NCBI RefSeq assembly: GCF_003999255.1
Contig: NZ_CP034791.1
Coordinates: forward strand, 2,024,501 to 2,088,500
Reading direction: 5' to 3'
Source: Caldicellulosiruptor changbaiensis
GTDB lineage: Bacteria; Bacillota; Thermoanaerobacteria; Caldicellulosiruptorales; Caldicellulosiruptoraceae
DNA: 64,000 nt
Shown in pieces: positions 1 through 64,000 of the stretch (its first letter is position 1; every line of letters starts with the position of its first letter). The translations under genes were made by a program, and so were the position numbers. The notes below the pieces were generated by a model, which saw only the letters and a program-made list of their open reading frames with translations, had not been told where the DNA came from and did not search any database.

Positions 1-270
1 ACCAGTCAAAGTCTTTAAAATGTCATAAAGATTTCGGCCAAATATCCTCTTTGACTCATGGTCATCGTCTGTGAGTATAAAGTTTTTTACTACAATTTCT
101 TTATTTTCCATCTCTGCTTGTATCCTAACATTAAAGCCATCAAAATGTGCCTCAAAATGAATATCTCCACCATTGCCAAAACTAAGTTCAGCTCCTGGGT
201 AAAATGCTCTGATTATATGCTGAAAATCGTATAAGAATTTCTGGCTATTTGAATAGTATGTAATCCTCAA
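1..270 (-). CDS. hemZ: HemZ-like oxygen-independent coproporphyrinogen oxidase family protein, N-terminal part (cut by window edge)
   Basis: The reading frame stays open on the minus strand to base 1, giving about 90 residues of N-terminus. The radical-SAM core would lie outside the window, so no catalytic motif is visible. The beginning (MRITYYSNSQKF, then an FYPGAELSFG stretch) resembles the N-terminal domain of HemZ-type coproporphyrinogen dehydrogenases, and hemZ next to an MBL hydrolase, dtd and rel is a common clostridial order. The chosen start is a TTG at 270, because an AAGGGG-type ribosome site lies about ten bases upstream. An in-frame ATG at 309 has no such site. The family call rests on a short fragment plus gene order. 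Confidence 0.65.
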   Translation of the reverse strand, partial: MRITYYSNSQKFLYDFQHIIRAFYPGAELSFGNGGDIHFEAHFDGFNVRIQAEMENKEIVVKNFILTDDDHESKRIFGRNLYDILKTLTG

Positions 271-314
271 CTCAAGCTTACCCCTTTTTACAAAAAATCT
301 AAAAAACATAAAAT

Positions 315-348
315 AAAAAACTTATAGCTTGCTTATTTGCTATAAGTT
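315..348 (-). terminator. Hairpin between MBL hydrolase and hemZ
   Basis: ACTTATAGC (320-328) pairs with GCTATAAGT (339-347). On the minus strand it is followed by a T-rich run, so it looks like an intrinsic terminator just after the MBL gene. hemZ would then need its own promoter or readthrough. Confidence 0.6.
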
Positions 349-363
349 CCTTTATTATTTACC

Positions 364-963
364 TTAAAAATTTTTCAACTCATCACCTATTGTAGTAGGA
401 ATCCCATGACCCGGATAAACTTTTGTGCTCTTTGGTAAAGTCAAAAGTTTATTTTTTATAGACTCAAAAATCTGTCGTTCATCTCCAAGTGGAAGGTCGC
501 ACCTGCCATAAGAGTCCTTAAAAAGCGTGTCGCCTGAAAAAAGAATATTGCTACCGTACAAAAAACAGCTTGACCCAGGTGTGTGCCCTGGTGTGTGAAT
601 TACCTTAAAACTCAAATCTCCAAACTCAAGTACGTCACCTTCTTTAAAATACCCATCACAGTTTATTGTTACCTCACAGCCAACAATATATGAGAGATTA
701 TATGCAGGATTTAGCAATATTTCTTTTTCATTTTCATGTGCATAAATTGGCAGCTTGAATCTTTGCTTAAGATAATGACAGCCCAAAATATGGTCAAAAT
801 GACCATGAGTAAGAAGTATGGCACATGGCACAAGTTTATTCTCCACAATTACACTTTCAATCTTTGTTGCATCATCCCCCGGGTCAATTATCACAACTTC
901 CTTCTCCCCAAAGATATAGCAGTTTGTCAGAATATCTCCAACCTCAATACATTTAAAAAACAT
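364..963 (-). CDS. MBL-fold metallo-hydrolase (glyoxalase II-like)
   Basis: A 199-residue metallo-beta-lactamase fold enzyme. The binuclear metal site is visible: THGHFDH (HxHxDH) near residue 53, HTPGHTPGS near 124, GDTLF near 145 and a closing YPGHG near 183. Length and motifs match the short YqgX/YcbL-type hydroxyacylglutathione-hydrolase-like group, which hydrolyses small thioesters, but the physiological substrate is unknown. A GAGGGGG ribosome site precedes the ATG. It lies 47 bp after dtd and is probably co-transcribed with apt-rel-dtd. A hairpin follows the stop codon. Confidence 0.85.
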   Translation of the reverse strand: MFFKCIEVGDILTNCYIFGEKEVVIIDPGDDATKIESVIVENKLVPCAILLTHGHFDHILGCHYLKQRFKLPIYAHENEKEILLNPAYNLSYIVGCEVTINCDGYFKEGDVLEFGDLSFKVIHTPGHTPGSSCFLYGSNILFSGDTLFKDSYGRCDLPLGDERQIFESIKNKLLTLPKSTKVYPGHGIPTTIGDELKNF

Positions 964-1010
964 TTAAATTCTTTACCCCCTCTACTTTATAAAAAAAACA
1001 AAAAGATAAG

Positions 1011-1460
1011 TTAAAACACCTTCTTGCTGTCAAGAAGAATTGTAACTGGACCATCATTTACAATCTCAACTTCCATATGTGCCTGGAAAATCCCGCACTC
1101 AACCTTCTTTGCCAATCCTTGTATCCTCTCCACAAAATAGTTATAAAGCCTTTCTGCCTTTTCTTTGTCAGCTGCAAACATGAAGTTTGGCCGTCTTCCT
1201 TTTCTTGCATCACCCATCACTGTAAAGTTTGAGACAACCAAAACTTCTCCATCTATATCTTTTAATGATAGATTAAATTTAGATGTTTCATCCTCAAATA
1301 TCCTAAGATTTACTATTTTCTCGCAAAGATAGTTGGCATCTTCTTCTGTATCATCGTTTGCAACTCCAAGCAATATACAAAGACCTTTGTCAATCTTTCC
1401 AATTGTATTTCCATCAACAACAACAGATGCTCTTTTTACCCTTTGTACAACTGCTCTCAA
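1011..1460 (-). CDS. dtd: D-aminoacyl-tRNA deacylase
   Basis: A 149-residue cytoplasmic enzyme that removes D-amino acids and glycine mischarged on tRNA. The N-terminus MRAVVQRVKRASV and the NDGPVT motif, which carries the Gly-cisPro proofreading element, are typical of DTD. The usual SQFTL motif reads SNFTV here, followed by KGRRPNF, and the segment before NDGPVT reads CGIFQAHM, so some active-site neighbours vary. The start is TTG; its AAAGGAGG ribosome site overlaps the stop codon of rel, six bases away, which implies translational coupling. The order rel-dtd is conserved in Firmicutes. Confidence 0.93.
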   Translation of the reverse strand: MRAVVQRVKRASVVVDGNTIGKIDKGLCILLGVANDDTEEDANYLCEKIVNLRIFEDETSKFNLSLKDIDGEVLVVSNFTVMGDARKGRRPNFMFAADKEKAERLYNYFVERIQGLAKKVECGIFQAHMEVEIVNDGPVTILLDSKKVF

Positions 1461-1466
1461 AGTACT

Positions 1467-3635
1467 TTAGCCTCCTTTTACACGCTGAACATCAAATACA
1501 CTGTCAATTTTTCTAAGTTTTCTTATAATCTTTTCAAGCTGCTCGGTTGAGCTTATCTCAACAGTTAAATTGATGCTTGCAATCCTGTCGCGCGTTGTTC
1601 TTCCCTGAATTGCCTTTACTGAAATCTTGTTCTCACCCAATAGGTTTGTTATATCCATCAAAATACCTGTCCTGTCATTTGCCAAAACATGAATCTGGGC
1701 ATCAAACTTTGCGTCCTTTGTCACATTCCACTCAGCCTCGACTATTCGCTCAGGCTCTTTTAAATACTGTTCAACATTCGGACAGTCACGCCTGTGGATT
1801 GAAACACCTCTTCCCCTTGTTATATACCCTATCACCTCATCACCCGGTACAGGATTGCAGCATTTTGCAAACCTCACAAGTACATTTTCAACACCTTTTA
1901 CCAAAACACCATTGTTAGAAGAGGCTTTTGCTGGTTTTGGCTTTTCAGTCTGAATCTCCTTGTTTGTGTCATCTTTGATGTACTTTTTTATCTCTTCCTT
2001 GATCCTCAGGGCAATCTTTCCAACTGTAATTCCGCCATAGCCAAGTGCTGCAAACATGTCTTCAGGTGTTCTGTATCCGTAGCGCTGCGAAACTGCCTGC
2101 AAGACATCTTCCTTAAAGGCATATTGCACTGGAAGATTCATCTTCTTGATTTCCTTTTCTAAGATGTCCTTTCCTTTTTGGATATTCTCTTCTTTCCTTT
2201 CTTTTTTGAACCATGCATTGATTTTGCTCTTTGCCTGAGGGCTTTTTACTATCTTGAGCCAGTCCTGGCTTGGCCCGTGTACATTGGGTGATGTAATAAT
2301 CTCAACAATATCACCATTTTTGAGTTCATAGTCAATTGGAACAAGCTTGCCATTGACTTTAGCTCCTGCCATTTTATTTCCTATCTCGCTGTGGATTGCA
2401 TATGCAAAGTCAATGGGAGTTGAACCCTGTGGCAGGCTTATAACATCGCCTTTTGGTGTAAACACAAATACTTCATCAGAAAAGAGGTTGATTTTTAAAG
2501 ATTCCATGAACTCTTTTGCATCTTTTAGCTCTTTTTGCCACTCTAAAAGCTCTCTGAGCCATGCAAATTTCTCATCCTCATCAGTAGACTTTATTCTCCC
2601 CTCTTTGTACTTCCAGTGTGCAGCAATTCCATATTCTGCTGTTCTGTGCATGTCAAAAGTCCTAATCTGTACCTCAAACGGCTCTCCTTCAGGTCCTATT
2701 ACTGTTGTGTGAAGTGACTGATACATGTTCGGCTTTGGCATTGCAATATAATCTTTAAACCGCCCCGGCATTGGCTTAAACAATGTATGGATTATACCAA
2801 GAACTCCATAGCAATCTTTTACAGAATTCACAATAATTCTTATAGCGAATAAGTCATAAATCTCTTCTAATGTCTTTCCCTGCTGCTTCATCTTTCTGTA
2901 GATACTATAAAAATGTTTTGGTCTTCCATCTATCTGACCAACCTCAATGTTTGCTTCTTTGAGTTTTTCTGATATAAGATTAATAATCCTCTGGATATAC
3001 TCCTCTCTTTCAACCCTCTTTTTAGCAATCTTTTCAACAAGGTCATAATAGCCTTCTGGGTCAAGATAGCGAAGAGCTAAGTCCTCAAGCTCCCATTTTA
3101 TCTTTGAAATTCCAAGCCTGTGTGCAAGCGGTGCATAGATGTCGATTGTCTCTTGTGCTTTTTGACGCTGCTTCTCTGGTGGAAGATATTTCAACGTCCT
3201 CATATTATGAAGCCTGTCAGCAAGTTTAATCAAAATCACTCTTATATCCTTTGCCATTGCAATAAGCATCTTTCGATAGTTCTCTGCCTGCTGCTCAAGT
3301 TTGCTTGTAAACTCAAGCTTTCCAAGCTTTGTAACACCATCAACCAAAGATGCAATTTCGCTACCAAACTCTTGTTCGATTTCTTGAAGTGAAGCAGAGG
3401 TATCCTCTACGACATCGTGCAATAGTCCTGCAACAATTGAAGCAATGTCAAGCTCAAGGTCAGCTAAAATTAAAGCAACCTCTAAAGGATGTACTATATA
3501 TGGTTCACCAGAGCTTCTTTCTTGCCCGTCATGATATTTTTTTGCAAATTCATATGCCTTTTTAATTAGATTGACATCTTCCTCTGTTGCGTACTTTTTC
3601 ACCTTTTCTATAAGCTGTTCAAATTTGTCACTCAA
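1467..3635 (-). CDS. relA: Bifunctional (p)ppGpp synthetase/hydrolase (Rel/RSH)
   Basis: Makes and degrades the stringent-response alarmone (p)ppGpp. Domains run in the long-RSH order: HD hydrolase (HDVVEDT) in the first 200 residues, synthetase with RFKDYIAMPKPN and YQSLHT, TGS around residue 400, a Cys-rich zinc-finger region (AKCCNPVPGD, HRRDCPN) and a C-terminal ACT domain. The hydrolase HD motif is intact, which suggests both activities. The frame could open at a TTG at 3692, but that codon has no ribosome site. The TTG at 3635 is preceded by GAGGTGG with an 8-base gap and gives 722 residues, so it is preferred. It lies between apt and dtd. Confidence 0.95.
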   Translation of the reverse strand: MSDKFEQLIEKVKKYATEEDVNLIKKAYEFAKKYHDGQERSSGEPYIVHPLEVALILADLELDIASIVAGLLHDVVEDTSASLQEIEQEFGSEIASLVDGVTKLGKLEFTSKLEQQAENYRKMLIAMAKDIRVILIKLADRLHNMRTLKYLPPEKQRQKAQETIDIYAPLAHRLGISKIKWELEDLALRYLDPEGYYDLVEKIAKKRVEREEYIQRIINLISEKLKEANIEVGQIDGRPKHFYSIYRKMKQQGKTLEEIYDLFAIRIIVNSVKDCYGVLGIIHTLFKPMPGRFKDYIAMPKPNMYQSLHTTVIGPEGEPFEVQIRTFDMHRTAEYGIAAHWKYKEGRIKSTDEDEKFAWLRELLEWQKELKDAKEFMESLKINLFSDEVFVFTPKGDVISLPQGSTPIDFAYAIHSEIGNKMAGAKVNGKLVPIDYELKNGDIVEIITSPNVHGPSQDWLKIVKSPQAKSKINAWFKKERKEENIQKGKDILEKEIKKMNLPVQYAFKEDVLQAVSQRYGYRTPEDMFAALGYGGITVGKIALRIKEEIKKYIKDDTNKEIQTEKPKPAKASSNNGVLVKGVENVLVRFAKCCNPVPGDEVIGYITRGRGVSIHRRDCPNVEQYLKEPERIVEAEWNVTKDAKFDAQIHVLANDRTGILMDITNLLGENKISVKAIQGRTTRDRIASINLTVEISSTEQLEKIIRKLRKIDSVFDVQRVKGG

Positions 3636-3695
3636 ATTCCATTCCACCTCGATGGACCACTTTGATTTTTTGGCCCACTTTTTTGTCTTCAATTT

Positions 3696-4223
3696 TTAAA
3701 TCAGCGAAGACTCAAACTGAACAACAGACCTCACGTCATATCCTTTTAAATTTTCTCTTCCGTTCAAATAGGTAAGTTCAACAAGGTATGCAATACCAAC
3801 AACCTTGCCACCAAGCTTTTCAACAAGCTTTATATTAGAAAGTGTTGTACCACCTGTTGCTAAAAGGTCATCTATTATGACAACCTTTTGCCCTGGCTGT
3901 ATTGCGTCAATATGCATCTCAAGTATGTCTTTGCCATACTCAAGTTCATACTCAACAGACACAGTCTTGTATGGAAGTTTCCCTTTTTTTCGAACTAATA
4001 CAAGGCCCTTATTCAATACATACGCAACTGGTGCACCAAAGATAAAACCTCTTGACTCAGGACCAACAATGAGGTCAAAGTCAATGCCTCTTACCAAGTC
4101 AACTAAGGAGTCAATTGCATACTTGAATGCGTCCTTGTCCTGCAAGACTGTTGTTATATCAATAAAATCTATACCCTCTTTTGGAAAATTCAAAACATGT
4201 CTAAACTTTTCCTTGAGATTCAT
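3696..4223 (-). CDS. apt: Adenine phosphoribosyltransferase
   Basis: Salvages adenine to AMP with PRPP. The 175-residue protein has the PRPP-binding signature VVIIDDLLATGGT near residue 120 and the family features GPESRGFIFGAPVA and VRKKGKLPY. The frame continues upstream to 4346, but the ATG at 4223 directly follows a perfect AGGAGG site and matches the usual family N-terminus (MNLKEKFR), so it is taken as the start. apt before rel is a classic Firmicute pairing. A promoter candidate lies at 4279-4307. Confidence 0.96.
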   Translation of the reverse strand: MNLKEKFRHVLNFPKEGIDFIDITTVLQDKDAFKYAIDSLVDLVRGIDFDLIVGPESRGFIFGAPVAYVLNKGLVLVRKKGKLPYKTVSVEYELEYGKDILEMHIDAIQPGQKVVIIDDLLATGGTTLSNIKLVEKLGGKVVGIAYLVELTYLNGRENLKGYDVRSVVQFESSLI

Positions 4224-4278
4224 ACCATATCCTCCTGTTATCAAATTAGTGTTTACGATATTAAGTATATCAAAAAAG

Positions 4279-4307
4279 ATAATAGTTTTTGAATACCTAC
4301 ACATCAA
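4279..4307 (-). promoter_or_regulatory. Sigma-A-type promoter for apt-rel-dtd
   Basis: On the minus strand, TTGATG (4307-4302) and TATTAT (4284-4279) are separated by 17 bases, about 55 bases before the apt start. This is a fair match to the vegetative consensus. Confidence 0.5.
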
Positions 4308-4325
4308 ATCTTTCAAAAAAATAAA

Positions 4326-4372
4326 AAAAGCCCTTTCATTCCACAAGGGAATTAAAAGAGCTTTTTTTTATA
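4326..4372 (-). terminator. Terminator after spoIIR
   Basis: An imperfect hairpin (AAAGC, a pyrimidine-rich arm and ATTCC pairing with GGAAT, GAAAG and GCTTT) ends in a T run on the minus strand. It overlaps the end of spoIIR and separates it from the apt promoter. Confidence 0.7.
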
Positions 4373-5060
4373 TATTCTTAAACACTCTTTTGAACCATGC
4401 CTCTTTGTAAAACTTCGTCTTTAGTATTTCATATATTTTAAGCTTCAACTTTACAGGCATCTTATCAATGCTACTGTAGTTTGTGGCAATCATATACTCT
4501 TTTTTTGTAAGTGATTTCTTAAGCTCCTTTTTTGCTTTATCAGGAAGTTCAAGCTTTGCCTCATCAACAATACAAAGCGGGGGGAATATTACGCACCACC
4601 AGTTCTTTCCACCTCCCTCTCCTATAAATACCTTCACTGCGTCATAAACCCCAGAGGGAAACAAAAATCCATTGTAGATTCTGTTTGGGAACAAATCTCT
4701 TTGTATGGCTACTTTTACACTGTAGTTATACCCTTTTTGAGCTATTTGTTGCTGTAAGTATCTTTCTATTTGAGGTTTTTGCTCTGAGATTTGTCTTAAT
4801 ATATAGCTTTTGCCCTTTGAGTACTCCACTTTGTCAGAAAGATAAGAAATTAGCTTGTCTCGCACATATATCTTTAAACCTTGGTCTTCTTTTGAGTTGC
4901 TATTTGCAAGAATATGAAGCCTTATAACTTGGTGTGCCAAGTCATTTTGAAGATCATTAAGTTCTCTAAAGCTCAAGTACCAATAGACAAAAATAAAACA
5001 TAGCAGCGCAAACAAAGCTGCAAAGAGATATCTTTGAATTTTCTTTCTACTTAGTACCAT
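4368..5060 (-). CDS. spoIIR: Stage II sporulation protein R
   Basis: SpoIIR is made in the forespore and secreted to the intermembrane space, where it triggers SpoIIGA to process pro-sigma-E. The 230-residue protein has an N-terminal membrane/signal segment (residues 11-30) followed by the family hallmark VIRLHILANSNSKEDQ and the VRDKL segment. The central YNGFLFPSGVYDAVKVFIGEGGG stretch, here split by its GG-rich end, and the NWWCVIFPPLC motif are also typical. A GGAGAGAG site precedes the ATG. It lies 72 bp downstream of the germination operon and may be read partly from it. Confidence 0.92.
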   Translation of the reverse strand: MVLSRKKIQRYLFAALFALLCFIFVYWYLSFRELNDLQNDLAHQVIRLHILANSNSKEDQGLKIYVRDKLISYLSDKVEYSKGKSYILRQISEQKPQIERYLQQQIAQKGYNYSVKVAIQRDLFPNRIYNGFLFPSGVYDAVKVFIGEGGGKNWWCVIFPPLCIVDEAKLELPDKAKKELKKSLTKKEYMIATNYSSIDKMPVKLKLKIYEILKTKFYKEAWFKRVFKNI

Positions 5061-5132
5061 TTTCTCTCTCCCTGATTTAACCTTTCTTTTTTTAGCATTG
5101 CCACAAAAGAAAAGTTTTATACATGTTTATCT

Positions 5133-6428
5133 TTAATAAATGGTGCCACTTCTCCTAACTCTCACATCAGGTACAACTACTATATCAATCTTTTTAAACT
5201 CATCATCCCAGTTTTTCTTAAGCCTTTCCCAATCTTTTGGCCTTCTTTTTGATATTAAATCACCAATACCTAAGATATCAGCATTGTATTTAAATTTAAG
5301 AAGGTTCACAAGTTCAACTGCTTTCTGTTTTATAATACTATTTAGTCCTTTTTGTATATAGCTTCTCATAGGGTCATCTAAAACTTTATAACCACTTTGA
5401 AAAACAAACTGGTTTACTTCACCTTCAATTCGGAGATTGTATATAACCTTTATTCTACCATTCTTGTCTTCTAACTTCTTTTTAGTCTGGACCTCTGTTG
5501 TGATAAATGGAACATATGTGGACTTGTATTTTAAATCATCAATCAATGTATGCTTTGCCTTGCCCATCAAAAGTTTGTAAACTATGAGTTGCTTTTCATC
5601 AAGCCATCCAACAAACCTATAGTTTTTCAAAACTGCCGCACCAGCTATTCTCAATGTCTCAATTCCCGGCTCTACTCTTGAGATAACAGCACATTTTGAA
5701 TTTATAAAATTGTTTATAACTTCACTGAGAGGTGTTTCTATAATCCTCCCATATACTGTTGCGTTTTTTGAAATCTCAAAAAGGTGAATTCCTGTCACAG
5801 GCTGAACAAGAGGCATTGTATTTAAAGTGTCTCTCGCAGTTGTCTCTGAAACATATAAAAAGGTATTTTGTGGAATGTCTTTGTCTCTATTCAATGAGTC
5901 CAAAACTTCTTTTACAAGGCCCGGGTCAGCCACCAAATCCCTTCCTAACACAACAACCTTAAGATACCCATAATAAAGTCTTTTGTTTATATCCCTTTCA
6001 AGGTAGTTTCTTACACCAAGCACATTATTTGTCGGCCTTACAAACAAAAATCTCATCTGCTCATCAGCTTTTGAGGTCTTACTCATCATTCTTAGATTTG
6101 GAAAAAGCACAGTAACAGAGAACTTATACTGATTTTCTTTAGTAGGAAGAGGTGGTTTTACCTTTCGTTTTGTCTTGGGATCAATGCCTTTCTTGTCTGT
6201 TCTAATCTCTGGTTTTTTCTGGTCTGGTGGAATTTTTTCAGTCTTTCTTTCAAGTTCAATGTATTCTTTGCTCTCATATTTGTTCAAATCACTCGGGTCA
6301 TACTTATCAACACCAAGAGCTAAAATGTATCCCCTGTCTTCTATCTCAATCCTGTCCCAGCACCCTGTAAAAGTTAAGGCTATTATAAAAAGCATCAGTG
6401 CTAAACCTGATATTTTCAACCTTCTCAT
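5133..6428 (-). CDS. gerAC: Spore germination lipoprotein, GerAC family
   Basis: C subunit of a Ger-type germinant receptor in the spore inner membrane. A signal peptide ends in the lipobox LTFTGC (Cys at about residue 23), followed by WDRIEIEDRGYILALGVDKYD, the usual GerAC opening. The 431 residues exceed a typical GerAC because of a Lys/Pro-rich insert at residues 60-105 (PPDQKKPEIR, KRKVKPPLP). The start overlaps the gerAB stop as ATGA, so the three subunits are translationally coupled. Confidence 0.9.
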   Translation of the reverse strand: MRRLKISGLALMLFIIALTFTGCWDRIEIEDRGYILALGVDKYDPSDLNKYESKEYIELERKTEKIPPDQKKPEIRTDKKGIDPKTKRKVKPPLPTKENQYKFSVTVLFPNLRMMSKTSKADEQMRFLFVRPTNNVLGVRNYLERDINKRLYYGYLKVVVLGRDLVADPGLVKEVLDSLNRDKDIPQNTFLYVSETTARDTLNTMPLVQPVTGIHLFEISKNATVYGRIIETPLSEVINNFINSKCAVISRVEPGIETLRIAGAAVLKNYRFVGWLDEKQLIVYKLLMGKAKHTLIDDLKYKSTYVPFITTEVQTKKKLEDKNGRIKVIYNLRIEGEVNQFVFQSGYKVLDDPMRSYIQKGLNSIIKQKAVELVNLLKFKYNADILGIGDLISKRRPKDWERLKKNWDDEFKKIDIVVVPDVRVRRSGTIY

Positions 6429-7525
6429 GTTTTTTTCACCTTCTTTTTAAAGACAAGCACAATATATGTGATAAGTGGTAGTATCAAAACAGCAAAGGTT
6501 GCAAAAAAGTAGCTGAAAAAGTCCATATACTTTTGAGTTTCTAAAACATTCTGTGGAATCAAAGAAAGGATATATATAAATGGAAGCTGAGCAAACACGA
6601 AAAAGTTATGTTCTTTTGTATTGAATATCCTTGCTAATATCAAGCTTGCTACCATTAAAAATATAATCTCAGTCGTATATGTTGTTATCATCCACAGAGC
6701 AACAACTATACTTTCAGGTCTTTCTATTACAATCTCTAAAACTGTCACATCTCTAAAAAGATTCAAAGTGGGCCAAACCATAGTTTGCATCTCTTTTGAA
6801 CCAAAATCAGCAGTGCAAAATATTATTATTACTTCATAAACCAAAATTGTTACTGAAAATCCAAAAAAAGCACTTTTGATTAACTTATCTTTTCTTCTTA
6901 TATATGGTAAGAAAAATAAAAAAACTTCAAACCCTAAAAAACTGAATATTGTACTCCCTATACCTTGAATTAGCTTTTTGATAGGGATATTCAAAATTGG
7001 CAAGAGATTTGAAAAATCAAGTCTTTGATATACAAAGAAGGAGAGCACAATTATGATTACAATAATTCCTGGCATGAGAATCTCGCACATTCTTGCTATG
7101 ACCTCAACACCATATCTTGAAAGATATCCACATGTCAAAAGAAATGTGATTATTAAAACTTCGGTAGGTGTGAGGTTAAACAAGAACTCTTTTGCTGTCT
7201 CTGCAATTAGCCTTGTTTCAAATGAAGAAAAAACTACAAAATAAATAACGTAAATAAAAGAAAAAACTATGCCAAGTACTTTTCCAAATGCAGAATCTAA
7301 AAGTTCTATAAAAGTAACATCAGGATTTGACATTGCAATCTTAAATAGAAGCATAAAGACCAAAAAGGAGATTATACCACCAAGAAGCACTACAATCCAG
7401 CCGTTTTGGTCGGCATATTTTGCAACTCCTGATGGCATAAACATAATACCTATTCCAATCATAGCAGATACAAAAAGGACAAAACACTGAAAACTGGATA
7501 TTTTGTCATTGTCGTTTACTATCAT
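6425..7525 (-). CDS. gerAB: Spore germination permease-like protein, GerAB family
   Basis: B subunit of the germinant receptor, a 366-residue protein of the amino acid/polyamine transporter superfamily. About ten hydrophobic helices are visible, beginning with a segment containing SAMIGIGIMFMPSGVA, the unwound-helix ligand-site region of this fold. GerAB proteins help recognise the germinant; which compound it senses cannot be read here. It overlaps gerAA and gerAC by 4 bp each (ATGA). Confidence 0.9.
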   Translation of the reverse strand: MIVNDNDKISSFQCFVLFVSAMIGIGIMFMPSGVAKYADQNGWIVVLLGGIISFLVFMLLFKIAMSNPDVTFIELLDSAFGKVLGIVFSFIYVIYFVVFSSFETRLIAETAKEFLFNLTPTEVLIITFLLTCGYLSRYGVEVIARMCEILMPGIIVIIIVLSFFVYQRLDFSNLLPILNIPIKKLIQGIGSTIFSFLGFEVFLFFLPYIRRKDKLIKSAFFGFSVTILVYEVIIIFCTADFGSKEMQTMVWPTLNLFRDVTVLEIVIERPESIVVALWMITTYTTEIIFLMVASLILARIFNTKEHNFFVFAQLPFIYILSLIPQNVLETQKYMDFFSYFFATFAVLILPLITYIVLVFKKKVKKT

Positions 7526-9114
7526 CTATTTTCACCTGCCGCACTTGGTGGTTGACTTTTCTCATACATCATTCTTATCTTTTGTTGTGTACTTGCAAAT
7601 ATGGGCCTTGCCCAAAGATATCTCGTTGGAAGTCTTACAATTGCATCCTTGTAGTCCATAATTTCAAATGAGACAAATGGCGATAGTATTGGCACTCCAA
7701 AGCTTTTGAGTTTTACGAGATTACCCAATATAATAAGGCTGAGAAGTATAAATCCATAAAGTCCCAATGCTGCACAAACAAGTATATATACAAATTTCAA
7801 AAGTCTCAAAGAAATTGAAAGATTATAAGCAGGTACAGCAAAAGACGCAATAGCAGTTGTTGCAACAAGGATAACCATAATAGGCGAAATAATCCCCGCT
7901 TGTACAGCAGCCTGTCCTATAATCAATCCTCCTACAATCCCAATTGTTTGCCCAATTGGTCCAGGAAGTCGCAAGCCCGCCTCTCTTAGAAGCTCTAACA
8001 TGAACTCCAAAAATAGTGCTTCAATAAAAACAGGAATTGGTACACCTTCTCTTGTTGCAGCAATAAAGAGCCCTAAGTCAGGTGGAATCATGCTCGGCGT
8101 AAAGGATGAGATGGATATATAAAAGCCTTGGAGTGTCATAGCGGTAATGGCAGCAATAACTCTCAGGATGCGTATAACTGTTGCTATATGCCATCTTTCG
8201 TAATAATCCTCTGCATGCTGAATAGAAGTCATAATAGTTGCAGGAACAATGAGAGCAGTGTTTGTATTGTCGCACAAAATCACAATTCGACCTTCATAGA
8301 TTGCAGCAACTGCTGTGTCAACCCTTTCTGTGTGCTGTATTGTGGGAAAAAAGCAAAATACATCATCTTCAATTAGCTGTTCTATCATTCCACCGTCAAT
8401 TATTGCATCAATGTCTATCTTAGATAATCTCTGCTTTAACTCATTTAAAATATTTTTGTCTACAATATCGTCTATATACACAAGGTATATATCAGTTTGA
8501 GAACGCCTCCCAAGCTTCATATTTTTCAGTCTAAGGCGGGTATCTCTTACTCTTCGCCTAATAACAGCTGTTGAAAACCTTACCACTTCATTAAAGCTAT
8601 CTCTTGGGCCTCTTACAGCATTTTCAGTAATTGGCTGTTGAATGCCTCTGTTTGGAAAGTTTCGAGTTGAAACTCTAATAATCTTATTGCTACCGTCCAC
8701 AAAAAGAAGCGTCTCACCACAAAGAAGGTCTAAGATAGCGCTTTTAAAACTTGTAACTTCTTTTATGTCAGCGGTTGCAAGGATATGGTTTAAAATCTTT
8801 TCATAGGCATTGATTTGACTTATATCTTCATCCATCAGGCTTGTCTCAATCATAAGATGCTTTATAACATCTCTGTCTATAATCTCTCTTGAAACAAGAC
8901 CGTCCACAAACACTGTTGCGCATTTTACATTCATACAATAAAACTCCCTGTACACAATATCGTCGTTGTCAACAAGAAGTTCTTTTATATATTTGAGATT
9001 GTCATCAATTGTTCTTGAAATCTCATCCTTTGCCTTAACAAATTCAACTTCTTGCGTGTGTTGCTTTTCTTTTTCTCTTTGTCTTTTTCTTCTTATAATC
9101 TCAAAAAATTCCAT
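7522..9114 (-). CDS. gerAA: Spore germination protein, GerAA family
   Basis: A subunit of the germinant receptor. A soluble N-terminal half of about 290 residues (FVDGLVSREIIDRDVIK, DGSNKIIRVSTRNFPNR) is followed by membrane helices (ITAMTLQGFYISISSF, GLFIAATREGVPIPVF, GGLIIGQAAVQAGIISP), the usual GerA order. The frame opens with GTG codons at 9129, but the ATG at 9114 is better placed relative to AGTGGTG and gives 530 residues. It is the first large gene of the operon, 17 bp after the small membrane protein. Confidence 0.92.
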   Translation of the reverse strand: MEFFEIIRRKRQREKEKQHTQEVEFVKAKDEISRTIDDNLKYIKELLVDNDDIVYREFYCMNVKCATVFVDGLVSREIIDRDVIKHLMIETSLMDEDISQINAYEKILNHILATADIKEVTSFKSAILDLLCGETLLFVDGSNKIIRVSTRNFPNRGIQQPITENAVRGPRDSFNEVVRFSTAVIRRRVRDTRLRLKNMKLGRRSQTDIYLVYIDDIVDKNILNELKQRLSKIDIDAIIDGGMIEQLIEDDVFCFFPTIQHTERVDTAVAAIYEGRIVILCDNTNTALIVPATIMTSIQHAEDYYERWHIATVIRILRVIAAITAMTLQGFYISISSFTPSMIPPDLGLFIAATREGVPIPVFIEALFLEFMLELLREAGLRLPGPIGQTIGIVGGLIIGQAAVQAGIISPIMVILVATTAIASFAVPAYNLSISLRLLKFVYILVCAALGLYGFILLSLIILGNLVKLKSFGVPILSPFVSFEIMDYKDAIVRLPTRYLWARPIFASTQQKIRMMYEKSQPPSAAGENR

Positions 9115-9131
9115 ATCCAAAATCACCACTT

Positions 9132-9329
9132 TTAAAGGAAAATTTTTACTATATAAAAGATGATACCAAGTACGATTAAAACACTTCCTGTGATTTTTGC
9201 CAAATTAGCTTCTCTCTTTAAATTCTTTGATTTAAGCTCTCTTATGTCAAGCAAGAATATTAAAATACCACTTAAGAAAAACATTAAAATACTATACTTT
9301 GTAATAATATCTGAAAGGCTTATCATCAT
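9132..9329 (-). CDS. Small two-helix membrane protein heading the ger operon
   Basis: A 65-residue protein with hydrophobic segments at residues 12-27 and 46-63 and a basic linker (RELKSKNLKREAN) between them. It has an AGAGGGG ribosome site 7 bases before ATG. No family is recognised. It is the first gene of the gerAA-AB-AC run, where some receptors have a small D-type accessory membrane subunit; a related role is only an inference. Confidence 0.7.
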   Translation of the reverse strand: MMISLSDIITKYSILMFFLSGILIFLLDIRELKSKNLKREANLAKITGSVLIVLGIIFYIVKIFL

Positions 9330-9352
9330 ATAAAATCCCCTCTCTAACCATT

Positions 9353-9382
9353 TAATATGAAATAAAATATCTTTTTTTATAC
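9353..9382 (-). promoter_or_regulatory. Forespore sigma-G-like promoter for the ger operon
   Basis: On the minus strand, GTATA (9382-9378) lies 18 bases before CATATTA (9359-9353), close to the Bacillus sigma-G pattern (GHATR, 17-18 bases, CATNHTA). It is 24 bp upstream of the first operon gene. GerA operons in Bacillus use sigma-G. Confidence 0.45.
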
Positions 9383-9411
9383 TTGAATTTTGCCTCCGAG
9401 TATGCTAAAAT
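9383..9411 (+). promoter_or_regulatory. Sigma-A-type promoter for the threonine/aspartate genes
   Basis: TTGAAT (9383-9388), 17 bases, TAAAAT (9406-9411), about 30 bases before the ACT-protein start. It is almost back to back with the sigma-G-like promoter of the divergent ger operon. Confidence 0.55.
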
Positions 9412-9441
9412 CCATTCCATAAAGACATTTGTTTATATTGG

Positions 9442-9906
9442 GTGAACAGAAAAATGCTGAAAAAAGACGCTACGTACTATATAGTTGAGGAAAGTGTTTT
9501 GCCCGAAGTTTTTTTAAAAGTCATCAAGGCAAAGGAACTTTTGGAAAAGGGGGAAGTTAAGGCAGTAAACGAAGCTGTTAGATTGGTAGGAATCTCAAGA
9601 AGTGCATTTTATAAATACAAAGATTGTATATTTCCTTTTTTTGAAAGCTCAAGAGGGAAGATAATCACACTTGCACTTGTTTTGCAAGACGTACCTGGAA
9701 TTCTTTCTAAAATACTAAATATTATCTCTGACACAAACGCAAATATACTTACAATCAACCAAAACATTCCCTTGGGTGGAATTGCAACTGTCACAATATC
9801 TATAAGGACATCTGATATGACAAAGTCTGTAAAAGAGTTGATTCAAGAAATAGAAAGAGTTGACGGAGTGAAGAAAATTGAAATTTTAGGAAGAGAAGAA
9901 TATTAA
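9442..9906 (+). CDS. ACT domain protein (UPF0735/PheB type)
   Basis: A 154-residue protein with an N-terminal helix-turn-helix-like part (VNEAVRLVGISRSAFYKYKDCIFPF) and a C-terminal ACT domain (ITLALVLQDVPGILSKILNIISDTNANILTI, interrupted here only for length) that would bind an amino acid. Proteins of this kind often precede homoserine dehydrogenase, as here (27 bp gap), so a role in sensing threonine or a related amino acid is likely but not shown. The start is either GTG at 9442 or ATG at 9454; neither has a strong ribosome site. Confidence 0.85.
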   Translation: MNRKMLKKDATYYIVEESVLPEVFLKVIKAKELLEKGEVKAVNEAVRLVGISRSAFYKYKDCIFPFFESSRGKIITLALVLQDVPGILSKILNIISDTNANILTINQNIPLGGIATVTISIRTSDMTKSVKELIQEIERVDGVKKIEILGREEY

Positions 9907-9933
9907 AGTTTTCAAAAAGGAGGGAAACTTGAA

Positions 9934-11190
9934 GTGGTAAAGATTGCAATAATGGGATTTGGAGTTGTTGGCTCAGGAGTATGGGAAGTTTTGACAAAAA
10001 ACGCAGCATCAATTGCCAAAAGAGCTGGAGATGAGATAGGGATTAAATACATTTTGGATATCCGTGATTTTCCAGACCACCCGGCAAAGAATTTGATTAT
10101 AAAAGACTTCGACAAAATTTTAAATGACGATGAGGTTTCTATTGTTGTAGAAACAATTGGTGGACTTGAGCCTGCGTATACTTATACAAAAAAGCTTTTA
10201 GAAAAAGGGAAGCATGTTGTTACATCAAACAAAGAACTTGTTGCAAAGCATGGACCAGAGCTTTTGAGAATTGCAAAGGAGAAGAATATCAATTATTTCT
10301 TTGAAGCAAGTGTTGGCGGTGGAATACCTATTATAAGACCTCTTCAGAACTGTTTGGCAGGAAATCAAATAACAGAGATTGCAGGAATTTTAAATGGCAC
10401 CACAAACTATATCTTGACGCAGATGAGTAAATACTCCCTGTCATTTGAGGAAGCGCTAAAGCAGGCTCAGGAAAAAGGATACGCGGAGAGAAACCCAAGC
10501 AATGATGTTGACGGGCATGACGCATGTAGAAAGATTGCAATCTTATCTTCAATTGCATATTCTCACTATGTAAATTATGAGAATATTTATACAGAGGGTA
10601 TATCAAAAGTTACAAAAGAAGACATGGAATATGCAGAGGAGCTCGGGTGTACAATAAAACTCATTGCTATGAGTAAAAAGTTAGATAGTACAACTGTTTT
10701 TGCAAGAGTAAGTCCACTTATGATACTCCAGAAAAATCCTTTTGCAAATGTAGATGATGTATTCAATGCAATCTTAGTAAAAGGTGATGCAATAGGCGAT
10801 GTGATGTTCTATGGCCAAGGCGCTGGGAAGCTTCCAACTGCAAGTGCGGTTGTTGGAGATATAATTGATATTGTCAAGCATATTGACAAGTCATATGTCT
10901 ACACTTGGGGAATCTCCGGCGATATAAAGGTTTTGAATATAGAGGAAACAAGCTGCAGATTTTTTGTGAGAGTAAAGTATAAAGACCTCTCAAAAGCAAA
11001 AGATGCAGTTTCAATAATTTTTAATGACTGCATGATTGTAAACACACACAAACCAATTGGCAAAAACGAGTTTGCATTTGTAACACATGAGATGAAAGAA
11101 AGAGAATTCAAAGAAAAGATATCCCAGCTTGAAAAACTTCCTGCTATAGAAAAGGTTCTGTCAATCATAAGATATGATGAAAATATATGA
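9934..11190 (+). CDS. hom: Homoserine dehydrogenase
   Basis: Reduces aspartate semialdehyde to homoserine with NAD(P)H, feeding threonine and methionine synthesis. The 418-residue protein has an N-terminal nucleotide-binding loop GFGVVGSGV, the catalytic-domain segments VGGGIPIIRPL, GILNGTTNYILTQM and NDVDGHDACRKI, and a C-terminal ACT domain from about residue 345 for feedback control. The GTG start follows an AAGGAGG site. It is second in the ACT-hom-thrB run. Confidence 0.97.
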   Translation: MVKIAIMGFGVVGSGVWEVLTKNAASIAKRAGDEIGIKYILDIRDFPDHPAKNLIIKDFDKILNDDEVSIVVETIGGLEPAYTYTKKLLEKGKHVVTSNKELVAKHGPELLRIAKEKNINYFFEASVGGGIPIIRPLQNCLAGNQITEIAGILNGTTNYILTQMSKYSLSFEEALKQAQEKGYAERNPSNDVDGHDACRKIAILSSIAYSHYVNYENIYTEGISKVTKEDMEYAEELGCTIKLIAMSKKLDSTTVFARVSPLMILQKNPFANVDDVFNAILVKGDAIGDVMFYGQGAGKLPTASAVVGDIIDIVKHIDKSYVYTWGISGDIKVLNIEETSCRFFVRVKYKDLSKAKDAVSIIFNDCMIVNTHKPIGKNEFAFVTHEMKEREFKEKISQLEKLPAIEKVLSIIRYDENI

Positions 11191-11229
11191 AGCATTGACA
11201 AATTCATACGCTTGGAGGTAAGTTGCAAA

Positions 11230-12156
11230 ATGATTTCTGTAAAGGTTCCGGCATCATCGGCAAACCTTGGTGCCGGATTTGACTGTATGGGAGTTGCATT
11301 AAAACTTTATAACATCATTGAGGTGGAAGAAATCGAAAAAGGTTTAGAGATAACTTCAAGCCCAGACGACCCTTCGATTGCAAAGGATGAGAATAATCTT
11401 GTTTTCAAAGCCATGAAGGTTGTATTTGACGAGGTTGGATGGTACCCAAAGGGTTTGAGAATAAATCTTATAAATGAAATTCCACTGACACGCGGTTTGG
11501 GATCGTCTGCTGCATGTATTTCAGGCGGTATATATGCTGCAAACCTATTATGTGGCGGAAAACTCTCTGAAGAAGAGATGATTTTCTTGGCAGCAAAAAT
11601 GGAAGGACACCCTGATAACTCAACACCTGCAATGATTGGCGGACTTGTTTTTGCAGTACTGGAAGAAAATAAAGTGAACTACATCAAGTTTGTTGTACCA
11701 AACAGGCTCAAGTTTGCAGTTTTCATTCCTGACTTTCAGCTGTCTACTGAGTATGCAAGAAATATTCTGCCAAAGTATATTGAGTTCAAAGACGCAGTTT
11801 TCAATGTTGGAAGGGCAGCTCTTTTTGCAAGCGCAATCACAACCGGAAACTATGATCTTTTGCCTGCTGCAACACAAGACAGGCTACATCAACCATATAG
11901 AAAAAATCTCATTCCTGATTTTGATAAGATTGTAAACCTATCTTTGGAGTTTGGAGCAAAAGGAGCATTCTTGTCGGGGGCTGGTCCTTCTATAATAGCA
12001 TTGATTGATGAAAATTATGACAGTTTTGAACAAAATGCCAAGATTGCACTTAGCTCATTGGAATTAAAATCTAAGTGGGATTTGATGATTTTAGAGGCCG
12101 ACAATAGCGGTGCTACAGTTTTCTCTGTGCAAAGTAGCAGTAGTTTTAAAAGATAA
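11230..12156 (+). CDS. thrB: Homoserine kinase
   Basis: Phosphorylates homoserine, the step before threonine synthase. This 308-residue GHMP kinase shows VPASSANLGAGFDCMG at the N-terminus, the ATP loop PLTRGLGSSAACISGG near residue 90 and a C-terminal GAFLSGAGPSI motif. The frame opens at a TTG at 11212, but that codon overlaps the GGAGGT ribosome site that serves the ATG at 11230, so the latter is the start. thrC is not in the window. Confidence 0.96.
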   Translation: MISVKVPASSANLGAGFDCMGVALKLYNIIEVEEIEKGLEITSSPDDPSIAKDENNLVFKAMKVVFDEVGWYPKGLRINLINEIPLTRGLGSSAACISGGIYAANLLCGGKLSEEEMIFLAAKMEGHPDNSTPAMIGGLVFAVLEENKVNYIKFVVPNRLKFAVFIPDFQLSTEYARNILPKYIEFKDAVFNVGRAALFASAITTGNYDLLPAATQDRLHQPYRKNLIPDFDKIVNLSLEFGAKGAFLSGAGPSIIALIDENYDSFEQNAKIALSSLELKSKWDLMILEADNSGATVFSVQSSSSFKR

Positions 12157-12246
12157 AGCAATTATCAAAAAAGTGTAATATAATATTATCAAGCTATAAT
12201 AAAAAACTTTACACGTTTCAGTTTTAAAAAAGGGAGGGGACAAAAA

Positions 12247-13476
12247 TTGGGAATAGTTGTTCAAAAGTATGGTGGAACGTCTGTCGCAGACAAAGAGAGA
12301 ATATTTCGTGCAGCAAGACGAGCTGTAGCCGAGTATGAAAAGGGAAACAAGGTAGTTGTTGTTGTTTCTGCTCAAGGTGACACAACCGATGAGCTTATTG
12401 AAAAAGCAAAAGAGATAAACGAAAACCCGTCTAAAAGAGAGATGGATATGCTGCTTTCAACAGGTGAGCAGATATCAATTGCGCTGATGGCAATGGCAAT
12501 TGAAAAGCTCGGGTATCCTGTAATATCACTTACTGGCTGGCAGGCAGGGATAAAGACAGATAGCAATTATTCAAACGCAAGGATTAAAGAAATTGATACA
12601 GAAAGGCTTCACAGAGAACTTGACAAGAGAAACATAGTTGTTGTTGCAGGCTTTCAGGGAATAAATAAATATGACGACATCACAACTTTGGGCCGTGGTG
12701 GGTCTGACACAACAGCAGTGGCTTTAGCTGCAGCTTTGAAAGCTGATAAGTGCGAGATTTACACAGATGTTGATGGTGTGTACACAGCAGACCCAAGAAT
12801 TGTTCCAAATGCCTCAAAGCTAAAAGAGATTTCATATGATGAGATGTTAGAGCTTGCAACGCTGGGAGCAAAGGTTCTTCATAACAGGTCTGTTGAGCTT
12901 GCAAAAAAATATAACATTCCTATAGTTGTCAGGTCATCTTTTAATGACAATGAAGGAACAATTGTGAAGGAGGTAAGTTCTGTGGAAAAGCTGCTTGTGT
13001 CAGGTGTTGCTTGTGACAAAGACATAGCAAGGGTTGCTGTGATTGGAGTTGAAAATGTTCCAGGAAAGGCATTCCAGATATTCTCTTTACTTGCGAAAGA
13101 GAATATAAATGTTGATATAATCTTGCAATCAATCGGAAGAGAAAAGACAAAAGATATATCATTTACTGTGTCAAAAAGCAATCTCAAGCAGACCTTGGAC
13201 GTTTTGACAAAGAATTTACATGTAATTGGGGCAAAGGACATAACCTACGCAGACAATGTTGCAAAGGTGTCAATTGTAGGTGCTGGAATGGTCAACAACC
13301 CAGGCGTTGCAGCAACTATGTTTGAAGCACTTTACGATGCAGGAATCAATATTGAGATGATTTCAACATCAGAAATCAAGATTTCAGTTCTAATCGACGA
13401 AAAAGACGCAGACAAAGCAGTGAGGGCTATACATGACAAGTTCAAACTACATCTTTTGAATAGCAACGGAAAATAA
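12247..13476 (+). CDS. lysC: Aspartate kinase
   Basis: First enzyme of the aspartate family pathway. The N-terminal kinase domain has VQKYGGTSVADKERI, TTLGRGGSDTTAVALAAAL and the YTDVDGVYTADPR segment; two C-terminal ACT domains (VENVPGKAFQIFSLLA, VGAGMVNNPGVAATMFEAL) bind regulatory amino acids. At 409 residues it matches the Bacillus-type alpha form. An in-frame beta-subunit start, as in B. subtilis lysC, is not obvious. The start is TTG behind GGGAGGGG. A 90-bp AT-rich gap separates it from thrB; no clear lysine riboswitch is visible. Confidence 0.95.
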   Translation: MGIVVQKYGGTSVADKERIFRAARRAVAEYEKGNKVVVVVSAQGDTTDELIEKAKEINENPSKREMDMLLSTGEQISIALMAMAIEKLGYPVISLTGWQAGIKTDSNYSNARIKEIDTERLHRELDKRNIVVVAGFQGINKYDDITTLGRGGSDTTAVALAAALKADKCEIYTDVDGVYTADPRIVPNASKLKEISYDEMLELATLGAKVLHNRSVELAKKYNIPIVVRSSFNDNEGTIVKEVSSVEKLLVSGVACDKDIARVAVIGVENVPGKAFQIFSLLAKENINVDIILQSIGREKTKDISFTVSKSNLKQTLDVLTKNLHVIGAKDITYADNVAKVSIVGAGMVNNPGVAATMFEALYDAGINIEMISTSEIKISVLIDEKDADKAVRAIHDKFKLHLLNSNGK

Positions 13477-13502
13477 AGGGCAAAGTTTTAGTAATAATAC
13501 AT

Positions 13503-13536
13503 AAGGGGCTGCTTCAAAATTCCCGGGCAGCCCCTT
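13503..13536. terminator. Bidirectional terminator after aspartate kinase (repeat copy 1)
   Basis: AAGGGGCTGC pairs with GCAGCCCCTT over a 14-base loop. It lies just after lysC and faces the deoR remnant. An identical hairpin exists in repeat copy 2. Confidence 0.85.
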
Positions 13537-13541
13537 TACTT

Positions 13542-13833
13542 TTAACAGTATACGATCTCAACATTCTTTTCCCTTATTGCATTTTCTTGGCTTGGTGGCA
13601 GTACCTTGTCGGTGAAGATAAAGTCTACATCATCAAGTGTTGCAATGTTGACAAGTGCTGTTTTGTTCATCTTTGTGTGGTCTGCAATCATATAAACCTG
13701 GTCTGCTATCTCAATCATCATCTTTTTTACCTGTGCTTCAAGCTCGTTTGACTCTGTAAAGCCTTTTTCAATGTCAAACCCTTTACATGAAATTATAGCC
13801 TTGTTTGCATTAAGAGATTTCAATGTATTCTCT
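13542..13833 (-). pseudogene. 3' remnant of deoR, split off by the IS insertion
   Basis: This stretch equals the 3' end of the intact deoR gene at 15888-16179, ending in DDVDFIFTDKVLPPSQENA. It lacks the helix-turn-helix. It is fused in frame to IS left-end sequence, so an open frame of 114 codons starts at 13886 inside the IS and runs into the remnant. The chimera has no visible ribosome site and is probably not functional. Confidence 0.9.
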
Positions 13834-15815
13834 CTTGACTTTGTCAGTTTGAAACTCAAAAAGCTTGGGAGGACTGGGATTGACAAAATATGGACCTCAA
13901 TTTTGTCACTACATCATTTCCTTATACCAATAAATTCTAAGCCTTCCTCATATGTGATGAAATTTTTCGGCCCCTTTATCTTCATCACATTCAGTATATC
14001 TCCAGCTCCTCCTTCTGTCCTTTGCTTTATCAAATATTTCTTCCCTTTTATCTCTATTTCAATAAAATTCATTGAATCTATTGCTTCCATTATCCCTTCA
14101 CTACTTATTCCTTTACCTTTTTTCCTCAAAATATATTCCAATGTCCTCTGTAATAAAAATGCCAAAAAACATATCACAAAATGTCCTTTTATTCTGCTTT
14201 CTGTAAAGTGATATATCGGTCGTACTTCTAAACAGCTTTTCATTACTCTGAATGACTGTTCTATCTTCCATAAATCGTGATATGCTCCTAAAACTTCTTC
14301 TACATCCATATCCTTTTTGCTCGTTTGTATTGCATAATAACCGTCAAACTTCTCATCTCGTTTTATCGCTTCCTCATCCAGTACATATTCTTCTGACTTT
14401 GATTTCTTCTTCAAATATTTCCTCGCACCTTTTTTCTCTAAGGCTGTTATACTTCCTTTGTTCTCTAAAAGCTCTTTGGCTTTTGATACCAATCTCTCTC
14501 TGTCTTCTTTGTCTTTCTTAGCTCTCTTGCTTGAATACGTTATTATCAGTCTCTCTTCTATTTTAAACTCTTTACCCTCTTCATCCTTGATAACATTTGT
14601 TCTTTCCAATACCTTATATTTGAATTCATCCCCATAAATTTCTTCAGCATTCAAACAACTTTTTCCATCAAGCCTTTTATATCCTTCTTGCTCAAATACT
14701 TCATCTAAAACTTCTTTACTTGCATTCTTTAATCTGCTTGCTACTATATAATCGTATCCCGCTTCTTTTATCATCTTTAAATTTAATCTGCTGTTGAGCC
14801 CTTTGTCTGCTACTATCACTATCTTATCTATACTAAATTTTTCCTTCAGTTTCCTCAGTATCTTTACCATTGTCTTGCTATCTATTGTATTGCCAGGAAA
14901 AAGTTCATAACCTATCGGCCTGCCTTCTTTGTCTACCAAAAGCCCTAACACAACCTGTACTTCATTTATCTTGTTGTCTTTGCTAAAACCAAAATTTTTA
15001 AGTTCATCGGCTCTACAACTCTCAAAGTATATTGTCGTCACGTCATAAAAAACTACATCAACTACCATCTTAAATAAATCCCTATTTTTCTGATACAGAT
15101 ACGTCTCTAAATCCTCTTTTATACTGTCAAGAAAATCTAAACACCTGTACAACTGATTTAAATCTATATCCTCTTCAAATCCAAAATATTTATTTCTCTG
15201 ATGATAAGTTCTTAGTTTGCTCATAGGTTCTATCAATCTCTGTATGGTCATTAAAAAACTTACTTTGTCTACATCAAATTTTATCTTTCTCCCTTTTGTT
15301 GCTCTCTCTTTTAAAAACTTATCTATTTCAAGTTCTTCCCATAACTTTCTGAATACAATGTATCCCCAATTTTTTATAACTGCATCCGATACATCCTCTT
15401 CAGATTCAATAGTAACAGCTTTTGTATTCCCAGTAGTTGTTTTTTCAACAATGTCGGATAGTTTTTTTACAATGTTTTTAAAAGCAGGATCACTTTTGAG
15501 AAGATCAAGTCTACCAAAATTAAATAACACTCTTTGTTTTACCTTGCCATTTTCACGATAGTTTTCGACTAATCTAACATACTGGTAACAGCCAGCATTA
15601 GTTATTTTGACAAACATATGGTAACTCCTCAAAGGTATTTTGAGTAATTGTACCACAAAATATTCAAAATGTCAAGTATTTATAGCATATTTCAGACTAT
15701 AATTTGCCACTACAATTTTTAAAATTTTTTATTTTTCTATTCTCAAAACCCGCATAAATTAAGACTTTGTTATTTTTTGTTAGCTCAAAAACTCCTCCTA
15801 ACTGACAAAGTCAAG
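13834..15815 (-). mobile_element. IS1634-family insertion sequence, 1982 bp
   Basis: The ends are perfect 16-bp inverted repeats: CTTGACTTTGTCAGTT at 13834-13849 and its complement at 15800-15815. One transposase gene fills the element. It is bordered by 364-bp direct repeats. Members of the IS1634 family (IS1634 and IS1549) are known for unusually long and variable direct repeats, which fits both the protein and the flanks. Confidence 0.93.
13914..15617 (-). CDS. IS1634-family DDE transposase
   Basis: A 567-residue transposase. Candidate catalytic residues are D in VVFYDVTTIYF, D in IVIVADKGLNS and E in LWKIEQSFRVMKS; the last motif plus RPIYHFTESRIKGHF is characteristic of the IS1634/IS1549 group. 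The frame extends to 15656, but the ATG at 15617 follows a GAGGAG site and begins MFVKITNAGCYQYV, as in relatives. The gene appears intact, so the element may still be active. Confidence 0.93.
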   Translation of the reverse strand: MFVKITNAGCYQYVRLVENYRENGKVKQRVLFNFGRLDLLKSDPAFKNIVKKLSDIVEKTTTGNTKAVTIESEEDVSDAVIKNWGYIVFRKLWEELEIDKFLKERATKGRKIKFDVDKVSFLMTIQRLIEPMSKLRTYHQRNKYFGFEEDIDLNQLYRCLDFLDSIKEDLETYLYQKNRDLFKMVVDVVFYDVTTIYFESCRADELKNFGFSKDNKINEVQVVLGLLVDKEGRPIGYELFPGNTIDSKTMVKILRKLKEKFSIDKIVIVADKGLNSRLNLKMIKEAGYDYIVASRLKNASKEVLDEVFEQEGYKRLDGKSCLNAEEIYGDEFKYKVLERTNVIKDEEGKEFKIEERLIITYSSKRAKKDKEDRERLVSKAKELLENKGSITALEKKGARKYLKKKSKSEEYVLDEEAIKRDEKFDGYYAIQTSKKDMDVEEVLGAYHDLWKIEQSFRVMKSCLEVRPIYHFTESRIKGHFVICFLAFLLQRTLEYILRKKGKGISSEGIMEAIDSMNFIEIEIKGKKYLIKQRTEGGAGDILNVMKIKGPKNFITYEEGLEFIGIRK

Positions 15816-16179
15816 AAAATAAAGGGCAAAGTTTTAGTAATAATACATAAGGGGCTGCTTCAAAATTCCCGGGCAGCCCCTTTACTTTTAACAGTATACG
15901 ATCTCAACATTCTTTTCCCTTATTGCATTTTCTTGGCTTGGTGGCAGTACCTTGTCGGTGAAGATAAAGTCTACATCATCAAGTGTTGCAATGTTGACAA
16001 GTGCTGTTTTGTTCATCTTTGTGTGGTCTGCAATCATATAAACCTGGTCTGCTATCTCAATCATCATCTTTTTTACCTGTGCTTCAAGCTCGTTTGACTC
16101 TGTAAAGCCTTTTTCAATGTCAAACCCTTTACATGAAATTATAGCCTTGTTTGCATTAAGAGATTTCAATGTATTCTCT
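15816..16179. repeat. 364-bp direct repeat, copy 2 (right flank of IS1634-like element)
   Basis: Perfect copy of 13470-13833. It carries the terminator and the 3' end of the working deoR gene, and it continues without a break into the rest of deoR at 16180. Confidence 0.95.
15849..15882. terminator. Terminator after deoR (repeat copy 2)
   Basis: Same AAGGGGCTGC/GCAGCCCCTT hairpin as at 13503-13536. It sits six bases after the deoR stop and ends the rhaB-deoR transcript. Confidence 0.8.
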
Positions 16180-16649
16180 GCAATAGGTCCAACAAGCGAA
16201 AGTGACCTATTTCTCAGCGTCCCACCTGTAGAAATTACCTTGATGTCTTCGAAAACCTTGAGCTCATTTACTATCTGCTCAGAGTTTGTTATGACTGTTA
16301 TCTTCTTTTTGGTCTTGAGAAGCTTTGCAACCTGCAGAGCTGATGTGCTTGAGTCCATAACAAGCGTGTCGCCATCTTCGATATACTTTATTAAAGTCAG
16401 AGCTATTTGTTTTTTGCCTTCAATATTTGTTGCATTTCTGAACTCAAATGGAATATCAACATTGTAGTTTTCAACCAAGACTGCTCCGCCATATGTTCTT
16501 TTTAAAAGTCCTTCCTTTTCAAGCTTCTCAAGGTCGCGCCTAATAGTTTCTTCTGTGACATTAAAAAGCTTTGCAAGCTCTGGAACAAGCACACTCTTGT
16601 TTTCATTTAGCATTGCCATTATCTTTTGTCTTCGTTCAATCGCAAGCAC
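15888..16649 (-). CDS. DeoR/GlpR-family transcriptional regulator
   Basis: A 253-residue sugar-phosphate-responsive regulator. An N-terminal winged helix (RRQKIMAMLNENK, VPELAKLFNVTEETIRRDLEKL split here for length) precedes a DeoR C-terminal sensor domain with DTLVMDSSTSALQVAKLL and KVISTGGTLRN. The GTG start follows GGGAGG. It lies 8 bp after rhaB in the same transcript, so it probably controls rhamnose or related deoxy-sugar use, possibly including rhaB. Its last 97 codons lie within repeat copy 2: the gene was hit by the IS yet remains complete. Confidence 0.93.
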   Translation of the reverse strand: MLAIERRQKIMAMLNENKSVLVPELAKLFNVTEETIRRDLEKLEKEGLLKRTYGGAVLVENYNVDIPFEFRNATNIEGKKQIALTLIKYIEDGDTLVMDSSTSALQVAKLLKTKKKITVITNSEQIVNELKVFEDIKVISTGGTLRNRSLSLVGPIAENTLKSLNANKAIISCKGFDIEKGFTESNELEAQVKKMMIEIADQVYMIADHTKMNKTALVNIATLDDVDFIFTDKVLPPSQENAIREKNVEIVYC

Positions 16650-16657
16650 CTTTTTTC

Positions 16658-18079
16658 TTACCTCCCCGTATAGATTTCAAACTGAACACTCTTTTTAAGA
16701 AGCTCTCTTGCCTCACGCAAATCCTTAACATGTCCAAGTGCTATTAGTTGAAGCATAATGTTGCCCAGTACTGTTGCCTCAACAGGCCCTGCTATAACCT
16801 CTCTTTTTGTCTCTTTTGCTGTAAGCTCACAAAGATACTTATCCTTTATTCCACCACCAACCATGTTGATTTTAGAAATGCTAAAACCTGTTAGCTCTTC
16901 AATCTCTTCAATTGTCTTTTTGTACTTTTGTACAATCCCACTGTAGGCTGCTTTTGCAATGTCCCCTAAGTCTTGTGGTTCTTTTCCAAAATGATTTTTG
17001 CACCACTTCTTTATCTCTGCCAGAATGTCAATTGGTGCTAAAAATTCATCACTGTCAGGGTCAATTGCGTACTCATAGTTCGATTTTTGAGCAAGTTCAC
17101 TGATCTTATTAAAGCTTACCTCTTCATACTTCTTGCTCCATGTGCTTCTTATCTGCTGGATGAGCCAAAGACCAGTGATGTTCTTTAAAAACCTTATTTT
17201 GTTTTCCACTCCGCCCTCGTTTGTGAAGTTTTTGTTAAAACTATTTTGATTAATAAGAGGACTTTCAAGCTCCACTCCCATCAGCGACCATGTACCACAG
17301 CTGAGATACACTGTGGTTTTGCCATCAGAAAAAGGCGAAGCGGCAACCGCAGAAGCTGTATCATGGCTACCAACTGCAATGACAGGAATAGCGCCAATTT
17401 CAAGCTCTTCTTGAACATCAGGTGTTAATTTGCCTAAAACATTTCCTGGATAAATTATATCATTAAATATTCTTTTTTCAAACCCAAGTTTTTCTATCAG
17501 TTCATCTGACCATCCTCTTTTTTGTGCATCTATTAGCTGTGAGGTTGATGCAATGGTGTATTCGTTTACTTTAACACCTGTCAAAAAATATGCAAAAAGG
17601 TCTGGCATGAACAAAAGCGAATCTACATTTTTCATTATATCCTTCCGTGTTTTGTAGTCTATGTAAAGCTGAAAGATTGTGTTGAAATTCATAAACTGAA
17701 TGCCTGTTATCTCATAAATTTTGTCAAGCGAAACTATTCTCGATACCTCTTCAATTGCGTTTTTCGTCCTCAAATCCCTGTAATGATAAGGATTTGAAAG
17801 CAAGTCACCTCTTTTGTCAACAAGTCCATAGTCAACTCCCCAAGTGTCAATCCCAATACTGTGAAGTTCTCCAAATTGTTTTTTAGCTTTGTAAATCCCA
17901 ATTTTCAAGTTGTTAAACAAGTACAAAAAATCCCAAAATAAACTCTGGTTAATTCTTACGGGGGTATTTTCAAACCTGTGCACTTCAAAAAGCTCTAAAC
18001 TCTCACCATTGAAACTTCCAACAAACACTCTCCCGCTTGACGCACCAAAATCAGCACCAACGCAATTGATTGTTTTCAT
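16658..18079 (-). CDS. rhaB: Rhamnulokinase
   Basis: Phosphorylates L-rhamnulose in rhamnose catabolism. This FGGY-family kinase of 473 residues shows the ATP site GADFGASSGRVFVGSF at the N-terminus, IDTWGVDYGLVD near residue 78, SHDTASAVAA near 235 and the C-terminal phosphate loop NMVGGGIKDKYL. Rhamnose isomerase and aldolase genes are absent from the window, so rhaB with its DeoR regulator forms a separate unit. L-fuculokinase is the main alternative. Confidence 0.88.
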   Translation of the reverse strand: MKTINCVGADFGASSGRVFVGSFNGESLELFEVHRFENTPVRINQSLFWDFLYLFNNLKIGIYKAKKQFGELHSIGIDTWGVDYGLVDKRGDLLSNPYHYRDLRTKNAIEEVSRIVSLDKIYEITGIQFMNFNTIFQLYIDYKTRKDIMKNVDSLLFMPDLFAYFLTGVKVNEYTIASTSQLIDAQKRGWSDELIEKLGFEKRIFNDIIYPGNVLGKLTPDVQEELEIGAIPVIAVGSHDTASAVAASPFSDGKTTVYLSCGTWSLMGVELESPLINQNSFNKNFTNEGGVENKIRFLKNITGLWLIQQIRSTWSKKYEEVSFNKISELAQKSNYEYAIDPDSDEFLAPIDILAEIKKWCKNHFGKEPQDLGDIAKAAYSGIVQKYKKTIEEIEELTGFSISKINMVGGGIKDKYLCELTAKETKREVIAGPVEATVLGNIMLQLIALGHVKDLREARELLKKSVQFEIYTGR

Positions 18080-18134
18080 TTTTTCCTCCCCATTTGTTTT
18101 TACTTCTTTTATGTTTGTTTTTATTATATCATAT

Positions 18135-18683
18135 TTAATTTTTGTTTGCTATCTTCTCAAAATCTTTTCTTGTCATACCCATTATGATAACATCATGAAA
18201 CTTTCCATCAATGAGCTTTGCTTCACGCAAAACCCCTTCAATTTTAAACCCACACTTCTGATACGCCTTAATAGCCCTTATATTATCATCAAATGTGTCA
18301 AGTTCTATTCTGTTTATATCAAGTGTCGCAAAAAGGTATTTGACAAAAGCTTTTATTGCGTCGGTGCCAAAACCTTTCCCCCAATATTCCTTTTCGCCTA
18401 TATGAATTCCAAGTACAACTACTTTATTTATGGGGTCATAGTCGCGATACGAGATAGAACCAATTGGTTTTCTGTCTTTTGTTTCAATTATAAACCTTTT
18501 AATGGTTGAGGATGATCGGGAACGGTACCATCTCCTAAATTCTTCAATAGATGTATCAGCAGCATTTTTCACGCCACGAGCCCAGTACGCAACCTCTGGA
18601 TCATTTGACCATTTTTGAATATATTTTAAATCTCCCCATCTCAGTTCTCTTATATTTACAAGCTCACCCTTTGCTATTAACAT
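18135..18683 (-). CDS. GNAT acetyltransferase (RimJ/RimL type)
   Basis: A 182-residue N-acetyltransferase with VVLGIHIGEKEYWGKGFGTDA, shown split in function as strand plus the acetyl-CoA loop (Q/RxxGxG-like KGFGTDA), and NRIELDTFDDNIRAIKAYQKCGF, the usual RimJ/RimL ending. The acceptor is unknown; relatives acetylate ribosomal proteins, spermidine or amino sugars. It lies 4 bp after the phosphodiesterase and is last in the gerM-rph-rdgB run. Confidence 0.85.
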   Translation of the reverse strand: MLIAKGELVNIRELRWGDLKYIQKWSNDPEVAYWARGVKNAADTSIEEFRRWYRSRSSSTIKRFIIETKDRKPIGSISYRDYDPINKVVVLGIHIGEKEYWGKGFGTDAIKAFVKYLFATLDINRIELDTFDDNIRAIKAYQKCGFKIEGVLREAKLIDGKFHDVIIMGMTRKDFEKIANKN

Positions 18684-18687
18684 CTTT

Positions 18688-19164
18688 TCACACCTTTTCT
18701 AAATATGCTACAACACCAAAAGGAGTTACCTCAGCAATAGCATATGACCTTGAGCCGTCTCTTGAAAGAGCTATGCTGCCTGGGTTTAAAAATAGGACGT
18801 TGTCAGAGTAAAACTCCTCTTGCTGATGCGTATGTCCAAAAAACACTGCATCAACTTTGAAAGATTTTGCATGGTTAACAATAAGGTCATATGTAGACTT
18901 TACAGAATACATATGACCATGTGTTATTAAAATCTTTTTATTCCCAACTTCTATAATCTTCTCTGATGGAAAGTCTCTTGTAAAGTCGTTGTTCCCTCTC
19001 ACTATCTCAAACTTGAGATTTGGAAATTTATTTTGGAGATACACAGCATCTTTCACCAAGTCTCCAAGATGAACGCACAAAACAATATTTTTTTCATATT
19101 TTTTTACAATTCTTTCTGCATCATAAGTAATTCCATGTGTGTCACTTATCACAAGTATCTTCAT
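18688..19164 (-). CDS. YfcE/MJ0936-type metallophosphoesterase
   Basis: A 158-residue calcineurin-like phosphodiesterase: ISDTHG (DxH) at the N-terminus, VHLGDLVKD (GD), RGNND (GNxD), ITHGH (GHxH-like) and FFGHTHQQE near the end. The ATG at 19164 is behind GGTGAG and is preferred over a GTG at 19176. It overlaps the end of rdgB by 23 bp. The B. subtilis gerM-rph-ysnA-ysnB cluster has the same order. Confidence 0.9.
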   Translation of the reverse strand: MKILVISDTHGITYDAERIVKKYEKNIVLCVHLGDLVKDAVYLQNKFPNLKFEIVRGNNDFTRDFPSEKIIEVGNKKILITHGHMYSVKSTYDLIVNHAKSFKVDAVFFGHTHQQEEFYSDNVLFLNPGSIALSRDGSRSYAIAEVTPFGVVAYLEKV

Positions 19165-19756
19165 TGTAAATCTCACCCAAAATCTTTTTTAGTTTTTCAA
19201 AAGCTCTTGCTCTGTGTGATATTCTATTCTTCTCATCACTTTCAAGCTCTGCAAATGTTGCATTGTAGCCTTCTGGAATAAATATTGGGTCATATCCAAA
19301 TCCATTTACACCTTTTGGTGCAAAGCCAATTTTACCTCTGCAGACTCCTCTTGTTTGATACACTCTGCCATTTTCATCAATAAATGCAAGCACACAAACA
19401 AATTGTGCTCCTCTTTTTTCTTCTGGTATGTTTTTAAGCTCTTCTAAAAGCTTTTTAATCTTTTCTTCATCTGTTGCATTATCACCTGCATACCTTGCAG
19501 AATACACACCAGGCCTTCCGTCAAGTGCGTCCACCTCAAGTCCAGAGTCATCTGCTAAAGTTGGTAATTTGTAAAGGCTGTATATAGTTTTTGACTTTTT
19601 CAAGGCATTTTCTTCAAAAGTTTTTCCATCCTCAATTATGTTGATATTTTCATCAAAATCGCTCAGTGTCAAAATAATGTCAAAAAAATCTCCAATTAGC
19701 TCTTTTATTTCTTTTGCCTTTCCTCTATTCTTGGTCGCAACCAGAAGTTTTCTCAT
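19142..19756 (-). CDS. rdgB: XTP/dITP diphosphatase (RdgB/HAM1)
   Basis: Removes non-canonical purine nucleotides such as ITP and XTP from the pool. The 204-residue protein begins [14 protein letters not shown] (the SNNxxK-type motif), has [22 protein letters not shown] and ends with [12 protein letters not shown] and [10 protein letters not shown]. The ATG at 19756 after GGGAG is chosen over an upstream TTG at 19774. It overlaps the rph 3' end by about 32 bp, which implies coupling. Confidence 0.95.
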
Positions 19757-20501
19757 CTTTTGGAACACTCCCAATTAGTTTGCTATCTTCCCCTAAGACC
19801 TCTCTTTGTATCTCAATAATCTTTTGAATACCCTGTTTCCCAAGCTCGAGTAACTTTTCAAACTGCTCCTGAGTAAAAGCAGCACCTTCTGCTGTGCCCT
19901 GAATTTCAATAAACTCGCCCTTGTCGTTCATAACAAGGTTCATATCAACAGACGCTTTAGAGTCCTCTTCAAAGCAAAGGTCAAGCATCTCAACCCCGTC
20001 GCAAATCCCAACAGACACTGCTGCAACAAAATCTGTAATTGGAAAACTTTCTATCACCTTCTCATCATAAAGCTTTTTGCAGGCATCAAACATTGCAATA
20101 AACCCACCTGTGATGGATGCTGTCCTTGTCCCACCGTCTGCCTGAATGACATCACAGTCAAGGATTATCACGCGCTCACCTAAGGCTTTAAAGTTTATAC
20201 CAGCTCTTAGGGCTCTTCCAATTAGTCTCTGTATCTCATGGCTTCGGCCGCTGAGTCTGAGTTTGTTTATATCCCTTACATTTCTCTGCTGGGTTGCCCT
20301 TGGAAGCATTGAATACTCAGCAGTAATCCAGCCCTCACCACTTCCTTTTTTAAAAGGAGGAACTTTGTCGTCAATGGTTGCTGTGATAATCACTTTTGTG
20401 TTGCCCATCTCAATCAGGCATGAGCCTTCGGCATATTTTATAAAGTTTCGTGTTATTTTTATCGGACGAAGTTCATTATATGATCTTTGGTCCTGTCTCA
20501 T
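19725..20501 (-). CDS. rph: Ribonuclease PH
   Basis: Phosphorolytic 3' exonuclease that trims tRNA precursors. The 258 residues cover the whole family: [11 protein letters not shown] start, [49 protein letters not shown] and a C-terminal QGTAEGAAF segment. The phosphate-binding GGTRT motif is intact, so it should be active. It follows gerM by 18 bp. Confidence 0.97.
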
Positions 20502-20519
20502 TTTCTTCTTACCTTCCTT

Positions 20520-21506
20520 TCACAGTTTTAGATTTATAGGATTTAATTCAAACTGGCTTACATCTATTTTATCCTTTAAATCGTACTGATCAAGATATCC
20601 TTCTTTTCCTTTCACAGATAATTTAATATATCGTATGGAGTTGTCTATTTCTTTTGCTGTAAAACAAATTGAGGCTAAGATAGTGTCAACTTCGCTACTT
20701 CCTTTTAAATTCAAAATCTGGCTTGACAAATCGAGATATAGGGTTTTCTCTTTTAGGTTTACATTATTCAATTTTAACCCATTTAGTTTAGAAAATCTAT
20801 AGCTAAGACTTTTTATTAGCTGCCCCAAAGCAAAAGTCAAAGGTGCGTTTCTGTAAGTTTGTGATATATTTATCCATTTTGGAACAAGAAAAACATTGCC
20901 TTCAACCCGGTGGGGGACAAACAAGATTAGCTGGTCATCTTGTCGTCGCAAAAATGGAGTCTTATTGTAAACTGTGCCGTCTTTATAAAAATAAACTTCT
21001 TTTATATCATCAACTGAGGTAATAAAAAATGTAATGGCTTTTATATAAAAATTGCAATATTTTTTCTGGAAAAACCTTTGGTTTAAATCAATTTTAGCAC
21101 AACTTCCCTCTATTTCAATAGAGTTTATCTGAACATCGTCAGGAAAGATGCAAAAAAGCCCAAAACTTCTGAGCTTTCTTTGCCTCTCTGGAGAAAATAC
21201 AGAAAGTTCAAGTCCTTTTCTCATTACAGACAAAGTTTTTGTGGTGTAAATATTTGCTAAAACAAGGTTTTTATCTTTCTCACAAAATATGCTAAGAACT
21301 TTGAAAGAATTGTTAATATCTATCTGCTCCTTTGAATACTGAGGAGTATAAACATCACTATCCACAACCTCAAAATTTATTTCTGTTTTTGCACTCTGAC
21401 CATTTTGATACACATTACTTTGAACAGTTGAAGGTAAAATATCTGCCCTGCAAGCTGTTAAGAATATTAAGCATAACATTAACGTAAAAAAAATTCTTTT
21501 TCTCAT
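20520..21506 (-). CDS. gerM: GerM-like sporulation/germination lipoprotein
   Basis: A 328-residue lipoprotein: a signal sequence ends in FLTAC (Cys at residue 19), followed by two GerMN-type repeats, recognisable by SIEIEGSCAKIDLNQRF and LKEKTLYLDLSSQIL and the segments around them. GerM is needed in Bacillus for the SpoIIIA-SpoIIQ complex and cortex formation. It precedes rph as in B. subtilis. The start codon and ribosome site lie inside a large inverted repeat (21492-21593). Confidence 0.85.
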   Translation of the reverse strand: MRKRIFFTLMLCLIFLTACRADILPSTVQSNVYQNGQSAKTEINFEVVDSDVYTPQYSKEQIDINNSFKVLSIFCEKDKNLVLANIYTTKTLSVMRKGLELSVFSPERQRKLRSFGLFCIFPDDVQINSIEIEGSCAKIDLNQRFFQKKYCNFYIKAITFFITSVDDIKEVYFYKDGTVYNKTPFLRRQDDQLILFVPHRVEGNVFLVPKWINISQTYRNAPLTFALGQLIKSLSYRFSKLNGLKLNNVNLKEKTLYLDLSSQILNLKGSSEVDTILASICFTAKEIDNSIRYIKLSVKGKEGYLDQYDLKDKIDVSQFELNPINLKL

Positions 21507-21593
21507 TCCAAAACCACCCTCTCTAAAAGACTTATGTTAATCTTTTTATTAGCATATTTAAAATGAGGGTGGTTTAGAACAAGAAAAAGAATT
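21492..21593 (-). promoter_or_regulatory. Two-tier inverted repeat that can hide the gerM start
   Basis: Perfect 11-bp inner arms (21511-21521 with 21565-21575) and perfect 12-bp outer arms (21492-21503 with 21582-21593) enclose a 43-base AT-rich loop. In RNA read through from the upstream transferase gene, the gerM ribosome site GAGGGTGG would pair with CCACCCTC and the ATG would sit in an internal bulge. A promoter inside the loop would produce RNA without the 5' arms. Confidence 0.7.
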
Positions 21594-21598
21594 CTTTA

Positions 21599-22579
21599 TT
21601 ATCTTCTTGCCAAAAGCATTATGATAAGAGAGGTCAGCGAAAAACAAATGCTAACCAAGTACAAAAATAGCACTGTTTGTTTCTGATTCAAGCCTGCTTC
21701 AAGAAGTCTAAAGTGTACCTGACTTTTGTCAGCTTTATAAATAGGTTTCCCTTCCTTAATTCTTTTGAATATGACAAAAAGATTATCAAATATAGGAAGT
21801 CCCAATGTCAGGATTGGTACAATCAAAGACACAACTGTTGCCACTTTAAATGTTCCTTCAACAGCAATTGTCCCAAGGACAAATCCTAAGAATGTGGCAC
21901 CTGAATCGCCCATAAAAATTCTGGCTGGGTGGCGGTTGAAAATCAAAAACGCTGAAGCAACACCTACAAGTGCTGCTGCCATGTATGTTGAAACCCTTGC
22001 TGTTGAAATTATGCTAAGGTTCATGAGAGCTACAAAATACAAAGTTGTACCTGAGATTGTTGTAATACCTGCTGCAAGCCCGTCTATCCCATCAATAAAG
22101 TTTATCACTGTTGTCACACCAAAAAGCCAAATTACAGTGGCTATATATTGAAACCACACAGGAAAGCTTATGAACTTGTGTGTAAACGGGTTTGTTATTC
22201 CTTCAATCTGAATACCCATAAAAAAAACTATTGAACATGCCAAAATTTGCACCAAGAACTTTGGAAGAGCGCTAAACTCTTTACCTTGAGATTTATACCA
22301 GTCATCAACAAGACCAATTGCCAAAATCAAGCTTGATGCTATAAAAAAACCTAAAAATTCTCTGCTAAATCCTCTTATCAAAAACTGTGAGATGAAAAAT
22401 GCAACAAATAGTGCAACTCCGCCTGTCACAGGAATTGGATATGAATGAATCTTTCGTGGATTTGGTCTGTCAACAAACCCTATCTCAATTGATTTTCTCT
22501 GGATATACGGTGTTATAACTGTTACCAAAACAAACGAAATCAAAAACGAAAGCGCATCTTTTATTATAAGGTCTGTCAT
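21599..22579 (-). CDS. Undecaprenyl-phosphate GlcNAc-1-phosphate transferase (WecA/TagO type)
   Basis: Polytopic membrane enzyme that transfers a sugar-1-phosphate from UDP-sugar to undecaprenyl phosphate, the first step of wall-polymer synthesis. The 326 residues include about ten helices with family motifs GLVDDWY (DD), NFIDGIDGLAAG, NRHPARIFMGDSGATFLG and a cytoplasmic HFRLLEAGL. The ATG at 22579 has GGAGGGG upstream; an earlier GTG/TTG frame extension lacks one. Stop and start overlap (TAATG) with the preceding gene. Confidence 0.93.
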   Translation of the reverse strand: MTDLIIKDALSFLISFVLVTVITPYIQRKSIEIGFVDRPNPRKIHSYPIPVTGGVALFVAFFISQFLIRGFSREFLGFFIASSLILAIGLVDDWYKSQGKEFSALPKFLVQILACSIVFFMGIQIEGITNPFTHKFISFPVWFQYIATVIWLFGVTTVINFIDGIDGLAAGITTISGTTLYFVALMNLSIISTARVSTYMAAALVGVASAFLIFNRHPARIFMGDSGATFLGFVLGTIAVEGTFKVATVVSLIVPILTLGLPIFDNLFVIFKRIKEGKPIYKADKSQVHFRLLEAGLNQKQTVLFLYLVSICFSLTSLIIMLLARR

Positions 22580-23085
22580 TAGTTTCCCCTCCAAGGAATT
22601 TTAAGACTCTTTAGCTTTTGTAGAATAAGTGTAAGAAGATAGTCATAAAGTACAAAGATAACCTCAGAAGAAGCAATCGTCAAAGCTATTCCAAATTTAA
22701 AATTCGGGATCTCTTTCATTATTATTTTAAACACAAAATATAAAATAATTAGCGCAACATTATAAAACAAAAGTTTTAACCCAAGTTCAATATAAACCGG
22801 AAAACCTCTTTCGCAAATAGCCTTAAACAGTGGGTAAAGCCCAAAAATAAGAATGTACAGCACAGCTACAAGTTTGTTTGGAACAATCATTAGGCTCAGT
22901 AAAGATACTACAATGTACGCAACAAAACCAAGCTTTATGCTATACAGCCATACAATTATCATTATGCAAACCGAAGAGAGAATGTAAAACAAGCTATTTC
23001 CCTTTGGTAAAACTGAAGCAAAGAACAAAAAAATTATACTAAGCGCTCCCATCAAACCAGCATATGAAATTTCTCTTGCTTTCAA
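22579..23085 (-). CDS. Hydrophobic membrane protein, six helices, unknown function
   Basis: A 168-residue, strongly hydrophobic protein with about six membrane segments and a basic tail (LKSLKIPWRGN). The first helix has the GLMGALSIIFLF pattern seen in small integral membrane proteins such as ECF-transporter S-components or DUF2232-like proteins, but no family is certain. It is coupled to cheR upstream (4-bp overlap) and to the WecA/TagO-type gene downstream. Confidence 0.8.
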   Translation of the reverse strand: MKAREISYAGLMGALSIIFLFFASVLPKGNSLFYILSSVCIMIIVWLYSIKLGFVAYIVVSLLSLMIVPNKLVAVLYILIFGLYPLFKAICERGFPVYIELGLKLLFYNVALIILYFVFKIIMKEIPNFKFGIALTIASSEVIFVLYDYLLTLILQKLKSLKIPWRGN

Positions 23086-23864
23086 ATACTCATCACCTTT
23101 TCATAAAAGAATGTTCTTATTGGTTTTAGTCCGTACTTTTGAGGCATAATTATCTGCTCGGTTGAACCCACAAACAAAATGCCATTCATTACAAGGGATT
23201 TATTGAAATTCTTATACACCATATCCTTTGCCTCTTCTGTAAAGTAAATAAGAACATTTCTACAGACAATTAAATCCATTCCAATTGGATAAGGGTCTTT
23301 TAAGAGGTCATGGTGTTTGAATTCAACACATCTTTTTATCTCATCACTTATGTAATATAATTCTCCATTTTCTCTAAAAAACCTTCTTACAAATTCCTGC
23401 GGCAGTCCCTCAAGACTTTTTCTCAAATATACACCCTCTTTTGCTTTCTTTATAGCATCATCGTCAATGTCTGTTGCCAAAATCTTTATTTCATTTAATG
23501 GAAAAAACCTTGTCAGAAGCATGACAATTGAATATGGCTCTTCACCCGTTGAACAGGCAGCTGACCAAATTCTTGGTCTTTTTGTCCTTTTGAGAATATA
23601 TGGCATAATTTCTCTTTCGAGTATTTCCCACTGTTGTGGATTTCTATAAAACTCAGAGACATTTATTGTCAGATAGTTAATAAACTCATTAAAAAGCCTT
23701 TGGTCTTTTGTCAGAGCACTGTAGTAGTCAGCATAGTTTTGAAAGCCGTTTTTCTTCATTAAAGACTCTATTCGCCTTTTCATTTGTTTTTCCTTATAAT
23801 ACGAAAGATTTATTCCTACATACTCCAAAATCTTCTTTTTAAACCATTCGTAATCAAGATTCAT
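23082..23864 (-). CDS. cheR: Chemotaxis protein methyltransferase CheR
   Basis: Methylates glutamates on chemoreceptors using S-adenosylmethionine. The 260 residues have the N-terminal helical domain (YKEKQMKRRIESLMKK) and the Rossmann methyltransferase domain with IWSAACSTGEEPYS, ILATDIDDDAI and the DLIVCRNVLIYF motif. No other chemotaxis gene is adjacent, so it acts with components encoded elsewhere; cheB is about 31 kb away. Confidence 0.95.
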   Translation of the reverse strand: MNLDYEWFKKKILEYVGINLSYYKEKQMKRRIESLMKKNGFQNYADYYSALTKDQRLFNEFINYLTINVSEFYRNPQQWEILEREIMPYILKRTKRPRIWSAACSTGEEPYSIVMLLTRFFPLNEIKILATDIDDDAIKKAKEGVYLRKSLEGLPQEFVRRFFRENGELYYISDEIKRCVEFKHHDLLKDPYPIGMDLIVCRNVLIYFTEEAKDMVYKNFNKSLVMNGILFVGSTEQIIMPQKYGLKPIRTFFYEKVMSI

Positions 23865-23889
23865 ATCTTACCCTCTTTCTATACCACTT

Positions 23890-24273
23890 TTACTTGCAGC
23901 GCAAATTCAAATAAAATGCTTGCACATCTAAGATAAGCCAATCACCATCTTCGATAAAACCAACTCTTTTAAAGAAGCTATCTTCCATTCCTTTTTTTAC
24001 CTTGATAATAGGAATGTTGTTTTTATAACAATGATTTATTTGCATCTTCAAAAGTCCATCGCCAAATCCCATCTTGCGAAAGTTTTCTTCTACCACAATT
24101 GATAAAATTTGAGCTTGAGTTTCTTCTACCGCCAGCTGCGAAGCTGCAATAATATTACCTTTATCATCCACAACATGAGTTATCGCATTATCATAGAACT
24201 GAAAACCATATTGTTCTATAAGTTTTTTAACCCAATGTCTTTCAGAAGGATTCATCTGCCTTATTTTAACCAT
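23890..24273 (-). CDS. Small GNAT-family acetyltransferase
   Basis: A 127-residue GNAT domain with the acetyl-CoA loop VVEENFRKMGFGDGLL near residue 78 and a closing FFKRVGFIEDGDW. The substrate is unknown. It is 25 bp before cheR in the same direction and may be the first gene of that unit. Confidence 0.8.
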   Translation of the reverse strand: MVKIRQMNPSERHWVKKLIEQYGFQFYDNAITHVVDDKGNIIAASQLAVEETQAQILSIVVEENFRKMGFGDGLLKMQINHCYKNNIPIIKVKKGMEDSFFKRVGFIEDGDWLILDVQAFYLNLRCK

Positions 24274-24388
24274 AAAACTTTACCCTCTTTAAAATTAAGA
24301 TAATATCTTATATAATTATAACAAATTGCAAAGCAGTTTAAAATCTAAATAAGGAAAAATAGTTTTGAAAAAAGGAGGAAAGTTTAAA

Positions 24389-24883
24389 ATGGCATTTACA
24401 TTTGCAGTGATAACATGCTCAGACAAGGGCTCAAAAGGAGAAAGAGAAGACCTGAGCGGAAAAGAGATAATAAATCTCTTACAAGCTCATGGATTTTCAA
24501 ATGTGTATTACAAGATTGTACCTGATGAAAAAGAAAAAATAAAACAGGCTTTAATTGAAGCAGCAAATGCTGGTGCAAACCTCATTTTGACAACTGGTGG
24601 TACTGGCTTTTATAAAAGAGATGTTACACCTGAGGCAACACTTGAGGTCATACAAAAACAAACCCCTGGTATTTCTGAACTAATCAGGTATGAGACAGGC
24701 AAGATAAATAAAAGGAGCTATCTTTCGCGCGGAGTTTCAGGAATATATGAAAATAGCCTCATAATCAACCTTCCCGGCTCACCAAAGGCAGTAAAAGAGT
24801 GTATTGAGGCAGTGCTGCCGGTTTTAGAGCATGGGCTAAATATCTTGCTTGAAAATGAGAGGGAATGTGGTAAGACAGAGTGA
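24389..24883 (+). CDS. mogA: Molybdopterin adenylyltransferase (MogA/MoaB family)
   Basis: Activates molybdopterin by adenylation before metal insertion by MoeA. The 164-residue protein shows ITCSDKGSKGEREDLSG, TTGGTGFYKRDVTPEAT and INLPGSPKAVKECIEAVLP. The frame reaches back to 24365, but the ATG at 24389 sits directly after AAGGAGG. It is the only cofactor gene here on the plus strand and ends one base before the convergent moaC-MOSC gene. Confidence 0.93.
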   Translation: MAFTFAVITCSDKGSKGEREDLSGKEIINLLQAHGFSNVYYKIVPDEKEKIKQALIEAANAGANLILTTGGTGFYKRDVTPEATLEVIQKQTPGISELIRYETGKINKRSYLSRGVSGIYENSLIINLPGSPKAVKECIEAVLPVLEHGLNILLENERECGKTE

Positions 24884-24884
24884 T

Positions 24885-25808
24885 TTAGCCTAAAATTTCT
24901 ATAATATCTCCTACCCTTATTTTACCACCTTTTAATACTCTTGCAAACAGTCCTTCTTTGGGCATTATACAAACGCCAACCGTCCTTGCTATCTCACATC
25001 CATCCCCATGGCATTTTTTCCCTATCTGGCTTATCTCAAGTATTACATCATCTCCTATCTTTAGCTTTGTACCAAGCTGGATTTTGCTTATATCCAGTCC
25101 TTCTGTTGTAATATTTTCTGCAAACTTGCCAAAACAAAGGCCTTTTATACCATATTCTTTCATCTTTTTTATGCTGGACATATCAAGAAGGCTTACTTGT
25201 CTGTGTGATGTACCTGCATGAGCATCTCCTTCTATGCCAAAATTCTCAATTACATGTGCCTCTTCAACTGGCTCTTTGGATGTCCCCTTTTGCCTGCTTA
25301 TATTTATTGAAATGACCTTTGCAGAGCTTTTTCTTTCATCAAAGATATAATACCCTGACTTTCCACCTATCTTTTCAATTAATCTCACATCTGTAATAAC
25401 CATATCCTTTTTGAGTGCCTTGCACATGTCATAGATTGTCTCTAAAAAAATCAAAACTGCTGTTATTGCCTCCATCTCAGCACCTGTTTGTGCTTGTGTC
25501 TTTACCTCTGATACTGCCTCTATATAACCTTGTTCTTTGTTTACCGAATATGAGATATCGACGTGTGATAGAAATATATTGTGGCAAAGCGGAATCAGTT
25601 CTGATGTCTTTTTTGCTGCCATTATCCCAGCAATCTTTGCTACTGAGAATATATCACCCTTTGGTAACTTGCTTTCTTCTATCGCTTTTATGACCTCGCT
25701 TCCCACATAAATTCTGCCACTTGCCCTTGCAATTCTCTCTGTTATGTCCTTACATGATACATCAACCATCTGCGGCATTCCTTCCCTGTTTAAATGTGTA
25801 AATTCCAT
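24885..25808 (-). CDS. MoaC-MOSC fusion protein
   Basis: Two cofactor domains in one 307-residue chain. Residues 1-160 are MoaC (cyclic pyranopterin monophosphate synthase): VDVSCKDITERIARASGRI, IPLCHNIFLSHVDI, QTGAEMEAITAV and RLIEKIGGKSG. Residues 165-307 are a MOSC domain with DAHAGTSHRQVSLL, GKFAENITTEGLDI and KKCHGDGCEI, the domain that often handles sulfur or metal in cofactor maturation. AGGAGG precedes the ATG. It is the last gene of the tungsten-cofactor run. The MOSC part may help sulfurate or insert metal; that is inference. Confidence 0.93.
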   Translation of the reverse strand: MEFTHLNREGMPQMVDVSCKDITERIARASGRIYVGSEVIKAIEESKLPKGDIFSVAKIAGIMAAKKTSELIPLCHNIFLSHVDISYSVNKEQGYIEAVSEVKTQAQTGAEMEAITAVLIFLETIYDMCKALKKDMVITDVRLIEKIGGKSGYYIFDERKSSAKVISINISRQKGTSKEPVEEAHVIENFGIEGDAHAGTSHRQVSLLDMSSIKKMKEYGIKGLCFGKFAENITTEGLDISKIQLGTKLKIGDDVILEISQIGKKCHGDGCEIARTVGVCIMPKEGLFARVLKGGKIRVGDIIEILG

Positions 25809-25813
25809 TGTTT

Positions 25814-26740
25814 TCAGCCTCCTATTTTAAACATCATTGAATCTGTTGATGGTAGTCTTGCAAAGTTTTTCTTTTTGACAAACTCCTGAATTTTTTCCAT
25901 CAAAACATCTTCATCATTTAAATACTCTTTTAAATCAAGCCCTATTTTATCAAATAAGCAATTATATAGAACTCCTCTTGATGAAACCCTTACCTTGTCA
26001 CACCTGTCACAAAAATGTCCTGACACAGCGTTTATAAACCCAACAATGTGGTCAAAGTCTTCGATATGGTAATACTTTGCAACAGAGTTTTCATTACTTT
26101 TAATTTCATGAAAATTCTTGAATTTTTTTAAAATCTCCTCTATACTCACAAATTCACTCTCAAAAATCCTATTTGCAACTCCTACTGGCATAAGTTCAAT
26201 GAATCTAATAACAACATTGTTCTCCTTAGCAAATGATATCAAGTGCTCAATCTCATCAAAGTTTACAGACCTTAGCAAAACTGTGTTAATCTTTACTTTC
26301 TTAAACTTTGACAGGCTTTTTATTGTGCTTATTACTTTGCCAAGTCCGTTAACGCCTGTTAACACTTTGTATTTTCGCTTATCTAAGGTATCAAGTGAAA
26401 TGTTAATTGACAAAAGACTGCTTTTTGCTATCTTCTCAATCTTTTCTTCATCTAAATACCCGTTTGTTGTAACATTTATGTTTTTTATACCAATGCTATC
26501 AGCAAACTCTATAATATCAAATATGTCATCTCTTAAAAATGGCTCACCGCCTGTAAACCTCAGCTTCTTTATACCAAGCTTTTTAAACACCGAAATAATT
26601 CTAAAAATCTCATCTTTTGAAAGCTCTTCGTTCTCAATTTCGCATGCTTCCTTTGTCCTGCAATACTTGCAGAAGAAATTACACCTGTCTGTTATTGAAA
26701 ATCTCAAGTATTCAATCTTTCTAAAAAATCCATCATACAT
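25814..26740 (-). CDS. moaA: GTP 3',8-cyclase MoaA
   Basis: Radical-SAM enzyme that starts pterin-cofactor synthesis from GTP. The N-terminal cluster motif is CNFFCKYC (CxxxCxxC), followed by FTGGEPFLR; the C-terminal cluster cysteines are in HFCDRCDKVR and VLYNCLF. The protein ends in GG, the conserved tail that reaches the partner active site in MoaA. At 308 residues it is slightly short but complete. It lies 5 bp before moaC-MOSC. Confidence 0.96.
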   Translation of the reverse strand: MYDGFFRKIEYLRFSITDRCNFFCKYCRTKEACEIENEELSKDEIFRIISVFKKLGIKKLRFTGGEPFLRDDIFDIIEFADSIGIKNINVTTNGYLDEEKIEKIAKSSLLSINISLDTLDKRKYKVLTGVNGLGKVISTIKSLSKFKKVKINTVLLRSVNFDEIEHLISFAKENNVVIRFIELMPVGVANRIFESEFVSIEEILKKFKNFHEIKSNENSVAKYYHIEDFDHIVGFINAVSGHFCDRCDKVRVSSRGVLYNCLFDKIGLDLKEYLNDEDVLMEKIQEFVKKKNFARLPSTDSMMFKIGG

Positions 26741-26756
26741 TTACTATCACCTTTTT

Positions 26757-27920
26757 CTAAATCAATTTAACCTCAAGCAAGTTTCCCTCTTCAATTAAGT
26801 CCACATTAATTGGAACTGTGATATATCCATCTGCTCTCTTTAAACTTGATATCACGCTTGCACCCCTTTTTAAAATTTTGGCTACATTCTTACCATCTAT
26901 ATTTTTAATACTAACTCTCACATACTCTTCAGAGCCTATATCAGATGAGAGTCTTCTCTCAAGTGTGGCAAATATACTTTTTTCTTTTGGATTTAAATTG
27001 TACGCTTTGAAAAATGACTTTAAAAATATCTCCTTTAAAACAAAAAACATTGAAACAGGAAAGCCGGGAAGTCCTATCACAAGCTTATTTTCTACCTTTC
27101 CTATAATTGTTGGCTTGCCGGGTTTTATGGCTATGCCGTGGACAAGTACCTCTCCTAAAGCTGATATAGCTTCGACTGTTAAGTCTTTATCACCCTTAGA
27201 TGATCCAGCATTTACAAAGACTATATCAAATTCTTGTAAAAGTTCTTTTATCTTTTCTGTAAGTTTTTTTAAATTGTTTTCTACAGGCTTTAAAATTCCA
27301 ACTTCGAAACCATATCTTTGAAGTAAATCATTGAATATGACAGAATTGAATTCAACAAGCTGTCCTTCCTTCTCTACTATGTCAACAAGCTCCTCACCTG
27401 TTGGCAAAAAAGCAACCTTTGGCATTTTGTAAACCTTAACTTCAAGATAGCCACCAGCTTTTAAATACACCTTGTCAAAAATGGTTAAAAGATCTCCTTT
27501 TTTAATAAGTAACTGCTCCTTTTGTACATCCTCACCTTTTGAACGTACATTCTGTCGTGGATAGTAACTTTGGAAAATCTTTATCCTTCCATTTTCTATT
27601 TGTGCTTCTTCAAATGGCACAACAGCATCAAAACCCTCAATGCTTTCTCCTGTTTGAACAACTTTAAAGTTTTCAATTATTGCAGGATTTGCATCTGTAG
27701 TATTAAAAGTTTGCTCTGCATTTATTGCATAACCATCCATTGCAGCAACATCTGTAGGAGGCGATGTATTGAGTGAAAGATAGTCTTTTGCTGCAAATTT
27801 ACCTTGTGCTTTGTAAATTGAAATGGTCTCTGTTTTAAGGCTCAAATACTCTTTTAGTATTTTCTCAATTATATCTCTTGCATCTTGTGGGAGTGTAGCT
27901 GAAAAGTGATAATCTTTCAT
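26757..27920 (-). CDS. moeA: MoeA-family metal insertase, paralog 2
   Basis: Inserts Mo or W into adenylated pterin. The 387-residue chain has the MoeA domain order: AMDGYAI near residue 65, then an insert domain, FLPTGEELV near 190, and GIAIKPGKPTIIG with GLPGFPVS near 290. The normally GGxSxGxxD signature reads NAGSSKGDKD, as in a divergent MoeA subgroup often fused to a periplasmic-binding-like domain, which is absent here. It overlaps the preceding moeA by 4 bp. Different metal preference or specialisation is possible but unproven. Confidence 0.92.
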   Translation of the reverse strand: MKDYHFSATLPQDARDIIEKILKEYLSLKTETISIYKAQGKFAAKDYLSLNTSPPTDVAAMDGYAINAEQTFNTTDANPAIIENFKVVQTGESIEGFDAVVPFEEAQIENGRIKIFQSYYPRQNVRSKGEDVQKEQLLIKKGDLLTIFDKVYLKAGGYLEVKVYKMPKVAFLPTGEELVDIVEKEGQLVEFNSVIFNDLLQRYGFEVGILKPVENNLKKLTEKIKELLQEFDIVFVNAGSSKGDKDLTVEAISALGEVLVHGIAIKPGKPTIIGKVENKLVIGLPGFPVSMFFVLKEIFLKSFFKAYNLNPKEKSIFATLERRLSSDIGSEEYVRVSIKNIDGKNVAKILKRGASVISSLKRADGYITVPINVDLIEEGNLLEVKLI

Positions 27921-29131
27921 AGCAGTGTCACCTCAACAATATCACCTGCTTTAATACCCGTTTTTGTGCTATCTACCCTGATATAACCTGATGCATTGTT
28001 CAAAAGATTTATCGAACCGGATTTTCCGTACAGTGGCTCGGCAATAATTTCATCAGAGTATATAAGTTTTACAAATACAAACTCTGTTCTACCACTTGAG
28101 ATTGAAAAGTTTGTCTTCATTTTTGCTAAGACTTTTTTTGACGTATCCTGCTGGTGCAACAAAATGTCAATTAGCCTTTTTACAAAAAATTTAAATATAA
28201 AAAGGCAAGAAACAGGGTGGCCCGGAAGCCCAAATATGGCTTTGTCAAAAACCTTTGCAATTATTGTTGGCTTTCCTGGCTTTATTGAAACTCCATCAAC
28301 AAGAATTTTTGAATTCTCTAAGCTTGAAATAGCTTTCAGTGTGTTATCATATGTACCAACAGAACTTCCGCCAGATACCAGCACAATGTCGTTTTCTAAA
28401 ATGGCTTTTGATAGCATATCTTGCAAAGCATTATAATCATCTTTTACAATCCCATACAATTTAGGAACAGTGTACTCTTCAGTGCAAGAAGCAAAAAGTG
28501 TATATGAGTTTACATCATAAATCTTGGCTCCTTCAAGATTCTGGTCTTGTGAGATTATCTCATCACCTGTTGAAATAATCCCAACTTTTAGCTTTGAGAA
28601 AACCTCAACCTCTTTTTGACCTATTGCTGCCAAAACACCAATTTGAGGCGCTTTTAATTTTTGATACTTTTTAATAACAATACAGCCTTTCTTTATATCC
28701 TCACCCTTTTTAAGTATGTTCTCATTTGGCTTTACTGGCCGAAAGACAAAAAGCTTCCCATCTTCTTCAATGGTATTTTCAAGCATGACCACGGCATTGC
28801 TGCCATCTGGCACATGACCACCTGTAAAAATCCTCGCCGCCTGACCTTCACCAATCTCAAATGTTGGAATCTCCCCTGTCTTTACCTCACCAACCAAATC
28901 AAAGATGGCAGGGTTTTCATCGTTTGCCGAAAATGTCTTCTCACACCTTATTGCATATCCATCAACAGTTGACTTGTCAAAGTGCGGAACATCTATACTT
29001 GATATAATGTCCTTTGCACAAATCCTATCCAAGGCCTCTTGGATGGGGATGGTCTCAGTTTTCAAGCTAACGTTTGAAAATTCCCTTCGCAAAATGTCAA
29101 ACACTTCAAAGTAAGTCATTAAAACCTTCAT
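27917..29131 (-). CDS. moeA: MoeA-family metal insertase, paralog 1
   Basis: A 404-residue MoeA with VDGYAIRCEKTF, FTGGHVPDGSNAVVMLE, ISTGDEI, the canonical-like SGGSSVGTYD signature and GVSIKPGKPTII...GLPGHPVS. Compared with its neighbour it keeps the usual active-site sequence. The AAGGTGAT ribosome site overlaps the tupC stop. Two tandem MoeA genes directly after tungstate uptake genes suggest one may prefer tungstate. Confidence 0.94.
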   Translation of the reverse strand: MKVLMTYFEVFDILRREFSNVSLKTETIPIQEALDRICAKDIISSIDVPHFDKSTVDGYAIRCEKTFSANDENPAIFDLVGEVKTGEIPTFEIGEGQAARIFTGGHVPDGSNAVVMLENTIEEDGKLFVFRPVKPNENILKKGEDIKKGCIVIKKYQKLKAPQIGVLAAIGQKEVEVFSKLKVGIISTGDEIISQDQNLEGAKIYDVNSYTLFASCTEEYTVPKLYGIVKDDYNALQDMLSKAILENDIVLVSGGSSVGTYDNTLKAISSLENSKILVDGVSIKPGKPTIIAKVFDKAIFGLPGHPVSCLFIFKFFVKRLIDILLHQQDTSKKVLAKMKTNFSISSGRTEFVFVKLIYSDEIIAEPLYGKSGSINLLNNASGYIRVDSTKTGIKAGDIVEVTLL

Positions 29132-29137
29132 AGTTAA

Positions 29138-29713
29138 TCACCTTTTCTCTATTATTTGATTATCTTCAAAGTATACCAGCTTTGAGCAAGCCACCATCTG
29201 TGAGTTGTGTGTCACCATAATTATACATCTATTTTGTGCATCTTTTTCTATCTTTTCAAAAATAAAATTTCTTACTGAACTGTCAAGGTACGAATCTGGT
29301 TCATCTAAAAAGAGAACGTCTGACTCAATGTAAAATGCTCTTAAAAAAGCAACAAGCTGTTTTTGCCCAAGTGATAAAGAGTGTATGTTCAGGTTAGGGT
29401 CTATTGAAAATGCTTTCAGTATTTTTATAGCTTCTTTTAAGGGCTGGTCTTTTAAACTCAAAGAGAGGTTATACGCTGCACTTCCTTTGAAAAAATATGG
29501 CTGTTGGGATAGCATAACTTTTTTGTTAAATGTATTCTTAATCATTCCCTTAAAATCACTGTCTTTGCCAAAAAGCATTCTCAAAAATGTTGTTTTCCCG
29601 CACCCATTTGGTCCTCTTATAATATATAAGCCTTTATTATCAAACTTTAAGTTTTTACACCGAAACAAAAGCCTGTCCCCGAAATACTTCTCAACCTCTT
29701 TTACCTCAATCAA
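29138..29713 (-). CDS. tupC: Tungstate ABC transporter ATPase (TupC-like)
   Basis: A 191-residue ABC ATPase, short as usual for the Tup type: Walker A GPNGCGKTT, Q-loop LSQQPYF, signature SLGQKQLVAFLRAF, Walker B VLFLDEPDSYLD and the H-loop MVTHNSQ. It has no C-terminal regulatory domain. It overlaps the permease gene by 8 bp. Specificity for tungstate rests on the TupA-like binding protein and on context. Confidence 0.9.
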   Translation of the reverse strand: MIEVKEVEKYFGDRLLFRCKNLKFDNKGLYIIRGPNGCGKTTFLRMLFGKDSDFKGMIKNTFNKKVMLSQQPYFFKGSAAYNLSLSLKDQPLKEAIKILKAFSIDPNLNIHSLSLGQKQLVAFLRAFYIESDVLFLDEPDSYLDSSVRNFIFEKIEKDAQNRCIIMVTHNSQMVACSKLVYFEDNQIIEKR

Positions 29714-30338
29714 CTATATCACCCTGCAATATCTGCAAAATGGTATTAAATGCAAATGATATAATGAGTAAAACCATACCCAGCAAAAGCGCCATTGAAA
29801 ATTCTCCTTTTGTAATTTCATAGATAATAGCTGTTGTCAAAATACGAGTCTCTCCTTCTATATTCCCACCGACAATCAAAACAGCTCCTACCTCGGAAAT
29901 TGAACGCGAAAGCCCAAGGATGGTTGCATAAACCAGCTCTTTTGAATACTCTTTTATAAGTGCAATGTATCTCTTTTTGCCTTCTACATTTAAGTAGTCT
30001 AAGTTGTCCAAAACTAATTGCACATTTTTAAGGCCTGACAATGTATAGAGTACCACTATTGGCACAATCAAAATTACCTGGGCAATAATCATTGCCCACT
30101 TGGTAAAAAGTATATCTAAAAACCCCAGTGGACCTTTTTTTGAGAGAATAATATATACCAAAAGTCCTGCTAAAACTGGTGGAAGACCAGAGAGAGTATA
30201 TACCAACCTCAACACAAATTTTCGGCCTTTAAACCTTTTTATCTTCAAGAAGTATCCAATTGGAACACCTATTATAATCGAAACAATCGTTGATGGAATA
30301 CAGACAATCAGGGTTGAGACAACAACATTTGCAAGCAT
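29706..30338 (-). CDS. tupB: Tungstate ABC transporter permease (TupB-like)
   Basis: A 210-residue permease with about five membrane helices, including YTLSGLPPVLAGLLVYI and the coupling-loop segment YATILGLSRSISEVGAVLIVGGN (EAA-like). It lies 19 bp after tupA. TupB-type permeases are the closest by size and loop sequence. Confidence 0.9.
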   Translation of the reverse strand: MLANVVVSTLIVCIPSTIVSIIIGVPIGYFLKIKRFKGRKFVLRLVYTLSGLPPVLAGLLVYIILSKKGPLGFLDILFTKWAMIIAQVILIVPIVVLYTLSGLKNVQLVLDNLDYLNVEGKKRYIALIKEYSKELVYATILGLSRSISEVGAVLIVGGNIEGETRILTTAIIYEITKGEFSMALLLGMVLLIISFAFNTILQILQGDIVD

Positions 30339-30357
30339 TGAGTTTACCTCTGCCTTT

Positions 30358-31173
30358 TTATTTTACTGCTCTGTAAACCTCTTTTTTGAAATATTTTTGA
30401 TTAAAAGAATTAACAAGCTTCTTGAACTCATCGCTTTTTAAAAAAGTGTCAAATAGGCTCAAGTCTGGTTTTTTGGGTGAAAAGGCAAAGTAATACGTGT
30501 TTGCTAATATTTCTTCCTTGGGATTTTGATATATAACATCCAGTTTATCAAGTTTGTCTTTCATTTTATAAAATGTTGCCTCATCAGTTAAAATAAAAGC
30601 CTCCTTTTCATTTGCAAGATTTAAACTCATCCCCATCCCCTGACCTGACTTTATATAGCCTTTAAAATTTGGCTTTGTTTTTGCCAGTTTCCAAATCTCA
30701 AGCTCTCTAATATACGTTGCAGAGTTGTCTGCCCGGGATACAAATTTTAAATTTTTATTTTTTATTATCAAAAACGCCGCCTCAATAGATTTTACCTTCT
30801 TGAATAAATCCTTTTTGCTTTTTGGTCCAACAAGTATAAAGTAGTTTGAAACAAAAGGAGTATACCTTTGGATAAGCTTTTGTTTTTTGAGGTCATCCAA
30901 AAAAGATTTTTCATGGATGATTATTCCATCAGCATCCCCATTTTTGAATATCTTCACAGCCTGACCACTGCCAACAGAGATAAAGTCAAGTTTCATATCA
31001 TTCTTTTTTTCAAATTCAGGAACAACAAAACTTAAAAATCCACTGTCATATATACTTGTAGTTGTTGCCATTTTAAATGTTTTAACAGGTTTTGAAAAAG
31101 AATATAATGAAAATGTAAAGATAAAAGTTAAAAGAATAGATACCAAAACAATTTTAACCATAGCCTTTCTCAT
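30358..31173 (-). CDS. tupA: Tungstate-binding protein (TupA-like)
   Basis: Extracellular oxyanion-binding component, 271 residues. After an N-terminal hydrophobic segment (residues 6-26) come ATTTSIYDSGF, VGSGQAVKIFKNGDADGIIIH, SRADNSATYIRELEIW and GQGMGMSLNLA, the pattern of TupA proteins. No lipobox cysteine is visible, although Gram-positive binding proteins are usually lipoproteins; an uncleaved anchor is possible. The GGAG site 9 bases before the ATG supports the start. It is the first gene after the riboswitch. Confidence 0.9.
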   Translation of the reverse strand: MRKAMVKIVLVSILLTFIFTFSLYSFSKPVKTFKMATTTSIYDSGFLSFVVPEFEKKNDMKLDFISVGSGQAVKIFKNGDADGIIIHEKSFLDDLKKQKLIQRYTPFVSNYFILVGPKSKKDLFKKVKSIEAAFLIIKNKNLKFVSRADNSATYIRELEIWKLAKTKPNFKGYIKSGQGMGMSLNLANEKEAFILTDEATFYKMKDKLDKLDVIYQNPKEEILANTYYFAFSPKKPDLSLFDTFLKSDEFKKLVNSFNQKYFKKEVYRAVK

Positions 31174-31220
31174 CTTTTTGCACTCCTTTTTTTAATAGTC
31201 AAATTTCAGTCTTTCTAAAA

Positions 31221-31264
31221 CAAAAAAGGTACTCCCCCGCTTTGAAAAAACCGGAAAGAGTACC
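31221..31264 (-). terminator. Riboswitch expression platform: terminator before tupA
   Basis: On the minus strand GGTACTC (31264-31258) pairs with GAGTACC (31234-31228), followed by TTTTTT. An exclusive alternative pairs CAAAGCGGG of this hairpin (31244-31236) with CCCGCTTTG inside the aptamer (31292-31284), a nine-pair antiterminator. Confidence 0.85.
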
Positions 31265-31387
31265 CTTTTAAATCTTTCCTTTCCAAAGCGGGAGGCGCAG
31301 TGGTTTCCCAAACCTGCACCCTATCGGCCAAAGCACCATGAAGAGGGAAAAACCCTCTTTTTAGGTTGCAATGGCTCGGAAAGATTT
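31265..31387 (-). ncRNA. Moco/tungsten-cofactor riboswitch aptamer
   Basis: This GC-rich leader lies directly after the ThiF-like stop codon and before tupA. A 10-bp closing stem pairs 31378-31387 with 31270-31279. Inside are CCGAGCCATTGCAACC, a 7-bp hairpin (31341-31347 with 31353-31359), a GGTTT/AAACC hairpin and GCGCCTCCCG, all features I recognise from the Moco RNA motif. It is followed by a terminator/antiterminator pair. Ligand binding should hold the CCCGCTTTG strand and so favour termination of tupABC-moeA-moeA-moaA-moaC. Whether it prefers the Mo or W cofactor cannot be read. Confidence 0.85.
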
Positions 31388-32068
31388 TCAAAATTCAAAA
31401 GTTCTATATTCATTTGTCAAAAGGTTTACAAATAAACATTTGCCTATAAGTGGTTCTCCCTGCTTTGAGACCAGTTTACAAAACTCAGAAAGCTCTAACG
31501 CTGCTGTCAACATTGGTGCAAAAATTGGGTTGCCAAGGTCTTTTTCAGCACCCTCAACATTTGCCTCTCCCAAAAGTTTTTCTATCCCAGGTTTGTCTTT
31601 TGTGATGATGGCAATCTGTGCATACCAGCCAGCACACCCACCGTGGATTAAAATCTTGCCTGTCTGTTGTACAAACTTAGATAAACTTTTTCTTATCTCC
31701 ATGTTGTCTGTTGCATCAAATATATAATCTGCCTCAAGCAAAAAAATTTCAAGGTTGTCTAAGTATGCTTTTTCTTTTATAGGCTCTAAGTACACGTTTG
31801 GATTTATCTCTTTTACTCTCTTTTCAGCTTCAAAGACCTTGTATTTGCCTAAGTTGTTAATATTTGAGAGTATCTGCCTGTTGAGGTTTGTTTCATCAAA
31901 TGTGTCCATGTCAACTGCTATAATCTTCTTCACTCCAAGCCTTGCCAAACCCTCAATCAAAAATCCGCCTATGCCACCGACACCAACAACAGCAACAGTT
32001 GTTGCAAGAAGCTTCTTTTGTCCTTCTTCAGTTAAGGCACCAATATTTTTTAAAAATCTTTTTTGCAT
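31388..32068 (-). CDS. ThiF/MoeB/HesA-family E1-like adenylyltransferase
   Basis: Activates the C-terminal GG of a small sulfur carrier by adenylation. The 226-residue protein has the nucleotide-binding VVGVGGIGGF loop, AVDMDTFDETNLNRQIL and IFDATDNMEIR. The CxxC zinc pairs of larger MoeB proteins are absent, so it is a short HesA-like version. It lies 6 bp after the MoaD/ThiS-like gene, its likely partner. Confidence 0.9.
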   Translation of the reverse strand: MQKRFLKNIGALTEEGQKKLLATTVAVVGVGGIGGFLIEGLARLGVKKIIAVDMDTFDETNLNRQILSNINNLGKYKVFEAEKRVKEINPNVYLEPIKEKAYLDNLEIFLLEADYIFDATDNMEIRKSLSKFVQQTGKILIHGGCAGWYAQIAIITKDKPGIEKLLGEANVEGAEKDLGNPIFAPMLTAALELSEFCKLVSKQGEPLIGKCLFVNLLTNEYRTFEF

Positions 32069-32074
32069 AAAACC

Positions 32075-32305
32075 TTATCCTCCAGTTGCAAATGGAGTGA
32101 TATACACACTATCATTGTCTGAAAAAATATAAGTATTGTCAACTTTTTTTTGGTTTACAATAACAAATCCAACTTTGTCGGCTGGAATATTAAGCTTCTG
32201 AAGAAGGGTTAAAACATCCATGTTCTCTTCTATCTCAAGCTCAAACTTGCCAACTCTGCTACCATATCTTCTGAAAAAATCATTTACCTCTACTCCAATT
32301 TTCAT
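32075..32305 (-). CDS. MoaD/ThiS-like sulfur carrier
   Basis: A 76-residue beta-grasp protein ending in the required Gly-Gly (TPFATGG). A carrier of this kind brings sulfur for the dithiolene of the pterin cofactor. The start overlaps the AOR 3' end by 26 bp, and its partner E1 follows at once. MoaD is favoured over ThiS because of the surrounding tungsten-cofactor genes. Confidence 0.9.
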   Translation of the reverse strand: MKIGVEVNDFFRRYGSRVGKFELEIEENMDVLTLLQKLNIPADKVGFVIVNQKKVDNTYIFSDNDSVYITPFATGG

Positions 32306-34049
32306 ATTCTCTTTCCACCCTCTCTATATACATCTTTAAAAGTCTGTTCAGTCTTTCCTCGTCCATCTTGCCCCAAAGAGTTGGCGTTTCAAAAATTCTC
32401 TTTGGAAATTTGTAATTTTCAAGTGAATAGCCAAGTTCCTTTTTAATCTTTAGTTTCGTAAAAAAGATGTCATTGCCAAGGCGGGTCAGGTCTTCATCTG
32501 TCCAGTTGATACCTATTGAATTCAAGGCTTTTAAGATTGTTGTCCTGTCATATACTTTTCTTGCAAAAAGGCAGATGCAAAGCGATGTCAAAATAGCTCT
32601 TTCTTTTTCCTCGTTTATTACATACTCTATTATGTCCTCATCCTTTAGTTCTTTTGCACTCTGGTCATATGCATACCCTGCATTATCTAAGTGCGAATGC
32701 CTTGCACCAACAGTCTGACCAAGAGCAAACGCATAGCCTGTGTGATATCCTGCCATCTCATTGCCACCATACAAAAGTGCAAACTCTTCTCCACCGTATT
32801 TTTTCACAGCTTCTTTCAAACCTTTGCCAATTGTGTAGTAAAACTCGTTGCTTCTATCTGCAATATTATCAATTGCTTTAACATACTCCATGGTGTTGCC
32901 AAACTCAAGGTCTGCAAGAGTGTCTTCTCTTGTAATAAGACCTTTTTTGAGTGCCTCTGTTGCCCATGCCAAAACAACACCGGTTGAAATTGCATCAAGC
33001 CCTGCAAGTTCAACCTCTTCTATAATCTGCAAAACCTCATCTGTTGTCTTTATTCCAAGAAGGCTCCCCAAAGCGTAAATTAGCTCATGGTCGTATGATA
33101 CTGCTATTGACTCATACTCATACCCTTTGTCAAATTCGCGCCTGAACTGGCCTATATGAATACATCCAATTGGACAGCCAACACATGAAACCTTTCTTAT
33201 TAGATTCTTTTCTGCAAAAGTCTCACCAGATATGTCATCTGCATGTTCAAAATTGGACTGCAAAAGGTTCTTTGTTGGCAGGGAATTTATAGCATTTAAA
33301 ACCTTGATGTTCATTGGAGTTCCAAGCTCATGGTATTTTGCCATGGCGTCTGTTTGTGTAACCTTTTTGTAAATCTCTTGATACGTTTTAAAATACTCTT
33401 TCAGATTACCAATTGGCAGGTCTTCCTCGCCCATTATCATCATTGCTTTTAAATTCTTACTTCCAAAGACTGCTCCAATTCCAAGTCTTCCAAAATGTCT
33501 ATAAGTATCTACATTTACACACGAATATGTCACAAGATTTTCTCCTGCTTTCCCAATTCTTATGATACTTCTTTTACCAGGGCCTGGCTCTCTTTCTCTT
33601 ATCAGTCTTCCGACCTCTTCAACATCAAGCCCCCACATAGCTCGTGCATCTTTGAACTCTATAGACTTGTCTGTTATCACAAGATAAGTTGGTTTTTGAG
33701 CTTTTCCAGTTATAACAATTGCATCGTAGCCTGCATTTCTGATTGCCATGGCAAGTCTTCCACCTGCATGGCTCTCACCATACTCACCTGTATGAGGTGA
33801 GATAAACGTCGCAACAGCTTTTGTCACAACAGGAAATATTGTTGAAAGCGGGCCAATTGAGATAATAAGTGGTTGCTGCTGATCAAGTGGCGGAAGGTCT
33901 TTTTTCATGTTCTCTTCAAGTAGCTTTGCAGCAACTCCGACTCCACCTAAGTATTTATACAAGTCCTTTCTTTCTTGTATATCTGCTTTTTTGTTTGTAA
34001 GGTCTATATATAGAACCCTTATAAAATCTGTCCCAATCATTTTACTCAC
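32280..34049 (-). CDS. aor: Tungsten-containing aldehyde:ferredoxin oxidoreductase family enzyme
   Basis: A 589-residue AOR-family oxidoreductase that binds a tungsto-bispterin cofactor and one [4Fe-4S] cluster. The N-terminal pterin-binding part includes LGGVGVAAKLLEENM, SIGPLSTIFP and ESHAGGRLAMAIRNAGYD; cluster cysteines lie in CVGCPIGC (near residue 288) and CICLFARKVYD (near 500). The substrate is uncertain: aldehydes or, as reported for the related Caldicellulosiruptor XOR enzyme, an unknown compound. It overlaps the ferredoxin gene by 8 bp, which fits electron transfer to that partner. Confidence 0.95.
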   Translation of the reverse strand: MSKMIGTDFIRVLYIDLTNKKADIQERKDLYKYLGGVGVAAKLLEENMKKDLPPLDQQQPLIISIGPLSTIFPVVTKAVATFISPHTGEYGESHAGGRLAMAIRNAGYDAIVITGKAQKPTYLVITDKSIEFKDARAMWGLDVEEVGRLIREREPGPGKRSIIRIGKAGENLVTYSCVNVDTYRHFGRLGIGAVFGSKNLKAMMIMGEEDLPIGNLKEYFKTYQEIYKKVTQTDAMAKYHELGTPMNIKVLNAINSLPTKNLLQSNFEHADDISGETFAEKNLIRKVSCVGCPIGCIHIGQFRREFDKGYEYESIAVSYDHELIYALGSLLGIKTTDEVLQIIEEVELAGLDAISTGVVLAWATEALKKGLITREDTLADLEFGNTMEYVKAIDNIADRSNEFYYTIGKGLKEAVKKYGGEEFALLYGGNEMAGYHTGYAFALGQTVGARHSHLDNAGYAYDQSAKELKDEDIIEYVINEEKERAILTSLCICLFARKVYDRTTILKALNSIGINWTDEDLTRLGNDIFFTKLKIKKELGYSLENYKFPKRIFETPTLWGKMDEERLNRLLKMYIERVEREYENWSRGK

Positions 34050-34452
34050 TCACCTCTTCCATGCTCAAGCAGTTATGAGGACACATTCTAACACATGCTC
34101 CACAATGCTTGCAAACTATAGGAATTTTCCTATCGTAGTCCATGTGAATAGAACCTACAATACAAGCCGAAACACATTTTTCACAGGCAATGCACTTTTC
34201 TTCTATTAGCCTTACGCCTCCACCCGGACGCTTCACAAGCGCATTTGTTGGACAAGCCTCTGCACAGGCAGGTTCTTTGCAAGCAACACATACTGTTGCT
34301 GCAAACTTGCTCTGAAGTCCTCCTCTTGTTTTTACTTTTATAGAGCTTTTTGCTAAGTTATGATTGTTATGATTCACAGCTGCACATGTAAGCATACATG
34401 TAAAACATCCAAGGCACTTGTTCATATTGTCAGCCCGAAGAGCCTTTAGCAA
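34042..34452 (-). CDS. Polyferredoxin partner of the AOR-family enzyme
   Basis: A 136-residue iron-sulfur protein with enough cysteines for four [4Fe-4S] clusters: CLGCFTCMLTC, CVACKEPACAEACP, CIACEKCVSAC and CKHCGACVRMCP. This is the HycB/CooF-like electron-transfer type. It probably takes electrons from the oxidoreductase. It is the first gene of the tungsten run; its promoter should lie in 34453-34600, but no convincing -35/-10 pair was found there on the minus strand. Confidence 0.93.
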   Translation of the reverse strand: MLKALRADNMNKCLGCFTCMLTCAAVNHNNHNLAKSSIKVKTRGGLQSKFAATVCVACKEPACAEACPTNALVKRPGGGVRLIEEKCIACEKCVSACIVGSIHMDYDRKIPIVCKHCGACVRMCPHNCLSMEEVSE

Positions 34453-34640
34453 TTAAATCACCACCTATTAACGAATTGATTAATTATAACAATATTTACT
34501 CCCAAATAGGCAGTATATAACTATTTATACCCACACGGACTCTAAACTAAACAGTTCAGCTTGTATTTGTTTATTTTTTAACAATCTTATTATACCACTT
34601 GATATGAAAGTTTACAATATGTCTTCTTGCAATTTAAAAT

Positions 34641-34669
34641 TTGTATTCTGAAGAGCCATGTTATATAAT
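34641..34669 (+). promoter_or_regulatory. Sigma-A promoter for the FAH-family gene
   Basis: TTGTAT (34641-34646), 17 bases, TATAAT (34664-34669), about 47 bases before the start. The ribosome site is TAGGAGGCG. It lies in the 263-bp divergent region between the ferredoxin and FAH genes. Confidence 0.65.
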
Positions 34670-34715
34670 TTTAACTAAAATGTCGTTATTCAATAGTAGG
34701 AGGCGACAAGTATAA

Positions 34716-35465
34716 ATGAAACTTGGAAGATTTTTTTATGCAAATAAGACATTTTTCGGACTTGTGGAAGATGATATGGTAAGAGTTGTAAAAAGTATAG
34801 ACCCACTGACTGTAAGCAAAGAAATTTATCCAAAAGAAGCCTTGAAAATCTTATCTCCTGTAAAACCCTCAAAAGTCATCTGTGTGGGACTCAATTATAA
34901 AGACCATGCAAATGAGCTAAAACTTGAAATCCCTCAAACTCCTGTTCTTTTTCTAAAACCCCCAACATGCGTAATCGGACACATGGAAAGTATCATATAC
35001 CCAGAGCATATGAGCAAACAGGTAGATTACGAAGGTGAGCTTGCAATAGTTATTAAAAAGGAGTGTCGAAATGTCACACCTGACGAAGCAAAAAAATACA
35101 TATTGGGCTATACCTGTGCAAATGATGTCACTGCAAGAGACCTGCAACCCAAAAATGGACAATGGACAGTTGCAAAATCATTTGACACATTCTTGCCACT
35201 TGGCCCTATCATAACAGATGAGATTGATCCAAATAATAGTAGAATTAAAACATACCTGAATGGAAAAGTGGTACAAAGCTCAAATACCAACAATTTTATA
35301 TTCAATGTAGAAACTCTTGTAAGCTATATAAGCTCAATAATGACATTAAAACCATTCGATGTGATTATAACTGGCACTCCTTCAGGAATTGGACCAATGA
35401 AAAGAGGAGATATCATTGAGGTTGAAATTGAAGGAATAGGAAGGCTTACCAATTATGTTGAATAA
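34716..35465 (+). CDS. Fumarylacetoacetate hydrolase family protein
   Basis: A 249-residue FAH-fold hydrolase or decarboxylase for 2-oxo acids. Metal-site and family motifs: CVGLNYKDHANEL, VDYEGELAIVI (E near 108), YTCANDVTARDLQ and FDVIITGTPSGIGPM. Relatives are acylpyruvases, oxaloacetate decarboxylases or HHDD isomerases; the substrate is not readable. It is a single-gene unit with its own promoter and a downstream hairpin. Confidence 0.92.
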   Translation: MKLGRFFYANKTFFGLVEDDMVRVVKSIDPLTVSKEIYPKEALKILSPVKPSKVICVGLNYKDHANELKLEIPQTPVLFLKPPTCVIGHMESIIYPEHMSKQVDYEGELAIVIKKECRNVTPDEAKKYILGYTCANDVTARDLQPKNGQWTVAKSFDTFLPLGPIITDEIDPNNSRIKTYLNGKVVQSSNTNNFIFNVETLVSYISSIMTLKPFDVIITGTPSGIGPMKRGDIIEVEIEGIGRLTNYVE

Positions 35466-35475
35466 AAAGCATGAA

Positions 35476-35501
35476 GGGCTGCATAATTAACTTTGCAGCC
35501 C
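35476..35501. terminator. Hairpin between converging FAH and coat-like genes
   Basis: GGGCTGCA (35476-35483) pairs with TGCAGCCC (35494-35501). The T tract is weak on both sides, so termination is likely but not certain. Confidence 0.55.
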
Positions 35502-35537
35502 CTGAAATCTTAAAAAAATTTGCAACCTTTTTTGGTT

Positions 35538-35927
35538 TTAGACTGCATTGTGAACAAATGCAACTATCTTTCGGCATGGAATGTCAACTATTGAACCAAG
35601 ACCACAAAATCTTCTTGGTCGATGATAACAACAGTATCTTTGTCTTCTATGGTGTTCATCATAATCTCTGTCTCTTCCTTCGTCGTAGTCTCTGTACATA
35701 AAATCTCTGTACATAAATGGGTCATCTGGTGCTGTTCCAATTGTGACAATGAGTCTTATAAACCTTGGTGTAACTAAAGCCAACACACCTGTAAATCCTT
35801 GACCGCTCTCGCCGCCACTTTCAGTAAATACGGTAACTGTCTCTCCTAAGTATCTTCTCATGTGCTCACAAATGTCATGACAGTGGTGCTCGTGGTCCTC
35901 ATACCTTAAATCCATTTCTTCTGACAT
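35538..35927 (-). CDS. Small His/Tyr/Arg-rich protein, possible spore-coat component
   Basis: A 129-residue protein. The N-terminus is rich in His, Glu and Cys (YEDHEHHCHDICEHMRRY), the middle resembles a compact beta domain (GFTGVLALVTPRFIRLIVTI), then come a near-repeat MYRDFMYRDYDEGRDRDYDE and basic, Cys-containing HHRRQRYCCYHRPRRF. Such composition is typical of coat or spore-surface proteins, but no family is recognised. The start is ATG behind GGGGGG, next to a perfect 19-bp inverted repeat. Confidence 0.75.
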   Translation of the reverse strand: MSEEMDLRYEDHEHHCHDICEHMRRYLGETVTVFTESGGESGQGFTGVLALVTPRFIRLIVTIGTAPDDPFMYRDFMYRDYDEGRDRDYDEHHRRQRYCCYHRPRRFCGLGSIVDIPCRKIVAFVHNAV

Positions 35928-35939
35928 ATCATCTTACCC

Positions 35940-35989
35940 CCCATAATTCATATTATGTCACCTTTCACTAACATAATATGAATTATGGG
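35940..35989 (-). repeat. Perfect 19-bp inverted repeat before the coat-like gene
   Basis: Arms CCCATAATTCATATTATGT (35940-35958) and ACATAATATGAATTATGGG (35971-35989) enclose a 12-base loop. In RNA the second arm ends in the G-rich ribosome site of the coat-like gene, and the loop holds an extra AAAGGTGA. It lies 25 bp after the BofC-like gene and could be its terminator, a translational switch or an operator. Confidence 0.85.
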
Positions 35990-36014
35990 TAAACTATGTT
36001 ACACAAAATATATT

Positions 36015-36587
36015 TTAGCTTCCAAAGTCCTCAACAATCTTTATTGCATCTTCAAATGAGTTTACAACTATGCCCTTTTTCAAATCCTCAACCTCTTTTT
36101 CTGGTAAATCGTCTATGCTTATTGGAGTTACCAATTTAAGATTGTCACCATCAACAGGTTGAGAATAAAAAATCGCTACCCTGTCATCTTTGATTGAAAT
36201 TATAAAGTGATTAGAGCAATAACCTTCAAACGTTCTACTGATTACTACATATTTAGAGTTAAACGCATCTATTTCCCAGCCACTAAAAAGGCTTTTAAAG
36301 TCCTCCTTGGTCATGTTGACAAATTCCTTAGAGATATTGGACTTCTCTTCAATAATGTGCCCACAGCCTTTAAAATATTTTCTCACAACTAAAATTGTGT
36401 CCTCATTTATTCTCTGTGGAAAACTGTCTTTTATATATGCAATTTCAGTAATGTTCTTTCCTTTTAACTGCTGCTTTGATTTTATCTTGCTTTTTTCTAT
36501 GGTTATAGTAAATCCCACCACAAATGATATTAGAAATAAGAAAATTATAATAGCAGTGAGAACGGCAGTTCTAAAATAGAGCTTCAT
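36015..36587 (-). CDS. BofC-like protein
   Basis: A 190-residue protein with an N-terminal membrane/signal segment (residues 9-28) and a soluble part containing VVRKYFKGCGHIIEE and GWEIDAFNSKYVVISRTFEGYC, like the BofC C-terminal region. In Bacillus BofC restrains the SpoIVB protease that triggers pro-sigma-K processing. Cysteines at CGH and GYC could form a disulfide. It stands alone between yebC and the coat-like gene. The match is by pattern; a BofC-unrelated secreted protein is the alternative. Confidence 0.72.
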   Translation of the reverse strand: MKLYFRTAVLTAIIIFLFLISFVVGFTITIEKSKIKSKQQLKGKNITEIAYIKDSFPQRINEDTILVVRKYFKGCGHIIEEKSNISKEFVNMTKEDFKSLFSGWEIDAFNSKYVVISRTFEGYCSNHFIISIKDDRVAIFYSQPVDGDNLKLVTPISIDDLPEKEVEDLKKGIVVNSFEDAIKIVEDFGS

Positions 36588-36660
36588 ATAACTTAGCCTC
36601 CATTAAGATGGACTTTTTTACTATTATTCCCTGCCAATCTCACTGCTATACATAAAAAAT

Positions 36661-37389
36661 TTATTCTTCCTCTTCCCAGTTATGATACACTTCTTTCACA
36701 TCGTCATTGTCTTCAAGCATGTCAATCAGCCTTCTCATCTTTTGTGCATCTTCTTCAGAAAGTCTCACAGTTGTTTGAGGGATCATCTCTATCTGAGCTC
36801 TTATAAATGTAAATCCTTCCTTTTCTAAGCCTTCTCTGACCTTTGAAAAGTCCTCCGGAGTTGTTATTATTTCATACACATCCTCTTCTGAAGCAAAATC
36901 CTCAGCACCGTACTCTAAAGCCTTTTCCATTACAAAGTCCTCATCTGGAAAGTTTTCTTTCTCTATTACTATTACACCTTTTCTGTTGAACATCCAAGAA
37001 ACGCATCCAGTCTGACCCAAATTACCGCCATTTTTGTCAAATATATGCCTGATTTCGCCTGCTGTTCTATTCCTGTTATTTGTCATAGCTTCAACAATTA
37101 CAGCAACACCGCCTGGTCCATAGCCTTCATATGTAATGTCTTCGTAGCCTGTTGTGTCAATCTCACCAGCTGCTCTTTTTATAAACCCCATTATCTTATC
37201 CATAGGCATATTGTTAGCCTTTGCCTTGGCAATTACATCTCTTAGTTTTGGATTTGTCTCAGGGTCGGGCCCATACATCTTTGCAACCACCATTAATTCT
37301 CTTCCTAACTTTGAGAAAATCTTTCCTTTCTGAGCGTCTGTTTTTTCCTTTTTGTGCCTGATATTTGCCCATTTTGAATGTCCAGACAT
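36661..37389 (-). CDS. yebC: YebC/PmpR-family regulator
   Basis: A 242-residue member of the YebC family, starting MSGHSKWANIRHKKEKTDA and containing YEGYGPGGVAVIVEAMTNNRNRT and GCVSWMFNRKG. Members have been described as transcription regulators and more recently as factors that relieve ribosome stalling on proline stretches. It is full length. It lies divergent to the SpoVB-like gene. Confidence 0.96.
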   Translation of the reverse strand: MSGHSKWANIRHKKEKTDAQKGKIFSKLGRELMVVAKMYGPDPETNPKLRDVIAKAKANNMPMDKIMGFIKRAAGEIDTTGYEDITYEGYGPGGVAVIVEAMTNNRNRTAGEIRHIFDKNGGNLGQTGCVSWMFNRKGVIVIEKENFPDEDFVMEKALEYGAEDFASEEDVYEIITTPEDFSKVREGLEKEGFTFIRAQIEMIPQTTVRLSEEDAQKMRRLIDMLEDNDDVKEVYHNWEEEE

Positions 37390-37523
37390 CCGTTTTCCCC
37401 CTACCTTAAATGCTCATGTTTTTTCATTATGGAATTATAAATTCAATTTAGGGTTAATGTCAAATGGAATTTATTCATACATATTAATATTGAACATTAA
37501 TATAGCATAAAAATTAAGAGATA

Positions 37524-39011
37524 ATGAATAAGAAGATTATAAACCAAATTCTCACACTCACGCTGTGCAACATCTTAACATACAGCTTATTTTTCTTTTA
37601 TAGAGTTTTTATTTCAAGACAAATTGGGTCTGTTGGTATGGGTCTTTATACATTTGGCATGACCTTATATTATCTATTTTATAACATCTCAAGCGGTGGA
37701 ATTTTGACAGCAATATCAAAGTATATAGCTGAAACCTCTGATTTGCCTGAAATAAAAATAAAAACCGCTTTTGTAATGAGCAGAATTATATTTTTGTGGA
37801 GCATTGTAATTGCAATTTTCTTTTCACTTTTAAACCCCATATTTTGTAATACCATATTTAACACACCTATACTCCAAAAAACTATATATCCTCTTATCAT
37901 TTGTACAGTAGTTGTCTCACAATCAGCAATCCTAAAAGGCTTCTTTTATGGAATCCAAAATCCTGCTCCACCTGCTCTTGCTGAAGTGTTTGAAAATATC
38001 ATGAGGCTTTCAATCATATGTCCCCTCTTTTTAAGTCTTGACAAAAGTACTTCATTTGAAACAAAACTTTTACTTGCCTTTCTTGGAATACTTGCGGGTG
38101 AGATTTCGAGCTGTGGCTTTCTCATAGCAGCATATAAGATTAAATGTTCAAAAAACAAACTTAAGATTGATATAAACGAACTTGCTGAGATACCTTCTAA
38201 GATATTCAAAATCTCTATTCCTTTAGCAACAATAGGCGTACTTGGGATGATATTTCAATCGCTTGAAAATATGATTATACCAAAACTCTTTGAGTTAATT
38301 GGTATGAAAAGTACTCAAGCTATTTCAGTGTATGGAATTATAAATGGGATGAGCTTTCCTGTTGCGTTACTACCTCTTGTAATAATCAATTCACTTTCGA
38401 TTATAATAATCCCTACAATTTCTGAGATAAAGATGTATGACAAAACCTTAAACTCACGAATAAACTCTTTCATCCTTGCAACGTTGATAGTCTCTCTGCC
38501 AATCACGTGCATATTTTTACTCTACCCAGTTGAAATTTGCCAGTTACTTTACAAAAATCAATTAGCTGGAGTTTACTTAAAACACATCTCCCCAGCAATA
38601 GTGTTTTACTATCTTTCTGTCACACTCTCAAGTATTTTAAATGCCCTTGGGGAGGTAATTTTCAATTTTGTCCAAAATACCATTTTGACAATCATTCGTC
38701 TTGTACTCTATGTACTCTTCATATTAATTTTCAAAAATGAGCTGCCATACATCTGGATCACCAACATATTTGCTCTAATTTCCTGTATTGTAATGATAGA
38801 GAAGATTTCAAACTTAAAATTTAAATTCACTATTGAAAAAGGTACAATCAATACTCTTCTTTTGCTGATGTGTTTCTGTTTGTTTATCATGATTGTACTT
38901 CTTTATTTTCGTATTACAAATATAAAGATATTCATACCATTATTCTTAAGCGGGTATGCATTTTTTGTTTTTGTTACTATGCTATATCAAAAATGGCGTA
39001 AGAAAAATTGA
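37524..39011 (+). CDS. MOP-superfamily flippase, SpoVB-like
   Basis: A 495-residue polytopic protein with about 14 helices. The opening NQILTLTLCNILTYSLFFFYRVFISRQIG, given here only in part by its RVFISRQIG end, then GSVGMGLYTFGMTLYYL and ILKGFFYGIQNPAPPALAEVFEN match polysaccharide flippases of the SpoVB/MurJ group. SpoVB moves lipid-linked precursors in spore cortex synthesis; other members act in vegetative cells. Its 3' end overlaps a convergent gene by 30 bp. Confidence 0.88.
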   Translation: MNKKIINQILTLTLCNILTYSLFFFYRVFISRQIGSVGMGLYTFGMTLYYLFYNISSGGILTAISKYIAETSDLPEIKIKTAFVMSRIIFLWSIVIAIFFSLLNPIFCNTIFNTPILQKTIYPLIICTVVVSQSAILKGFFYGIQNPAPPALAEVFENIMRLSIICPLFLSLDKSTSFETKLLLAFLGILAGEISSCGFLIAAYKIKCSKNKLKIDINELAEIPSKIFKISIPLATIGVLGMIFQSLENMIIPKLFELIGMKSTQAISVYGIINGMSFPVALLPLVIINSLSIIIIPTISEIKMYDKTLNSRINSFILATLIVSLPITCIFLLYPVEICQLLYKNQLAGVYLKHISPAIVFYYLSVTLSSILNALGEVIFNFVQNTILTIIRLVLYVLFILIFKNELPYIWITNIFALISCIVMIEKISNLKFKFTIEKGTINTLLLLMCFCLFIMIVLLYFRITNIKIFIPLFLSGYAFFVFVTMLYQKWRKKN

Positions 39012-39647
39012 AGGTACGTATACATAAAACAATGCCTGAGCTGTAACCACCACGAACAGAATTAAAAATGCTTTTGCTTTTGATATACCAAACCCTTTTG
39101 AAAAAGCCTCATAAAGAGATACCAAAAATGACATTTCACTTACTTTGAAAACTACAAAATTCAGCGGTAAAAATGACAATACAATTCCTGCTAAGAATAC
39201 ATAACATGGAATTAAATACGAAACGGTAAGTGTTGTTGCAATCTGCGAAAGATTTGTTCTTTTCTTTGTTAATATTGATGATACAACAAACAAAACTATA
39301 CTCATAATAAAAAGTCTCAAGATTTCTACAGAGAAAAGGTTTATTACAAGTTTTGCCAACCTCAAATCTTCTATATCAGATTTTATTCTATCTGTGAAGA
39401 AAATCAGACCAGATTCATGTGGCAACATTTCATTCCCACTTCGAATCTGGATATATACATACAATGAAAATAAAATCAAATAAATCAAAAATACTATTAT
39501 TCCCACAATAAAATTATTGATAAGAGAAATGTCTCTGATAAAATGCAAAGGATTTAAGATAATATTTTTGTATATATTTTCTTTTCTGCTCACAGAAATA
39601 TCACATCCTTTTGTTTGAAGTTTTTCTAATCTTCTAAATTGCTTCAA
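38982..39647 (-). CDS. Polytopic membrane protein, Yip1-like
   Basis: About 221 residues with five hydrophobic segments after a basic N-terminus. The pattern (helix-rich, ILNPLHFIRDIS entrance, then LTVSYLIPCYVFLAGIVL) is like Yip1-domain proteins, but the match is weak. The preferred start is TTG at 39647 behind AAAAGGG; a TTG at 39668 lacks a site. It overlaps the yigZ 3' end and converges on the flippase gene. Confidence 0.7.
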   Translation of the reverse strand: MKQFRRLEKLQTKGCDISVSRKENIYKNIILNPLHFIRDISLINNFIVGIIVFLIYLILFSLYVYIQIRSGNEMLPHESGLIFFTDRIKSDIEDLRLAKLVINLFSVEILRLFIMSIVLFVVSSILTKKRTNLSQIATTLTVSYLIPCYVFLAGIVLSFLPLNFVVFKVSEMSFLVSLYEAFSKGFGISKAKAFLILFVVVTAQALFYVYVPSIFLTPFLI

Positions 39648-40254
39648 GAAATAGCCCTTTTCTCTCAACCAAAAAATTGCCCGCTGTCACATCAGAAATA
39701 TTTTTGATGAGGCTTTCCACATCCTCTACTTTTACTAAAACAACGATATCTACCACCTGCGAATACTCTATTCCCAGTATCTTAGCATTAGCCTTCTCTA
39801 TTAGCCACTTGACCTTCTCAAAATTCGGATAGTCTAAAGTGACAATTATCTTCTCACATTCATGATACTCTAAAATTCCCGCTTTTTCAATAGAAGCTGC
39901 AGCAGCTTGTGTATATGCTCTTACCAAACCAGCTGCACCAAGAAGTATGCCACCAAAATAGCGTGTCACAACAATAAGTACATTAGAAAGTCCATTTTTT
40001 CTTATAACCTCCATCACAGGTAGACCTGCTGTGCCTTGTGGTTCTCCATCGTCTGAATATTTCTGGATTGGATATTCAATACCATATGTATAGGCATAAA
40101 CATTATGAGTTGCATCATAAAATTCCTTTCGGACTTCGTTCAAGAAATAATCCACCTCATGCTGATTTTCTACTCTAAATGCAGAGGCAATAAACTTTGA
40201 CCTTTTTTCCACAATCTCTGTTCGTGTATTTTGTTTTATAGTCTTGTAGCCCAT
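39634..40254 (-). CDS. YigZ/IMPACT-family protein
   Basis: A 206-residue protein with the IMPACT N-terminal domain: RSKFIASAFRVENQ, YSDDGEPQGTAGLPVMEVI and VVTRYFGGILLGAAGLVRAY. A C-terminal EF-G-like domain follows. Family members bind ribosomes or act as peptidase-related factors; the role is unsettled. It is followed by the membrane protein gene with 14-bp overlap. Confidence 0.93.
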   Translation of the reverse strand: MGYKTIKQNTRTEIVEKRSKFIASAFRVENQHEVDYFLNEVRKEFYDATHNVYAYTYGIEYPIQKYSDDGEPQGTAGLPVMEVIRKNGLSNVLIVVTRYFGGILLGAAGLVRAYTQAAAASIEKAGILEYHECEKIIVTLDYPNFEKVKWLIEKANAKILGIEYSQVVDIVVLVKVEDVESLIKNISDVTAGNFLVERKGLFLEAI

Positions 40255-40348
40255 CTTTGTATCATTTCTCCTTTTTGTAAGAGTGTTATAAATATGGTAT
40301 ATTTATGGTAATTGTAATTTCTTAGTAAAAACCAAAACATTGAAGCAA

Positions 40349-40383
40349 AAGGGCTGTCACTTTTTATAAAAAGGACAGCCCTT
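40349..40383. terminator. Terminator after the NUDIX gene
   Basis: AAGGGCTGTC (40349-40358) pairs with GACAGCCCTT (40374-40383), with a short T run on the minus strand. Confidence 0.75.
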
Positions 40384-40420
40384 ACCCTGAATTTCTCTGA
40401 ATTATATTATAAACATCAAT

Positions 40421-40843
40421 TTAAATATTCACAAGCTGCTTATATTGTTCGTACGCATAGGATGCCAAAGCCTTGTCTTGGCTATAAGTAATCTTCTGGA
40501 TAGCCTCTTCAATATCAAAATACCCAGCGTCAAACACGTTTTCATCTTTATTCTCTTTCAAGAACTCTGGGGATTTTGCCTCCATGATATACCATACGAT
40601 CTTGTTGCATACAGGCTTTTGACGTGTTACTGAATAGAACTCGTAACTTGTCTGACCTGCCGTTGAAAGAATTGACGCATCAATTCCAACCTCTTCTTTT
40701 ACTCGTCTCACTGCCACCTCTGGTGCAATCTCACCATTTCTAATAACGCCTTTTGGAAAAACCCACTCACCTTTCTCGTTCTTCATAATAAAAATCTTCC
40801 CTTGGTAGAATACAACCCCACCTGCACAATTACGGATTAGCAA
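40421..40843 (-). CDS. NUDIX hydrolase
   Basis: A 140-residue NUDIX protein. The Nudix box reads GVIRNGEIAPEVAVRRVKEEVGI: the EE catalytic pair is kept, and the usual RE before it is RR. Substrates could be (d)NTPs or diadenosine polyphosphates. The frame begins with TTG at 40852 only one base after AAAGGGG; the in-frame TTG at 40843 has a 9-base gap and is preferred. Confidence 0.88.
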   Translation of the reverse strand: MLIRNCAGGVVFYQGKIFIMKNEKGEWVFPKGVIRNGEIAPEVAVRRVKEEVGIDASILSTAGQTSYEFYSVTRQKPVCNKIVWYIMEAKSPEFLKENKDENVFDAGYFDIEEAIQKITYSQDKALASYAYEQYKQLVNI

Positions 40844-40917
40844 AGCGGACAACCCCTTTCTTTTATTTTAATAAAAATTTCCCCCTACTTTAATAATACC
40901 CTCTTTATTCACCATAT

Positions 40918-42498
40918 TCAACAAATTTCATCATATGATTTAATCTTCTCAACAATCATATCAAGCAAAGTATCAATACCTCTACCATCCTGAGCAGAGA
41001 TAAAGACATGTGGAAGATTGTCAAACACATCAACACTCGAAAGGTCTACTTTATCTATCTTGTTGTAAACCCTTATTAGAGGGATATTTTCTGCTCCAAG
41101 GTGTTTTAGCAAATCCTCAGATACCTTTATGTGGTCATAATAATATGGGTCAGATATATCTACAACGTTCAGTATAAGGTTTGAATACTTGACCTCTTCC
41201 AATGTTGAGGAAAATGCTTCAACAAGATGATGCGGCAAGTTTCTTATAAACCCAACAGTATCAGTGAGCAAAAATTCTTTACCTTTGTAGTACACTCTTC
41301 TTGTAGTAGTATCAAGTGTCGCAAATAGTTTATCTTCTACCAGAACATCTGCCTTTGAGATTCTATTCATGAGAGTAGACTTACCTGCGTTTGTGTAACC
41401 AATTATTGACACCACCGGCACCTGGTTTTCTATTCTGCTTTTTCTCTGTACTTCCCTGCTTTTTTTTACTTTTTCAAGCTCTTTTTTTATCTCTTCAATT
41501 CTGCGCTGGATATGCCTCCTGTCAATCTCAAGCTTGGTCTCACCAGGCCCTCTTGTTCCAATTCCACCACCAAGCCTTGAAAGCAGCACCCCAGTCCCAC
41601 GCAGGCGCGGAAGCAGAGTCAAAAGCTGTGCAAGTTCTACCTGAAGTTTTCCTTCTCTGGTCCTTGCACGTCTTGCAAATATGTCAAGTATGACGTCAGT
41701 TCTATCTATCACTTTTCTTAAAAGCAGCTCTTCCAAGTTTTTTATCTGAGCAGGTGAAAGTTCTCTGTTAAATATCACAACATCTATATCTTTTTGTTGA
41801 CATATAGAAAATATCTCTTCTGCCTTACCCCTTCCTATAAAATACGCAGGATCTATATTCCTTCTTACTTGCACTACCTTGTCAACAACTTTAACCCCCG
41901 CTGTCTTGCATAAGCTCTCAAGTTCTTCTAAAAGGTGCCTGTCAAATTCAGAGGAACTTTTTGACCACACATCAACAAGCAAAGCCCTTTCTTCTTTTTC
42001 TGTCAAAATCTCGTGAATTTTTTCTCTTTCCCTCTGCTTTTCATCCACTTCTGAAATCTTGGATGAGATATCAAGATTGTAAAAATACTCTATTCTATGC
42101 TGTCCAATCATTTCAACCTCTTTCAGTTGGCTACCCCAAAAAGCTATGCTAGCTTCCTCAGTTTTTAGCGAGATTATCATTACATAGTCATACTTTTTCA
42201 TTATGAGTATGGAAAGGTCAAGCATTGAAGGATGTGATGCAGAAGATAACCTTGTAAAGATCAATGCTGCCTTTTTAGGGAAAGAATCTTGGTTTTCAAG
42301 CTCTGCAAATTCTTTCTTTTCTATTAGAACCTCTTCAATTCTGCCTTTTCTGTTCAAAACAATTGCTATTTCCTTATTGAGGTTCAGTGAAAACTCTTTC
42401 AGTGTGTTGTATACAAACTCATCAATCATATATTCTTCTGTCTTATGGGATTTAAGTTTTTGAATCATATTGTGATAATACTCTTTTATTCGTGCCAT
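40918..42498 (-). CDS. hflX: GTPase HflX
   Basis: Ribosome-splitting GTPase linked to heat and stress. The 526 residues carry an N-terminal HflX domain (IDVVIFNRELSPAQIKNLE, RTDVILDIFARRARTREGKLQVELA in adjacent parts) and a G domain with GYTNAGKST, DTVGFIRNLP and YNKIDKVD. An extra ~150-residue N-terminal part makes it longer than the E. coli protein. It lies downstream of tuf, past a strong terminator. Confidence 0.95.
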   Translation of the reverse strand: MARIKEYYHNMIQKLKSHKTEEYMIDEFVYNTLKEFSLNLNKEIAIVLNRKGRIEEVLIEKKEFAELENQDSFPKKAALIFTRLSSASHPSMLDLSILIMKKYDYVMIISLKTEEASIAFWGSQLKEVEMIGQHRIEYFYNLDISSKISEVDEKQREREKIHEILTEKEERALLVDVWSKSSSEFDRHLLEELESLCKTAGVKVVDKVVQVRRNIDPAYFIGRGKAEEIFSICQQKDIDVVIFNRELSPAQIKNLEELLLRKVIDRTDVILDIFARRARTREGKLQVELAQLLTLLPRLRGTGVLLSRLGGGIGTRGPGETKLEIDRRHIQRRIEEIKKELEKVKKSREVQRKSRIENQVPVVSIIGYTNAGKSTLMNRISKADVLVEDKLFATLDTTTRRVYYKGKEFLLTDTVGFIRNLPHHLVEAFSSTLEEVKYSNLILNVVDISDPYYYDHIKVSEDLLKHLGAENIPLIRVYNKIDKVDLSSVDVFDNLPHVFISAQDGRGIDTLLDMIVEKIKSYDEIC

Positions 42499-42560
42499 AT
42501 AGTTTGTTAAAACACCTCCTTATTAGTAACTTTACCTTAGATAAAATCTTTTAGTCAAAA

Positions 42561-42607
42561 AAAGCCCAAACCTAAGAGACTTTTTCTTCACCTTAGGCTT
42601 GGGCTTT
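42561..42607 (-). terminator. Strong terminator after tuf
   Basis: AAAGCCCAAACCTAAG (42561-42576) pairs with CTTAGGCTTGGGCTTT (42592-42607), a 16-bp stem with one or two imperfections and T runs on both sides. It ends the rpoB-tuf operon. Confidence 0.9.
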
Positions 42608-42611
42608 TTTA

Positions 42612-43814
42612 TTATTCGATTATTGTTGTAACAGAGCCTGCACCAACTGTTCTTCCGCCTTCGCGGATAGCAAATCTGAGTCCTGACTCAATAGCAATTG
42701 GAGAGATAAGCTCAACTGTCATTTCAACATTGTCACCAGGCATACACATTTCAACACCCTCAGGCAGGGTAATGGTTCCTGTAACGTCTGTTGTTCTAAA
42801 ATAGAACTGTGGTCTGTAACCATTGAAGAATGGTGTATGTCTTCCACCCTCTTCTTTTGTCAATACGTAAACCTGTGCTTTGAATTTAGTGTGAGGTTTA
42901 ATTGTGCCTGGCTTTGCAAGAACCTGACCTCTTTCAACCTCATTCTTCTGAATACCTCTGAGAAGACATCCAACGTTGTCACCTGCCACTGCTTCGTCAA
43001 GCACCTTTCTGAACATCTCAATACCTGTTACAACTGTCTTTCTTGGCTCTGGAGCAAATCCAACAATCTCAACCTCTTCACCTGTTTTGAGTGTTCCTCT
43101 TTCAACTCTACCTGTAACAACTGTACCTCTACCTGTGATTGAGAACACGTCTTCAATTGGCATCAAGAATGGTTTGTCAACGTCTCTTTGTGGAGTTGGA
43201 ATGTACTTATCAACTACATCCATGAGTTCTAAAATGCATTGATACTCTGGTGCATTTGGATCTTGTGATGGCGACTCTAAAGCCTTCAAAGCTGAACCCT
43301 TTACAATTGGTACCTCGTCACCTGGATAACCATACTTTGAAAGAAGCTCTCTTACTTCCATCTCAACAAGCTCAATCAATTCTGGGTCATCTACCATGTC
43401 TACCTTGTTGAGAAATACAACGATGTATGGAACGTTAACCTGTCTTGCAAGCAAAATATGTTCTCTTGTCTGTGGCATTGGACCGTCAGCTGCAGAAACA
43501 ACTAAGATAGCACCGTCCATCTGTGCAGCACCTGTTATCATGTTCTTTACGTAGTCAGCATGTCCTGGGCAGTCAACGTGAGCATAGTGCCTTGCATCTG
43601 TTTCATACTCAACGTGAGCTGTGTTGATTGTAATACCTCTTTCTCTTTCCTCTGGAGCCTTGTCAATCTGGTCATAAGCCATGAATTGAGCCTTACCCTT
43701 GAGAGCTAAAACCTTTGTGATTGCAGCTGTCAATGTTGTCTTACCATGGTCAACGTGCCCAATTGTACCTATGTTTACGTGTGGTTTTGTTCTTTCAAAT
43801 TTAGCCTTTGCCAT
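42612..43814 (-). CDS. tuf: Elongation factor Tu
   Basis: Brings aminoacyl-tRNA to the ribosome. The 400-residue protein has [24 protein letters not shown] and SALKALE, followed by the two beta-barrel domains. The ATG at 43814 follows GGAGG; an upstream in-frame extension to 43835 is not supported. It is last in the operon, after fusA (91-bp gap). Confidence 0.98.
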
Positions 43815-43905
43815 CCTAATTTTATCCTCCTTCACGATAATAGTTTTTTTGTGATTTATGTTAATGTTTAAAATTACACCCTAAGCTTATAAACTATTTT
43901 ATCAT

Positions 43906-45981
43906 TTATTTATTCTTCATTTCAAGAATCTTATCAGCAATATTCTTTGGAACTTCTTCATAGTGGTCAAACTGCATAGTATACGTGCCACGACCTTGGG
44001 TCTTGGACCTCAGATCTGTTGCATATCCAAACATCTCAGCAAGTGGCACGTACGCGCGAATAACCTGCGCATTTCCTCTCAGTTCCATACCTTCAATTCT
44101 ACCTCTTCTTGCGTTTATATCACCCATTACATCACCCATATACTCTTCAGGTACAACAACCTCAACCTTCATTATAGGCTCTAACAGTACTGGCTCTGCC
44201 TTTTTCATACCTTCTCTGAACGCTTGAGCTGCTGCAATCCTGAACGCCATGTCACTTGAGTCGACCTCGTGGTATGAACCGTCAAACAGAGTTACTCTAA
44301 CATCCACAACTGGGTATCCTGCCAAAACACCAGATTGCATAGCTTCTTGAACACCTGCGTCAACAGATGGTATGAACTCTTTTGGAATCACACCACCGAC
44401 AATCTTATTGACAAACTCATACCCTGCTCCTCTTTCAAGCGGTTCAAGTTCAAGCCAAACGTGTCCGTACTGACCTCTACCGCCAGACTGCCTGATATAC
44501 TTACCTTCAACCTTAACAGATTTCTTGATTGTCTCTTTGTATGCAACCTGAGGTTTACCTACATTGACCTCAACCTTGAACTCTCTTTTCATCCTGTCAA
44601 CAATGATTTCAAGATGAAGCTCGCCCATACCTGCAATGAGTGTTTGCCCTGTTTCATGGTTGGTTGATACCTTGAATGTTGGGTCCTCTTCAGCAAGTCT
44701 CTGAAGAGCAATACCCATCTTTTCTTGGTCAGCCTTTGTCTTTGGTTCAATTGCTACCTGAATAACAGGCTCTGGAAACTCCATTGATTCTAATATAATT
44801 GGATGGTTCTCATCGCACAGCGTATCACCCGTTGTTGTGTTAGAAAGACCTATTGCTGCACAAATATCACCTGCATAAACTGCATCGATGTCTTCTCTGT
44901 GGTTTGCATGCATTTGAAGAAGTCTTCCAACTCTTTCCTTCTTGTTCTTTGTTGAGTTATACACATAAGAACCCGCTTGAAGTACTCCTGAGTAAACTCT
45001 TAAGAATGTCAATTTACCAACATATGGGTCAGACATAATCTTAAATGCCAACGCGCAGAATGGCTCATCTTCGCTTGTTTTTCTTTCAATTTCTTCGCCA
45101 GTATCGGGTGAAAATCCTTTTACAGCTGCAATATCAACTGGTGAAGGTAGATAGTCAACAACAGCATCCAAAAGTGGCTGAACACCTTTGTTCCTGTATG
45201 ATGAACCACACAAAACAGGTGTCATTTGCATATTTATTGTTGCCTTTCTTATTGCGGCTTTAAGTTCTTCAACTGTAATTTCTTCACCCTCTAAATACTT
45301 CATCATAATCTCTTCGTCTGTCTCAGCAACAGCTTCTAAAAGCTTGATTCTATATTCTTCAGCAATGTCTTTTACCTCATCTGGTATCTCAGTTTCCTGG
45401 GATACCTTTCCTAAGTCATCTACATATATAATAGCCTTCATTGTAAGAAGGTCAACAACGCCCTTGAAGGTGTCTTCTTTACCAATTGGAACTTGGATAG
45501 CAACAGGGTTTGCACCAAGTCTTTCTTTCATCATTTCAATGACATTGAAAAAGTTAGCACCCATTATATCCATCTTGTTAACATATGCAATCCTTGGAAC
45601 ACGGTACTTATCTGCCTGTCTCCACACAGTCTCTGACTGAGGCTCAACGCCACCCTTGGCACAAAATACAGCAATGGCACCGTCAAGCACGCGCAAAGAC
45701 CTTTCTACCTCAACAGTGAAGTCCACATGCCCTGGTGTGTCAATAATGTTTATTCTGTGCCCTCGCCACTCACAAGTTGTAGCAGCTGAGGTTATAGTAA
45801 TACCTCTCTCTTGCTCTTGTTCCATCCAGTCCATTGTAGCTGTACCTTCATGGACTTCGCCCATCTTATGGACCTTACCGGTGTAGAAAAGGATTCTTTC
45901 TGTTGTTGTTGTTTTTCCCGCATCTATATGAGCCATAATACCAATATTTCTTGTTTTTTCAAGTGGAAACTGCCTGGGCAA
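43906..45981 (-). CDS. fusA: Elongation factor G
   Basis: Translocation GTPase of 691 residues: [24 protein letters not shown] and NKMDIMG in the G domain, then domains II-V, including ending [10 protein letters not shown]. It is full length and next to rpsG, as in most Firmicutes. Confidence 0.98.
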
Positions 45982-46013
45982 TTTCTTCTGTCCTCCTTGT
46001 TAAGAAAGTAGTA

Positions 46014-46502
<489 letters not shown>

Positions 46503-46558
46503 TTAAAAACTCTATTACTTATTTCACCTCACATTATTTTACGCCACTTTAAGCCACC

Positions 46559-46996
46559 TTATTTCTTTGAAGCGCCTGCTGCCTGTTGTTTTGGCCTTTT
46601 TGCCCCGTATTTAGAGCGGCCCTGTCTTCTGTTAGCAACACCAGCACAGTCCAGTGTACCTCTTACAATATGGTACCTGACACCTGGTAAGTCTTTGACT
46701 CTTCCACCTCTTACCAACACAACAGAGTGCTCTTGCAAGTTGTGACCAATACCAGGAATGTAAGCTGTCACTTCAACACCATTTGTAAGTCTGACTCTCG
46801 CTACCTTTCTCAAAGCAGAGTTTGGCTTTTTAGGTGTAACAGTTTTAACAACTGTGCAAACTCCTCTTCTTTGTGGGCAGCTTATGTCGTAGTATTTCTT
46901 TTTTAGTGAATTAAAACCCTTTTGGAGTGCTGGTGCTTTTGACTTTTCAACCTTCTTCTCTCGTCCGAATCTTACAAGCTGGTTTATTGTCGGCAT
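46559..46996 (-). CDS. rpsL: 30S ribosomal protein S12
   Basis: 145 residues; [14 protein letters not shown] start, [18 protein letters not shown] with the Lys linked to streptomycin sensitivity, and [14 protein letters not shown]. The C-terminal tail has the family's basic ending. It follows L7Ae by 25 bp. Confidence 0.98.
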
Positions 46997-47021
46997 CTGT
47001 ACACCTCCTTGTTAAAAAATC

Positions 47022-47279
47022 TTATTCAATTATTGCGGCAGATGATGCTGCCACACTTATACCACAAATCTTGCCAAGTTCCTTTTTAGAATCAACAAAG
47101 ACAAGTTTTATACCCTTTTGTTTGCACATATCTATAATATCCCTCACTACCCATTCGTCGCTATCTTTTGCAACAAAAACTACCTTAGCTTTTCCTTTCT
47201 GGATAGCTTGGGCAGTTTGGCGCGCTCCTACAGTCTTAGGAGAAGTTTTTAAAGCTTCTATGTCTGATGACAAATTCAC
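47022..47279 (-). CDS. L7Ae-family ribosomal/RNA-binding protein
   Basis: An 85-residue L7Ae/L30e-type protein with VGARQTAQAIQKGKAKVVFVA and AASSAAII at the end. YbxF-like members in this position bind kink-turn RNAs. It lies between rpoC and rpsL, as in Bacillus. Confidence 0.92.
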   Translation of the reverse strand: MNLSSDIEALKTSPKTVGARQTAQAIQKGKAKVVFVAKDSDEWVVRDIIDMCKQKGIKLVFVDSKKELGKICGISVAASSAAIIE

Positions 47280-47385
47280 TTCCTCCCCTTTTCATATGGA
47301 AGGTGTAAAATTACACTCAAATATAATAACACTCAAATGATTTTATGTCAAGAAAGTTTAAAACAAGGTTTTTTTGAAGTTTCAC

Positions 47386-47426
47386 AAGGGGCATGCCTTA
47401 AGCTTTCTTTTTAAGACACACCCCTT
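47386..47426 (-). other. Hairpin between rpoC and the L7Ae gene
   Basis: AAGGGG...CTTAA pairs with TTAAG...CCCCTT over a short loop, 12 bp after the rpoC stop. No T tract follows on the minus strand, so it may be a processing site or weak attenuator inside the operon rather than a full terminator. Confidence 0.45.
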
Positions 47427-47437
47427 TAAAAACCTCC

Positions 47438-50400
47438 TTATGCTTTTTCTTCAACTATAATATTTCTATACTTTGCCATACCTGTCCCAGCTGGAATAAG
47501 CTTACCTATAATGACATTCTCTTTAAGACCAATCAGTGGGTCAACCTTACCTTTAATTGCTGCATCTGTCAGAACTCTTGTAGTCTCTTGGAAAGACGCA
47601 GCCGACAAGAACGACTCTGTAGAAAGTGCTGCTTTTGTTATACCAAGAAGTACCCTTCTTCCAAGCGCAGGACGTTTGCCTTCTGCTATCGCTCTGTCGT
47701 TTTCTTCTTCAAACCTGTATATCTCTACAATGTCGCCTGGCAAAAGTTCTGTATCTCCTGGATCTTCTATCTTGACCTTCTTCATCATCTGCCTGATTAT
47801 TATCTCTATATGCTTGTCGTTTATATCAACACCCTGCATTTTGTAAACCTTCTGAACCTCAGCCAAAAGGTAGCTTTGAACACCTCTTGGACCTTTTATC
47901 CTCAAAAGATCATGCGGATTGATCGAACCTTCTGTTAGCTCATCCCCTGCTTTGACATAGTCTCCATCATTTACTTTTAATCGCGCCCCGTAAGGTACTT
48001 CGTACGTCCTCTCCTCACCATTGTCATTTCGAACAGTGATTGTCCTCTTCTTGTCCTCCTTGATAGAGACATACCCTTCTATCTCAGAAATTATTGCAAC
48101 GCCCTTAGGTTTTCTTGCCTCAAATAGTTCTTCAACCCTTGGCAAACCTTGTGTGATGTCCTGTCCTGCAATACCACCTGTGTGGAATGTTCTCATTGTA
48201 AGCTGTGTTCCAGGCTCACCTATTGCCTGTGCAGCAATTATTCCCACTGCTTCACCTACGTTTACTGGCTGACCTGTACCAAGGTCAAGTCCATAACATT
48301 TTGTACAAACTCCATACCGTGTCTTGCACTCAAGCACTGACCTTACATAAACACTCTTTTCGCCAGCATCTACAATTCTTTTTGCAATCTCTTCTGTGAT
48401 AAGTTCATTTCTCTTGACTATTACCTCACCTGTTTTTTCATTTATAATATCCTTTGCAGCATACCTTCCTATGATCCTTTCTTCAAGTGTCTCTATTACT
48501 TCTGTTCCATCTCTTATCTCACTAACCTCGATACCCTTTTCTGTTCCACAATCCTCTTCCCGAACAATTATATCCTGAGCAACATCAACAAGCCTTCTTG
48601 TCAAGTAACCCGAGTCTGCAGTTCTCAGTGCTGTGTCTGCTAAGCCTTTTCTCGCACCGTGCGTAGAGATAAAGAACTCTATTACATTTAAGCCTTCTCT
48701 AAAGTTTGACTTTATAGGCATCTCTATTGTTTTTCCAGACGGGTTTGCCATAAGTCCACGCATACCTGCAAGCTGGCTTATCTGGTTCTTGGAACCTCGT
48801 GCACCTGAGTTTGCCATCATGAATATTGGGTTAAACTCATCGAGATTTTGGATAAGTTCTTCTGTGAGCTTGTCTTTTGTCTCATTCCAAATAGAAATTA
48901 CCTGTTCATATCTTTCTTCATCTGAAATCAAACCATGTCTGTATAGCTTTTCAATATTCTCAACCTTTTGTTCTGCCTCTGCTATGAGTTTTTGCTTGAC
49001 CTCTGGAATTACCATATCCGAAACTGAGATTGTAATTGCTCCTCTTGTGGAAAATCTAAATCCAAGTTCTTTTATCTCATCTAATATCTCTGCTGTCCTT
49101 GTCGTCCCATACACCTTGATACATCTATCAATAATTTTACCCAGCATCTTCTTGTCAACAAGAGTGTCTATCTCATACTTTAGCAAGTTCTCTTTTTTGC
49201 TCCTATCAACAAAACCTAAATCCTGTGGTATTACCTGATTTAGTATAATCTTACCCGGCGTTGTCTCAACAATACCTGAAATCACTTCTCCATCTTTTTC
49301 AATTGTCCTTCTCACCTTAATTCTTGCATGAAGTCCAACTACTTTGTGTTCATATGCAAGTAGCGCCTCATCCTCTGAGGAGAATATCATTCCCTCTCCC
49401 TTATCTCCTTTTTTCTCAAGCGTCAGATAATAGATTCCCAAAACCATATCCTGCGTTGGAACTACAATAGGCTTTCCATCAGCAGGTTTAAGTAAATTGT
49501 TCGCAGAGAGCATCAAAAACCTTGCCTCAGCCTGTGCCTCTGCAGAAAGTGGAACATGTACTGCCATCTGGTCACCGTCAAAGTCTGCATTGTATGCTGT
49601 ACATACAAGAGGATGAAGCCTTATAGCTCTTCCTTCAACAAGAACTGGTTCAAATGCCTGAATTCCAAGTCTGTGCAAGGTTGGAGCTCTGTTTAACAAA
49701 ACTGGATGGTCTTTTATGACCTCTTCTAATATGTCCCATACCTCACTTCTTTGTCTTTCGACTGCTTTTTTAGCATTTTTTATATTGTTACATATTCCCT
49801 TTTCAACAAGTTTTTTCATTACGAATGGCTTGAAAAGCTCAAGTGCCATTTCTTTTGGAAGACCGCACTGATAAATCTTTAGCTCAGGTCCAACAACTAT
49901 AACAGAACGACCTGAATAGTCAACACGTTTTCCTAAAAGATTCTGTCTGAACCTCCCTTGTTTCCCTTTTAGCATGTCAGAAAGTGACTTCAAAGGCCTG
50001 TTTCCAGGACCTGTTACAGGTCTTCCACGCCTACCATTGTCAATAAGCGCATCAACAGCTTCCTGTAACATTCTCTTTTCGTTTCTGATAATTATGTCAG
50101 GTGCGCCTAACTCCATTAACTTTTTCAAACGGTTGTTCCTATTTATAACTCTTCTGTACAAATCATTCAAATCAGATGTTGCAAATCTCCCTCCATCAAG
50201 CTGGACCATTGGACGAAGCTCAGGTGGAATAACTGGTATTACATCTAATATCATCCACTCAGGCCTGTTTCCAGACTTTCTAAACGCTTCGACAACCTCA
50301 AGCCTCTTTATGATCTTTAGCTTCTTTTGACCTGTTGCTGTCTCAAGCTCTTGTCGTAGCTCTTGAGAAAGCTTGTCTAAATCTATCTCTTTCAAAAGCT

Positions 50401-50929
50401 CTTTTATAGCCTCTGCTCCCATTCCAGCCTTGAATCTGTCGCCATACTTTTCTTTTAGCTCCCTGTATTCCTTTTCGGATAGTATTTGTTTTTTCTCTAA
50501 GTTTGGTACATCGCCGGGGTCAATGACAACATATGCCGCAAAGTATAAAACCTTTTCCAAGTTTCTTGGGGTCATATCAAGTATAAGACCCATACGGCTT
50601 GGAACACCTTTGAAATACCAGATGTGAGAGACAGGGGCAGCAAGCTCAATGTGCCCCATTCTCTCACGTCTTACCTTTGATTTTGTCACCTCAACACCGC
50701 ATTTGTCACAAACAACACCTTTGTATTTTACCTTTTTGTATTTTCCACAATGGCACTCCCAGTCTTTTGTCGGACCAAAGATTTTTTCACAAAAAAGTCC
50801 ATCCTTTTCTGGCTTTAATGTTCTATAGTTTATAGTTTCAGGTTTTTTGACCTCGCCTCGTGACCACTCTCTAATCTTTTCAGGAGAAGCAAGACTAATC
50901 TTTATGGCATCAAAATTGAACAAATCCAT
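47438..50929 (-). CDS. rpoC: RNA polymerase beta' subunit
   Basis: 1163 residues. N-terminal zinc ribbon cysteines CHCGKYK and CDKCGVEV, the catalytic Mg loop [15 protein letters not shown], trigger-loop region and a second Cys set ([13 protein letters not shown]) are present. The ATG at 50929 is preferred to the GTG at 50944. It follows rpoB by 27 bp. Confidence 0.98.
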
Positions 50930-50956
50930 CCGAATTACACCCACCTTTTTGAGGTT

Positions 50957-53900
50957 TTACTCATCGATATCGTCATCTGCACCCTCATCTTGTTCTTGGC
51001 TTGCATCCATTAAATCTTCATAGAATTTCTCTTTATCATCATCTTCTTCTTCACTATTCTCAACTTCCTCAAGTCCTCGCTCAAATGCACCAAGGCCTTG
51101 TGGTTGATCATCTTCATCTATAGACTCTTTAAGTTCAATCTCCTTGTTATCTTCTGATAGAAGTTTTACATCAAGGCACAAGCTCTGAAGCTCTTTTACC
51201 AAAACCTTGAATGATTCAGGTATACCTGGTTCTGGAATATTCTCACCTTTTACAATTGCCTCATAAGTCTTTACTCTACCTGTCACATCGTCAGATTTAA
51301 CGGTCAAAAGCTCTTGCAGTGTATACGCAGCACCATATGCCTCAAGTGCCCAAACCTCCATCTCACCAAATCTCTGGCCACCAAACTGAGCTTTACCACC
51401 AAGCGGCTGTTGTGTAACAAGCGAATATGGTCCAGTTGAACGTGCGTGAATCTTGTCGTCAACAAGGTGAACAAGCTTCAACATATACATGTATCCTACA
51501 GTGACTTCATTATCAAATGGTTCACCTGTTCTGCCATCATACAGTATGGTCTTTCCATTTGGTGAAAGTCCTGCAAGTTTCAATGCTTCTTCAATGTCTT
51601 CCTCTTTTGCACCGTCAAATACAGGTGTTGCAACCTTCCAGCCAAGCGCCTTTGCTGCATATCCCAAGTGTGTCTCCAAAATCTGACCAATGTTCATACG
51701 TGACGGCACACCTAATGGGTTTAACACTATATCAACCGGAGTACCATCTGGTAAAAATGGCATATCTTCAACAGGTAAAATCCTTGAAATAACACCTTTG
51801 TTTCCGTGTCTTCCTGCCATCTTGTCGCCAACTGAAATCTTTCTCTTCTGTGCAACATATACTCTTACAAGCTGGTTTACACCCGGCGGCAGCTCATCGC
51901 CTTTGTCACGTGAGAATACTTTTACATCAACAACTATTCCGCCCTCACCGTGAGGTACTCTCAAAGATGTATCTCTTGTCTCTCTTGCCTTTTCACCAAA
52001 GATAGCACGAAGAAGTCTTTCCTCAGCAGTGAGCTCTGTCTCACCTTTTGGTGTAACTTTTCCTACAAGAATATCTCCACTTTTCACTTCTGCACCAATT
52101 CTGATAATTCCTCTTTCATCCAAGTCTTTTATTGCATCCTCACCAATATTTGGTATATCCCTTGTAATCTCTTCTGGTCCCAGCTTTGTGTCTCTTGCTT
52201 CACACTCGTATTCCTCTATATGAATGGATGTGTATACATCCTCTTTTACAAGTCTTTCAGAAATCAATATAGCATCTTCATAGTTATAACCTTCCCATGG
52301 CATGAACGCAACAAGGACATTTTTACCAAGTGCAAGCTCGCCATGGTCGGTTGATGGACCGTCTGCTATAACCTCTCCTGTTTTTACTTCTTGACCTTTT
52401 CTTACAATTGGTCGCTGGTTGAAACATGTGCCTTGGTTTGTCCTCTTAAACTTCAAAAGGTGGTATACGTCCTTTGTACCATCATGATTCTGGATGACAA
52501 TTTCATCAGCAGATACTTTTTCAACAATACCATCTTTTTTGGCAAGTACACAAACACCAGAGTCTACCGCAGCTCTGTACTCAACACCTGTTCCAATAAT
52601 CGGCGATTCTGTAGTCAAAAGTGGTACCGCCTGACGTTGCATGTTAGAACCCATAAGTGCACGGTTTGCGTCGTCGTTCTCTAAAAATGGGATTAATGAT
52701 GTAGAAACTGAAACAATCTGTTTTGGCGATATATCAACAAGGTCTACCTCATGCTTGTCAACCTCAATGATATCTTCACCAAATCTCACAGTAATTCTTT
52801 GGTTTATAAACCTTCCTTCTTCGTCTACAGGTTCTGTTGCCTGAGCTATCTTGTATGTGTCCTCCTCGTCTGCTGTAAGATATACTACCTCATCAGTTAC
52901 TCTCGCTTCTTTTTTGTCAACTTTCCTATAAGGGGTTTCTAAAAATCCATATTCGTTGACTCTTGCATATGTTGCAAGTGATGTAATAAGACCAATGTTT
53001 GGACCTTCTGGCGTCTCTATAGGGCACATCCTTCCATAGTGAGAGTGGTGAACATCTCTTACTTCAAATCCTGCCCTGTCTCTTGAAAGTCCACCAGGCC
53101 CTAATGCAGAAAGTCTTCTCTTGTTTGTCAGCGCTGCAAGTGGGTTTACCTGGTCCATAAACTGAGAAAGCGGGCTTGAACCAAAGAATTCTTTAATTGC
53201 AGCTGTTACAGGTCTAATATTTATCAATGTCTGTGGTGTGACAGAATCAATATCCTGTATTGTCATTCTCTCGCGAATGACTCTTTCCATTCGCGCAAGA
53301 CCAATTCTAAACTGGTTTTGTAAAAGCTCACCAACAGCCCTGACCCTTCTGTTTCCAAGATGGTCTATGTCATCTGTATGACCAATGCCATATTTCAAGC
53401 CCAAGAAATAACTTGTCGCAGCAAATACATCATCTCTTGTAAGACAATATGGAACAAGCTCTCTTTCTCTCTCTTTTATCAGCTGTTTTATTTCATTTAC
53501 ATCGTTTGTTGTTGACAAAATCTCATTTAAAACAGGCAAATACACAAGTTCTTTGATGTTCAAATCAGATACATCAAAATCCACATACCTGTCAAGCTTC
53601 ACAGTGTTATTCCCAACTACCTTGAATACCTTGTCATCCTCTACATATATCAAAACCTCATTAATTCCTGCATCTTGAATATTAAGTGCTGCCTCTCTTG
53701 ATATTATTTCCCCTTCCCTTACCAATATCTTGTCTGTTCTTTCATCAACAATGTCCTTAGCAGCTCTTTTGTTGAAAATTCTTTTCCACAACGATAATTT
53801 TTTATTCAATTTGTATCTTCCAACTTTTGCCAAATCATAACCTCTTGGGTCAAAATACATCCTTTCAAGAAGATTTTTTGCATTTTCAACATTTGGCGGC

Positions 53901-54649
53901 TCTCCAGGCCTCAGTCTTCTGTAAATCTCTAAAAGTGCATTTTCAACTGGATTCCCTATCTCACCCTTATTTGCCTCTTTCTCTAAGGATGCTTTTAATC
54001 TCTCATCCTCTCCAAATTTGTTAAATATTAGTTGCTGATTGTAAAGACCAAATGCCTTGAGCAAGGTGGTTAAAGAAACTTTCCTTGTTCTATCAAGTCT
54101 CACAGATAGAAGTTCGCTTGTATCTGTCTCAAACTCAAGCCATGCGCCCCTGTTTGGAATTATAGTACCAGAAAAAATCTTCCGACCCTGTTTGTCAATT
54201 GAAGATGCAAAATAGCATCCAGGTGAGCGTATGAGCTGGCTTACAATTACTCTTTCAGCGCCATTGATTATAAAGGTTCCGGTTTCAGTCATTATTGGAA
54301 ATTCGCCCATATAAATGTCCTGCTCTTTTATCTCACCTGTTTCTTTGTTAATGAGCCTTACCTTAACCTTTAGGGGCCTTGCATATGTTGCATCTCTTTC
54401 CTTACACTCTTGTTCTGAATATTTTGGTGGTCCGTCAAAGTAATAGTCAACAAACTCTAAAAGCAAATTCTCTGTGTAGTCTTTGATAGGAGAAATCTCT
54501 CGCAAAACCTCTCTAAGTCCTTCGTCTAAAAACCACTGAAATGACTTTTTCTGGATTTCCAATAGATATGGCAAATCCAGAACCTCTTTTACCTTCCCAT
54601 AGCTCATTCTTTGTACTTTTCCATACTGCACAGGACGAGGTAGTGCCAA
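50957..54649 (-). CDS. rpoB: RNA polymerase beta subunit
   Basis: 1230 residues covering the whole subunit. The rifampicin region ([31 protein letters not shown] in part: [16 protein letters not shown]) has no obvious resistance change. The chain ends in an unusually acidic tail of about 40 residues ([16 protein letters not shown], then [10 protein letters not shown]). It is the first gene of the operon, with a consensus promoter 150 bp upstream. Confidence 0.98.
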
Positions 54650-54795
54650 CTAAATCACCTCTTAAAAAATTTCCTTATCTTTATTATTGTTTCCTCAAAA
54701 TTACAATTTATTCATGAAAGCATTTATAGACATCAAGCTTATTTAGAGCAGCCTGGATTTGAAAGGAATTCACGCCCATATTAACGCATTTTGTT

Positions 54796-54824
54796 ATTAT
54801 AACATAAGCACTTTTATGTGTCAA
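54796..54824 (-). promoter_or_regulatory. Consensus sigma-A promoter of rpoBC-tuf
   Basis: On the minus strand, TTGACA (54824-54819) and TATAAT (54801-54796) with a 17-base spacer, both perfect. It leaves an untranslated leader of about 140 bases before rpoB; no recognisable L10-type leader fold was identified in it. Confidence 0.85.
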
Positions 54825-54854
54825 TTAATTAAAAAATTTTTTGTGTACAAAATT

Positions 54855-54890
54855 AAAGATGACCACCATCAAATTTTTGTGGTCATCTTT
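54855..54890 (-). terminator. Terminator after cheB
   Basis: A 12-bp perfect stem, AAAGATGACCAC (54855-54866) with GTGGTCATCTTT (54879-54890), followed on the minus strand by a T-rich run. It separates cheB from the rpoB promoter 31 bp further on. Confidence 0.85.
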
Positions 54891-54925
54891 AATAACAAAG
54901 CATATTAATATTTTCCAAAAGGTAA

Positions 54926-55963
54926 TTATATCTTGTTCAATAGCTCAACTATCTCTTCAGGACTCATAATAAGTTCAATAGCACCTTTTTCAATTGCTAC
55001 CTTGGGCATTCCAAATACGACACAACTTTTTTCATTCTGCGCAATAGTTATAGCTCCCTTCATCTTCATTTCTAATATTCCATCACTTCCATCAGACCCC
55101 ATGCCAGTCATAACTATACCTATTGCATCCTTCCCGCATGCCTCTGCAATTGAGCTAAAAAGAATATCTGCAGAAGGTTTGTGACTTTTTATCTTCTCAA
55201 GGTCAAGCACTCTTGTGTAGAGTTTCCCTGCCTTTTCTTCAATAGCCAAATGATATCCGCCCTTTGCAATGTATATACATCCTGGTTTTACCTCTTCCCT
55301 GTCCTCTGCTTCTTTAATACATTTAGATGTAATAGAAGCAAGTCTCTCTGCAAATGCTTTTGTAAAGTTTGGTGGCATGTGCTGAACAACCAAGATTGGA
55401 AGAGAAAAATCTTTTTTGAGGCTTTTAAACATCTTCTCTAAAACAGGGGGACCCCCTGTTGATATCCCGATACCTACAACTTTTGCAACTTTTGCTCTTT
55501 CGACCAAACTATCCTCTATTGGAACTCTGAAAACTTTTACATCCTCGACGGCAGTTGGCGCAGTCTGGGTCTTTTTGTACTCTTCACATGCAGCACTCAC
55601 CTTTTTGATTAGCTCATATTTGAACTCTTCTATTTCTTCTTCTTTTAACGGTTTTAATATATAATCAAAAGCACCTGCTGATAATGCCTCAAATGTTGTA
55701 TGAGCTCCAGGATGAGTATATGCGCTTATCATTAAGATTTTACTGTCTGAAACCTCTCTTATCTTCCTTATAAGTTCAACACCGTTCATGTATGGCATTT
55801 CATAGTCAATTGTTATAACATCAAATTTAAACTTTCTTACTCTATCAAGTGCAATGAGAGGTGTTTGAGCAACCATCACAGAAAACATTCCTGTCTGCTC
55901 TAAAATTGATTTGATGAGCTGTCTCATGAATGCCGAATCGTCAACAACCAATACCTTGTACAT
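54926..55963 (-). CDS. cheB: Chemotaxis response regulator protein-glutamate methylesterase CheB
   Basis: A 345-residue CheB: receiver domain with VLVVDDSAFMRQLI, phosphoacceptor D in VITIDYEMPYM and the K in DYILKPLK; catalytic domain with GISTGGPP (Ser nucleophile), VVQHMPPNF (His) and GMGSDGSDGI (Asp). It demethylates and deamidates chemoreceptors. It stands alone next to rpoB, away from cheR. Confidence 0.96.
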   Translation of the reverse strand: MYKVLVVDDSAFMRQLIKSILEQTGMFSVMVAQTPLIALDRVRKFKFDVITIDYEMPYMNGVELIRKIREVSDSKILMISAYTHPGAHTTFEALSAGAFDYILKPLKEEEIEEFKYELIKKVSAACEEYKKTQTAPTAVEDVKVFRVPIEDSLVERAKVAKVVGIGISTGGPPVLEKMFKSLKKDFSLPILVVQHMPPNFTKAFAERLASITSKCIKEAEDREEVKPGCIYIAKGGYHLAIEEKAGKLYTRVLDLEKIKSHKPSADILFSSIAEACGKDAIGIVMTGMGSDGSDGILEMKMKGAITIAQNEKSCVVFGMPKVAIEKGAIELIMSPEEIVELLNKI

Positions 55964-56036
55964 AAACTATTCACCTATACAATCATTTTTCATTAATATT
56001 TATTCCCCAAATTGCTGGTATCAAAACAGAACATAC

Positions 56037-57254
56037 TCAGAAGCTTCGTACAACCTCATCTGTCAAGCCTAAAAATTCGTACAAATGCAGTATTGTAAAC
56101 CTTTCTCTGATATTCGGTGCACATAAAAATGATATCTTAAAAAGATTCTCGTCTATACCAATCTCCCAATAATTCATAGGCATTTCAAGTTTTTGGTAAG
56201 CATCAATCAGCTCACTATATACAATAGTTGCGTCTCTTATCAACTTATCTATAACCTCTTTCTTTTCAACAAGCCTGTTTATCACTTGACTTCTAAACTC
56301 TTTATCATTTAACTTGCTTACTCTTTCAATATTTTTCTTTATTATACTTTCAAAAGTTGGTTGAAATCCTTTCTTTATTGCTTCTTCCCACACTTTAATA
56401 TCTACTTTATATTCTTTCCTTTCAAGAATTCTGGATTTATCAAGATTTAAAAAGTGCTCATAAAACCTCAGCACATAGAGGGTTGCAAGCCCAACTTTTA
56501 TCCCATGATAAGTTTTTATTCTGTGATATTCCCAAAAATGAGAAAGATGATGTTCACAACCTGATGCAGGACGCGAAGAGTTAACCCTGGCCATCATAAT
56601 ACCAGAGGTTATTAGACCTTCCAGCAAATTTTTACAAAAATCATTTACACCAACTGAATTTAATGTTTTCAGGTATGTATTTTTTACAATACGTAATACT
56701 TCCCAGTCTATTTTCTCCTCAAACAAAATATTTGAAAGTTGCCAGTCAAGTAAAGCAGTTATCTTACCCATCAAATCTCCAAATCCCGCTTTTTTCAAAA
56801 TTTCAGGCGAGTTTTCAATAACTTTCATATCCACAAATATAGCTTCCGGTGGCGAAGCCAGCACTGTTGTTTTTAATCCATTTATAGTAAGTGCTGCAAC
56901 AGAAGAAGCAAACCCGTCCATTGAAGGTGCTGTTGGAAACAAAACAAACGGGACTTTGAACTTGTATGCTGTATACCGTGTTATGTCAGAAATTGTTCCA
57001 CTTCCTACTCCCACAAATATATCTGCTTGTTCTATCTCAAACAATACCTTTCCAAGCGCAAATTCATCTGCTATTACATCCGCTTCAAAGCATACTATTT
57101 TACACTTCCTATTGCTTTTTTCAACTGTCTCTTTCACCTTGACTGCACACACATCAAAGGTATTTTTATCACATATAATTAACAAAGAATTACAACCATT
57201 TTTATTTATAAATCTTGAAAAAGACTCGTACGGCTCTTCCCATATAACTTCCAT
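56037..57254 (-). CDS. egsA: sn-Glycerol-1-phosphate dehydrogenase (AraM/EgsA type)
   Basis: Reduces dihydroxyacetone phosphate to glycerol-1-phosphate, the archaeal-type lipid stereoisomer. The 405-residue protein has the nucleotide-binding VGVGSGTISDI, FPTAPSMDGFAS, GDLMGK and metal-site histidines in SGCEHHLSHFWEY. Bacterial copies (AraM of Bacillus) make unusual ether lipids or serve sugar metabolism; the role here is unclear. The IS at 57291-58404 lies just upstream of the gene and may have separated it from its original promoter. Confidence 0.93.
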   Translation of the reverse strand: MEVIWEEPYESFSRFINKNGCNSLLIICDKNTFDVCAVKVKETVEKSNRKCKIVCFEADVIADEFALGKVLFEIEQADIFVGVGSGTISDITRYTAYKFKVPFVLFPTAPSMDGFASSVAALTINGLKTTVLASPPEAIFVDMKVIENSPEILKKAGFGDLMGKITALLDWQLSNILFEEKIDWEVLRIVKNTYLKTLNSVGVNDFCKNLLEGLITSGIMMARVNSSRPASGCEHHLSHFWEYHRIKTYHGIKVGLATLYVLRFYEHFLNLDKSRILERKEYKVDIKVWEEAIKKGFQPTFESIIKKNIERVSKLNDKEFRSQVINRLVEKKEVIDKLIRDATIVYSELIDAYQKLEMPMNYWEIGIDENLFKISFLCAPNIRERFTILHLYEFLGLTDEVVRSF

Positions 57255-57290
57255 ATCAGTTCGCCCCTTTTTGAAATTTATTTTGTATAA

Positions 57291-58404
57291 GAGGTTGTTG
57301 AATAAAAGAAATAACCATATAAAGTAAACATAGTAACAAATGAAAAAAACCCCTTGTGTTATAATTTAATTTAAGAGAAAACCACAACAAAACACAAGGG
57401 GGAAAAGATATACTCATGAATATTAAAGCACAAAATAAGAAATTTTTAAAGCTACTTTTTGTAGTGAAAAAGGTTACTGAAGCTCTGACAAGGAGAATAA
57501 AGCACAATAGAAGAGGACGCCCAAGGAAATTTAATTTGTTTCAAATAATAGCTTGTCTGGTTTACAAAGTTAAGAAGGGGATAAAGAGTTTCAGAGAATT
57601 AGAATATCGAATAAATCAAGACACAGAGTTTAAGCAAGTAGTAGGTATAGAAGAAAGTCCGGACTATTCATATTTTGCGAAGTTGTCAAGAAAAATAGAA
57701 AAAGAATACATGCAAGATATAAAAGACATATTAATAGCTAAGATAGAACCTGATATGAGTATAGCGATAGTAGATTCTACACCTTTGAGAAGTGCCAAAA
57801 ATGATTCAGAAGCAAAAATAGGTATACATATTACAATAGGATTTTACAGGGGATACAAATTACATCTTTTGTGTACAGGTAAAGAAGAAGTAATACCACT
57901 TTTCTGGATTTTAACAGGGGCAAATGAACATGACTCAAGACAAGAAGAGCTTTTATATAGGGCATGGGGCTTTGGCTGTGAGATTGTATTAGCAGATGCG
58001 GGATACGATTGTAGCAGATGGTTTAATATAGCAAATGAGCTTAAGGTTAAATTTGTTGCTGGGATAAACAAAAGAAACATGAAAGATAAAAACAATGTTA
58101 AGAATGTTTTTAGAAGAAATAACATAAGATTTTTAGAAACTGAAGAGGGCAAAAAGCTATACAAGCATAGAACAAAGATTGAAAGACTATTTAGTAAATT
58201 AAAAGGTGAATATAATCTTGAGAATGTAAGGCTCAGGAGGTTTAAGAATTATAAAAGGTATATTGATTGGATACTAATTACTTTTTTGTTTGAGCAACTT
58301 CTCAGAAAAGTAGAAGGTAAGAAGTTTTCTTTCGCATATGAATGGAATCAATAACTTTTGCTCATTTTATGTATTATTGGTAATAATTTTTATTCAACAA
58401 CCTA
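57291..58404 (+). mobile_element. IS5/IS4-superfamily insertion sequence, about 1114 bp
   Basis: Inverted ends AGGTTGTTGAATAAAA (57292-57307) and its complement (58388-58403) match over 16 bases. The 8-base TTGTATAA is present on both sides (57283-57290 and 58405-58412), a likely target duplication. One transposase gene is enclosed. Confidence 0.9.
57416..58354 (+). CDS. DDE transposase (IS5/IS4-like)
   Basis: A 312-residue transposase with DDE candidates in AIVDSTPLRSA, VLADAGYDCSR and TKIERLFSKLKGEY. The N-terminus RRIKHNRRGRPRKFNLFQI and YRINQDTEFKQVVGI are typical of this group. The gene is open and complete. The ATG has GGGGGAAAAG upstream. Confidence 0.93.
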   Translation: MNIKAQNKKFLKLLFVVKKVTEALTRRIKHNRRGRPRKFNLFQIIACLVYKVKKGIKSFRELEYRINQDTEFKQVVGIEESPDYSYFAKLSRKIEKEYMQDIKDILIAKIEPDMSIAIVDSTPLRSAKNDSEAKIGIHITIGFYRGYKLHLLCTGKEEVIPLFWILTGANEHDSRQEELLYRAWGFGCEIVLADAGYDCSRWFNIANELKVKFVAGINKRNMKDKNNVKNVFRRNNIRFLETEEGKKLYKHRTKIERLFSKLKGEYNLENVRLRRFKNYKRYIDWILITFLFEQLLRKVEGKKFSFAYEWNQ

Positions 58405-58424
58405 TTGTATAATAAAAAGAATTT

Positions 58425-58486
58425 AAAAAAGGCTGCCACATTAAACAGCCCATGTTCTCATTAATAATGTTCTGGCAGCCTTTTTT
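58425..58486. terminator. Terminator after thrS
   Basis: AAAAAAGGCTGCCA (58425-58438) pairs perfectly with TGGCAGCCTTTTTT (58473-58486). It has A/T tracts on both sides, so it may also stop transcription leaving the IS. Confidence 0.9.
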
Positions 58487-58491
58487 AATTT

Positions 58492-60411
58492 TCATTCTAT
58501 AACCTTTTTCTCTACTTTCTCTTTCACCATTGATACAAACTTATCAATGGTAAATGAACCTAAATCTCCTTTCTTTCTGTCTCTTACCGCTATAGTATTT
58601 TCCCTTCGCTCTTTTTCACCCACAATCACCATATATGGTATTTTTTGTAGTTGAGCATCTCTTATTTTATACCCCACGGTTTCTGATCTGAAATCTTCTT
58701 CAACTCTGAATCCATTCTCCTTGAGTGTTTGGGATATTTTGGCTGCATAATCATTGAAATTATCAGATACTGGTATTACTCTTATTTGAGTTGGTGCTAA
58801 CCATACCGGAAATGCACCAGCAAAGTGTTCAGTAAGTATTGCAATAAATCTCTCTATGCTGCCAAAAACAACTCTGTGTAGCATTACCGGCCTATGTTTT
58901 GCACCATCTTCACCTATATAATATAAGTCAAACCTTTCTGGCATTTGAAAATCAAGTTGAATTGTTGCACACTGCCATGTTCTTTTCAAACTATCTTCAA
59001 GATGAAAATCAATTTTGGGTCCATAAAAAGCTCCATCACCTTCATTTATTTTGTAATTTATACCTACTTCCTCTAAAGCTTCTTTAAGGGCAGTTTCAGC
59101 CATATTCCATTGTTCATCTGTTCCCATTGAATTTTCAGGCCTTGTTGAAAGTTCAACATGATATTTGAAACCAAATACACTATAAAAATAATCGATAAGA
59201 TCAATTACACCTTTTATTTCATCTTTTATCTGTGAAGGTAACATAAATATATGAGCATCATCTTGTGTAAAGCATCTTACTCTCATAAGACCATGCAATA
59301 CACCAGATAGCTCATGCCTGTGAACAAGCCCAAGTTCACACAGTCGCTCAGGAAGTTCCCTATACGAATGTGATTTTCTTTTATATACCAATATGCTACC
59401 CGGACAGTTCATAGGTTTTATTGCAAATTCCTGATCATCTATTTTGGTAAAATACATATTTTCTTTATAATGATCCCAATGCCCTGACTGAACCCAAAGG
59501 TCTTTTGTTAACATTATAGGAGTTTTTATTTCCTGATAACCTCTTTTTTTATGTTCTTCTCTCCAAAAGTCTTCTAATATGTTCCTTATAATCATCCCTT
59601 TTGGCAAAAAGAAAGGAAATCCTGGCCCTTCCTCAAAAATATCAAATAAATCAAGCTCTCTTCCAAGCTTTCTATGATCTCTTCTCTTTGCTTCTTCAAG
59701 CATTGTAAGGTATTCATCAAGTTGCGATTTTTTCTCGTATGATACTCCATAAACTCTTTGAAGCATTTTATTTTTAGAATTTCCGCGCCAATACGCACCT
59801 GCTACAGAAAGTAGTTTGAACGCTTTTACCCTCCCCGTTGAAGGAAGATGTGGACCGGTACAAAGGTCAACGAATTCACCTTGTCTGTAAAAAGATATAG
59901 TTTCACCCTCTGGAATATCATTTATAAGCTCAACTTTGTAGTTTTCTCCTCTTTGTTGCATAAGTTTTATTGCTTCTTCTCTTGAAAGTTCAAATCTCTC
60001 AATCTTCAAATCTTCTTTTATTATTTTTTGCATCTCTTTTTCAATCTTTTCCAAAAGCTCCATTGTAATTGACTCTTCAACATCAAAGTCGTAATAAAAA
60101 CCATTGTCAATTGCAGGTCCTATGCCAAGCTTTACTTTGTCCCCAAAAAGCCTTTTGACAGCCTGGGCTAAAATATGTGAGGTTGTGTGCCAGTATACTC
60201 TCTTGCCTTCATCACTCGCAAATGTGACAACCTCAAAGCTACAATCCTCATCAATAGGTGTCCATAAGTCTTTCAAAATGCCGTTTATCTTACACGCAAC
60301 TGCTTCTTTGTAAAGCTTCATACTTATTGATTTTACCAAATCCAAAGCTGAGGTAGATTTTTCAACCTCAATTATCTTGCCATCTGGAAGCGTGACATTT
60401 ACTTTTTCCAT
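58492..60411 (-). CDS. thrS: Threonyl-tRNA synthetase
   Basis: A 639-residue class II synthetase with N-terminal TGS domain, editing domain motif HxxxH (HTTSHILAQAV) and C187-like CTGPHLP, class II motif 2 (VHRHELSGVLHGL with RVRCFTQDDAH), motif 3 (LHRVVFGSIERFI) and an anticodon domain. The upstream gap of 65 bp holds no T-box, so threonine control is not visible here. Confidence 0.97.
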   Translation of the reverse strand: MEKVNVTLPDGKIIEVEKSTSALDLVKSISMKLYKEAVACKINGILKDLWTPIDEDCSFEVVTFASDEGKRVYWHTTSHILAQAVKRLFGDKVKLGIGPAIDNGFYYDFDVEESITMELLEKIEKEMQKIIKEDLKIERFELSREEAIKLMQQRGENYKVELINDIPEGETISFYRQGEFVDLCTGPHLPSTGRVKAFKLLSVAGAYWRGNSKNKMLQRVYGVSYEKKSQLDEYLTMLEEAKRRDHRKLGRELDLFDIFEEGPGFPFFLPKGMIIRNILEDFWREEHKKRGYQEIKTPIMLTKDLWVQSGHWDHYKENMYFTKIDDQEFAIKPMNCPGSILVYKRKSHSYRELPERLCELGLVHRHELSGVLHGLMRVRCFTQDDAHIFMLPSQIKDEIKGVIDLIDYFYSVFGFKYHVELSTRPENSMGTDEQWNMAETALKEALEEVGINYKINEGDGAFYGPKIDFHLEDSLKRTWQCATIQLDFQMPERFDLYYIGEDGAKHRPVMLHRVVFGSIERFIAILTEHFAGAFPVWLAPTQIRVIPVSDNFNDYAAKISQTLKENGFRVEEDFRSETVGYKIRDAQLQKIPYMVIVGEKERRENTIAVRDRKKGDLGSFTIDKFVSMVKEKVEKKVIE

Positions 60412-60476
60412 ATCGTGTCTTTTCCTCCTTTTTGTATATAGATTAGTATTAAATTTTCTAATAAATTGAAGATACC

Positions 60477-61862
60477 TTATACGTCTTCTCCCAATAAAAG
60501 TCCTTTGAATTCTCTAAACCATTTTGAAAATACAGCTTGAGAAATACCAAAACGTTCAGCCACATCTTTTTGCTTTACCTTTTGCCCAAGAAGATACTTC
60601 TTATACACGTAATAAACAATTGCTGCAATTGCAGTAAAGTTTAGCCCTTGCTTCTCAAGTGGAAGAGTATTAAGAAGCTGAGAAATACCATCTTTGTCTT
60701 CATTGTTGAGCTTTACATTTTCAGCTATAATATCCATTATCCTCTTTGCATTTTCCTCAAATGTTTGAGAAAAATACATGTCAATGTGTTTTTGAAGTTG
60801 GCTTCTAAACTCTTTCTCTTCTAACTTTGAAAGATTTCCAAAACCTGTTTCAAAATAGTCTATTGTGTCTTTTTTAAATGTTTTCATTACATCATCAACT
60901 TTTTTCAGAAAATAATCAATCTTTATCTCAGGCATATTATAATTCTTTTTAAGGTCTTTCCATATCTTTTTAGCTTTTATATACTGTCTTGTATTATACA
61001 AACTGATAGCTTGGATATGTTTAAAATAGGGCTCTTTTGTAATTTCAAAAAGCTCACCTGCCCTGTCTACAATTGCAGCATGTTGGTTTAATTTTATTAA
61101 CGTGTCTAAAACCTTAATCTTGTCTTTATGGTCGTATGTTTTCAGCTCTAAAATTGTTTTTAGCTGTTTTTTGAGTTCTTTTGTCTTGCCAATTGTACTA
61201 TAAAAAAACGCCAAATTGCAGTTTGCATATACATTGTACTTATCAATCTCTAAAACCTTTTTTGCCTCGTGAATAGCCTTTTCAATCTCTCCCATATAAA
61301 AATAAGCAAGCGACAAATTGTTCCTTGCAGCAAAGATTGTATCGTCCTTTGCCAATATCATCTTAAAATACTTTACAGCATCTTCATACCGACCATTTTC
61401 TAAAAGAAAGTTACCCCTTTCCAACAGCTTTGTCAGTTTTTCCATCTCTTTTTGTTCTCTTTCAAATTCCTGCTGGGTCTCAATAAAGTCAAGAAGGTCT
61501 TCCGCAGCTTCTTTAAACTCAGTGTTATTGCTAAGCTTGAGATACCTTCTTAAAAAATGTTTTGCCTCCCTCAGTTTCCCCATCTCAAAGAAATTACAAC
61601 CAAGCCCAAATAGCGAGTCGTAAAACTCAGGGTTATCGGTGGTAAGTTCAGTCAAGAGTTTATTCGAACTTTCAAAATCCCCAATCTGAGCCAATAGCCC
61701 TGCTAAGTTGAACTTTATCTCTATGTTTTTGCTGTCAAGCTCAAGCGCTCTTTTTAATCTCTCAATGGCAAGCTCTATCTCGCCTCTTTCATAATGTTTA
61801 ATCCCTATTTTAAAAAACCTTGATGATGTAGGATGCAAATTTATAACCTTCCCTTTGACCAT
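60477..61862 (-). CDS. TPR protein with a C-terminal cyclin/TFIIB-like helix-turn-helix
   Basis: A 461-residue soluble protein. Residues 20-200 and 140-330 form TPR-like repeats (YERGEIELAIERLKRALELD, FLENGRYEDAVKYFKMILA, YFYMGEIEKAIHEAKKVLEID). The last 90 residues look like a DNA-binding repeat: FTAIAAIVYYVYKKYLLG followed by KQKDVAERFGISQAVFSKWF, similar in pattern to a TFIIB cyclin repeat or sigma-like HTH. The family and target are unknown. It is coupled to the AlbA_2 gene (18 bp). Confidence 0.8.
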   Translation of the reverse strand: MVKGKVINLHPTSSRFFKIGIKHYERGEIELAIERLKRALELDSKNIEIKFNLAGLLAQIGDFESSNKLLTELTTDNPEFYDSLFGLGCNFFEMGKLREAKHFLRRYLKLSNNTEFKEAAEDLLDFIETQQEFEREQKEMEKLTKLLERGNFLLENGRYEDAVKYFKMILAKDDTIFAARNNLSLAYFYMGEIEKAIHEAKKVLEIDKYNVYANCNLAFFYSTIGKTKELKKQLKTILELKTYDHKDKIKVLDTLIKLNQHAAIVDRAGELFEITKEPYFKHIQAISLYNTRQYIKAKKIWKDLKKNYNMPEIKIDYFLKKVDDVMKTFKKDTIDYFETGFGNLSKLEEKEFRSQLQKHIDMYFSQTFEENAKRIMDIIAENVKLNNEDKDGISQLLNTLPLEKQGLNFTAIAAIVYYVYKKYLLGQKVKQKDVAERFGISQAVFSKWFREFKGLLLGEDV

Positions 61863-61880
61863 TTCAATACATACTCCTCT

Positions 61881-63005
61881 TTACAATTTATCTATTGGCG
61901 GCAAAATAATTTTAAAGGTATTTTGAGAGTTTATATTTATTATCTTTGCGGTGGGATATGTCTTTTTGATTCTCCCTATTCCTTTACCACCCTTTAAAAA
62001 CAGATTATGTTCGTCCAAAATGATCATCTTTTGATAAATCCACGGATTTCGCCTTCGCGGTATAATCTCTCTTCCCATGTTATAAATCATATTCCCTTCC
62101 AAAAGACATCCAGGATTTGCAACTTCAATAAACTTTTCACCAATCTTTACTACAGTAGACCTTGTTAAATCATAATAGTCTCTATGCACAAGCGCATTTG
62201 CAATAGCTTCAAACAATGCCCATAAATCTTTTTGTGGGTACATTTGTGTCAGCTCATTTATAACTGTATTTATTATACTATATATGTTACCACAAATAAT
62301 TTGATTGTGGTCAAAAAATTCAAAACTCAAATAAGCAGAAGGTATAAAACGCTCTGGGCACTTGCCAAATACAAGCATTCCTGCTATAGTAGGGTAGAAA
62401 TTTCCATTTTCTCTGTCTCGTTGAATAATCCCAAAGCTTTCAAGCAGAATTGTATTGTCCCACTCGGAAGCAATCCCACTTTTCCTAAAAAACAAACTTA
62501 TCAGCTCTGAGTCAAGGTCAGAAATTCTTGCATTTCTTATAATTGACATCTCAAAGTTGACAATACCACTTTCTTCAAACATAGAAGCAATCTCTTCCCG
62601 TTTTGCAACATCTGTAGTAGAACCGCGCCTAATATAGAATACTCCGTTTTGCACCATTTGGTGAGGACGTAAACTACTTTTGTAGATTGTAAGTATTCCT
62701 AACTTCTTTCCTTCGTATTCCACAATCTCAAACTTGATTGAGACGGGTGGATCACACCTACTTGAGATTATCTGCTGAATTTTTTCTTCTGTTAAATTTT
62801 CATTCTTTATTCCAAAAATTCTCTTCGTCTTGTCTTCAACACCAAATATGATATAACCTCTGCCACCTCTTGAATTCGCAATAGCAATTACATCTTTAAC
62901 AAGCTCTTTTTTTTCACCTTCTGTCTCTAAGGAAAGAGTACTTTTGAAATCAAGTTTTGGTCCTTCGTCAGACTCAAGCAATATCTTAAGTTTATACTTG
63001 TCCAT
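61881..63005 (-). CDS. AlbA_2/Schlafen-like ATP-binding domain protein
   Basis: A 374-residue protein. Residues 10-130 are an AlbA_2 (Schlafen-type) domain: ESDEGPKLDFKSTLS, AIANSRGGRGYIIFGVEDKT and GVFYIRRGSTTDVA. The C-terminal part has an ATPase-like EAIANALVHRDYYD and the SRTTV-type strand. Such proteins may be transcription regulators or RNA/nucleic-acid binding. It overlaps the HD-GYP gene by 14 bp. Confidence 0.87.
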   Translation of the reverse strand: MDKYKLKILLESDEGPKLDFKSTLSLETEGEKKELVKDVIAIANSRGGRGYIIFGVEDKTKRIFGIKNENLTEEKIQQIISSRCDPPVSIKFEIVEYEGKKLGILTIYKSSLRPHQMVQNGVFYIRRGSTTDVAKREEIASMFEESGIVNFEMSIIRNARISDLDSELISLFFRKSGIASEWDNTILLESFGIIQRDRENGNFYPTIAGMLVFGKCPERFIPSAYLSFEFFDHNQIICGNIYSIINTVINELTQMYPQKDLWALFEAIANALVHRDYYDLTRSTVVKIGEKFIEVANPGCLLEGNMIYNMGREIIPRRRNPWIYQKMIILDEHNLFLKGGKGIGRIKKTYPTAKIININSQNTFKIILPPIDKL

Positions 63006-64000
63006 CTATCTTCATCTCAACATTTGAAATTTTTTCCTCTGCTAAAACCTCTAAAAACACCTCAAAAATCTCTGGATCAAACTTCCTTCCCACATCATTT
63101 TTCATCATAATCAGTGCTTCTTCTTCAGAGAATGCTTTTCTGTAAGGTCTGTCAGTTGTAAGTGCATCAAACACATCTGCAATCGCTATTATCCTTGATT
63201 CCACTGGAATCTTATCTCCACTTATACCAAGCGGATATCCTGTTCCGTCTATGTTCTCATGGTGATACAGAACAATATCCTTTATACTATCAAAGTATTC
63301 AATATTTGAAAGAATGTTATATCCATCTAAGGAATGTCTTTTGACAATAGAATATTCTTCATCAGTGAGTCTTCCTCTTTTGTTGAGAATATTTTCTGGC
63401 ACTACAATCTTACCAATGTCATGCAGATATGCGGCTATCTCTAAATCAAATAAATTTATTTTATACCCCTTTTGATTGACAAGCTTTTGTCCAATCTTTT
63501 TACTATATTGCATTACTCTTTCAGCATGTCCTTTAGTATATGGGTCTTTCATCTCTATTATAGATATAAGTAGTTTAATTGCTCCTTCAAAATTTCTCTT
63601 CTCCTTTTCAAAAAGCTCTCTCAAAAGGTCATCTTGAGTTTTCAAAAGCGAAATCTTGCTCTTTATCTCATTCGAAAAATAAGTGAGAATTGTCTCAACA
63701 TTTTCAAACTTACCTTCTTTTTTTACATTTGGTTTTGGAAGAGTAGCTTCACCATTTATCCTTGAAAAAAGGCCTATCGCATAGTCCTCAAGCTTGAGTA
63801 TTCTATTTGTCAAATACATTCCACTTATAAATGAGATCAATAAGGTTAGGATTGTTAAAATCACAAACATAGCTATTAAAAGGTTTTCAAAATGCTTCTT
63901 TACCAAAACAAGAGGCTTTTCGTCATAGTCTAAAACTATACTACCTAAGATGTTATTGTCTATATCAGTTATAGTAATTTCATTTCTGAGTAATCTACTT
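62992..64000 (-). CDS. Membrane HD-GYP domain protein, C-terminal part (cut by window edge)
   Basis: The frame stays open on the minus strand to base 64000, so the 5' end lies outside; an internal TTG at 63906 is not the real start. Visible parts are the end of an extracytoplasmic sensor (ITDIDNNILGSIVLDYDEKP), a membrane helix (LLIAMFVILTILTLLISF), a linker, and an HD-GYP domain with YLHDIGKIVVP, HSLDGYNIL, HHENIDGTGYPLG and VFDALTTDRPYRKAF. HD-GYP proteins degrade cyclic di-GMP, so it probably turns an outside signal into lower c-di-GMP. The AlbA_2 gene follows with a 14-bp overlap. Confidence 0.93.
   Translation of the reverse strand, partial: SRLLRNEITITDIDNNILGSIVLDYDEKPLVLVKKHFENLLIAMFVILTILTLLISFISGMYLTNRILKLEDYAIGLFSRINGEATLPKPNVKKEGKFENVETILTYFSNEIKSKISLLKTQDDLLRELFEKEKRNFEGAIKLLISIIEMKDPYTKGHAERVMQYSKKIGQKLVNQKGYKINLFDLEIAAYLHDIGKIVVPENILNKRGRLTDEEYSIVKRHSLDGYNILSNIEYFDSIKDIVLYHHENIDGTGYPLGISGDKIPVESRIIAIADVFDALTTDRPYRKAFSEEEALIMMKNDVGRKFDPEIFEVFLEVLAEEKISNVEMKIDGQV

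Follow-up and report, generated by a model that had tools for sequence, protein, structure and literature searches.

A P3-less Moco-family riboswitch between the enzyme and supply genes of a probable tungsten operon in Caldicellulosiruptor changbaiensis

Genes at the Locus

The window, by which we mean the whole 64,000-nucleotide stretch of the Caldicellulosiruptor changbaiensis genome that was analysed, carries a long series of genes on its minus strand, with a small regulatory RNA in their midst. In the direction of transcription, the series starts with a ferredoxin-like gene, followed by an enzyme of the aldehyde ferredoxin oxidoreductase (AOR) family, a MoaD/ThiS-like gene and an E1-like gene; then comes the riboswitch, and behind it tupA, tupB, tupC, two moeA genes, moaA and a moaC fused to a MOSC domain (Table 1). 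The AOR-family enzyme is present as a single copy per genome in the genus, and its counterpart in C. bescii is a tungsten GAP oxidoreductase (PMC13328260).

An earlier note on this DNA had placed the riboswitch between the E1 gene and tupA, where it would split the enzyme genes from the supply genes. The position is borne out, as stem P1 of the RNA follows directly on the E1 stop codon. The proposed split holds for the uptake genes and most of the synthesis genes, which are downstream, but not for the MoaD-like and E1 genes, which are found on the enzyme side; the division is therefore not purely one of enzyme versus supply.

Some other features of these genes deserve a mention. The two moeA genes (29131-26757) are adjacent, diverged and overlap by 4 nt, and the presence of two MoeA copies has been taken as a sign that both tungsten and molybdenum cofactors are used (PMC13328260). 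A MoaB/MogA-like gene on the plus strand (24365-24883) converges on moaC, with 1 nt between both stop codons. MoaE (PF02391), the large subunit of MPT synthase, was not found in any of the 12 genomes of the genus, with controls positive in 11 of 14. The genus nevertheless makes a pterin enzyme, and the moaC of the operon carries the MOSC fusion.

Table 1. Features of the locus, listed in the direction of transcription (coordinates of the window)
Feature	Coordinates	Strand	Evidence
Promoter-like TTGTAA-17-TATAAT, TG before −10	34589..34617	-	12/12 genus genomes; −10 also in sister genus
Rex operator-like palindrome TTGTTAAAAAATAAACAA, just after −10	34567..34584	-	position kept in 12/12 genus genomes
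4Fe-4S ferredoxin-like subunit (WorS/GorS-like)	34042..34452	-	Pfam Fer4 matches; order conserved 13/13
Aldehyde ferredoxin oxidoreductase family, GorL-like tungsten enzyme	32280..34049	-	PF02730 3.5e-66, PF01314 9.4e-61
MoaD/ThiS-like sulfur carrier (WorX-like), ends GG	32075..32305	-	PF02597 9.6e-06; translation
E1-like ThiF/MoeB adenylyltransferase	31388..32068	-	PF00899 5.2e-44; stop TGA 31390-31388
Moco/W riboswitch aptamer, P3 absent	31260..31393	-	RF01055 70.4 bits; covarying P1, P2, P4 pairs in 13 genomes
Antiterminator 5′ half (predicted)	31273..31294	-	overlaps P5 and P1 3′ strand; pairs with 31259-31234, 22 pairs, −29.5 kcal/mol
Antiterminator 3′ half (predicted)	31234..31259	-	fold; pairing kept in 96.7% of cells, 13 genomes
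Intrinsic terminator with T run (predicted)	31222..31269	-	−22.2 kcal/mol, ends TTTTTT; two pairs changed on both sides across genomes
tupA-like tungstate-binding protein, TTTS motif	30358..31173	-	3lr1 best solved relative; NF041772 2.1e-35, under curated cut-off
tupB-like permease	29706..30338	-	NF038017 above cut-off; NF041773 3.9e-36, below cut-off
tupC-like ABC ATPase	29138..29713	-	PF00005; position
moeA paralogue 1	27917..29131	-	PF03453/PF00994/PF03454
moeA paralogue 2	26757..27920	-	PF03453/PF00994/PF03454
moaA	25814..26740	-	TIGR02666 286.6 bits, above cut-off
moaC fused to MOSC domain	24885..25808	-	NF011069 571 bits, above cut-off

A Moco-Family Aptamer without P3

An Rfam scan of the window detected the Moco/W riboswitch family (RF01055) at positions 31393-31260 of the minus strand, with 70.4 bits against a gathering score of 36 (E 5.9e-15) and with all 135 model positions matched. 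This covariance search confirms the Moco-type riboswitch suggested by the earlier note, whose 10-bp closing stem corresponds to the ten pairs of P1 (31387-31378 with 31279-31270). There is one copy in the 64-kb window and one in the whole 2.9 Mb genome. P4 is capped by its GAAA tetraloop (GGGAAACC, 31309-31302), and the tetraloop receptor in the bulge of P2 (CCUAA...AUGG), aligned to the consensus, is invariant in 13 genomes. The P3 hairpin is missing, and only a GAU between P2 and P4 is found in its place.

These 13 genomes, all 12 of the genus together with one from the sister genus, share the gene order, the abutment on the stop codon and the anatomy of the switch, and each of them has a single RF01055 match, always at this locus. 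In each of the 13, 2-4 nt separate the end of the E1 stop codon from TCTTTCC, the core of P1, and in one group of species this codon can itself pair in P1. The aptamer core is invariant across the genus and the sister genus, and RNAalifold revealed that 15 of the 54 predicted pairs have changed on both sides, most of them in P1, P2 and P4, and some in the terminator too. The riboswitch stretch folds at −73.8 kcal/mol (z = −6.0), a value that 0 of 200 shuffles reached. A chance hairpin is ruled out by the covariance score, the shuffles and the conservation, and an antisense or plus-strand element by the direction of both the Rfam match and the genes, which is that of the minus strand. Every sequence test applied places this RNA in the RF01055 family, and its ligand-dependent control is a prediction. 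When our collection was searched with the E1 protein, only one distant locus was obtained.

A Terminator and an Exclusive Antiterminator

The terminator with a T run announced in the earlier note is found at the end of the riboswitch, and the nine-pair antiterminator described there (31236-31244 with 31284-31292) is exact, as part of a larger predicted hairpin of 22 pairs (15 + 7). Terminator and antiterminator are mutually exclusive, and the latter takes up bases of the aptamer, namely P5 and the 3′ strand of P1. Across the 13 genomes, the level at which the antiterminator pairing is kept (Table 1) drops to 24-66% of cells when the strands are slid by 1-3 columns. As the aptamer strand is invariant, the antiterminator hardly varies, and what we see is therefore conserved complementarity and not covariation. 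In the terminator stem, the number of cells changed on both sides exceeds that in each of 500 shuffles; this count is not a probability.

Across the 12 genus genomes, the uninterrupted helix between aptamer and terminator is 13-17 pairs long; upon shuffling of the terminator, none of 300 controls was as long in 11 genomes, and one of 300 in the remaining one. The same control was not significant in the sister genus (15 of 300 shuffles), where the fold shows an eight-pair core. The loop segment UUCAAAGCGG is little needed by the terminator stem, yet it is kept and complementary to the aptamer. Predicted totals at 37 °C are −67.0 kcal/mol for the ON state and −71.6 for the OFF state, energies that ignore the ligand, tertiary contacts and folding kinetics; they are a few kcal/mol apart, as expected of a ligand-tuned switch, and for 11 of the 13 genomes a small advantage in stability is predicted for the terminated state over the read-through state. 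A transcription-terminating platform of this kind, with a terminator and an exclusive antiterminator, appears conserved in the genus from its predicted folds, with weaker evidence in the sister genus.

Promoter, Rex and the Origin of the tup Transcripts

A conserved promoter and Rex operator were found only upstream of the ferredoxin-like gene. In the orthologous locus of C. bescii, tungstate transport genes likewise come after enzyme genes that Rex controls (PMC6391272, PMC8579813), and binding of Rex upstream of its gorSL operon has been reported by EMSA (PMC6391272). In a rex deletion strain of this species, the log2 changes were +0.60 to +0.86 for gorSL and +0.38 to +0.77 for tup, values taken here without their significance marks (PMC6391272). 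Published work regards gorSL as a two-gene operon (PMC8579813) and tup as a separate unit, whereas we propose that tup is the downstream part of one operon; the word “riboswitch” is absent from both papers (PMC6391272, PMC8579813).

The E1 coding region was also considered as a place of control. Promoter-like hexamers over its 3′ end differ between genomes (TATAGA/TACAGG), at synonymous sites. In genome G007, which we take to be C. bescii, in part from the agreement between 272 and 274 in what follows, the final part of the E1 coding sequence contains TTGTAAATCTTCTGACAA, at a distance of 272 nt from the downstream ATG of tupA. It matches the second, tup-proximal Rex site predicted in C. bescii about 274 bp before tupA, which was bound weakly in vitro (PMC6391272). 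C. changbaiensis likewise has a Rex operator-like sequence near the end of the E1 coding region, TTGTAAACCTTTTGACAA at 31431-31414, and it is the C. bescii equivalent of this sequence that was predicted as the tup site and bound weakly. A direct action of Rex at tupA was discarded, given the location of the site in the E1 coding end and its weak binding in the published EMSA.

With 2-4 nt between the E1 stop codon and the P1 core, a promoter would not fit between the gene and the aptamer. As no other conserved promoter was found than the one in front of the ferredoxin-like gene, what the switch attenuates is most likely read-through from the enzyme promoter. A single transcript spanning both sides is favoured by the geometry and by the conservation of the promoter, and the rex-mutant data agree with it weakly. 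The simplest account would be that tup transcripts come mainly from polymerases that started at the gor promoter and read through.

Proposed Mechanism and Its Alternatives

The best reading of these data, and one that we consider probable, is a P3-less riboswitch of the Moco family acting as an attenuator of transcription within a tungsten operon whose promoter is under Rex control. Comparative analysis of the sequences provides for it the family membership, the two alternative structures as predicted, their conservation, the loss of P3 and the gene order; that the ligand acts in the OFF direction is what we infer. Transcription would begin ahead of the ferredoxin-like gene, at the promoter under Rex control, and proceed through the enzyme subunits, the MoaD-like carrier and E1; just past the E1 stop codon, RNA polymerase would run into the aptamer. 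With free cofactor bound, probably that of tungsten, P1 and P5 would hold the 31294-31273 strand and the terminator would form, so that the RNA released would be an enzyme mRNA of full length, whose 3′ UTR is the riboswitch. With the cofactor absent, the same strand would make the antiterminator, and the polymerase would read through into the genes for tungstate uptake and cofactor synthesis. Because read-through would occur only without cofactor, supply would be driven by the enzyme's own promoter, and only while the cofactor is short. This layout suggests a design rule, where the enzyme promoter drives cofactor supply and free cofactor stops it, so that supply follows demand.

Alternatively, the tup-moe-moa genes could have a transcript of their own, started from a promoter within the E1 coding sequence, and the same riboswitch would then be a normal 5′ UTR. 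In this genome, a weak TTGTAA-17-TATAGA occurs at the right distance before P1, and the last 15 codons of E1 have a synonymous-site codon identity of 0.78 versus a mean of 0.69 (20 of 213 windows are as high). However, the −10-like hexamer lacks its final T, differs between genomes and is absent in the sister genus, and the rex deletion of C. bescii moved the tup genes together with gorSL, and we find a separate transcript somewhat unlikely. Very improbable, in our opinion, is a terminator-bearing relic in which the aptamer no longer switches and a fixed ratio of enzyme to supply transcripts is set: the predicted preference for the terminated state in most genomes would suit it, but the invariant aptamer core and the covarying stems across both genera do not, nor does the retention of an aptamer-complementary UUCAAAGCGG loop that the terminator can almost do without. 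Since P1 begins at the E1 stop codon, an attenuator of read-through from the enzyme promoter might in addition read translation, as a ribosome finishing E1 would cover the 5′ strand of P1 and favour read-through. We regard this addition as quite doubtful, and general operon compactness explains the spacing between E1 and P1 equally well; if it were true, the supply genes would obey three inputs, namely redox through Rex, ongoing E1 translation and free cofactor.

Tungsten or Molybdenum Cofactor

Moco RNAs without P3 are nearly confined to organisms that carry tungsten genes, a correlation from which they were proposed to be sensors of the tungsten cofactor, or “Tuco” (PMC2408646). In a literature search, no later test of P3-less RNAs sensing the tungsten cofactor was found after this 2008 proposal. 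The riboswitch of C. changbaiensis lacks P3 and has tupA/tupB-like genes next to it, though these fall below the NCBIfam equivalog cut-offs. The TupA-like protein matches the tungstate-binding 3lr1 at 1.4e-39 versus 1.1e-5 for the molybdate-binding 7tav, and the TTTS motif of TupA is present in it. The absence of P3, the TupA matches and the tungsten-dependent enzyme upstream narrow the specificity and would fit tungsten, without amounting to proof.

The value of P3 as a marker was surveyed in 79 motif loci through a crude fold-based call, by which about 46 of the 79 were classifiable. Motifs linked to tup genes lacked P3 in 10 of 11 classified cases; among those linked to mod genes, 7 of 10 lacked it and 3 had it. 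The absence of P3 is not borne out as a clean marker of tungsten, and since mod-linked motifs are often P3-less, it is on its own a weak one. In other genera, modA-like genes too can have a P3-less motif in front of them, which would agree with a riboswitch that responds to the molybdenum cofactor, or to both metal forms, instead of to the tungsten one. Three other traits of this genome would agree with it as well: modA, for molybdate uptake, is part of a nif cluster, one DMSOR-family enzyme has a MobA-like protein encoded next to it, and one more PF00384 protein is present. The high proportion of P3-less motifs among those linked to tup speaks against it, as does the tungsten type of both the upstream enzyme and the downstream transporter, and we deem sensing of molybdenum unlikely. 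The modA gene was recognised from protein starts and gene order, and presumably serves nitrogenase. Two PF00384 enzymes of this genome (L080:5798-8355 and L081:5445-8987), one of them beside a MobA-like gene, are encoded at loci without a Moco riboswitch.

Comparison with Known Systems

The element resembles the P3-less “Tuco” subtype of RF01055 in its full-length match, in its P1, P2, P4-GAAA and P5 architecture, in its intrinsic-terminator platform and in the predicted control of tup, moe and moa genes (PMC2408646). It differs in being inside an operon, directly after the E1 stop codon, and not behind a promoter of its own, and its ligand is a prediction. P3-less RNAs with terminators have also been described in an MPT and transport operon of Syntrophomonas wolfei, with three Moco RNAs in series (PMC2408646), whereas a single element parts the enzyme block from the supply block in C. 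changbaiensis.

The location of the motif within an operon is not unique. At locus L160 (1820-4260) of genome G149, from a different family of the same phylum, the stop codon of a pterin enzyme overlaps the start of the motif, and two moeA genes, an unnamed gene and mobA come next. The logic of enzyme, switch and supply is the same, with a PF00384 (DMSOR-family) enzyme there and one of the AOR family here. At L149 and L051, the motif directly follows the stop codon of mobA and precedes moaA, and at L128 it starts 19 nt after a stop codon, apparently within one operon. These motifs abutting stop codons indicate that internal placement is recurrent, and the RNA reported here is assigned with good support to a known family, its position being unusual but recurring.

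With one riboswitch per genome, and genes for a glycolytic tungsten enzyme and for tungstate transport next to it, the genus offers a clean case for the study of tungsten-cofactor sensing, and for C. bescii, a member of the same genus, a rex mutant and RNA-seq data exist. In another congener (G005, locus L036), about 1.8 kb of inserted DNA, antisense and by eye resembling a transposase gene, sets the terminator apart from tupA while the riboswitch remains intact; this provides a natural test of whether the supply genes need read-through.
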